DNA from: Acidimicrobiales bacterium
GTDB lineage: Bacteria > Actinomycetota > Acidimicrobiia > Acidimicrobiales > SZUA-35
Length of the DNA stretch: 33,807 nucleotides
Assembly: GCA_020629155.1 (NCBI GenBank)
Contig: JAHDDW010000019.1
Location: 1-33,807 of the forward strand
Reading direction: 5' to 3'
In this document: positions 1-33,807 of the stretch, piece after piece
How positions within the stretch are numbered: position 1 is the first letter of the stretch
Layout of the letters: each line of letters begins with the position of its first letter
The notes under the pieces: generated by a model
The model's input: only the letters and a program-made list of their open reading frames with translations
The model's database searches: none
Told to the model about the DNA's origin: nothing
Translations under genes and position numbers: made by a program

Positions 1-102
1 CAAAAAAGACGACAAAGAAAACCAGGACATATCGCAACCACTATAAAACTTTACGCTAAGGCTCTTCACAAACCTCGGAATTGAACTACCTGCAGAAAAG
101 CA

Positions 103-176
103 TACTACAAGCTGACAAAAAAGGCTATTGTGAGTGGACAAAAAAGCCTACTACAGGCTAACAAAAAAGGCTATTG
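103..176. repeat. Imperfect direct repeat, two copies, 46-bp period
   Basis: Positions 103-130 and 149-176 carry the same 28-bp sequence with two mismatches; both contain ACAAAAAAGGCTATTG. It lies downstream of the amidohydrolase stop codon. The rest of 1-212 shows no coding region and no clear hairpin terminator. Its role is unknown. Confidence 0.6.
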
Positions 177-212
177 ACGGTTCGGGGGTTGTTCGTGGCC
201 TGTCTGCGTTAG

Positions 213-1835
213 CTAAAGATCTTCAAATGTGATGCTGCGTAGTGGCTTGCCGTGAATAGCAGAGTCGTCGAGAACGCTGTCTTGGATCACAAGGTTCCCA
301 TCTATAAGCACTTGGGTGAATCCAACTGAAGGAGCTCCAGGGTTCTCTACCGTCGCTTTATCAGACACCATTTGTGGATCGAATACGATAACGTCAGCAT
401 CGGCCCCGACTTGCATGCGACCTTTCTTTCTCATCGCAGGGATCATAGATTCAACGCGTTGCGTTGGCAAAATTGTCATTTTGGCTAGAGCGTCTAGCAG
501 CGTCAACGTTTTTTTCTCTCGCACATACTGCCGTAACGTCCGTGCGAAAGCACCAGCTCCTCTGGGGTGATTGTTTAAACTTTCTGTCGCGATGGCATCG
601 CTTCCAATAAAAATCCACGGTGTTTGCAAAGCCATTTCCAGTTCCTTTTCAGGGATGGAACCTAATGCGGCTACAAGTTTGTTTTCGCTTTTCGCTGCTG
701 CGAACGACGCTTTAGTTAACCGTTGCGTCGTCCCAGATATTTGTAGGTCGTCATAGGTCAAACCATAGCGTTGCTGCCAATTGTTTGTAAACCGTTCGCT
801 AGCTAGAAAAGTGCCCCAAAATGTGTATGGGTACACGCACGCCGTCACGTCGACGCCTTTTGCTCGTTTCGCTTCCAACAGTTCTAAAACCTGCTGCATT
901 TGGAAAGTGCCACCAGTGCTTGTTAGGTGCTCTATATGAACTGAAGCGTTGTGGCGTTCCGCCAAATCGACCACCTCTGATACCGCTTCGAAACCAGTTC
1001 CAGGCTGCTGCGCATCGCTATAGCGAACATGAAAAAAGCAGACATGGCCCAACTGGGTCGTTAATTTCACCAGTGCATCAAGCTCTTCTTGCGAGGTGCC
1101 GGGTGAATATTCAAGCGACATTGAAACCCCAGCGAAACCGGCTGCAAGGTTAGATGCAGCTAACCTATTCAACTCATTTATTTGGTCGGTGTCTAAAGGT
1201 CTGTAAACCTTTGCACCGATGTCTTCGCCACGCATAAAATGTTGATGGAACGCACCGCCGTAATGCACCAACGATTTGCCTTCATAACGCCTGAAAAAAG
1301 GCTCCCCATAGTTGTTAACGCCATGCATTGCAAGGTTTGTTGTCACGCCGTCTTGCACTTTGCGGCGAACACCGAAAGGGTTAGGTTCGTATGAAAGCAG
1401 ATCGACAAACCCTGGCGTAACTAGTTGCTGTGAAGCGTCGATAACCTTCTCTCCTGCAAGGGGGTCATAAGAGATAGCTGCGATTGTTCCACTAGCAATA
1501 CCTACGTTGGCTATCGCATCAAAACCTGTCTCAGGGTCGATCACCCGACCATTTTCTATCACAATGTCAAACCGATAGCCCACCGGTTTTGCCTTCGGCG
1601 CGTCTGGCATGTGCGGCGGCTCGACAACCTGTTTCGATTTAACCTCGATAGTAGGTTGCTTTGCCAGTGTCGAGGCAACTGGAGGTAACGGATCTTGCGA
1701 AGTTTTTGAAGCCTGCGGCTCGACAGCTTCGTCTCCTAACTTTTTTGCTATGGCCAGACTTGCAGCGCTAAAACCTAGCGTCACAAGAAAACGCCTTCGT
1801 GCGTAGCTGTAGCTCTGCTGAGATTCGCTGTCCAT
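213..1835 (-). CDS. Tat-exported amidohydrolase, N-acyl-D-amino-acid deacylase-like
   Basis: A 540-residue protein of the amidohydrolase superfamily, resembling D-aminoacylase/N-acyl-D-amino-acid deacylase. The N-terminus has a twin-arginine motif (RRRFLV near residue 14) followed by a hydrophobic stretch, so export by the Tat pathway is likely; a Pro/Lys-rich linker to about residue 85 follows. The catalytic fold starts at DIVIENGRVIDPETG and ends with the typical GADADVIVFDP strand. HIEHLTSTGG (about 301-310) and the NNHPRGAGAFARTLRQYVRE block match D-aminoacylases. The canonical HxH metal motif after PGF(V/I)D is missing: the sequence reads PGFVDLLSYEPN. Activity and substrate are therefore uncertain. 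The open frame has a TTG at 1838 directly before ATG at 1835; ATG is preferred. It is divergent from the Crp-like gene. Confidence 0.8.
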   Translation of the reverse strand: MDSESQQSYSYARRRFLVTLGFSAASLAIAKKLGDEAVEPQASKTSQDPLPPVASTLAKQPTIEVKSKQVVEPPHMPDAPKAKPVGYRFDIVIENGRVIDPETGFDAIANVGIASGTIAAISYDPLAGEKVIDASQQLVTPGFVDLLSYEPNPFGVRRKVQDGVTTNLAMHGVNNYGEPFFRRYEGKSLVHYGGAFHQHFMRGEDIGAKVYRPLDTDQINELNRLAASNLAAGFAGVSMSLEYSPGTSQEELDALVKLTTQLGHVCFFHVRYSDAQQPGTGFEAVSEVVDLAERHNASVHIEHLTSTGGTFQMQQVLELLEAKRAKGVDVTACVYPYTFWGTFLASERFTNNWQQRYGLTYDDLQISGTTQRLTKASFAAAKSENKLVAALGSIPEKELEMALQTPWIFIGSDAIATESLNNHPRGAGAFARTLRQYVREKKTLTLLDALAKMTILPTQRVESMIPAMRKKGRMQVGADADVIVFDPQMVSDKATVENPGAPSVGFTQVLIDGNLVIQDSVLDDSAIHGKPLRSITFEDL

Positions 1836-1961
1836 CAAAACAAAAAGTAGTATTCGTCTAGATGAGACCGTGTGATGCAGGTTAAACCACTTATAAAATC
1901 TGTGATCTGCTTGTTGTCAATATCGAACGATAAAAGCTATTTGAAGATACCCTTTGTAGTC

Positions 1962-2624
1962 ATGATATCGGTTGAAATTATTCGCGCTATCGAGACGTTT
2001 AAAGATCTTCCTGAGAATGCTCTTATTTCGATAGCAAATGCAAGCGAACAGTTCACCCTCAGACGTGGGCAACATGTCACAGACGCAACAACCGCAACAG
2101 ATTGTATGTTTTCTTTAACGAGAGGGCGAATTGTTGTCTATAACACTTCTTCAACTGAACAACTAGCTGTTACACGGATCGCAGAAACAGGCTCGTTGCT
2201 TGACGTAAGCACACTTTTCGCGGCCAAAGAACTAACAGAGAAAAAGCGAGCGCTTGTTATTTCGACCGTAACGGCTATGCCTTATAGAGTGATCAAACAA
2301 GTTTGTATTGATCACCCAAATATTTTATGGCGTTTAAGCAGTGCAATTGTGCAGCAACTTCACACCGCACAAATGCAACTTGCCGATAAAACATTTCTTG
2401 ACGTGACAGGCAGAACAGCAAAACAGCTTTTGTTGCTATCAGGCGGTGAAGACGAGTTTAGCTTGCCAGTAACCCAAGAAGAATTGGCTGGCATCGTTGG
2501 GGCAAGTCGTGAGCGGGTTAACAAAGCCATCGCCGCGCTCCATAAACTTGGCTGGATTGCTCGCAAAGATCGAAGCTACACTATTTTGAATAAATCAGCG
2601 TTACTAAATCGCGCAAGAATATAG
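1962..2624 (+). CDS. Crp/Fnr-family transcriptional regulator
   Basis: About 220 residues from the chosen ATG. An N-terminal cyclic-nucleotide-binding-like beta-barrel is followed by a long dimerisation helix and a C-terminal winged helix. The helix-turn-helix TQEELAGIVGASRERVNKAI with LGWI is characteristic of the Crp/Fnr family. The phosphate-binding cassette is not canonical: the region near GSLLDVSTLF lacks the usual Gly-Glu...Arg-Ser cAMP-binding residues, and there is no Fnr cysteine cluster. The ligand, if any, is thus unknown. The frame is open back to GTG at 1872, but the extra 30 residues have no family counterpart. ATG at 1962 gives the usual family length and has TACCCT eight bases upstream. 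It is divergent from the amidohydrolase gene, which it could regulate. Confidence 0.82.
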   Translation: MISVEIIRAIETFKDLPENALISIANASEQFTLRRGQHVTDATTATDCMFSLTRGRIVVYNTSSTEQLAVTRIAETGSLLDVSTLFAAKELTEKKRALVISTVTAMPYRVIKQVCIDHPNILWRLSSAIVQQLHTAQMQLADKTFLDVTGRTAKQLLLLSGGEDEFSLPVTQEELAGIVGASRERVNKAIAALHKLGWIARKDRSYTILNKSALLNRARI

Positions 2625-2674
2625 GGCGTCGCTTCCGAGCTATACCTGCTTTCTGGAGCCGTGTCACCCAGTAT

Positions 2675-4180
2675 CTATCCTAGGCTGCGGATCAGCGTAT
2701 GTTCCTTAGCTTCTTCGACGGTTCCTTCAGGAGCATACCATGAGGTTTGAAAATCAAGATCTGTTGCAACATCTAACACATAAAGTTCATCGTCTATAAC
2801 CATTATCTGTTCTGGTGGGACCTCAGAAAGGCGACGCAACACTTCAAACATAGCTAAGTATGGTTTACGGACACCAACTGAACCGCTTACCACCCAAACG
2901 TCGACAAGCGTGTCAAGGCTATGTTGTGTGCGCAGTTTGGTGGCCCATTGCACACAGTCATTGATCATGCAAGCAACCCGAATCCCTCGCTCTCGTAAGC
3001 CTGTGACATAACGGACAACACCAGGATTGAGCTGTAACCTCGACAGATAGGCTTTTTCGATTTCTTCTAAATTGCCTTCAACCCCAACTGCTGACCAGAA
3101 ATCGTTCGGGCTTAAACGTCCTAATGTTAAACTCCGAGCGTGCGCTGTTATTTCGCTGTCGGTGAGGACTGAACCATGTTCATGGGCGAACGGCACCAAA
3201 ATGTTTGCGATGTTATCGGGCTCCTTGTAGAGAACCCCCATCCCGTCGAGGCATACAACTCGAATCCCTGTTTGGCTTTCAACATCTTGCCCAGACAGCT
3301 CTGGGACAAGCATTTCATTAGTCTGGCCACGAGGAGGAGCAGGCATTTTTTGTCCTCGCGCATCAACTGGTCGCTGCTTTACTATAGATTTTGTTGCGTT
3401 CTCTTTCCGCTGGTTGCGAATCCGAAGCAGGTGCGAAAACGCTAGAAGCCCTGCCATAACCACAAGCACAATCGCCAGTCCTCGAAAAACTTGTGCCATA
3501 GGCGAACGAGTTGCCGAGGACACATTCACCGAGGTTTGTGATGCTGACGCTAACGAAGTATTCCAATAAATAACGCCTTCAGGTGTTTCTAAAGCGCCAG
3601 AGGCAACATCTGTTTCTGCTTTCCCAGGTAAGTCGGCCAATACTTTCACTGCCACATCTTCTGGCACGGCGTCATAGGTTTGTGCGATATCTGCAAGCGA
3701 CGAATCGAGCGATTCGCTTAACGATTGGTCACCGAAAGCATCGAACCCTCTGGTCGTATCTATAGCGCCTTCAAGTACGTAGTCGACCCGCCCGAACGAT
3801 TTGTTGCGTGTTAGCTCAAAACCACGGAGTAAGCCGTCGGGGCCGCTAACTTCGCCCATGATCTGAGCGAACTCTTCTGGCGTGCCGAACGGTTTGCTCG
3901 CTGAGATAAGTTGGTCTCCTGCCGATTTTGCGCTCGGAGGCAATACCTGCCAACCAGCGGTGTCAAGATCGTTGATAGGTACCCCTGACGTTAAATCAAA
4001 AAGACCGTCAGCTGTTTCTTTATCAAGCAAAGCAGACACAGTCACTTCGCCCGAGCCGTCAGGTTCAACCTCAACCAAAACGTCTATATCGGCACGACAC
4101 CCAGAAAGGAAAAATATAGCCCCTAAAGCTAGAACCAGCTTTAAGATTTTTTTAGACCTAAACGGCAAAGATCTATACAC
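2675..4180 (-). CDS. LppM-like lipoprotein domain fused to a cytoplasmic HAD-like domain
   Basis: The protein has 501 residues from GTG at 4180, chosen because TAGCCT lies 7 nt upstream; the frame is open back to TTG at 4246. A lipoprotein signal ends in LSGC (Cys28). A roughly 200-residue extracytoplasmic domain follows, starting ADIDVLVEVEPDGSGEVTV, which resembles actinobacterial LppM/DUF3153 proteins. One transmembrane segment lies near 235-251, then a linker and a C-terminal HAD-like domain of about 190 residues. HAD motifs are visible: motif I CLDGMGVL (Asp312), motif II with Asn407 instead of Ser/Thr, motif III Lys439 in RKP, motif IV IDD (463-464). The second motif-I Asp, the acid/base of phosphatases, is Met. 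It may be a non-phosphatase HAD enzyme or a sensor. The lipobox could alternatively be part of a first transmembrane helix. Confidence 0.7.
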   Translation of the reverse strand: MYRSLPFRSKKILKLVLALGAIFFLSGCRADIDVLVEVEPDGSGEVTVSALLDKETADGLFDLTSGVPINDLDTAGWQVLPPSAKSAGDQLISASKPFGTPEEFAQIMGEVSGPDGLLRGFELTRNKSFGRVDYVLEGAIDTTRGFDAFGDQSLSESLDSSLADIAQTYDAVPEDVAVKVLADLPGKAETDVASGALETPEGVIYWNTSLASASQTSVNVSSATRSPMAQVFRGLAIVLVVMAGLLAFSHLLRIRNQRKENATKSIVKQRPVDARGQKMPAPPRGQTNEMLVPELSGQDVESQTGIRVVCLDGMGVLYKEPDNIANILVPFAHEHGSVLTDSEITAHARSLTLGRLSPNDFWSAVGVEGNLEEIEKAYLSRLQLNPGVVRYVTGLRERGIRVACMINDCVQWATKLRTQHSLDTLVDVWVVSGSVGVRKPYLAMFEVLRRLSEVPPEQIMVIDDELYVLDVATDLDFQTSWYAPEGTVEEAKEHTLIRSLG

Positions 4181-4312
4181 GTTGTACAGGCTAGTGGCTA
4201 TTGCCGCCAACAAGATGTTCTTGTCACAAAAGCGACCGCTTTGCAAGATATCTACTTGTGAAAGTCGTAACGCAATTCCTAGCAGACAGAAACTAGATTA
4301 GGCCCCAAAAAC

Positions 4313-4343
4313 AGGAGCAGCCTCCGTAAAGAAGGCTGCTCCT
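4313..4343 (-). terminator. Strong intrinsic terminator of clpC, bidirectional in form
   Basis: A perfect 11-bp stem (AGGAGCAGCCT at 4313-4323 paired with 4333-4343) closes a 9-nt loop. On the minus strand it is followed by GTTTTT, and on the plus strand by a run of T after AATCG. It sits 34 bp past the clpC stop codon and separates clpC from the LppM-HAD gene. Confidence 0.92.
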
Positions 4344-4376
4344 AATCGTTTTTCTACTGTCTAGCTGCGATGTTGT

Positions 4377-6908
4377 TTATTCAGTTGTTTCAGCTAGTTC
4401 TGGGGTTGAAGGGGGTTGAAATCCTTCATGTGCGTTGAACGTAAGATCTTTCTCACCGTCTTCATTCTCAGCCACATCGACCAGAATGATCTGGCCAGCA
4501 CGGAACTCTTTATACAGTAGCTTTTCAGAAAGCACGTCTTCGATGCGGCGCTGGATAGCTCGACGCAACGGACGAGCACCCATTGTAGGGTCATAACCCT
4601 TCTCGGCTAAGAAGTGTTTCGCCTCATCGGTTAGTTCCATGCTGAGACCTTGACCTTCAAGCTGCTCAACAGTGCGAGCAATCATCAAATCAACAATCTC
4701 GGTAACTTCTTCAAGGCTAAGTTCGTGGAAGACAATCGTCTCATCGATACGGTTCAAGAACTCAGGTCGGAAATGCGCTTTCAACGCATCGTTAACCTTT
4801 TCTTTCATGCGTTCATAGCTGACTGCTTCGTTATTCTGCGAGAACCCAAGCGTTGCTTTGCGCAAATCTTGTGTACCCAAGTTAGAGGTCATAATAAGCA
4901 CCGTGTTGCGGAAATCAACAGAACGTCCTTGACTGTCAGTCAAACGGCCTTCTTCGAGAATTTGTAGCAGCGAGTTAAACACATCAGGGTGCGCTTTTTC
5001 GATCTCGTCGAAAAGAACAACCGAGAATGGTTTACGACGAACCGCTTCGGTTAACTGGCCGCCTTCTTCATAACCGACATACCCAGGAGGTGAACCTAGT
5101 AGGCGGCTAACTGTATGCTTTTCCATGTATTCACTCATGTCTAGAGTGATAAGCGATGAGTCATCGCCAAAGAGGAACTCAGAAAGAGTTTTTGCAAGCT
5201 CAGTTTTACCGACACCAGTAGGGCCTAAGAAAATAAATGAACCAGACGGACGTTTCGGATCTTTCAAACCAGCACGCGTGCGTCGGATCGACTGCGAAAC
5301 CGCTTTGATCGCGTCTTCTTGACCGATAACTCGCTTATGTAACTCGTCTTCCATGCGAAGAAGTTTTTCAGTTTCTTCTTCAGTGAGTTTATAAACAGGA
5401 ATACCTGTCCAGATCGAGAGTACTTCTGCGATCGACTCTTCGTTCACTTCATCGAAAAGATCAACACCAGAAGCTTTAATTTCAACTTCCATCTCGTCTT
5501 TCTTTTGCAAAAGATCTTTCTCTGCGTCACGCAGACGGCCCGCTTCTTCAAAGTTTTGCGACTCAACAGCATTCTTTTTCTGCTTCACAACATCGCTTAG
5601 CTCATCTTCAACCTCTTTAAACGCTGGCGGTGTGCTCATACGTTTGATGCGCAGACGAGAACCAGCTTCGTCGATAAGGTCAATTGCTTTATCAGGTAGT
5701 TGACGGTCGGCGATGTATCGGTCGGCTAGGTTAGCTGAAGCCACAAGTGCTTGATCGGTGATCGACACCCGATGGTGGCTTTCGTATCGTTCGCGTAAGC
5801 CTTTAAGAATTTCTATAGTGTGTTCGACCGTAGGTTCTTCAACCTTGATCGGCTGGAAGCGTCGCTCTAACGCAGCGTCTTTTTCGAGATGTTTACGATA
5901 TTCATCGGTGGTCGTTGCGCCGATTGTTTGCAGCTCACCGCGAGCCAGCATAGGCTTCAAAATGCTTGCCGCGTCAATAGCGCCTTCGGCGGCACCAGCG
6001 CCAACAAGTGTGTGAAGCTCATCTATGAACAGCACAATGTCGCCGCGTGTTTTAATTTCTTTCAAAACTTTTTTGAGACGCTCTTCAAAGTCGCCTCGAT
6101 AACGGCTGCCAGCTACTAAAGCGCCAAGGTCGAGCGTGTAAAGCTGTTTGTCTCGCAATGTATCAGGCACATCGTTTTTAGCGATCAACTGTGCAAGACC
6201 TTCAACAATAGCGGTTTTACCAACACCAGGTTCACCGATAAGCACAGGATTGTTTTTTGTGCGTCGGCTAAGCACCTGCATCACACGTTCTGCTTCGGTC
6301 TTGCGGCCAATAACGGGGTCAAGCTTTGTTTCACGAGCAAGCTGGGTAAGGTTACGGCCGAACTGATCCAAGATAAGCGAACCAGAAGCGCCGTCTTTAC
6401 CGCCGCCACCTGTTGTTGCAGCAGCTTTACCTCCAGCGGCGGCGCCAGCCGTATCGCCTTGACCAGGGCCTGTATAGCCAGAAAGAAGTTGAATAACTTG
6501 CTGGCGGACGCGAGAAAGGTCTGCCCCAAGTTTCACAAGTACTTGCGCTGCGACGCCTTCACCTTCACGGATGAGGCCTAACAAAATGTGTTCTGTGCCG
6601 ATGTAATTATGGCCAAGCTGCAACGCTTCTCGCAGCGACAGCTCTAAAACTTTTTTAGCGCGAGGTGTGAAAGGGATGTGGCCGCTCGGTGACGAACCAC
6701 CCTGGCCGATCATCTCTTCAACTTGACTGCGAACAGCCTCTAAAGAGATTGACAGCGACTCAAGTGCTTTCGCAGCAACACCTTCACCCTCATGAATGAG
6801 GCCTAACAGAATGTGTTCTGTGCCAATGTAATTATGATTTAAGAGCCTTGCTTCTTCTTGAGCCAGCACTACAACTCGTCGAGCTCTATCTGTAAAGCGT
6901 TCAAACAT
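4377..6908 (-). CDS. clpC: ATP-dependent Clp protease ATPase subunit ClpC
   Basis: 843 residues, a full-length class I Hsp100. Two Clp_N repeats occupy about 1-145. The first AAA+ domain has Walker A GEPGVGKT (225-232) and Walker B VLFIDE (about 292-297). A UVR-like coiled linker (about 435-475) distinguishes ClpC from ClpA/ClpB. The second AAA+ domain has GPTGVGKT (562-569) and [11 protein letters not shown]. An LGF tripeptide (about 687-689) matches the loop that docks ClpP. Its known role is to unfold substrates and feed them to ClpP. ATG at 6908 is supported by GGGGAG on the minus strand about 8 nt upstream. No CIRCE, CtsR or HAIR operator was recognised upstream. It is transcribed alone and ends at the terminator at 4313-4343. 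Confidence 0.98.
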
Positions 6909-7023
6909 GATATTTCACTCCCCACAAAGGGTTACTATAGAAAGGTTCACTTATCATAGAGCGTTGCTGCAATCAACGCACAGCATCACACGAAAAGTGT
7001 TAGTTATATTTCGGTTCTCCAAG

Positions 7024-7038
7024 TAGCTTAGTAAGCTA
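7024..7038. promoter_or_regulatory. 15-bp palindrome in the clpC / polyprenyl synthase divergent region
   Basis: TAGCTTAGTAAGCTA is a perfect odd palindrome. A second hairpin (GCGTTG...CAACGC, 6961-6979) lies nearer clpC. The 265-bp divergent region 6909-7173 must hold both promoters, so the palindrome is a candidate operator; no regulator is identified. Confidence 0.4.
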
Positions 7039-7173
7039 ACACACTAAAAAACTGCTGAGATCATCAAAATAATCCCTTTATCTTTAGGAAAGGGAGCTGG
7101 TCTGCAAATAATTTTCAAAAAGAATCGACAGAAACCACTAAAGCCGTATCTGAGGCCTAACGTAGATAGTATT

Positions 7174-8163
7174 ATGGCAAATCCTCTTGCCTCGGTGCCG
7201 ACAGCTACAAATGATTCAGCTAGGATCGAGAAGTTTCTCGCCGAAGCTGTCACCGTCGATGGTAACCCCTATCTAACACAGATTACGTCACACCTTGTCA
7301 AAGCTGGTGGTAAACGACAGCGCCCTCGTTTCACGATCGCTGCAGCGGCCGCAGGTGCAGGCGATGGCGAGGTTGTCGCCGACGACGTGGTGCGAGGCGG
7401 CGTGGCCGTTGAACTAATTCAAGTCGGTTCTCTTTACCACGATGATGTGCTTGACGAAGCGAAAATTCGCCGCCAAGTCGAAAGTGTGAACGCTCGTTGG
7501 GGCAATCAGAAAGCTATTTTAGCTGGCGACTATCTCCTTGCTAAGGCTTCTGAGATAGCAGCTTCGCTAGGGACAGAAGTTGCTGGGTTACTTGCAACGA
7601 CTATTACTCAGCTTTGTCAAGGGCAAGTTCATGAGTTGCAGACCCTCTATGACTGCAACCGCACGACCGATCAATATTTCAGTTCGATAGCAGGCAAGAC
7701 GGCGTCGCTTTTTGCTACGTCAACGCGTACGGGCGCTATCGTTGCCGGCCACAGCCGTGATGTGATTGATACGCTCACCGAGTTCGGGCGTTTATATGGT
7801 ATAGCTTTCCAAATCATCGACGATATTTTAGATGTTGTCGCAAGCGAAGAGCAAGTCGGAAAACCAACAGGGCAAGACATTGTTGAAGGCGTGTACTCAT
7901 TGCCTGTATTGAATACGCTGGCTCTTCCAGAAGGCGATGAGCTACGTGGCTTGTTGCATCGTTCTATTGATGAACAGCAACGACAAAAAGCGTTAGATAT
8001 TGTTAGAAGTTCACAAGGTTTGAACCAAGCGTTGAAAAGCGCTGAATCGTATGTTGAGCAAGCTCGTGAAAAAATCTTCTCTGTTTCAACCAACGTGTGG
8101 GCCCAGGCCTTAGCAGATACGGCTTCTGCGCTGTTGACCTCAGAACCGATCAAACTTCTTTAA
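7174..8163 (+). CDS. Long-chain polyprenyl diphosphate synthase
   Basis: 329 residues, trans-isoprenyl diphosphate synthase family. The first Asp-rich motif is DDVLD (90-94) and the second DDILD (216-220); the substrate-binding GGKRQRPR block is at about 45-52. Residues just before the first motif (VGSLYH) are small at the positions that limit chain length in short-chain enzymes, so a C35-C50 product, such as a menaquinone side chain, is the likely outcome. This is an inference from family rules. ATG at 7174 fits the family start. The gene ends 15 bp before a convergent gene. Confidence 0.93.
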   Translation: MANPLASVPTATNDSARIEKFLAEAVTVDGNPYLTQITSHLVKAGGKRQRPRFTIAAAAAGAGDGEVVADDVVRGGVAVELIQVGSLYHDDVLDEAKIRRQVESVNARWGNQKAILAGDYLLAKASEIAASLGTEVAGLLATTITQLCQGQVHELQTLYDCNRTTDQYFSSIAGKTASLFATSTRTGAIVAGHSRDVIDTLTEFGRLYGIAFQIIDDILDVVASEEQVGKPTGQDIVEGVYSLPVLNTLALPEGDELRGLLHRSIDEQQRQKALDIVRSSQGLNQALKSAESYVEQAREKIFSVSTNVWAQALADTASALLTSEPIKLL

Positions 8164-8178
8164 GGCATCTGTTTAAGG

Positions 8179-8538
8179 TTATTCTGCATTATCAGGATCT
8201 TCGGAATATCTTTCTGGTTCGATTATCTGTACATCAAGTATGTTTACTGTTTCTTCAGTAATACTCAAATCGTATATCGTTATGGATTCTAACTTTCCGA
8301 GAAAGATAAGAAGAGGGAAGTCATCTCCATAAAAATTGTAGTAACGAACATGGTCTGATGATTTTGCGGCTAGGGGTAGTTCTTCCCATAGTTCTCTGAA
8401 AGCCTCTATCACATAGTGAAGAATATTTCTGAGGATGATTTCGTCAGACGAAGGTTTGTCCCGATTGGTTAAAGAAGATTGTAATTTGTCGATTACTTTT
8501 GGCGATAGTTTAACTTTTCGCCATTCTGGCGTTATCAA
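8179..8538 (-). CDS. Hypothetical protein, second gene of an overlapping pair
   Basis: 119 residues with no family recognised. It is soluble, with a Lys-rich N-terminus (WRKVKLSPKVIDKL), a helical middle (LHYVIEAFRELWEEL) and a beta-rich C-terminus containing FYGDDFPLLIFLGKLESITIYDL. The start is TTG at 8538, overlapping the stop of the upstream gene by TTGA, so the two are translationally coupled. The size and arrangement resemble a type II toxin-antitoxin pair, but no toxin fold or catalytic residues could be assigned. Confidence 0.65.
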   Translation of the reverse strand: MITPEWRKVKLSPKVIDKLQSSLTNRDKPSSDEIILRNILHYVIEAFRELWEELPLAAKSSDHVRYYNFYGDDFPLLIFLGKLESITIYDLSITEETVNILDVQIIEPERYSEDPDNAE

Positions 8539-8735
8539 GCTGCTTGTTCTGAAGCGCGCTTGTCGTTTAGCGTAGGTCTACCAAATGGTTCGTTCTCGAC
8601 TAGCAAAGTATCAACACTTTGTTTAATCAGGTTTTGTATCTTTTGTGGCAGAATCGATGGATCTGAGTTGCCAGCAGACACGATTTTTTTATTTTGCTCG
8701 TCTACGGGAAGCGCTAAAAATCCATCAGAGAACAT
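8535..8735 (-). CDS. Small hypothetical protein, first gene of an overlapping pair
   Basis: 66 residues from ATG at 8735 (MFSDGFLALPVDEQ). The start is fixed by a textbook leaderless promoter on the minus strand: TGCTACAAT, an extended -10, then exactly 6 nt, then ATG. A longer reading from TTG at 8753 would place the promoter inside the gene. No family is recognised. It is coupled to the 119-residue downstream gene by a 4-nt overlap. Confidence 0.65.
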   Translation of the reverse strand: MFSDGFLALPVDEQNKKIVSAGNSDPSILPQKIQNLIKQSVDTLLVENEPFGRPTLNDKRASEQAA

Positions 8736-8750
8736 ATAGATATTGTAGCA
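8736..8750 (-). promoter_or_regulatory. Leaderless extended -10 promoter of the small gene pair
   Basis: On the minus strand TGC-TACAAT is followed by ATCTAT and then ATG at 8735. The hexamer matches the sigma-70 -10 consensus with an extended TGn, and transcription starting 7 nt downstream would begin at the A of ATG. Confidence 0.75.
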
Positions 8751-8810
8751 CAAACTCGAAGCGTTGATGTTTGTGTTAGTGAACGGCCTGTAGAGTCATT
8801 ATGCACGCTT

Positions 8811-9989
8811 GTGTTTACACTTAGTGTTGTGGCAGATAGCACAAAAGAAATAGCGGTGGTGCCTTTATTTGGCAAAATCACTACTGCACGTGTAGCAGCG
8901 CCGACAAAATCGAGCATCCTGCTTGGTATTATGGCCTATCGCTGGTTGACGCTTGCCTGGTTTGTGGTGGTCTACAGCTGGGAGGTGTATCGCCGTAACA
9001 TTTTAGGTAACGATCCATTTGTTGCTCATCCACTAAGCGGTTTTATTTTATGCGGATTTGCTATTGCTCATACTAGTTGGCTGACCTATGCCTATCGCAA
9101 AGATCCGAAGCGCATCTTACGGGTTGCAGAGATACTTGTCGAAATTGCTATCGCTGCGTTGCTTATTGGTTTGGATATGTGGGTGTATCAAACCGAGCAC
9201 AGCCAATCTTTGCCATCAATGTGGATTGTGAGCCCTGTTTTTGTTGTTGCTATTGCTGCTGGGCGGCGCACGGCTGTTGTTGCTGGCATAGGGTTGGGGG
9301 TTTGTCGCTATATCGGATGGCTTCCTTTCGCTGAAGACTCTTCTTATTCGATCGCACGCTTGGGTACCATCTTTTTCCTTGGAATTGCTGGATGGATAGC
9401 TGGCTATATCATGATTGAACTTGCGAAGACAGATCGGTCTATTTCCGCGTTCAAAGCGAGAGAAGAAATTGCCCGTACGCTGCATGATGGCGTTCTGCAA
9501 ACACTCGCCATTATTCAACGAACGAGCGAGGATACAAAACTTGTTAACCTGGCGCGAACGCAAGAAAAAGAACTGCGCGACTATCTTTTTGGGACGTATG
9601 CCCCGCACCAAAACTTGGCGACAGGGCTTCGTTCTGTTGCTCGAAAGGCAGAGCAACGATATCCAATAAAGGTTGAAGTCGTGACCGCCCCCGACTTGAA
9701 ATCTCAGTCAGATTTTCATACACAAACACTTTGCAAAGCCGCTGGGGAGGCCGTGACTAACGCAGCCAAACATGGGCCAGCCACACAAGTTACGATATAC
9801 GCCGAACCAGCCGATAGAGGCATAGTATTTGTCTCAGTGAAAGACAATGGTAAGGGTTTCGCAACGGAAGCTGTCGATGAGGGGCAAGGGATTTCTCGAT
9901 CAATCCGAGGCAGGATCGAAGGGTCAGGTGGCCGTGTTGAAATAACAAGCCGCCTTGACCGAGGCACAGAAGTTAAAATGTGGCTGTAG
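8811..9989 (+). CDS. Membrane sensor histidine kinase (NarL/MacS-like family)
   Basis: 392 residues. Five or six transmembrane helices span about 40-205. A HisKA_3-type dimerisation segment follows: REEIARTLHDGVLQTLA, with phosphoacceptor His225. A GHKL ATPase domain follows, with N-box EAVTNAAKHG (about 313-322) and G1 box DNGKGF (345-350). The layout resembles actinobacterial MacS-like kinases without a periplasmic loop. GTG at 8811 is the first in-frame start; a Met at residue 41, just before the first helix, is an alternative. The response regulator follows 64 bp downstream, so the two form a cognate pair. The signal is unknown. Confidence 0.9.
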   Translation: MFTLSVVADSTKEIAVVPLFGKITTARVAAPTKSSILLGIMAYRWLTLAWFVVVYSWEVYRRNILGNDPFVAHPLSGFILCGFAIAHTSWLTYAYRKDPKRILRVAEILVEIAIAALLIGLDMWVYQTEHSQSLPSMWIVSPVFVVAIAAGRRTAVVAGIGLGVCRYIGWLPFAEDSSYSIARLGTIFFLGIAGWIAGYIMIELAKTDRSISAFKAREEIARTLHDGVLQTLAIIQRTSEDTKLVNLARTQEKELRDYLFGTYAPHQNLATGLRSVARKAEQRYPIKVEVVTAPDLKSQSDFHTQTLCKAAGEAVTNAAKHGPATQVTIYAEPADRGIVFVSVKDNGKGFATEAVDEGQGISRSIRGRIEGSGGRVEITSRLDRGTEVKMWL

Positions 9990-10053
9990 TGATAGCGCAG
10001 CCTGCTAGGGGTGCTGTATAGGACTTCGAAATAACCTATAAGATAAACAAAGC

Positions 10054-10689
10054 GTGACGACAACTATCCCAAAACATATTGTGCGAGTGATTCTTGTTGA
10101 TGATCACCCTATTTGGCGAAGCGGTGTCAAGGCTGACTTGGGTGATAACTTTCATGTCGTTGCTGAAGCAAGCAATGCAGCGGACGCGATCGCTTTGATT
10201 AAGGAACATAAGCCAGATCTTGTGGTTTGTGATTTGCATATGCCAGGTGGTGGTATCAAAGTTGCTAAGACTTGTGGCGAAGAGACCACCATTGTTATGC
10301 TCACTGTTTCAGAAGCCGAAAAGGATTTGCTTGATGCCGTCGCGGCAGGTGCGTTGGGCTACCTTGTGAAATCGACGCCGCCCGATCAGCTTCGAGATGC
10401 TTTATGGAGGGCGAGTAAGGGCGAGCCTGCTTTTTCGCCTCAACTTGCAAGCCTTGTCCTCGGCGAGTTTCGTCGAATCAAAAATGCCTCAAATGCCGAC
10501 GCTATTTCAGAACGCGAACGAGAAGTATTACAACATGTTGCCCGAGGTCATAGCTATAAAGAAATCGGCGAAGAGCTTTTCATCGCACCTAAGACAGTTG
10601 AAAACCACGTCCGAAATATCCTTAAGAAGCTTCATTTGAGCCGCAGGCAAGAACTTGTTCGCTATGCGATAAAACATGGGATTGAATAG
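10054..10689 (+). CDS. NarL/LuxR-family response regulator
   Basis: 211 residues. The N-terminal receiver domain has acidic residues Asp16/Asp17, phosphoacceptor Asp60 in VVCDLHMP, Thr84 and Lys106. The C-terminal LuxR helix-turn-helix starts at ISEREREVLQHVARGHSYKEI and ends with KTVENHVRNILKKLHL, the DNA recognition part. It is activated by phosphotransfer from the kinase just upstream. GTG at 10054 is preceded by TATAAGAT about 9-10 nt upstream, so it may also have its own promoter with a very short leader. Targets are unknown. Confidence 0.95.
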   Translation: MTTTIPKHIVRVILVDDHPIWRSGVKADLGDNFHVVAEASNAADAIALIKEHKPDLVVCDLHMPGGGIKVAKTCGEETTIVMLTVSEAEKDLLDAVAAGALGYLVKSTPPDQLRDALWRASKGEPAFSPQLASLVLGEFRRIKNASNADAISEREREVLQHVARGHSYKEIGEELFIAPKTVENHVRNILKKLHLSRRQELVRYAIKHGIE

Positions 10690-10695
10690 AAGCGG

Positions 10696-10710
10696 TAGGC
10701 TTCAGCTATG
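10696..10710 (+). promoter_or_regulatory. Leaderless promoter at the RNase Z start
   Basis: TAGGCT (10696-10701), 6 nt, then ATG at 10708. The same hexamer and spacing occur before the kinase gene at 15587. Confidence 0.6.
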
Positions 10711-11631
10711 AGTTCACGAGAGTTTATTGTTTTAGGAACAGCGAGTCAGACCCCAACACGCAAAAGAGCGCACAACGGCTATGTGCTTCGTTGGGATAAT
10801 CAGCTTGTCCTTTTCGACCCAGGGGAGGGGACGCAACGACAATGTTTACTCGCAGGCGTTTCAATAGCAAAACTGACCGCTGTCTGCATAACACATTTCC
10901 ACGGTGATCATTGCCTCGGCTTGCCTGGTGTTATTCAACGACGCTCGTTAGATAACCGTCAGAACAAAATGCAAGCGCCGTTGCCTATCTATTTCACAGC
11001 CGACGGGCAAGAGTTTTTTGATCGAGCTAGACATCTAAGTGCATTCAACGACCAGGCAAATATCGAACCTAAACCAACTGTTGCAGGTGACCAGACGGCA
11101 ACGCTTGGCGACCTCACAATGAGCACACGCTATTTAGACCATCGAATAACAACATTGGGCTATCGATTTGATGAACCTGACAAGCAGGCGCTCAACAAAG
11201 AAGCGTTGCAAGCCAAAGGCATTGTTGGCGTCGATGTCAAGACCCTTTTAGCCGAAGGCAAGATAGAAACCTCTATGGGGACGGTGGGTTTAGCGGAAGT
11301 TTCCGAAACCAGAAAAGGCCAATCAATGGCTTTTGTTATGGATACAGCTATGTGCGATGAGGCTCTTCAACTTGCAGAAGGCGTTGACTTTTTGGTATGC
11401 GAGTCGACATTTCTAGAGGCAGAAAAGGAACTAGCGGCGCAGTACAAACATCTAACTGCCAAGCAGGCAGGGCAGCTAGCAGAACAAGCGAGGGCACAAA
11501 AACTTGTGCTCACCCACTTTTCTGCCCGCTACACAAACCTTGAACAATTTGGGGTAGAAGCCAGTGGGCATCACAATAACGTTGTGGTCGCTAACGACCT
11601 CGACGTTATTGCTTTGCCTGCACGCAAGTAA
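10708..11631 (+). CDS. rnz: Ribonuclease Z (tRNA 3' endonuclease), metallo-beta-lactamase fold
   Basis: 307 residues. The zinc motif HFHGDH (His63, His65, Asp67, His68) is followed by CLGLPG, the RNase Z signature. Downstream ligands are YLDHR, MDTAM and the C-terminal THFSARY. The known role is endonucleolytic removal of the 3' trailer from tRNA precursors. The tRNA-Gly in this window does not encode CCA, which fits the use of RNase Z. The gene ends 3 bp from the end of the convergent recA. Confidence 0.93.
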   Translation: MSSREFIVLGTASQTPTRKRAHNGYVLRWDNQLVLFDPGEGTQRQCLLAGVSIAKLTAVCITHFHGDHCLGLPGVIQRRSLDNRQNKMQAPLPIYFTADGQEFFDRARHLSAFNDQANIEPKPTVAGDQTATLGDLTMSTRYLDHRITTLGYRFDEPDKQALNKEALQAKGIVGVDVKTLLAEGKIETSMGTVGLAEVSETRKGQSMAFVMDTAMCDEALQLAEGVDFLVCESTFLEAEKELAAQYKHLTAKQAGQLAEQARAQKLVLTHFSARYTNLEQFGVEASGHHNNVVVANDLDVIALPARK

Positions 11632-11634
11632 TCG

Positions 11635-12687
11635 CTATTTTTTGGCGGGCTTTTTGTCGGCTTTCTCGGCTGCGTCGTCACGCACGTCAATTTCTTCGTC
11701 AGACTCAGTAAGGCCAACTGCTTTAAGCACTTTGTCTTGAATTTCCATCACTAAATCTGGGTTAGCGATAAGATAATCCTTCACTTTTTCACGGCCTTGC
11801 CCAAGCTGGTCACCTTCATAAGTGTACCAAGCACCAGATTTTTTCACGATGTTGTTTTCGACAGCGATATCGAGCAAAGAACCTTCACGGCTTATCCCTT
11901 TGCCATACATAATGTCAAATTCAGCGATTCTGAATGGCGGCGCAACTTTGTTTTTAACGATCTTAACTTTGGTGCGGTTACCAACGATTTCAGTTCCTTG
12001 TTTAAGTGACTCAATTCTGCGGATGTCAAGCCGTACTGAGCTGTAGAACTTTAATGCTCTTCCGCCTGGTGTTGTCTCTGGCGAACCGAACATAACACCA
12101 ATTTTTTCACGCAGCTGGTTAATAAAAATACAGATTGTGTCTGTCTTGTTTAGATTGCCTGTGATCTTACGAAGCGCTTGTGACATTAAACGAGCTTGTA
12201 AGCCCATATGGCTATCACCCATATCACCTTCGATTTCAGCACGCGGTGTTAACGCTGCTACCGAGTCGATGACGATCACATCGATTGATCCAGAACGCAC
12301 CAAAATGTCTGCGATCTCTAACGCTTGTTCACCAGTGTCGGGCTGAGAAATTAAAAGCTCATCAACGTCAACACCAATGTTGCCAGCGTATGATGGATCC
12401 ATTGCATGCTCAGCATCAATATAGGCACACACGCCACCGTTGCGTTGCGCTTCAGCGACAACATGCATAGCAAGCGTTGACTTGCCCGACGATTCAGGGC
12501 CATAGATTTCAACGACACGGCCGCGAGGCAAACCACCGACACCAAGCGCTAGGTCTAGTGACAAAGCCCCAGTCGGCACAGTTTCGATTTCCATACCCGT
12601 GCGCTCACCCATTTTCATGACTGAGCCTTTGCCGAACTGCTTCTCGATGCTGCCGAGGGCCATATCTAACGACTTATTTTTATCCAC
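11635..12687 (-). CDS. recA: RecA recombinase
   Basis: 350 residues from GTG at 12687. Walker A is GPESSGKS (63-70), and the sequence is a full-length, highly conserved RecA ending in a Lys-rich tail. It forms filaments on single-stranded DNA for homologous recombination and stimulates LexA self-cleavage. An in-frame ATG lies at 12705, but a good Shine-Dalgarno (CAGGAG) sits between the two and is correctly spaced only for the GTG, so the GTG is chosen. Unlike many actinobacteria, recX does not follow: rnz converges immediately. A 13-bp palindrome overlaps the upstream ATG. Confidence 0.98.
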
Positions 12688-12701
12688 TTTGATCTCCTGA
12701 T

Positions 12702-12714
12702 ACATAAAATATGT
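12702..12714. promoter_or_regulatory. 13-bp palindrome just upstream of recA
   Basis: ACATAAAATATGT is a perfect inverted repeat (5-bp arms, 3-bp spacer) lying 15-27 bp upstream of the recA GTG. It could be a LexA-type operator of a non-classical sequence; it does not match the usual actinobacterial SOS box CGAAC-N4-GTTCG. Confidence 0.35.
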
Positions 12715-13002
12715 TTGTTAGAGCTGACCCTACACCCTATGTGTGACACTTTATAAAAAACGGCACAGACTTGCACTCATTAAGCGATATTTCTTGCAGA
12801 AATCAGACGCTGCCTGGTTTGCTGAGGTCGCATGGGGCGACATAGCTGTAGAGCAGATGATATCCCAGCATAGAGACGCGCGCCTGCACGGTACAGCTAC
12901 TTAGCGTATAAGATGGCCGCATCTGGGATAGATACGGTTTGTTCTAAAAAATCCACCAGCTTCACTCTATTGCTTTCCAAGCTGTATTTGCCGCCGCCCC
13001 TG
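12715..13002. other. Intergenic stretch upstream of recA and the small lipoprotein
   Basis: About 300 bp without a credible gene. It must hold the divergent recA promoter. TATCCCAG near 12859 is complementary to CTGGGATA near 12935, with CAGATG/CATCTG beside them, so the 12850-12945 part could fold into one structure. No known RNA family was recognised. Confidence 0.3.
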
Positions 13003-13015
13003 TATCCTGAAAAAT

Positions 13016-13336
13016 GTGAAACGTATTTTTTTTGTTCCTTTCATCTGTTTACTCGCCTTAAGCGCATGCGGTGACGACAAAGTTGAACCTGAAACAATTA
13101 AAGAGCGGCTCGAAAAAATTGAAGGTCGAGAGCTTACTTCAACCGAAGTGACAAAGCAGTTAGACAAAGCTGAGTTTATTTGCCAGCTAAATAATGATGT
13201 GCTTGTTGCTATGTGGGAAACAATGGATGAGAAGCAGCTAGCGTTCCAAGATTTTGTGTTTGAGGTGCAATGCAAAGACAAGGCTGCCCTTTATACCGAA
13301 AGCACTGACCGTCTACTTTCAGAAGCCTCTGAATAG
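13016..13336 (+). CDS. Small secreted lipoprotein of unknown function
   Basis: 106 residues. The signal peptide MKRIFFVPFICLLALSAC has a lipobox LSAC with Cys18, so it should be lipid-anchored outside the membrane. The mature part is acidic and helical (DKVEPETIKERLEKIEG) with two further cysteines, ICQ and VQC, that could form a disulfide. The GTG start is supported by TATCCT 7 nt upstream, a leaderless promoter. No family is recognised. Confidence 0.8.
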   Translation: MKRIFFVPFICLLALSACGDDKVEPETIKERLEKIEGRELTSTEVTKQLDKAEFICQLNNDVLVAMWETMDEKQLAFQDFVFEVQCKDKAALYTESTDRLLSEASE

Positions 13337-13404
13337 TTATCTAAAAAGCTGAAGACGTAAGCAGGTGCACGCTTTCAGTCCAATTCGCCACCCTCAGCTT
13401 GATT

Positions 13405-13434
13405 GGGGATCTCATCTCTGTTAACTGAGATCCC
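13405..13434. repeat. Inverted repeat, possible terminator
   Basis: GGGATCTC (13406-13413) pairs with GAGATCCC (13427-13434). It lies 70 bp past the lipoprotein gene and 20 bp before a composite palindromic repeat. There is no T-run, so it is only a weak terminator candidate. Confidence 0.45.
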
Positions 13435-13455
13435 TAGATGGTTGATTCCAAGATA

Positions 13456-13515
13456 GTCATCCCCGAGAAATCGGCGATCTTATCCAGCAGAGATTCCCGC
13501 TTTCGTGGGAATGAC
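13456..13515. repeat. Composite palindromic repeat (REP/MITE-like)
   Basis: The 60-bp unit starts GTCATCCCC and ends GGGAATGAC. It holds two hairpins: CCCCGA-gaaa-TCGGCG and ATTCCCGC-tttc-GTGGGAAT (13493-13512). This GTCATYCCCGC...GCGGGAATGAC style of intergenic palindrome is known as a dispersed repeat in many, mostly proteobacterial, genomes. No transposase is nearby. Confidence 0.65.
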
Positions 13516-13584
13516 GACCTGAATAGGCTTGGGGCGCCAGAATTTACTACATTCGACCATCTTTCAGTTGCCGTTTTGGAAAAT

Positions 13585-13605
13585 GAATGTTAACATTCCA
13601 TTATG
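13585..13605 (+). promoter_or_regulatory. Leaderless promoter with an overlapping palindromic operator
   Basis: TGTTAACAT (extended -10), 6 nt, then ATG at 13603. The -10 is embedded in GAATGTTAACATTC (13585-13598), a perfect 14-bp palindrome. A repressor bound there would block RNA polymerase; the co-transcribed winged-helix protein is the obvious candidate. Confidence 0.65.
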
Positions 13606-14076
13606 GAATCTGAAAAAAATGCTCAAACGGCGGCTGACAATCTACACGAATTGGATAAGGCGCAAGCAAAAATATATACCAGTTACTCTAGGCTTGCCTG
13701 GTGGGAGATGCCGATCACAGGGCTTTCGTTTGCTGTACTCATAGCCGCACAAGCCGCCACAACCTCGCTAGGAATAATGCTTGCGACAATCAGTATAGTT
13801 TTCTCAGTTGGCTACTCTCTTAGGAGCGCTCGAAAACGAGGAGTCTTCCTCCCCTCATCGAAAAATGCGCCGCCACACATCAAACGAGAATCGATAGTGC
13901 TCGTAGCTGGCTTCGGAATCTCAATGGCTGCTGTGTTTGTTATCAAAGCGTTTACTTCATGGCAAGTTGCAGCCGTAGCCACCTTTGTCATATTGACAGC
14001 CCACAGTGCCATCACCGATCACCGACTTGCAAAAGCAGCGCAAAAAACTGAACGAGATATAAACATGCAGTCATGA
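13603..14076 (+). CDS. Small integral membrane protein, first gene of a two-gene operon
   Basis: 157 residues. A soluble N-terminal segment (about 1-35) is followed by four predicted transmembrane helices in two hairpins, near 37-75 and 98-140, separated by a basic loop (SARKRG). No family is named with confidence; pairs of such a membrane protein with an HTH_34-type regulator occur in actinobacteria. It overlaps the regulator by ATGA, so translation is coupled. Confidence 0.8.
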   Translation: MESEKNAQTAADNLHELDKAQAKIYTSYSRLAWWEMPITGLSFAVLIAAQAATTSLGIMLATISIVFSVGYSLRSARKRGVFLPSSKNAPPHIKRESIVLVAGFGISMAAVFVIKAFTSWQVAAVATFVILTAHSAITDHRLAKAAQKTERDINMQS

Positions 14077-14378
14077 GTCTAGGTGATCTAGACAGTATCT
14101 TAACCAACCCGAAACGACTGGCTGCATTAGGTGTCGTAGTAAACTCCACCTCAACGGCATTCACCCTTATTCGAGACATACTGGAGCTTAAAGACTCCGA
14201 CCTGTCAAAACATATGGGCGCACTCACCGATGCCAACTATGTGACCGCAAAAAAGACAGGCAAGGGGCGCAGTCGTCAAACGTGGTATAGCCCAACAAAA
14301 GAAGGCAAGAAAGCTTTGAAAAAACATATCGACGCGCTCAATGCCCTTGCCGTCGGGGCCGCAAGTGGTGACCGTTAA
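14073..14378 (+). CDS. Winged-helix transcriptional regulator (HTH_34/PadR-like)
   Basis: 101 residues. The sequence fits the single-domain HTH_34 fold: NPKRLAALGVVV, then the recognition helix in DSDLSKHMGALTDANYV, then a basic wing KKTGKGRSRQTWYSPTKEGKKAL. It likely binds as a dimer and autoregulates through the 14-bp palindrome over the operon promoter. It overlaps the membrane-protein gene by 4 bp. Confidence 0.85.
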   Translation: MSLGDLDSILTNPKRLAALGVVVNSTSTAFTLIRDILELKDSDLSKHMGALTDANYVTAKKTGKGRSRQTWYSPTKEGKKALKKHIDALNALAVGAASGDR

Positions 14379-14428
14379 CCAGATGGCTTGGGTTGGAACA
14401 GCGTGCGTGCGGTTCTGTCACATCTTGG

Positions 14429-15172
14429 CTAGCTCTGCTTTTTGAGGCGCACCCAGCGGCCGAACAAAAAGCTTTCGTGTTGCCATATTCTGTCTAGGTT
14501 CATGTTTTGTAGACAGGGAGTGGTGTTTCGTTGCTTTGTTGGGGCTACGTCGACGAGTGTTGGCGCTAGCGTCATGTTCCATTCGTCTATCAAATCGTTT
14601 TTGATCAACTGTTGTGTCACAGCAGGGCCTCCTTCAGATAGTACAACAGCGAATTTTTTTTCGGCGAAAAAACCCATAAGTAAGGGGAAATCCACCGAAG
14701 TCTTCCCCAGCCTTATAATCTCGGTTTTTTCTGCAACTTTTTGAGAAGCTTGTGCTGCTTCGCTAGTTATGACAAGAGGTCGATAGCTGTTGTTTGTAAA
14801 CAAGGGGAGTGAGTCGTCAAATCGGAGGCTTTGGCTGACAATAGCTAAAGCAGGTACTGCGGTTTTGCCCTGGTTGACACGTAGTCTCTGTAGTGCAGTC
14901 GAGAGCTTCGGAGCGCCATATCTCTCGGCGCGCACTGTTTCAGCGCCTACAAGGATAACGTCACTAATAGAGCGGAAAATCTTAAGCATTTCGCGATCTT
15001 TGTCGCTGCTTAAGCCCTCTGATTTTCCACCGACAGCTACTGAGCCGTTTAAGGAATATGCCATTGAACTCATCACCCAAGGTCGAGCAACGTTGTGGTT
15101 GCGCTGTTCTGCATGTAGCGATTCTGCAAGGTTCTCTATCTTGGTTTCTGAAGGTGGAAATAAAGACAACAT
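14429..15172 (-). CDS. RibD C-terminal-domain (DHFR-like) pyrimidine reductase family protein
   Basis: About 247 residues from ATG at 15172. The sequence PWVMSSMAYSLNGSVAV, then GLSSDKDREMLKIFRSISDVILVGAETVRAERYG, is typical of the actinobacterial pyrimidine reductase family related to RibD-C and dihydrofolate reductase; LSEGGPAVTQQLI is the conserved NADPH-binding segment. It probably reduces a pteridine- or pyrimidine-like substrate with NADPH. It lacks the deaminase half of RibD, and no riboflavin genes are adjacent. The frame opens at GTG 15187, but GAGGG about 8 nt before ATG 15172 favours the latter. Confidence 0.8.
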   Translation of the reverse strand: MLSLFPPSETKIENLAESLHAEQRNHNVARPWVMSSMAYSLNGSVAVGGKSEGLSSDKDREMLKIFRSISDVILVGAETVRAERYGAPKLSTALQRLRVNQGKTAVPALAIVSQSLRFDDSLPLFTNNSYRPLVITSEAAQASQKVAEKTEIIRLGKTSVDFPLLMGFFAEKKFAVVLSEGGPAVTQQLIKNDLIDEWNMTLAPTLVDVAPTKQRNTTPCLQNMNLDRIWQHESFLFGRWVRLKKQS

Positions 15173-15187
15173 TGTGGTTTCCCTCAC

Positions 15188-15574
15188 GTAAAGTGAAGCC
15201 GGTATAGCCTTTCTCGCATGCAGTGGTTGGCCTTGGGTTATCCACAGGAAATTAACAGGGTTGTCCAGTTTTGATCCACAGACAAAACCCCATATCCTGA
15301 CAGATGACCGCTAAGGTCAATGTTGTGATGGAGGTCAGTAAGAGCATCAGTATGGCTGGGCGCACAAAGGCGGGGCCCATGGGTGAGATAACCATCTTTG
15401 ATGGTAGCTAGCGCGCGACCAAAAGTCGCAATTCAAACCTCGACCTGTCTGCTCTAACAAACTGATCTCCGTCATACCAACAAAGATGATAATCACACAC
15501 CTGTAATTACAACAGTGTATCGAAAAAAGAATTGAGCAGGTGTATGCTCGCAAAGAAATATCGCCAAGCGCCTA
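15188..15574. other. Intergenic region with DnaA-box-like sites and hairpins
   Basis: Nearly 400 bp between divergent genes without a credible gene. It holds a cluster of DnaA-box-like nonamers (15238-15280). Two compact hairpins follow: ACCATC-ttt-GATGGT near 15391 and GCGAC-caaaa-GTCGC near 15415. A palindrome TGTAATTACA lies near 15502. A small RNA is possible but not supported by any recognised family. Confidence 0.4.
15238..15280 (+). promoter_or_regulatory. Cluster of three DnaA-box-like nonamers
   Basis: TTATCCACA (15238-15246) is a perfect consensus DnaA box. TTGTCCAGT (15261-15269) and TGATCCACA (15272-15280) are variants in the same orientation. dnaA/dnaN are not adjacent, so this is more likely a DnaA-binding or titration site than oriC. 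Confidence 0.45.
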
Positions 15575-15586
15575 TAGGCTGTGTCG

Positions 15587-16558
15587 GTGTCTGAAAAAAA
15601 ATATGATGTAGTCGCCGTGGGAAACGCACTGTTGGATATTTCTGGCAATGTGTCTGACAAGTTTCTAGCTGCTCGGTCGCTTCGTAAAGGTTCAATGGAC
15701 CTCGTCTCTCCAGAAACAGCCATGGAACTCGCAAGCAAACTACGTTCGCCGCATTATTCATCAGGTGGCTCGGCAGCAAACACTGCGGTTGGCGTCGCAT
15801 CGTTTGGTGGGACAAGCGCTTTTATCGGCAACGTGGCATCAGACGAGTGGGGGACTGCATTCACACAGGACCTGTTGTCACTTGGCGTTGACTTCCTCCC
15901 AGCAGGAGACGCGACATCAGAAAATCAGTCGACAGGGTGCTGTCTTGTTTTGGTGACGCCAGATGGTGAGCGCACGATGATGGCTAACCTTGGTGCGAGC
16001 ACAACCTTTAAGCCAGCGTCGCAACAGCAGCACTTTGCTAATTCTGCGATTGTTTTGAGTGAGGGTTATGTGTGTGATAGCGCAGCGTTGTTGCATATGA
16101 CACAAGAAGCGGCTGTTTCCGTACGGCAAGCTGGTGGATTGTTTGCTTTTAGTCTTTCAGATGTGGGTTGTGTTGAGCGTCATCAAGACCGTCTGCGATC
16201 CTTGTTGCCAGATGTCGATATTTTGTTCGCGAACGAGCTCGAAATTCAGGCGCTTTATAATTGCAGTTTTAGTGAAGCCAGCGAAAAAGTGTCAAAAGAT
16301 GTTCCGCTGGCTTTCCTAACACGAGGGGCTCAGGGTTCTTTGGTTGTAGTTGAAGGTCAAGTGACGCAAGTGGCTGCTCAGAAAGTGGCTGCGGTAGACA
16401 CTACAGGGGCAGGTGATCAATACGCGGCAGGTGTGCTTTATGGTTTAAATCAGGGAATGTCGCCTGTCGGCTCGGCGGAGCTTGGCGCAATGGCTGCCAG
16501 TGAAGTTGTGTCTCATCAAGGCGCACGCCCAAAGATAAAACTGAGCGAACTGGTGTAA
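15587..16558 (+). CDS. PfkB-family carbohydrate/adenosine kinase
   Basis: 323 residues from GTG at 15587. The N-terminus YDVVAVGNALLDI and the GGSAANTAVGVASFGG block are typical of the adenosine kinase branch of the ribokinase family; the catalytic signature DTTGAGDQYAAG is near residue 270, with Asp as base. It phosphorylates a sugar or nucleoside with ATP; adenosine or a related nucleoside is the likely substrate. The frame also has GTG at 15581, but TAGGCT (15575-15580) lies exactly 6 nt before 15587, so that start is chosen. The last 180 bp have a diverged second copy at about 17990-18168, beyond the neighbouring ATPase gene. Confidence 0.88.
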   Translation: MSEKKYDVVAVGNALLDISGNVSDKFLAARSLRKGSMDLVSPETAMELASKLRSPHYSSGGSAANTAVGVASFGGTSAFIGNVASDEWGTAFTQDLLSLGVDFLPAGDATSENQSTGCCLVLVTPDGERTMMANLGASTTFKPASQQQHFANSAIVLSEGYVCDSAALLHMTQEAAVSVRQAGGLFAFSLSDVGCVERHQDRLRSLLPDVDILFANELEIQALYNCSFSEASEKVSKDVPLAFLTRGAQGSLVVVEGQVTQVAAQKVAAVDTTGAGDQYAAGVLYGLNQGMSPVGSAELGAMAASEVVSHQGARPKIKLSELV

Positions 16559-16576
16559 AGGTCAACTGCTGTTCCC

Positions 16577-16626
16577 ATTTTTTCATAGGAATAAGTTGAG
16601 AAATTGCTATTTTTTCATAGGAATAA
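16577..16626 (+). repeat. Perfect 18-bp direct repeats before the ATPase gene
   Basis: ATTTTTTCATAGGAATAA occurs at 16577-16594 and 16609-16626, a 32-bp period, immediately upstream of the -10 TACTAT (16631-16636) of the ATPase gene. The position suggests a regulatory site with two protein-binding units. Confidence 0.75.
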
Positions 16627-16627
16627 A

Positions 16628-16645
16628 TGGTACTATTTTGCTATG
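16628..16645 (+). promoter_or_regulatory. Leaderless extended -10 promoter of the ATPase gene
   Basis: TGG-TACTAT (hexamer 16631-16636) followed by TTTGCT and ATG at 16643. This fixes the gene start; an upstream in-frame TTG at 16604 falls inside the repeats. Confidence 0.7.
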
Positions 16646-17947
16646 GAGCGCCTTCTGCAACACGATCTGGTCACATGGAAAAATAAGTCAACTCGCAAGC
16701 CGATTCTTCTTGACGGGGCTCGTCAAGTTGGAAAATCGTATTTATTACGGCATAAATTCGGTGCAGAGCACTTTAAAGAAGTGCACGTTTTTGACTTTCT
16801 CAAATCGCCAGACATTTGCCAACTATTTACAAATGGTCTTGATCCAAGAAATATTTTAAATAAGCTAAGCTTGTTTAAAGAGAAATCTATAGATCCAACG
16901 CAAGATCTTATTATCTTTGATGAAATTGGTGAATGTCCAAAGGCGTTGCAGTCATTGAAGTTTATTGCTGAAGACGAGCCGACATGGTTTGTTTGTGCGA
17001 GCGGTTCAAATGTTGGTCTGTTGAATAGTTTTCCTGTTGGTAAAGTACAGACGCTAACACTGCGGCCAATGAACTTTGAAGAGTTCTTGCTAGCCCACAA
17101 AAATGAGTTGCTTTATGAAGCGTTTAAAAATCGGGATCGAAGCCTTGTCGTGTTTAATAAACTTTGGTCTCTGCTGGTGAATTTTATTTTTGTTGGTGGC
17201 ATGCCTGAGGCAGTGGCAAGCTGGGTAGCCAGCCAAGAGAGCTTAGACCTTGAACGAAGGCGAGACGTTCGAGCTATACAGTCTGAGATCCTTTCTAACT
17301 ACAAGCAAGATTTTGGAAAGTATGCAGGCGCTGCAAACGCATTACATTTAGAAATGGTCTTTTCTAATGTCGCAAATCAGTTGCAAAAAGAAATCCGTGG
17401 ATCTGTGAAAAGGTATAGATTTAAAGATGTTATACACAAAAAGGCAGGGTATAGAGACTTTAAGTCTCTTATTGCGTGGCTTGAGAAAACACATCTTGTT
17501 TCAAAATCGTTTATTGTTGACACGCCTAAAGTTCCTCTCAGTGCGTATGCATCCGATAGCTTTTTTAAGTTGTTTCATCTAGATGTTGGTTTGTTATGTC
17601 GTGAGCTTGGCATCTCGTCCTCGGTTCTAGAGTTGGCTGATGTGACGTATAAAGGGCCGATCATCGAAAATTTTCTACAAAATGAGTTGCTATCATACGG
17701 TGCGTCGCACACCTATGGGTGGTCTGCGAATACATCACGAGTTGAGTTTTTGTTGCAAGTTGGTGATGAAACTTTCCCTGTTGAAGTGAAAGCAGGTGTG
17801 AATACTAAAGCTAAAAGTCTGCGGACGTTTCAGAAAAAATATGCACCATCAAAAACATTTAAATTCATCGGATCTGCTGGAGGAACAGACACAAAGGATC
17901 AAGTGTGGCCACTATTCTATGCAGATATTTTGCGAGAGTATCTATAG
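16643..17947 (+). CDS. AAA-family ATPase with C-terminal DUF4143-type domain
   Basis: 434 residues from ATG at 16643. The N-terminal AAA_14 domain has Walker A GARQVGKS (25-32) and Walker B LIIFDEIG (about 89-96). A sensor-like ASGSNVG is followed by LRPMNFEEFL and VGGMPEAV. The C-terminal DUF4143 domain ends with GDETFPVEVKAG, a stretch resembling a PD-(D/E)XK nuclease core. Members of this family are common in bacteria and archaea, often in several copies, and have no established function. The gene appears inserted at the 3' end of the kinase gene, flanked by a diverged duplicate of that end. It is AT-richer than the neighbouring kinase, consistent with transfer. Confidence 0.88.
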   Translation: MERLLQHDLVTWKNKSTRKPILLDGARQVGKSYLLRHKFGAEHFKEVHVFDFLKSPDICQLFTNGLDPRNILNKLSLFKEKSIDPTQDLIIFDEIGECPKALQSLKFIAEDEPTWFVCASGSNVGLLNSFPVGKVQTLTLRPMNFEEFLLAHKNELLYEAFKNRDRSLVVFNKLWSLLVNFIFVGGMPEAVASWVASQESLDLERRRDVRAIQSEILSNYKQDFGKYAGAANALHLEMVFSNVANQLQKEIRGSVKRYRFKDVIHKKAGYRDFKSLIAWLEKTHLVSKSFIVDTPKVPLSAYASDSFFKLFHLDVGLLCRELGISSSVLELADVTYKGPIIENFLQNELLSYGASHTYGWSANTSRVEFLLQVGDETFPVEVKAGVNTKAKSLRTFQKKYAPSKTFKFIGSAGGTDTKDQVWPLFYADILREYL

Positions 17948-17990
17948 TTCGTTTCACCGTGAGGCTCCATGCTAAATACGACAGAAGGTT

Positions 17991-18168
17991 CTGCAGTGGG
18001 TTTGGGTTGTTGATGTCACTGGTGCAGGCGATCAATATGCTGCTGGCGTTTTCTATGGTCTAAATCAAGGTGTGTCACCTGTCGAGTCGGCCCGGCGCAA
18101 TGGCTGCTAGTGAAGTTGTGTCGCATCAAGGTGCACGCCCAGAAATCAAGCTGAGTACGCTGCTGTAA
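17991..18168 (+). pseudogene. Displaced 3' end of the PfkB kinase gene
   Basis: From 18009 the frame reads VDVTGAGDQYAAGVFYGLNQ, matching VDTTGAGDQYAAGVLYGLNQ of the intact kinase; weaker similarity starts near 17991. A 5-bp deletion near 18090 shifts the frame, after which GAMAASEVVSHQGARPEIKL and a TAA at the matching place follow. In the first 27 codons I count 22 differences in 81 bases, 16 of them at third positions. The two copies therefore diverged as functional genes before one was displaced. There is no start or promoter. Confidence 0.88.
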
Positions 18169-18177
18169 AGGCTGATG

Positions 18178-18198
18178 TAGGTTTGGGGATCAAACCTA
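18178..18198 (-). terminator. Hairpin at the end of the broken ATPase gene
   Basis: TAGGTTTG (18178-18185) pairs perfectly with CAAACCTA (18191-18198) around a 5-nt loop and includes the stop codon of the minus-strand ATPase. There is no clear T-run, so termination is only possible. Confidence 0.4.
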
Positions 18199-19445
18199 TG
18201 GGCCAAGTGTCGATATCGAGACAACATGCACGCCATCATCTCGTCGATACGACATTCCGTGGCCAGTAATAATTGCAAGCGTTGCAGGTTCGTCAATACT
18301 TTTTGTGTCGATTTTGTTTTTGAAGCTAAGAAGATTAGCAGCTGCCTTGTCAAGAATCTTAGGAGATGAGCCGAGTTTAACTTCAAACGCACCCCATCTG
18401 CCGTCACCAGCAGTGACCACAGCATCAACCTCAAGACCATTTTTATCCCGATAATGCTCGACACTTCCGTCGAGTGGTTGGCTGTATATACGGAGATCTC
18501 TAATGACTAGTGATTCAAAGATACACCCAAATGTGTTGAGATCTTTCAGTAGTTTCGGGGCCGACGCATCGAGCGCAGCAGCTGCTAGTGATGGGCAGGT
18601 CAGATGGCGGCGTGGTCGCTGGACTGCTTGAACGTTCGAGCGGAGGTGGCTTCCCCAGCCAGGCTGTTCTTCCAATATTCATATACGCTGAAGAGCTTCA
18701 AGCCAGATAGTAACTGTCTTGGCATGTACCGAAGAGTCAGAACCTCCAATTTCTTGTCCAAGTTTTGCAACGGATCGGTCTGTCGTTATATTTCGAGCGA
18801 TTGCTCTGATTAATTGAGTTAACTTTCTAGGATTGCGAACTTCAGTTGCGGCGTTGATATCTGCCTCGACAGTCTGTCTGAGGTAATCTTTTGCTGCTTT
18901 GTGTGCATCTTCAACTGATCGTTTTTGTTGAAGAGGCCAACCTCCCTTAACTGCAATTTCGGCAAGATTTGGAATTGTGATGTTGTTGTCTGCAGCTGTT
19001 GCAGTTTGTCCGTCAAGAAGATTGCGAAGAGATACTTTCCCCGTAGAAGATTGCGATTCATACATCGACATTGGTCGCATTTGAACAAAACTGAACCGGC
19101 CAGCTCCAATGTGGCGATTCACTTCATTAGGGGGAGAGGCCGAACCTGTTAGGATGAACTGGCCGTCGTTGCCTCGGTTGTCAATTTCGCGTCGAACTTC
19201 CATAAACTGGGGGCAACCTGATATTCATCCAAAAGGCGAGGAGTTGCCCCTTCAAGAGCAATATTTGGAGCAAGTCTGGCTAGCTCAGCATTGTTGTTGA
19301 TGTCAAGAAGAAACTCACTCTTAGCTAGTTGGCGAGCTGTTTCTGTCTTGCCGCAGGCCTTCGGGCCTTCGATTACAACTGCGCCAGTTCTGCTAAGGCG
19401 TTTGTTCAGCTCTTGATCGGCAATTCTTGGCATATAGTCGGCCAT
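18196..19445 (-). pseudogene. Broken AAA/DUF4143 ATPase, frameshift plus in-frame stop
   Basis: The N-terminus MADYMPRIADQEL...GAVVIEGPKACGKTETA contains an intact Walker A (GPKACGKT). At about 19200 a one-base loss after LLDEYQVAPSLW shifts the frame; the sequence resumes as EVRREIDNRGNDGQFILTGS. An in-frame TGA at 18681-18679 interrupts ALQRI-*-ILEEQPGW, after which the C-terminal domain (HYRDKNGLEVDAVVTAGDG, WGAFEVKLG) continues in the same frame to 18196. The whole would be about 415 residues, a different subfamily from the intact ATPase at 16643. Two independent lesions argue against a single sequencing error. Confidence 0.88.
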
Positions 19446-19453
19446 GACCATCC

Positions 19454-19502
19454 CTACTAGCTCGTTTATCTGAATGCTACTAGCTCATTTATCTAGATAA
19501 AT
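19454..19502. promoter_or_regulatory. Direct repeats and 16-bp palindrome upstream of the broken ATPase
   Basis: CTACTAGCTCGTTTATCT (19454-19471) recurs with one mismatch at 19477-19494. The second copy runs into ATTTATCTAGATAAAT (19487-19502), a perfect 16-bp palindrome. It lies just upstream of the ATG at 19445 on the minus strand, so it is a probable operator of that gene. Confidence 0.6.
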
Positions 19503-19533
19503 CTCTGTGTAATCTTGTGAAGCTCTTGGATGA

Positions 19534-20340
19534 CTACTGTTTGGGTTTATAGTACTTGTCACGTGCAACGGTGGGCAGTCGATCCCAATAAGAATAGAAG
19601 ATGTCGCGCATCATTTGTGCGTAGTGTTGATTGACAATTTCAACGCCAATTTTCTGTCCATCACGCCAGCAATATGTTGCGACACAGTTGTTGTAGATCG
19701 TCATATGGTGTGTTAGGTCAAGTTCTGACGGCGAAACATATTTTTGTTGATGAAAAGACTGTAAGTACTGTTGGTTTTGTGTGAAATACGGATTGTACTT
19801 TGTATCTATGGGCTGTATTGATTTCGCTATAATACCTGTCCTTACATACTGTGCGCGAAATCGTTCTAGCCACTCTTCATCTGGGATTAGCTCGTCAAGG
19901 TTTCCTTTTTCAAAACAAAGCAGATCGTTTTCTGCAGAGAGCTCATTCCAAAGCATTTGCTTGAAACCTGCAATGCCTTGATAGGTCTTGACCTGAAAGT
20001 TAAGAGGATTTGCATCGCTCGCTAATTCTTCAAGTGCAGGCATAACCTTCATAGCATTGTCAAGTTGAGCCTGAATTTTTGCCTGTTCTTCATTAAGGCG
20101 CAAGAGAATATTAGTAGGATCTGCTGGAATAATACGTTTTCCAGAAGAGTCAATTTTGATGGTGACAAGCTGGCGGTCGTGCAAACTCTCTATTAGGCGA
20201 TATACCTTTGTTCTATTGATTTCGGTAGCCCGTGATAGCTGAAGATGAGTTGATGGGCCAAGGCGTAGAAGTTCATAATACAATTTTGCCTCACGGGGCT
20301 TAAGCCCAGCCTGCTCTAACGTTTTTATAATGTTGTCCAT
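19534..20340 (-). CDS. TrmB-family transcriptional regulator
   Basis: 268 residues from ATG at 20340 (MDNIIKTLEQAGLKPREAKLYYELLRLG). The N-terminal winged helix has the TrmB pattern with recognition helix region INRTKVYRLIESL. A coiled segment, LLRLNEEQAKIQAQLDN, follows, then a C-terminal effector-like domain rich in aromatic residues. TrmB proteins are best known as sugar-responsive regulators in archaea; the ligand here is not evident. An upstream ATG/TTG extension to 20382 is less likely. It is divergent from the dehydrogenase-like gene, with an inverted repeat between them. Confidence 0.82.
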   Translation of the reverse strand: MDNIIKTLEQAGLKPREAKLYYELLRLGPSTHLQLSRATEINRTKVYRLIESLHDRQLVTIKIDSSGKRIIPADPTNILLRLNEEQAKIQAQLDNAMKVMPALEELASDANPLNFQVKTYQGIAGFKQMLWNELSAENDLLCFEKGNLDELIPDEEWLERFRAQYVRTGIIAKSIQPIDTKYNPYFTQNQQYLQSFHQQKYVSPSELDLTHHMTIYNNCVATYCWRDGQKIGVEIVNQHYAQMMRDIFYSYWDRLPTVARDKYYKPKQ

Positions 20341-20352
20341 TCTGGTGAACAA

Positions 20353-20371
20353 CGCTAACAGGTGTTTAGCG
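20353..20371. promoter_or_regulatory. Inverted repeat between the TrmB-like and dehydrogenase-like genes
   Basis: CGCTAA (20353-20358) and TTAGCG (20366-20371) flank a 7-bp spacer, 13 bp upstream of the regulator start and about 50 bp upstream of the dehydrogenase start. It is a candidate TrmB operator for both genes. Confidence 0.5.
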
Positions 20372-20423
20372 AGTTGCCACACTTATTCAAACAACGGAAA
20401 ATCTGATTCGGAAGTAGGTAGCC

Positions 20424-21407
20424 ATGGATAAAGTGCTTGTGACGGGTGATGTTTTTATAAATAGCGACAATATCACTCAGCTTGAGCAAGCTGGGTGCAG
20501 TGTTACTCGCAGTAGCAATAGCGATATGACTGAAAAAGAGCTATGTGAAGCTTTGCAAGGGTTCGACGGATACATACTTGGTGGTAATGAGAAAGTAACC
20601 AAAAAAGTTATAGATTCAGCGAAAAATCTACGTGCTATTGCATGCACTGGAATAGGTTTTGAGTCGTTTGTCCCAGCATGGGAGCACGCGTTATCTAAAA
20701 ATATTCTTGTCACAAACACGCCAGAGGGACCCACAAATGGGTGCGCCGAATTTTTGGTGTCAGCAGCGCTTGCTATGAATCGTAACTTGTTCACCTTTGG
20801 GCGTGTAGGCGAGCGAAATTCATTCGCTGAATCTATAGGTCTTGAAAACCAAAAGATCGGCATTATCGGTTTAGGGCACATAGGGCAGCGTGTTGCAAAA
20901 TTGGTCAAAAATTTTAATCCATCCACAATTAGCTATTATTCACGTCGACGTTCAGCTTCGGTAGAAGCAGAGCTAGGAATCAACTATCAGCATGGATCTA
21001 CATTATTGCATGAATCGGATGTTGTATTTCTCACAGTAAGAAATACAGCGAAGAACTTTATGGACAAGGTGCGGTTTAACCAAATGAAATCAAATGCGTT
21101 ACTTGTCAGTGTCATGCACCCTGGTGTTATTGTCGAAGCAGATTTACTTGACGCACTTCAGTCCAAAAAAATTCGTGCGATCTCTGACTATCCGATGCAA
21201 GACGGTGCCTTTGATGATTTGCCCTTGGATAGTTGGTACTGTATGAATCAGTCACACACGTTGACAAGTTCATCTAAGACGCTAATGGGTGATATGGCAA
21301 CAGACTCGATGTTAGAAGCATTAGCGACAGGCGCTGATCTCTATGACATCAGAAATATGCCGCATGTCAAAGCGTCAGCGTTTCCTGCGGCTGCATACAT
21401 TAGCTGA
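20424..21407 (+). CDS. D-2-hydroxyacid dehydrogenase-like protein with altered catalytic residues
   Basis: 327 residues. The NAD-binding Rossmann motif GLGHIG (149-154) is intact in IGIIGLGHIGQRVAKL, and the overall fold matches the phosphoglycerate/2-hydroxyacid dehydrogenase family. The family's catalytic Arg (in the NTARG segment) aligns with Pro233 in VMHPGVIVEADLL. The catalytic His of the usual TPH(I/V)AG aligns within TSSSKT (281-286), so it is Ser. Both key residues appear lost, while cofactor binding looks preserved. It may bind NAD without classic dehydrogenase chemistry, or act on another substrate. The gene overlaps the convergent EAL gene by 8 bp and is probably controlled by the divergent TrmB-like regulator. 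Confidence 0.8.
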   Translation: MDKVLVTGDVFINSDNITQLEQAGCSVTRSSNSDMTEKELCEALQGFDGYILGGNEKVTKKVIDSAKNLRAIACTGIGFESFVPAWEHALSKNILVTNTPEGPTNGCAEFLVSAALAMNRNLFTFGRVGERNSFAESIGLENQKIGIIGLGHIGQRVAKLVKNFNPSTISYYSRRRSASVEAELGINYQHGSTLLHESDVVFLTVRNTAKNFMDKVRFNQMKSNALLVSVMHPGVIVEADLLDALQSKKIRAISDYPMQDGAFDDLPLDSWYCMNQSHTLTSSSKTLMGDMATDSMLEALATGADLYDIRNMPHVKASAFPAAAYIS

Positions 21408-22428
21408 CAGCTTTTACTTCGGGGGCGCCGAAAAGGTTGCCTTGCGCCCAGTCGACATCTAACGAGCGGAGCATGTCTGCCTGGGCTTCTGTCTCAACAT
21501 TTTCGGCGACAACCCAGGCGTCGCTGCTGTGGGCTAAGTCAACAACAGCTTTAATCGTAGCAACCGATTCTTTGCTAGGAAGCGACGCGATAAGATCGCC
21601 AGCCAGTTTGAGAACATCAGGTTTGAAGCTTGTGGCAACAACAAGTGTGGAATAGCCATCACCCATATCGTCAATTGCGAGGCGCACGCCAGAGTTGCGT
21701 AACTTGTTGAGTTGCGCCGCCGCTAAATCAACGTTGGTATAGCGATTGCGTTCGGCTGTTTCAAGCACGAGCTGGTCAGGTTCTAACCCGACATCTTCGG
21801 CATGGCGTAACGTCTGCCTAGCCGCCGTTAAATCAAATGTGCCATCAGGAGCCATGATGTTAAGGAAAAGTAAGCCTTCGCCAAGCCAAGGACCGATGCC
21901 AGAAATAGCAAGCCTGCGACCCAACTGGTCAAGCTCGGCTAGCCAGCCGCCATTAGTCGCACGTTCAATAAGCGTGTTGGCTGAAATAATTGCGTTATCG
22001 CCATCATGCGCTCGCAACAACGCTTCAAAACCGACAATAGCTCGATCAGCTAAGGTGACAATCGGTTGATAACGAATCTGATAGTTGAGCTGCTCGCGAT
22101 CAAGGTCTTCTTGCTGCAACATTTCGGAAATTTCAACCAAATCGAGGCTGCCAAGACAATCACGAATCATCTCTTGCGGCGAAGCGTCAGCGTTAGAGAT
22201 GCCGACCTTTACCCGATCAGTCGGTGGAATCAATTCGACAAGCGCACGTAGATACTCACGGCAATTATCAACCTCTATCCACACGACATCAGAACGGATG
22301 TCTATCGAATCGGCAAGTTGAATCAGCTTTTCGTCTAAATGCTTTAAGACGGTTGTGTCAGCGGCACCGAGAAGAATCATTTTAGGCTCAGCGCCAGGGA
22401 GCGTAATATTAGGATCGGTTATCTGCAC
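21400..22428 (-). CDS. EAL-domain cyclic-di-GMP phosphodiesterase
   Basis: 342 residues. An N-terminal domain of about 110 residues (MILLGAADTTVLKHLDEKL) may be sensory. The EAL domain follows with the catalytic set intact: E135-A-L, Asn190, Glu223 in ETAE, Asp253-Asp254 in AIDDMGDG, Lys274, Glu309 in AENVET and Gln329 in AQGNLFG. It should hydrolyse c-di-GMP to pGpG. No GGDEF domain is present. The GTG start is fixed by TACGAT exactly 6 nt upstream. Confidence 0.92.
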   Translation of the reverse strand: MQITDPNITLPGAEPKMILLGAADTTVLKHLDEKLIQLADSIDIRSDVVWIEVDNCREYLRALVELIPPTDRVKVGISNADASPQEMIRDCLGSLDLVEISEMLQQEDLDREQLNYQIRYQPIVTLADRAIVGFEALLRAHDGDNAIISANTLIERATNGGWLAELDQLGRRLAISGIGPWLGEGLLFLNIMAPDGTFDLTAARQTLRHAEDVGLEPDQLVLETAERNRYTNVDLAAAQLNKLRNSGVRLAIDDMGDGYSTLVVATSFKPDVLKLAGDLIASLPSKESVATIKAVVDLAHSSDAWVVAENVETEAQADMLRSLDVDWAQGNLFGAPEVKAVS

Positions 22429-22536
22429 ACCTCTATCGTAGCGCTAATCACTTGTTGTGCCAGTGGCTAGTTGCTGGTCTGTCATATAGTTAGGTATGTT
22501 CTGTGGAATAACGCAACGAGATGTAGATCGCAATGG

Positions 22537-23126
22537 TTAGCTATTGCTTTCAGCTGCGGTGACAATCTGATCGAGTTGGCTTGCCGCTAACTCTTCATTC
22601 CAGCTAGAGGATGTGAAAATAGCGACCTTATTGTCATTTACTTTGACAAGTAACGTGTGTACAGTGCTTAGGCCGCCTCTATCTCGACGATATGTACTAT
22701 ATTTGTAGCCTGGGCCTAACGATCCAGCATACCGCTCTTTGTCGAAGGCGTAAATGTCATTGAGTTTGAGAGTGTGCATGAAAGTAGCCGCTACTTCTTC
22801 GACAGGCTCTTCAGTCAAGGATGATTCCAGAAAACTGATTCCGACTGAACCAGCCTCAGGAGAAACACCAAACCACTCTGCGTTTTCACTATTTTCCTGT
22901 AGCTGTTCAATAGTCTTGTTCGCCTCAGCAGCTGCCGAAGCTTCTGGGTTGGTTGTCGCTAAAACATTCTCTACGTCTTCGCCTTTGGGGATTGTCGTCC
23001 AACCCTCAGGGACAACAAATGTGATGCCTTGAACAGAAGCTTTTCCATCATCGTGCTAGATCCGCACGATGTGAGCAACAGTGCAGCCATAACGGCGCAG
23101 ACAAATAATTTTGCTACCGATTGCAT
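22537..23126 (-). pseudogene. Lipoprotein gene interrupted by a frameshift
   Basis: From ATG at 23126 the first frame gives MQSVAKLFVCAVMAALLL then TSCGSST, a lipoprotein signal with a clear lipobox. TAGTAT 6 nt before the ATG is a leaderless promoter. Within ACGATGATGG, near 23047-23055, a one-base shift is needed to enter the second frame, DDGKASVQGITFVVPEGWTTIPKGE, which stays open to 22537. Joined, the protein would be about 195 residues with an extracytoplasmic domain of unknown family. It is either a recent pseudogene or a single sequence error. Confidence 0.8.
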
Positions 23127-23176
23127 AGGGTGATACTACAGGCAATAGGAGCGCGAAGACAAGTGATAGACGTCTG

Positions 23177-23761
23177 TCAATCATTAAACGACAAATCGAT
23201 GTCGCCGAGGCGGACAAGAGCAGAGCTTGTCCAGCCACCTATTTCGGCGAAGTGAGTGTCAAGCGTTGATCCATCAACCATTGCCTCTTCATGAAGCTCA
23301 TAGATCCCTGTGTATGAAATCTCGACGGCATGTGAAAGCAACTCAAGGTTTTTGTTGTAAACCGTTTCATACGTTGTGGTTTCACTCGCTAGCGTTGTGC
23401 CTCCAATAGAAGGTGCTTTGCTTGGCAAACTTTTTTTGAGAACAGCAGGCTCTGGAGGCTGCGCAAGATTTTGGATACGGAACGTCGTTTCAATATTGAT
23501 TTGCGGTGCTTCAAAATGGGAAGAGTCTAAATACCACATGCGATACGACGTTTGTGACCATGTGGGCCATTCCAGCGTAATGTCGACTTGAATCCTCGGC
23601 GGGTCGCCCTCACCAGGCAAACCATAGCTTGTCTCCCAGGTCACATCGCCTAAAAGAACATCAGTTTGAAACCGCTCTTCTAATGCATGACGTTCTAAAA
23701 GAGCAGCTTCAAGCGCGTCTCGAAGCGCCCCTATGGCATCAGTAAAAACATGGTCTAGCAC
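23177..23761 (-). CDS. Hypothetical soluble protein
   Basis: 194 residues with no recognised family. A helical N-terminus (FTDAIGALRDALEAALLERHALEERF) is followed by Trp-rich strands (VTWETSYG, LEWPTWSQTSYRMWYLD) and a C-terminal half rich in Thr and Glu. There is no signal peptide or transmembrane segment. GTG at 23761 is supported by TAGACT exactly 6 nt upstream. It sits just downstream of the Ser/Thr kinase gene on the same strand, possibly as functional neighbours, although it has its own promoter. Confidence 0.75.
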   Translation of the reverse strand: MLDHVFTDAIGALRDALEAALLERHALEERFQTDVLLGDVTWETSYGLPGEGDPPRIQVDITLEWPTWSQTSYRMWYLDSSHFEAPQINIETTFRIQNLAQPPEPAVLKKSLPSKAPSIGGTTLASETTTYETVYNKNLELLSHAVEISYTGIYELHEEAMVDGSTLDTHFAEIGGWTSSALVRLGDIDLSFND

Positions 23762-23809
23762 AGCGTTAGTCTAGTGGACAATTGCCACCGCCTGCACGTA
23801 GACCTTTGT

Positions 23810-26008
23810 TTATCTAACCCGAGTGTTAAACGAGATAGTGTGATCGTCAGACCCTGAGTAGCTGCTGTAATAGGATCGGTCGTCGTCTACAGAATCGCCG
23901 AATACATAGACAAGGCTGCTTGAACCTCTTGAATCGTTAATCGAAAGATTAGACCCTTCAAGTGAATCAGTTATTTTCTCTTTCAAATCTTCTTCGCTGA
24001 CTTCGCCGGGATATCTGAACGCAATATCTGCCGAAACGTCTTTTGCGTATGAAGAATCAAGATTGATAGAGATGCTTTGTCCGCCTAGAAGTCTCACGCT
24101 GTCAAAGGTGCCGCCTTCAGGAAATGGCAATTCATTAGACCAGCCGCCAAAAGTGGCGATCTGTTCAGCGATGGCGTCACTTTCAGAGATAGCGTCGCTG
24201 TGAGTGATAGAAATAACAGCTGGCTGGCCGTCAGTTACACTGAGCTTAATATCGAGGCTGACGTTAAAATCATCGGTGGAGTAGCTGATCTCTCGAACCT
24301 CTGTTGCGATCCCGCTGGTAACCTTGCTTGTTTCAGACGATTCTGGCTCCCCCCAGTCGGTTATTGAATCTTCGAGCAATGAAGTGAGCGCGTCAATGTC
24401 TGTTTCGTCGGTGACAATAGTGACAGCGTTGCGCGAAGTGAGCTGCGGCTTATCTGTCCTGAAGTCGACGCCCGAGCGAAGCCGCACATCAAGGCCAACA
24501 ATTTGTGAATCGTCAGGTGTGTCAAACTTGGGAAACTCTATAATGTTAGAAATAGTTTCATGCACGTCATTGGTTTGCCCGATTGTGTCTTGAATTTGCG
24601 ACGAAATCTCTTCTAGGTTAGCGCCACTTCCGACGAGTGCTTCTGGCTGTTCTTTTTTCTCAGTAGTAGCTTTGGTTGTTTCTTCTGGCTCGTCATCTTT
24701 TTTCTCATCATCGTCGTCCTCTTCGTCATCTCGCTTCTCATCTTCTGGTTCTTCCTCAGATGTAGTTTCTGATGCCGAAGTCGTCGGGTCGTCATCACCA
24801 GTGAGCAAGAAATAGCTCAAACCAGCGGTAGCTAGAAGGCCTATGAAAACAGCAGCAGCAATAAACAAGATTTTCGACGTCTTGTCTTTGTTTGGTGGCT
24901 GGTAGTGGTTAGTTGCCTGTTGTTGAGGTATTTGGTTTTGTGGGTAGTTCGTTACGGCCTGCGGCGCGACGTTTCCGCCCGGTGCTTGAAAATTATTTTG
25001 TGGCGGCGGCGTCATAGCCGACTGGGCAGGGTTTGCTTGATGTTGCCCAGAAATAACAGTAGGTGACTGTTGAGGCGCTGCCCCAGGTGGCTGTATTGGT
25101 GCTGGAGTAGGCGGCGCTGGCGGTGTTAGCGGCGCTTTCGCAGGCGGCGCAGTTGTTTCGTTTTGGCTTGCTGAGCTGGTAAGCCCTTTAAGCGCACTAA
25201 TCAGCTCAGTGGCGTTTTCATAGCGCTCATTAGGGGCTTTGGCTAACAACTTGTCGATGATCGCAACAAGTTCAGGTGAGACGTTAGCGTTGTTGCTGTT
25301 TGCTTTAGGCGGCTGCTCGGTTGCGTGTTTAACACCAAGTGACACTGAAGAGTCGCCAGTGAAAGGTGCTTTGCCGTTCAGCATTTCATAGAGCACAATA
25401 CCGAGTGAATACAAGTCGCTGCGAGCGTCGACTTTATCGCCGCGTGATTGTTCAGGAGAGAAATACATAGGTGTTCCGACAACAAAACCGGTTTGTGTCA
25501 ACGCTGTGTTCGTAGTGTCTAAGGCACGTGCGATGCCGAAGTCCGCTATTTTGGGTGTGCCGTTTGTCGCCATTAAAATATTGCATGGCTTTATGTCTCT
25601 ATGGATTGTTCCTTGTTGGTGGGCTACCTCTAAACCACTTGCAACACCGATAGCGATTCGGACAGCCTCATTGACGTCTTTTGTCTTTCCCTCAGCAATA
25701 TGGTCTGCAAGTGTTTGCCCTTCAACATATTCCATGACTATGAAATTGCGATTTTCGAACTGGCCGATGTCGTGGATAGCCACAATGTTTGGGTGGCTCA
25801 GTTTGGCTGCTGCTTGCGCTTCTCTGCTGAAGCGAGTGATAAAACTTTCGTCTTCGGCAAATTTGCTATGCAAAATTTTAACAGCAACATCACGGTCAAG
25901 CAAAACGTCTTTGCTGATATGCACCTCAGCCATGCCGCCGATGCCGAGCTGTCTATCTAGTCGGTAACGGTTGTTGATTATCGTTGGTTCTGGGTTTGGT
26001 GTCTGCAC
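23810..26008 (-). CDS. Transmembrane Ser/Thr protein kinase, PknB-like
   Basis: 732 residues. The kinase domain (about 14-275) has the Gly-loop LGIGGMAEV, catalytic Lys44, Glu63, HRDIKPCN with Asp138 and DFG at 156-158. A Pro/Gln-rich juxtamembrane linker spans 285-375, and one transmembrane helix is at about 380-402. The outer part begins with a highly acidic stretch of Asp/Glu/Lys, then a beta-rich domain with repeated patterns (SISINLDSSYAKDVSADIAFRYPG). No PASTA repeats are present, unlike classic PknB, so the ligand of the outer domain is unknown. GTG at 26008 has TACAAT 7 nt upstream. Confidence 0.93.
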   Translation of the reverse strand: MQTPNPEPTIINNRYRLDRQLGIGGMAEVHISKDVLLDRDVAVKILHSKFAEDESFITRFSREAQAAAKLSHPNIVAIHDIGQFENRNFIVMEYVEGQTLADHIAEGKTKDVNEAVRIAIGVASGLEVAHQQGTIHRDIKPCNILMATNGTPKIADFGIARALDTTNTALTQTGFVVGTPMYFSPEQSRGDKVDARSDLYSLGIVLYEMLNGKAPFTGDSSVSLGVKHATEQPPKANSNNANVSPELVAIIDKLLAKAPNERYENATELISALKGLTSSASQNETTAPPAKAPLTPPAPPTPAPIQPPGAAPQQSPTVISGQHQANPAQSAMTPPPQNNFQAPGGNVAPQAVTNYPQNQIPQQQATNHYQPPNKDKTSKILFIAAAVFIGLLATAGLSYFLLTGDDDPTTSASETTSEEEPEDEKRDDEEDDDDEKKDDEPEETTKATTEKKEQPEALVGSGANLEEISSQIQDTIGQTNDVHETISNIIEFPKFDTPDDSQIVGLDVRLRSGVDFRTDKPQLTSRNAVTIVTDETDIDALTSLLEDSITDWGEPESSETSKVTSGIATEVREISYSTDDFNVSLDIKLSVTDGQPAVISITHSDAISESDAIAEQIATFGGWSNELPFPEGGTFDSVRLLGGQSISINLDSSYAKDVSADIAFRYPGEVSEEDLKEKITDSLEGSNLSINDSRGSSSLVYVFGDSVDDDRSYYSSYSGSDDHTISFNTRVR

Positions 26009-26139
26009 CTAGCTTATTGTAGCTGGCTGTAGGGTCAATCAAAGGTCAGCAAATCTAGTGATGAGAGGCCTGAATAGTTCGCCGCAAAGGTTCTTCACAA
26101 AAACTTATCGTGAGAACTGTCTCCGATGATAATTTAGGG

Positions 26140-26154
26140 TAGATTTCAAGTGTG
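26140..26154 (+). promoter_or_regulatory. Leaderless promoter of the two-gene unit at 26152
   Basis: TAGATT (26140-26145), TCAAGT, then GTG at 26152. Confidence 0.6.
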
Positions 26155-26448
26155 GATGTTCTATACTTAGCAAGCGAAGCTGACAGTACCCGACGTTCGA
26201 TAACGTTGCTTATCTTTGCCTTGCTGTTTGTTTCGTTTGCGTTGATGGCGTTAACTATTTGGTATTGGAAATACACCAGCCCAAAGCGTTATATGGTGCC
26301 AGCTGTTGCAGATCGAAATAATCAGACTCGCCGCCGAAAGGTAGACGTGGGCGTTCCATATCGCAAGACAAGACAGGTGCCCACCGAGACCGCTGAGTTT
26401 GACGAGGTGACAGCTGTTGCAGAAAGACGGAGGACTACAGATGGCTAA
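26152..26448 (+). CDS. Small single-pass membrane protein
   Basis: 98 residues. A short outer segment is followed by one transmembrane helix (about 17-40, SITLLIFALLFVSFALMAL) and a basic cytoplasmic tail (RRRKVDVGVPYRKTRQV). No family is recognised. It overlaps the next gene by 8 bp, so the two form an operon. It is divergent from the Ser/Thr kinase, 143 bp away. Confidence 0.75.
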   Translation: MDVLYLASEADSTRRSITLLIFALLFVSFALMALTIWYWKYTSPKRYMVPAVADRNNQTRRRKVDVGVPYRKTRQVPTETAEFDEVTAVAERRRTTDG

Positions 26449-26656
26449 TGCGTTTGATCCACAAGAAATGGTTTCACGCTTTAAAGAACGTGCAAAAGCT
26501 GTGAGAAATCGCAACTTGCCTCCAGTAGGTGGAGACGAGCGGCAAATGTTTATTAAACAAGCCGAAGAAGACTATATGGATTTTGCTTTGCTAGCTGACG
26601 CCGAAGCAAAACTTGTCGACGGGGTTTTAACACTTACGGTTGATTTGCGCTCATAG
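26441..26656 (+). CDS. Small acidic soluble protein, operon partner
   Basis: 71 residues from ATG at 26441. GGAGG sits 7 nt upstream, a near-perfect Shine-Dalgarno, which excludes the earlier in-frame start at 26417. The sequence MANAFDPQEMVSRFKERAKAVRNRNLPPVGGDERQ is followed by an acidic helix and a short strand, DGVLTLTVDLRS. Function is unknown; it may act with the membrane protein upstream. Confidence 0.78.
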   Translation: MANAFDPQEMVSRFKERAKAVRNRNLPPVGGDERQMFIKQAEEDYMDFALLADAEAKLVDGVLTLTVDLRS

Positions 26657-26746
26657 CTGCATACCTAACGTCTTGAGTGAGTAACAAACCTGGGCGGCAT
26701 TCGTTCTGATTTCTGATTGTTGTATAGCTTGAATAGAGGCGAAATA

Positions 26747-26781
26747 GCAAAGCGATGCAAAATTTCTACGCATCGCTTTGC
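26747..26781. terminator. Perfect 12-bp hairpin, probable terminator
   Basis: GCAAAGCGATGC (26747-26758) and GCATCGCTTTGC (26770-26781) enclose an 11-nt loop. It lies 90 bp after the small operon and 46 bp before tRNA-Gly. There is no T-run, so it may be a terminator with Rho or another structured element. Confidence 0.5.
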
Positions 26782-26827
26782 ATAATGGTTGGGCAATGTC
26801 TTTCGGTGTGCTATCATGATGACTTCT

Positions 26828-26899
26828 GCGGACGTAGCTCAGTGGTAGAGCATCACCTTGCCAAGGTGAGGGTCGCGGGTTCAAATCTCGTCGTCCGCT
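26828..26899 (+). tRNA. tRNA-Gly (anticodon GCC)
   Basis: The acceptor stem GCGGACG/CGTCCGC, D-arm GCTC...GAGC, anticodon arm TCACC-TTGCCAA-GGTGA and T-arm with GTTCAAAT fold as a 72-nt cloverleaf. Anticodon GCC is at 26860-26862 and the discriminator is T. CCA is not encoded. Confidence 0.97.
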
Positions 26900-26956
26900 C
26901 AAAATTTTAACTGTATATAGATCACTTCTTTGTTGATTTCCTCTAGCATCTAAAGA

Positions 26957-28276
26957 GTGGTTACTGAATCAAACGATTATCTTGCTGGTCTGTCTGATCC
27001 CTCAGCAGAGCCTGCAAATTCCAGCAAAGTAGTGTCTAAGGCTCAAGCGCCGAGTCATCGGACGAAAGTGCCAGCTCCAAGTCATAGAAGGCGAACAGAT
27101 TCTGCTCCAATTTTTTCCGACAGTCTCGAACATGACGACGATGTATTCGGTTTCGGCGACGAAGAAGTCAATACGATGGAAGCGCCAAATGCAACAGGTC
27201 AAACTGCTATTGTCGAGTCGCCGCAGAGGTCAAAACGTCTAGTTTGGTTGGGAGCATTTTTTGCGATTATCCTAGCGGTCGGATTTTTCGCTAAATTGTG
27301 GATAGACAAACAACTCGACCCTTCTGGAGATCCTAGAACAACAGCGATAGATATTCAGATTCCGCAAGGTTCGTCAAGCGGTGAAATAGGCGACATCCTT
27401 GAACAGAACGAAATCATCCCGAGCAGTCGTGCGTTCGGATATTACACAAAATATAAGAACCTAAATAATTTTCAAGCTGGCGACTATGTGCTGAATGAAA
27501 ACATGTCTGTCTATGAAGCGATCGCAGTTCTAGACGCAGGTCCAGCAGACCCAGAATCGCCAAACTTTAGTGTTAACGAAGGCTTATGGGTAAGTGAAGC
27601 GTTACTAGAAATAGAAAAAGACGTTCCAGGAGTCACGGTTGCTGATCTTGAGGCGGTGCTTGCCTCTGATTCGATTACTCCTAAGTATCGCCCGGAAGGT
27701 ATAACAAGTTGGGAAGGTTTGCTGTTTCCAGCAAAATATGACTTCGCTGAAGGGACAACTGCTCGTGAAGTCATTTCGCTGATGAACAACAAATTTAACG
27801 ATGTAGCTACCGAAGTTGGTTTGGATGATCCAGAAAAGCTTCGAGGGTACACCCCGTATGAAATCATTATAATTGCGTCACTTATCGAAGCAGAAGCCGC
27901 ACTTGACGCCGACCGTCCCAAAGTTGCTAGCGTTATTTATAACCGCTTAGAAGGCAGAGATAATGGTCAGACAGGCAGACTCTTGCAAGTCGATGCCGCG
28001 TTATTTTATGGCTTAGGAACAAGAGACATTAACGAAATGGTAAAGAATCTCGAATCAGATAATCCCTATAACCTAAGAAATAGAGAAGGCCTGCCGCCGA
28101 CCCCGATAGCGTTTCCAGGCAAAGCTTCATTAGAGGCAGCCCTCAACCCAGCCGAAACTGATTTCCTCTTCTATGTGCTTAAAGACAAGCAAGGAAATCA
28201 TTTATTTACCGCCGACGTTGGCGAATTTAATCGACAGAAAAATAAGTCAATCAACGAAGGCGTATTTAAGAACTAG
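26957..28276 (+). CDS. mltG: Endolytic murein transglycosylase MltG
   Basis: 439 residues. A disordered cytoplasmic N-terminus (about 1-93) precedes one transmembrane helix (about 94-115) and an extracytoplasmic YceG-like domain. The catalytic Glu lies in IIIIASLIEAEA (Glu311, by analogy with the E. coli enzyme). The GRLLQVDAALFYGLG and PYNLRNREGLPPTPI blocks are family signatures. It cleaves nascent peptidoglycan strands at the membrane. The GTG start has TAGCAT 7 nt upstream. The usual actinobacterial neighbours (ruvX, aroE) are absent here. Confidence 0.94.
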   Translation: MVTESNDYLAGLSDPSAEPANSSKVVSKAQAPSHRTKVPAPSHRRRTDSAPIFSDSLEHDDDVFGFGDEEVNTMEAPNATGQTAIVESPQRSKRLVWLGAFFAIILAVGFFAKLWIDKQLDPSGDPRTTAIDIQIPQGSSSGEIGDILEQNEIIPSSRAFGYYTKYKNLNNFQAGDYVLNENMSVYEAIAVLDAGPADPESPNFSVNEGLWVSEALLEIEKDVPGVTVADLEAVLASDSITPKYRPEGITSWEGLLFPAKYDFAEGTTAREVISLMNNKFNDVATEVGLDDPEKLRGYTPYEIIIIASLIEAEAALDADRPKVASVIYNRLEGRDNGQTGRLLQVDAALFYGLGTRDINEMVKNLESDNPYNLRNREGLPPTPIAFPGKASLEAALNPAETDFLFYVLKDKQGNHLFTADVGEFNRQKNKSINEGVFKN

Positions 28277-28298
28277 TTAGTCGTTTCTAGCTGGAGAG

Positions 28299-29444
28299 TT
28301 ACTTTAACTGTTCGTTGTCCATGGTGACGCAATTATTGAAGATCATAAAACGCTGTAACTCGGCGGTGAGAGCTTCACGGAATGCAGATATGTCAGTCAC
28401 CCAGTCCTCTAGATGGAGGCTAAGCACATAAAGTGTTTGTGTTTTTCGGTCTGCTTTGAGGTCGATGCGGGCTGCTAAGCGGCCACGCCAAAGTATCGGC
28501 AAAACAAAATAACCATAAACACGTTTTGCTTTAGGAACATAGCATTCGATTTGATAGTCGAAGTCGAAAAGGTTTCGCATCCGTTTCCGCTGGATAACAA
28601 GATTGTCAAACGGTGACAAGATGGCCAGTTTTTTGCGCGCTAACGGCTTGTCAAGAAGCGCTAGCGATTCGGGCAGCAAATAATAGTTGGTACCGTCGAC
28701 CTTGGCTAGGATAACGTCGTTTGCGTCCAACATTTCTTGTAGCGTTGCGCGAAGCACAGGTTTGATTTGTTTGCGTAGATAGCCAAACTCGTCGGCTAAG
28801 GCGACGCCGTTGCTGCGTAGAAAGCTTGTGATTAAAAAGCGGGCATATTCTTTCTGAGTCGGCAAAGAGTCGTCGACAGTTGCTGGCAAAACGCGCTCAG
28901 TTAGATCGTACACTTTGTGAAAATTGCGACGAGATGCAATCATCAAATCGCCTTGCATAAAAAGATATTCCAGCGCTTGCTTCGCTGGTTTTGTTTGCCA
29001 TTCTTTCAGTTTCGCTCCAGAATACGCAAAGTCTTTTGCCTGCAGTGGACCTTCGTTGGCAATGCGTTCATGCACATGCGCGATCATTTTTTCATCTCGC
29101 GCAAACCAATGTTTCTGCGCCCCTGACTTCATCGCATGCTTGCGGACAAGCGAGAATCGATAATCACGCATCGGCAGATACGACGCGGCGTGTGCCCAAT
29201 ATTCGAACACGTCTTTGCTGGCGACAAGTTGTTGTAATTGCTCGGGCTGGTACGTTGGGTTGCGGCTCCAAAGCGTGTGGTGATGTGCGCGGCAAATCAC
29301 AGAGATCGTGTCGATCTGCACATAGCCAAGGTGTTCTATCGCCGCCAGCGTTGCAACCTTTGCTGTTGCCTTCTTGGGTGAGGCTGGCAGGCGTTGGCTA
29401 TGAAGCACAATTTTTTGTGCTTGTTGTTTTGTGAGTTCATCCAT
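28299..29444 (-). CDS. Winged-helix DNA glycosylase of the YcaQ/AlkX family
   Basis: About 381 residues from ATG at 29444; TTG at 29456 is an alternative. The family motif appears in LGYVQIDTISV, where Gln-x-Asp corresponds to the catalytic segment of YcaQ-type enzymes, followed by RAHHHTLWSRNP. The rest is the HTH_42 fold, including LSPFDNLVIQRKRMRNLFDFDY and YGYFVLPILWRGRLAARIDLKADR. YcaQ homologues unhook interstrand crosslinks and alkylated bases. The start overlaps the stop of the methyltransferase gene by a few bases, so the two are co-transcribed. Confidence 0.85.
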   Translation of the reverse strand: MDELTKQQAQKIVLHSQRLPASPKKATAKVATLAAIEHLGYVQIDTISVICRAHHHTLWSRNPTYQPEQLQQLVASKDVFEYWAHAASYLPMRDYRFSLVRKHAMKSGAQKHWFARDEKMIAHVHERIANEGPLQAKDFAYSGAKLKEWQTKPAKQALEYLFMQGDLMIASRRNFHKVYDLTERVLPATVDDSLPTQKEYARFLITSFLRSNGVALADEFGYLRKQIKPVLRATLQEMLDANDVILAKVDGTNYYLLPESLALLDKPLARKKLAILSPFDNLVIQRKRMRNLFDFDYQIECYVPKAKRVYGYFVLPILWRGRLAARIDLKADRKTQTLYVLSLHLEDWVTDISAFREALTAELQRFMIFNNCVTMDNEQLK

Positions 29445-30078
29445 CTTTACTGGCAAGAAGCCACGCTGTTTCTTTTACGTCGAGGCCTTTAAAGCCTCCA
29501 GGCAAGTCAACGTTTTCGAGTTGCGTAATCGTGTAGTTGTCTTGATAGTGGCGGTTGACTTCCTCACTAGTGATCGAAAAAGGAGGCCCATCCATAAGGC
29601 TCTGATCATAGTCAAAGGTGATAAGCAGCTGCGATGCAGCGCTTGTGATTTCAATAAGATGGCGAGTGTAGCGATTACGCATTTCTTGAGGCAGCGCAAC
29701 CAGAGCTGCTCGATCAAAAATAGCATCGACGTTGCCTAGTGTCTGGCCTGTAATCTCAAAGATATCGCCAACAAAAATGTCTAGGTTTGCAGCGCTGTAT
29801 TGTTTTAAAACTCCTAAGTCGGTGACCTCAGGGCTGACTTCGAGATCGGCAAAAAGTTGTATTATTGCCTGCTCGCTTAGTTCAGCACCGACGACATGAT
29901 GGCCTTGCGAAAGCAGCCAAGCAATTGCAGGAGTTTTTCCACAAAGAGGAACAAACACACGACTTTGCGGCATAAGCTCTAGCGATTCAACATGTGCAAC
30001 GAGCAGCGGGTTTACTGCTTGCTCATGAAAACCAATCCTGTTTGTCTTCCACCGTTGATGCCAAAAACTTGCTTCCAT
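29437..30078 (-). CDS. Thiopurine S-methyltransferase-like SAM-dependent methyltransferase
   Basis: 213 residues. FWHQRWKTNRIGFHE at the N-terminus and SRVFVPLCGKTPAIAWLLSQGHHVVGAELSEQAI are the hallmarks of the TPMT family; the PLCGK loop binds S-adenosylmethionine. The C-terminal GPPFSITSEEV also fits. In bacteria related enzymes methylate thiols, selenite or tellurite. ATG at 30078 has a GAGGAAC Shine-Dalgarno about 8 nt upstream. It lies between the SRPBCC genes and the DNA glycosylase in one direction, suggesting a detoxification-and-repair group. Confidence 0.9.
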   Translation of the reverse strand: MEASFWHQRWKTNRIGFHEQAVNPLLVAHVESLELMPQSRVFVPLCGKTPAIAWLLSQGHHVVGAELSEQAIIQLFADLEVSPEVTDLGVLKQYSAANLDIFVGDIFEITGQTLGNVDAIFDRAALVALPQEMRNRYTRHLIEITSAASQLLITFDYDQSLMDGPPFSITSEEVNRHYQDNYTITQLENVDLPGGFKGLDVKETAWLLASKDG

Positions 30079-30166
30079 AACTCGTTCCTCATTCTGATAG
30101 AGATACCAAGCGTAGCCGTTCTTGGCGCAGCTGAGGTTTCTCCTTGCAGCTGCGCCGTTGGCGTTC

Positions 30167-30598
30167 TTAGATTGCTGGATCGGCTGGGTGTGGTTGACCA
30201 GTGCCTGTTTCGAGATAGCTTTTTAAACTCACGACTAAGAAGAAACCCCACTTGCTGTTGCAGTGCATAAAAAAGTCGTCTGCGGCTGGCCAGCCATGGT
30301 GAGCAAATCGCAGCGCTGTGCCACAATCTATCGGTTCGAGATCAAACACGAAGTTGCCTGTTTCTGCCCAAGGACCTTCGATGCATTGCCAGACTACTTT
30401 TTTGTCAGGTAGCTGTTCATCGACTTGCATTCTGACGATGTGGTCACCTTCTGGGCCAAAGCGAAAAGCGATTTTCTGGTCAGGGTTGTCTGCTTGGGCT
30501 TGCGTCCACCAGCAAGTCAAGCTGGCTGGATCGCTCAGTGCTTTAAAAACCTCCTCTGGAGACCGTTCGATTTCTATTTTGTGCAATATTGATGTCAC
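30167..30598 (-). CDS. SRPBCC/AHSA1-family protein
   Basis: 143 residues of the START-like AHSA1 fold: IEIERSPEEVFKALSDPASLTCWW, then WQCIEGPWAETGNFVFDLEPIDCGTALRFAHHGW. Such proteins bind hydrophobic ligands; the ligand is unknown. The GTG at 30598 has AAGGA about 10 nt upstream, and a 16-bp palindrome lies 22-37 bp upstream. It is probably repressed by the ArsR protein at 31154. Confidence 0.88.
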   Translation of the reverse strand: MTSILHKIEIERSPEEVFKALSDPASLTCWWTQAQADNPDQKIAFRFGPEGDHIVRMQVDEQLPDKKVVWQCIEGPWAETGNFVFDLEPIDCGTALRFAHHGWPAADDFFMHCNSKWGFFLVVSLKSYLETGTGQPHPADPAI

Positions 30599-30619
30599 TG
30601 GTATCTTTCCTTTAATTAC

Positions 30620-30635
30620 TTAGCCAAGTGGCTAA
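30620..30635. promoter_or_regulatory. ArsR operator upstream of the second SRPBCC gene
   Basis: TTAGCCAAGTGGCTAA has perfect 7-bp arms around a 2-bp centre, identical arms to the palindrome at the arsR start (31509-31524). Confidence 0.75.
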
Positions 30636-30683
30636 CTATTTGAGCCTAAAAATATGCCCAGAATAGAACTGATTGTTTTGGTT

Positions 30684-31157
30684 TCATTCAAGCCAAGTCG
30701 TGAGAGAGTCAAAGCAAGCTTCCCAGCCAAATCTGTGGCTTTCGATAGCTTCTGTCGAGGGGAGCTGCTCGTGAATCAAAATAACTTCTGTCTTGTCGTC
30801 AATTTCGTCAAAATTGATTGAAACTAAACTGACGATATCATCGCCTGTATGTCCACCGCATGGCTGGCCAGAGAGAACCCAAGTGAAAGAGAGTCGCCTG
30901 GGTCGGTCGATTTCTCGGTATTCGCCGTAGTGGTAGATTCGCTCATCTCCAGGTGTTTGGATTGTGATGTTGTAGAGGCCTCCCACACGAAGGTCGACAG
31001 TTGTAGATTCGACAGTGCATCCAGGTGGTCCGAACCATTCGCTTAAATGGTTGGGTTGTGTCCACGCATCAAAAACGCATTGAGCGTCGGCGTCAAAAAG
31101 TCGAGATGTGCGCAGTATGGGAAGCTTGTCGTCGAGGTCTTCGCTTGGTCGGTTCAT
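30684..31157 (-). CDS. SRPBCC/AHSA1-family protein, arsR partner
   Basis: 157 residues. TSRLFDADAQCVFDAWTQPNHLSEWFGPPGCT and the RVGGLYNITIQTPGDERIYHYGEYREIDRPRRLSFTW block identify the AHSA1 family. It overlaps the ArsR gene by 4 bp (ATGA), so they are translationally coupled, as is common for ArsR-SRPBCC pairs in actinobacteria. The ligand is unknown. An 85-bp gap containing the second operator separates it from the next SRPBCC gene. Confidence 0.9.
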   Translation of the reverse strand: MNRPSEDLDDKLPILRTSRLFDADAQCVFDAWTQPNHLSEWFGPPGCTVESTTVDLRVGGLYNITIQTPGDERIYHYGEYREIDRPRRLSFTWVLSGQPCGGHTGDDIVSLVSINFDEIDDKTEVILIHEQLPSTEAIESHRFGWEACFDSLTTWLE

Positions 31158-31516
31158 TTGTTGTCGCCGTCATCAAGGTTGGCCAGGTGTGTCTCGAGAG
31201 AGTCAAACTTTTCAGACCAAAACTGTTCATAATAAAGAAGCCATTGGGTGGCGGCGCTTAAAGATTTGGGTCGCAGGTGACAAAAGTGAACTCGGCCATC
31301 AATGTTTCGTTCTAGTAGGTCGGCTCGTTCTAGGACTTTCAGATGTTTTGAGATGGTCGGTTTGGCCATCTTGAAGGGTTCAGACAGTTCGCCGACCGAC
31401 ATTGGTTGGTGGGCGAGTCGCTTTAGTATCGCGCGGCGCGTGGGGTCTGAAAGGGCTTTAAAAACTAGCGTAAGTTTTTCTTCGTCTGTTTGTTTGTCTA
31501 GCAAATTGTTAGCCAT
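31154..31516 (-). CDS. ArsR-family transcriptional repressor
   Basis: 120 residues from ATG at 31516; the frame is open further upstream, but the promoter and operator fix this start. The winged helix reads KALSDPTRRAILKRLA, then SVGELSEPFKMAKPTISKHLKVLERADLLERNIDG. The usual metal-binding cysteines near the recognition helix are absent, so it probably senses something other than a metal, as do ArsR proteins paired with AHSA1 proteins. The promoter TGATACATT lies 7 nt before ATG, and the operator overlaps the start. Confidence 0.92.
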   Translation of the reverse strand: MANNLLDKQTDEEKLTLVFKALSDPTRRAILKRLAHQPMSVGELSEPFKMAKPTISKHLKVLERADLLERNIDGRVHFCHLRPKSLSAATQWLLYYEQFWSEKFDSLETHLANLDDGDNK

Positions 31517-31532
31517 ATGGCTAAATGTATCA
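31509..31532 (-). promoter_or_regulatory. Leaderless arsR promoter with overlapping palindromic operator
   Basis: On the minus strand TGATACATT (extended -10) is followed by 7 nt and ATG at 31516. TTAGCCATATGGCTAA (31509-31524), a perfect 16-bp palindrome, covers the start site and start codon, an autorepression layout. Confidence 0.8.
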
Positions 31533-31615
31533 GGGTTTGATACGGTTAATACTACGGCATAACAAAATTTGGGCATAAGCGATAGTCTTGCCGTAGATCG
31601 AGACTGGTGAATGAG

Positions 31616-31741
31616 ATGTCGCGAGTGCGTTGGGGTGTTCTTGAAACAGTGAAAATTGGAGTTACGCAAGTGATTCCAGCCATGCAGCGTGCGGACAGTT
31701 GTGACATAGTCGCTATCGCGTCTCGCTCACAGGGGAAAGCT
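31616..31741 (+). pseudogene. Truncated Gfo/Idh/MocA oxidoreductase
   Basis: The frame from ATG at 31616 reads MSRVRWGVLETVKIGVTQVI then PAMQRADSCDIVAIASRSQG, the N-terminal Rossmann strand of a Gfo/Idh/MocA dehydrogenase. The usual GxG (GVLGTAKI) has become GVLETVKI. Homology stops after about 42 residues, next to a transposase-like fragment, so most of the gene is gone. Confidence 0.75.
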
Positions 31742-31749
31742 GTATTCAC

Positions 31750-31848
31750 TGGTGGAACCATGACATGCTGTACCACAGCATCGACCTGTTAACACCGATA
31801 GAGAAAGAAACACTGTTCCCCATGACACAGGTGGAATTTAGCGAATGA
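31750..31848 (+). mobile_element. Probable transposase C-terminal remnant (IS3/rve type)
   Basis: One frame reads WWNHDMLYHSIDLLTPIEKE, then TLFPMTQVEFSE and a stop. This resembles the end of IS3-group integrase-core transposases (WxNxxRLHSxLxxxTPxEyE). Only about 33 residues remain, with no terminal inverted repeat seen. It abuts the truncated oxidoreductase. Confidence 0.5.
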
Positions 31849-31927
31849 GAGCCGATAGGGAGGAAGTGTTGTGAACTTGATGAACAGGGAATCCAGTAGG
31901 TCCTTGGATAGATGAGTTGGTGATATT

Positions 31928-32443
31928 GTGTCCAATGAAGTATATGGCTATCTTAAGAAATTTTCTAAGACTGATTGGTCAGAGTTTTTTGAGGAAATGG
32001 AGAGAAACAGCGGTATTGGCATCAAGGAAATTCCAATGTCTGAGCTTCATAGTTTTCCTCAAGAAGTTATGCCGATTAACAATGTTGGGTGTGCAGCTTT
32101 CGTCGTTGGCGATCGTCCGGGAAAAACTAATACGAGTTACTTGACTGATTATGCTGATTATGATTCAGATGCAAACCTTGGCTTGCCGAATGATGGTAGA
32201 GAAAGATTAGATTTGTTGATTGGCCTGTTTGCAATCATGATGCGGGAATGCATGCCAGGTAGGTTCGTTGTTTTGATCACTGAGTGCGGCCAGGTCGAGG
32301 CCGTAAAGGTTGTTGAAGCTCAAGATCTGGGATCACAAATTCGTAGAGACTTCGAGCGATTTAGTGCGCCTTCTGACTACATTTACGATGTCGCTTGTGA
32401 AAACGGGACTTTCTCAACCTCACCCACTGGGGAGACCCCTTAG
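31928..32443 (+). CDS. Hypothetical protein
   Basis: 171 residues from GTG at 31928. It starts MSNEVYGYLKKFSKTDWSEF, contains a hydrophobic helix (LDLLIGLFAIMMRECMPGRFVVLIT) and ends in VACENGTFSTSPTGETP. It has no signal peptide and no family that I recognise. The acidic, single-domain, orphan character near gene debris would fit an immunity-like protein, but nothing shows this directly. Confidence 0.6.
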   Translation: MSNEVYGYLKKFSKTDWSEFFEEMERNSGIGIKEIPMSELHSFPQEVMPINNVGCAAFVVGDRPGKTNTSYLTDYADYDSDANLGLPNDGRERLDLLIGLFAIMMRECMPGRFVVLITECGQVEAVKVVEAQDLGSQIRRDFERFSAPSDYIYDVACENGTFSTSPTGETP

Positions 32444-32496
32444 GTCAAGTCGTAATGGGAGGATACGATCTTGCTTTAGGAGACTCTACTTTCTCA

Positions 32497-32616
32497 GGTT
32501 TTGACTTTCGTATTAGTTTGCAATGCAGCCGACGCCGACGACGGTTAGTCTCATTCTGGATACCTCGCGCCGTCGAGAGCAAACTCCAAGCTAACGCTAC
32601 AATAGAACGATCTTAA
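32497..32616 (+). pseudogene. Decayed ribbon-helix-helix antitoxin locus, copy A
   Basis: GCA GCC GAC (32525 on) reads AADADD, then a shift of frame gives LVSFWIPRAVESKLQAN and TAA at 32614. This aligns with AADADDRSVSSWIRRAVEQEL of the copy at 33450. It is fused directly to a 32-bp segment (32497-32528) that matches 33103-33134 with two mismatches. The part between these two segments in copy B is deleted here. Confidence 0.72.
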
Positions 32617-32694
32617 CAGTCAAAATATAGACTTTGCTGTATCAACTGAGGTGGTATTTAAGCATCAAATCGTAGTCTGTCATGTCGCCACTTC

Positions 32695-32880
32695 TTACTC
32701 CGTCGAAGTCTTCTTTCGTAACCATGTGGCGGCATGCCCACCTCCATGCGAACCAGATAGATATTCGAATACGTACAGAGAGTTCTTGTATTCAATCGAC
32801 CAATAAGCACTCTGTACGATTGTGTCCGATTTTTTCAGCACCCTTCTTTGGGGGTAGATTTTCTTCCCAAATTCAACCAT
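32695..32880 (-). CDS. Small hypothetical protein
   Basis: 61 residues from ATG at 32880: MVEFGKKIYPQRRVLKKSDT, then IVQSAYWSIEYKNSLYVFEY and a Gly/His-rich LSGSHGGGHAATWLRKK. GGAGG about 9 nt upstream and a TACAAT hexamer at 32905-32910 on the minus strand support expression. No family is recognised. The opposite-strand reading is low-complexity and is not favoured. Confidence 0.55.
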   Translation of the reverse strand: MVEFGKKIYPQRRVLKKSDTIVQSAYWSIEYKNSLYVFEYLSGSHGGGHAATWLRKKTSTE

Positions 32881-32911
32881 GGCTGTCACCCTCCGATTTC
32901 AATAATTGTAA

Positions 32912-33262
32912 AGGGGCTTAGCCAAAGTTCATCACAGCTTCTGGCTCGACGCCGAGACCGGAAACGCCGAAGCGTCGAAGCGTCGAAAAAACCGTAGAAA
33001 CCGACTTAATCGACCCCGTCAACAAGACTCCAAGCGCTCTACGTCCCTTGTGGTGGGCCTCAGAGAACACTATACACGCTCAGATATAACGCGTCTTTTC
33101 TGGGTTTTGACTTTCGTATTCGTTTGCAATACAGTTCGGGTTGTGGCTGAACTGTTTGATATCGATTTGTTGGACGAGGTAGATCCGTTTGAAATCGATA
33201 CGCAAGCAGCTCACCTGTTCAAACACACACCACTCGGCGTGGATGATGTTTTTGAGGTATAG
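32912..33262 (+). pseudogene. Open frame without a start, probable toxin-side remnant
   Basis: The frame is open for about 117 codons from 32912; no ATG, GTG or TTG occurs before the GTG at 33050. It includes FWLDAETGNAEASKRRKNRR and ends HLFKHTPLGVDDVFEV. The segment at 33103-33134 is repeated in copy A beside the antitoxin remnant. The C-terminal part could come from a PIN-type toxin, but the family is not certain. Confidence 0.45.
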
Positions 33263-33449
33263 CACTCAGTCCCCATTTTCTACCCTGCGAAACCGCCAGC
33301 TCATTGGTTGATGGTCGCAGAAATCGAATGAAGGTTTTGATGGTCGCCCTCGCCCCACCAAATTCTGGCAACCCGACACGGTGTAGACCGATCGGCTGTT
33401 GCTACACCTCTAAATATTTAGCTGACCAATACCGAAAGGAGCAATGATT

Positions 33450-33708
33450 GTGGACAGAAACGAAGAACACGAATTCTACGACGAACCCGAGAACCAGAAA
33501 CCGCAGGGTAAACCGAGATGGCGCAAGTCCAGACTCATTGAACTCGTCCCTGTCCACTTCGAACCAGACACCCCTCGAACAAATCCGCACGGCAGCTGAC
33601 GCTGACGACCGATCCGTCTCGTCATGGATACGACGAGCCGTCGAACAAGAATTAGAGACCCAAAATAGACACCAACCAAGGGTGGCTATGGTAAATATTG
33701 ACAGCTGA
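33450..33708 (+). pseudogene. Frameshifted ribbon-helix-helix antitoxin, copy B
   Basis: GTG at 33450 has a strong AAAGGAG site 8 nt upstream. The first frame reads through RWRKSRLIELVPVHFEPD; the second frame continues LEQIRTAADADDRSVSSWIR then RAVEQELETQNRHQ, an RHH-type DNA-binding fold. The two join at about 33565-33575 after a shift of one base (or minus two). Without repair the first frame stops at 33600. It is probably a dead antitoxin, or carries one sequence error. Confidence 0.8.
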
Positions 33709-33807
33709 GATCCTTTCCTGCAGCAGAGAGAACGCCTGATGTGAGGCAAAAGTGGCAGCTAGTTAACTGTTGTGTGTCCGCGAGAAAGCTTGCTTTGTTT
33801 CAACCAG

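Follow-up and report, generated by a model that had tools for sequence, protein, structure and literature searches.

The locus analyzed here raises a single question: how did a gene for a DUF4143 ATPase come to stand between a kinase gene and a second copy of that kinase gene's own 3′ end? We examined this arrangement in the window, by which we mean the whole 33,807-nucleotide stretch of Acidimicrobiales DNA. A sequence-only reading of the window had proposed that the ATPase gene was inserted at the 3′ end of the kinase gene, carrying a replacement end with it and leaving the displaced end behind. The RecA protein scores 516 bits against 1ubc, a mycobacterial RecA, and about 469 bits against the E. 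coli RecA chains 1u94 and 2rec, which suggests that the host is an actinobacterium.

The duplicated kinase end and its empty counterparts

The target gene, an intact PfkB-family kinase gene (15581 to 16558, plus strand; PfkB E value of 7e-45), is preceded by a RibD-like pyrimidine reductase gene (14429 to 15187, minus strand), which adjoins the kinase in several relatives as well, and has the ATPase gene behind it. The fused kinase 3′ end (16403 to 16561) aligns with positions 18018 to 18171 beyond the ATPase gene, both on the plus strand and with the stop codon included. The best flank-to-flank alignment around the ATPase scored 144, compared with 29 when one flank was inverted, which rules out chance as the source of the duplication. 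The clean match spans ~155 bp, and a weaker protein-level match begins at about 17979, so that the full duplication is about 155 to 180 bp long, where the sequence-only reading gave 180 bp. The duplication itself is confirmed. Third codon positions account for 22 of the 31 coding differences between the copies (13 of 17 before the indel, binomial P value of 3e-4; 9 of 14 after it, P value of 0.017), and a 5-bp gap between 18089 and 18090 puts the distal, stranded copy out of frame. No third kinase end was found in positions 18173 to 21600.

Beyond the stranded end lies a second DUF4143 ATPase gene that had escaped the sequence-only reading. Identified from ORFs and Pfam matches, it is decayed into three ORFs (18196 to 19451, minus strand), and a repeat search placed a pair of 18-bp direct repeats upstream of it (19454 to 19494, minus strand); it probably stems from an earlier insertion at this spot. 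Next come a gene for a TrmB-like regulator (19534 to 20382, minus strand) and a D-2-hydroxyacid dehydrogenase-like gene (20424 to 21407, plus strand), both island genes unmatched in the relatives' loci, and then an EAL-domain gene (21400 to 22428, minus strand), which directly adjoins the kinase gene in relatives.

We compared 12 kinase loci from 11 relatives. The kinase and EAL genes are neighbors, facing each other, in nine of these loci, including those of both same-genus genomes (G001 and G002). Six of the nine have a gap of <0.25 kb between the two genes, and the other three have gaps of about 0.4, 1.1, and 2.7 kb; in the window the gap is 4.8 kb and holds the ATPase, the stranded end, the decayed ATPase, the TrmB-like regulator, and the hydroxyacid dehydrogenase. 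A profile search for the ATPase family gave no DUF4143 match in the nine kinase-EAL loci, and none of the 12 fetched loci contained a second kinase end. The ATPase gene is an insertion at a site that is empty in relatives, and these empty sites, together with the same anatomy at other members of the family, support the proposal that it came with a replacement 3′ end.

The further expectation that an empty site would match one of the two copies led to no decision. A kinase match was present in all 41 genomes searched, and the relatives' kinases reach at most 47% amino acid identity; at eight amino acid sites compared across 31 relatives' loci, 78 residues matched the fused copy and 49 the stranded copy, split both ways. 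Since the relatives are this distant and the residues are divided, the native copy at the window cannot be told from them. The two ends resemble each other more than the kinase of any sampled relative, and at this distance their grouping is likewise undecided. By analogy with the protein tyrosine phosphatase (PTP), DctP, and amidohydrolase loci described below, the fused kinase end is presumably the one that came with the ATPase.

Recurrence at other ATPases and the probable direction of replacement

There are 20 DUF4143 matches in the genome of the window, and DUF4143 ATPases were found in at least 98 of 248 sampled genomes of the order. We compared the left and right 1.5-kb flanks of 78 DUF4143 ATPases (15 from this genome and 63 from 60 regions picked among the matches listed), with 191 other genes from the same regions as controls. 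A score of ≥40 was reached by 11 of the 78 ATPases and 4 of the 191 controls (Fisher P value of 3e-4); with one flank inverted, no gene of either set reached it. After inspection, eight ATPases were accepted (P value of 0.006 against the same 4 of 191 controls). L213 was dropped as GC-rich and L167 because its flanks hold two different tRNAs, and L193, whose repeat lies at the start of hipA, was kept out, as were L198, L210, and L212 (scores of 36 to 37). L111 (score of 37) was counted as a ninth case, the weakest, because by eye its differences make codon-by-codon sense.

A search for further ATPases beside duplicated gene ends, which the sequence-only reading had suggested, thus found a copy of the neighbor's 3′ end beyond 9 of the 78 ATPases, four of them among the 15 in this genome. 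No duplicated end was established for the other 69. The duplicated ends belong to the PfkB kinase in the window (plus strand), tRNA-Met (L101), another DUF4143 ATPase (L108), an ORF of unknown family (L111), DctP (L159), a low-molecular-weight PTP (L165), an amidohydrolase-like gene (L157), a small ORF that is not conserved in its genus (L181), and a restriction-type helicase (L183). They are about 30 to 268 bp long. Beyond the stranded end in L111 lies a DUF4143 remnant, the same as in the window. Comparison of L156 with L168 revealed a clean insertion, with the ATPase directly past the stop codon and no duplicated end, and there was no displaced tmRNA end beside the ATPase in L107 and no displaced tRNA-Leu end beside that in L189/L201.

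At three of these targets, relatives with empty sites indicate which end is native. Of the 22 genomes of genus g45, 17 have a match to the PTP gene. The fused PTP end of G184 and G286 closes with a TGA stop followed by the ATPase, and the stranded copies have a TAG stop and the relatives' downstream sequence. Among 13 aligned relatives with a full PTP end, 12 have TAG (G209 has TGA), and 12 share the common downstream sequence (the exception is G288). The alignment left out L236 and L237, and stop codons and downstream sequence were read by eye; the argument rests on these two features because site-by-site tallies of differences were ambiguous. The DctP gene is present in all six genomes of g44, and in five of them it runs straight into the next gene. 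The two DctP ends of G273 differ at nine sites, all synonymous; G278, the closest relative with an empty site, agrees with the stranded copy at seven of these and with the fused copy at none, and the more distant G232 agrees with the fused copy at six. At the amidohydrolase gene of G209, the stranded copy lacks the gene's last ~60 bp and continues into the downstream sequence found in G274, G281, and G255. In these three cases, the stranded copy is most likely the native end. Because the empty relatives tie the stranded ends to native sequence, it is most likely the fused ends that came in with the ATPase.

One and the same type of ATPase occupies a given gene in two backgrounds. The ATPases at the PTP gene of G184 and G286, which are two species, share 93% identity. 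Of 15 further amidohydrolase loci, 14 have no DUF4143 match in the flank retrieved. The remaining one, in G291, has behind the amidohydrolase gene an ATPase that shares 86% identity with the one in G209. There the other type of downstream sequence, which by eye is that of G287 and G233, begins directly after the ATPase, and a stranded end is missing; this speaks for target specificity and against the stranded end as a constant feature.

A degenerate-pattern search of IMG/VR contigs yielded 35 further DUF4143 ATPases. In L320, the gene order is terL, ATPase, terL end, second ATPase, and portal, and the copied terL end is identical at 110 of 118 bases. In the two phage records examined among 146 matching ones, the terL and portal genes are adjacent (MK448997), as are the matching gene, annotated as hypothetical, and the portal gene (PV036447). 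In L334, a 32-bp copy lies where a gene end and a gene start overlap. Duplications were not enriched in the viral contigs (3 of 28 ATPases compared with 7 of 99 other genes, the seven control hits including L327, whose ATPase is identical to that of L320 and was set aside as a duplicate).

Several further arrangements were seen in the same regions. In L107, a tmRNA gene (13046 to 13433) is followed 113 bp later by a DUF4143 ATPase (13546 to 14913) with a perfect 33-bp upstream repeat pair. L100 holds an M48 peptidase gene between 31-bp direct repeats (8634 to 8664 and 10262 to 10292), the repeat being the 3′ end of a bactofilin-like gene, and L105 holds a pentapeptide-repeat gene between 26-bp direct repeats (8579 to 8604 and 9326 to 9351). 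Pieces of a second AAA family occur in the same arrays (L183, 7245 to 7874 and 7967 to 9118; L193, 4391 to 4648), two of them matching AAA_16. All three have the N-terminal motif NPF.P.FG..P..L.GRD, and one L183 fragment is fused to the stranded gene end. Tandem repeats lie near the closest paralogue of the window ATPase (L113, 8078 to 9070 and 10292 to 10425). Behind one gene, G273 and G153 carry one DUF4143 ATPase type and G071 another (L159, 8607 to 10115 with 10167 to 11330; L202; and L191); the ATPase of G071 has 82% DNA identity with that at the DctP site of G273, so that the site is the same and the elements differ.

The nuclease-like domain and the upstream repeats

The window ATPase (16643 to 17947, plus strand; 434 amino acids) was assigned from Pfam matches and structural models as an AAA_14 and DUF4143 protein with a PD-(D/E)XK-like C-terminal domain; we take ATG 16643 as its start in preference to TTG 16604. 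It scores 72.5 bits for PF13173 (AAA_14) and 64.2 bits for PF13635 (DUF4143), with curated cutoffs of 27 and 28.1. An AlphaFold2 model built from a 35-sequence input had a pLDDT of 89.2 and a pTM of 0.89. The best structural matches of its N-terminal part are the archaeal AAA+ ATPases 2QEN (Z score of 17.1; 271 aligned residues; root mean square deviation [RMSD] of 4.5) and 2FNA (Z score of 15.4; 270 residues; RMSD of 3.8), along with STAND-type proteins; the 2QEN and 2FNA alignments span model residues 1 to 323 and leave the nuclease-like domain outside. Among the matches listed, a PDB sequence search returned AAA parts only, and the lists from whole-model fold searches were taken up by AAA+ matches.

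Folded alone (pLDDT of 82.7), the C-terminal part matched mostly PD-(D/E)XK nucleases at moderate Z scores: Can2 (8.2; 127 aligned residues; RMSD of 4.7), Can1 (8.0; 122 residues; RMSD of 3.7), McrC (7.6; 120 residues; RMSD of 3.6), and PspGI (7.0), with many restriction enzymes and Hjc further down; Foldseek matches were weak (best E value of 0.0095). The domain is accordingly modeled with a PD-(D/E)XK core fold. The candidate acidic and E-x-K residues of the window ATPase are E342, E368, E381, and K383, with an arginine at 366. E342, E381, and K383 are present in all 35 ATPases of the order (alignment A1); position 368 is D in 32 of these and E in the window ATPase and its two nearest relatives. 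In the viral-contig set (alignment A2), E381 and K383 are conserved in 32 of 35 proteins, and the canonical E-x-K is missing from three (L320:1399-2715, L326:3013-4227, and L320:10379-11728), the first of which is the ATPase beside the duplicated terL end. Going by the modeled fold, the ATPase may cut DNA.

The repeats noted earlier upstream of the ATPase are genuine: a repeat search identified a direct pair at 16572 to 16594 and 16604 to 16626 (plus strand), 32 bp apart. Defined as ≥14 identical bases with ≤2 mismatches within −120 to +40 of the start, a repeat pair was present at 27 of 82 ATPases, compared with 12 of 359 other genes (P value of 2.5e-13). In this genome, the counts are 11 of 15 ATPases and 1 of 77 other genes; in the viral contigs, they are 9 of 35 and 3 of 205. 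The repeat sequence is private to each ATPase, and the spacing is often 22 to 24, 31 to 34, or 46 bp. The pair may be a site to which the cognate ATPase binds; an operator would be just as possible.

A proposed homing-like mechanism, its rivals, and known systems

We put at about even the prospect that the DUF4143 ATPase is a one-gene, homing-like element built on a protein unrelated to the known WHO enzymes. The unit would consist of a gene 3′ end of foreign origin, a short repeat pair of its own, and the AAA+/PD-(D/E)XK gene. Upon its entry into a genome with an empty target, the protein would assist in breaking or opening the target gene close to the 3′ end. Repair or recombination with the element's copy would then furnish the gene with a new 3′ end, synonymous for the most part, and place the ATPase gene behind it, and the old gene end would be stranded downstream or lost. 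The target gene would stay whole and, should the enzyme cut at its end, would be protected from renewed cutting by the altered sequence there. Repeated invasions would stack, the newest closest to the gene, giving the order kinase, intact ATPase, old kinase end, and decayed ATPase; here the stranded kinase copy would be the native one, and the protein would drive its own spread. In a bolder version, which we find doubtful, DUF4143 AAA+ ATPases would form a large and so far overlooked group of homing elements in bacteria and phages. Each would be a one-gene parasite encoding an AAA+/PD-(D/E)XK protein that recognizes the end of a single host gene as well as the repeat pair belonging to it and that cuts alleles which are still empty; the recoded end brought along would be proof against cutting, which would amount to a natural home-and-rescue drive, with successive invasions stacking up. 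In favor of homing are the insertion at sites found empty in relatives, the stranded native ends at three other targets, the recurring anatomy, the conserved nuclease-type residues, and the private repeats. Counted against homing are E rather than D at 368 and R at 366 in the window protein, the three A2 proteins without E-x-K, the 69 of 78 ATPases with no established duplicated end, the clean sites L156 and G291, the missing third kinase end, the lack of enrichment in viral contigs, and the non-ATPase genes that share the anatomy.

The main rival, possible though short of probable, is passive end replacement, in which the ATPase is ordinary cargo: linear or circular DNA from a related strain, carrying the gene end and the ATPase, recombines by homology within the end of the target gene and joins illegitimately on the far side, pushing the old end downstream. 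This would give the same anatomy with no enzyme activity, and circular intermediates have been proposed for rhs C-terminal displacement in the part of that account consulted (PMC2935791). Non-ATPase genes with the same anatomy (the L100 peptidase and the L105 pentapeptide gene), ATPases that lack the canonical catalytic pair, and the lack of enrichment in viral contigs also favor it. However, duplicated ends in this order are more common at DUF4143 genes than at their neighbors, and on unrelated targets; ATPases are stacked at one gene end in the window, L111, and L320; and two species whose downstream sequences differ carry the same ATPase behind the same gene. Stacking and this shared ATPase-gene pairing point to the ATPase as the common factor.

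Another reading, which we consider improbable, is that ATPase cassettes are placed at gene 3′ ends by a site-specific recombinase supplied in trans, for which the duplicated ends would serve as att sites. The genome has seven tyrosine-recombinase domains (PF00589), a tRNA 3′ end is among the targets, and the ATPase of viral contig L340 lies between 134-bp repeats (8467 to 8600 and 9834 to 9967) that we take to resemble integron attC sites, as if it were an integron cassette. Being integron-like, L340 was left out of the duplicated-end cases. However, none of the seven domains lies on the window's contig (C32), in agreement with the earlier remark that no integrase is visible, or in the fetched ATPase regions; the duplications vary in length, with no shared core evident; and the clean insertions in L156 and G291 have no repeat at the far edge. 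An element targeting gene 3′ ends need not use an integrase, and the nuclease domain inside the ATPase is the better candidate. That the kinase was duplicated in tandem long ago in this lineage, and its second copy later destroyed by insertion and deletion, would fit the closeness of the two ends and differences that suit two genes under selection, but this is very improbable, given that the 12 fetched relatives' loci hold no second kinase end, that the 3′ end alone survives, beside an ATPase, and that the pattern recurs around further ATPases on unrelated genes, for which the relatives point to replacement.

If the ATPases do replace gene ends while spreading, this would explain their high copy number, would provide a bacterial counterpart of the yeast WHO elements with an unrelated enzyme, and would mean that many gene 3′ ends are chimeric. 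Because empty and filled allele pairs can be named, the homing idea is directly testable. Our literature search found nothing on mobile DUF4143/AAA_14 elements among the matches listed and no assigned function for DUF4143 ATPases; the one paper found to name the domain does so as a table entry.

Three known systems bear comparison, each as described in the part of its source consulted. In rhs C-terminal displacement (PMC2935791), a new 3′ end is added and the old one is shunted downstream; there, unlike tips are the payload, whereas the ATPase elements bring a nearly synonymous replacement end with the ATPase as an extra. Free-standing phage homing endonucleases of T5orf172, HNH, and LAGLIDADG types stand beside essential genes, terminase included (PMC10448857, whose main text does not name DUF4143 and whose consulted part describes no stranded gene ends); the ATPase that follows terL in L320 recalls this placement of nuclease genes. 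The closest parallel in anatomy is that of the yeast WHO elements at FBA1 (PMC7282813), which insert past the gene's 3′ end, replace that end, strand 3′ fragments, stack with the newest nearest the gene, leave decayed copies, and occur in either orientation. Gene, intact element, old end, and decayed element follow one another in both systems, and a replaced 3′ end with a stranded old end was found at three other members of the ATPase family, with the direction at the window undecided. WHO proteins are intein-like endonucleases with zinc fingers, one of which was shown to cut FBA1; the window protein has AAA_14 and DUF4143 as its only Pfam matches. In contrast to the WHO elements, the ATPase elements pair an AAA+ module with a predicted PD-(D/E)XK domain that may cut, live in bacteria and phage-like contigs, take many targets, including a tRNA, and carry private upstream repeats.
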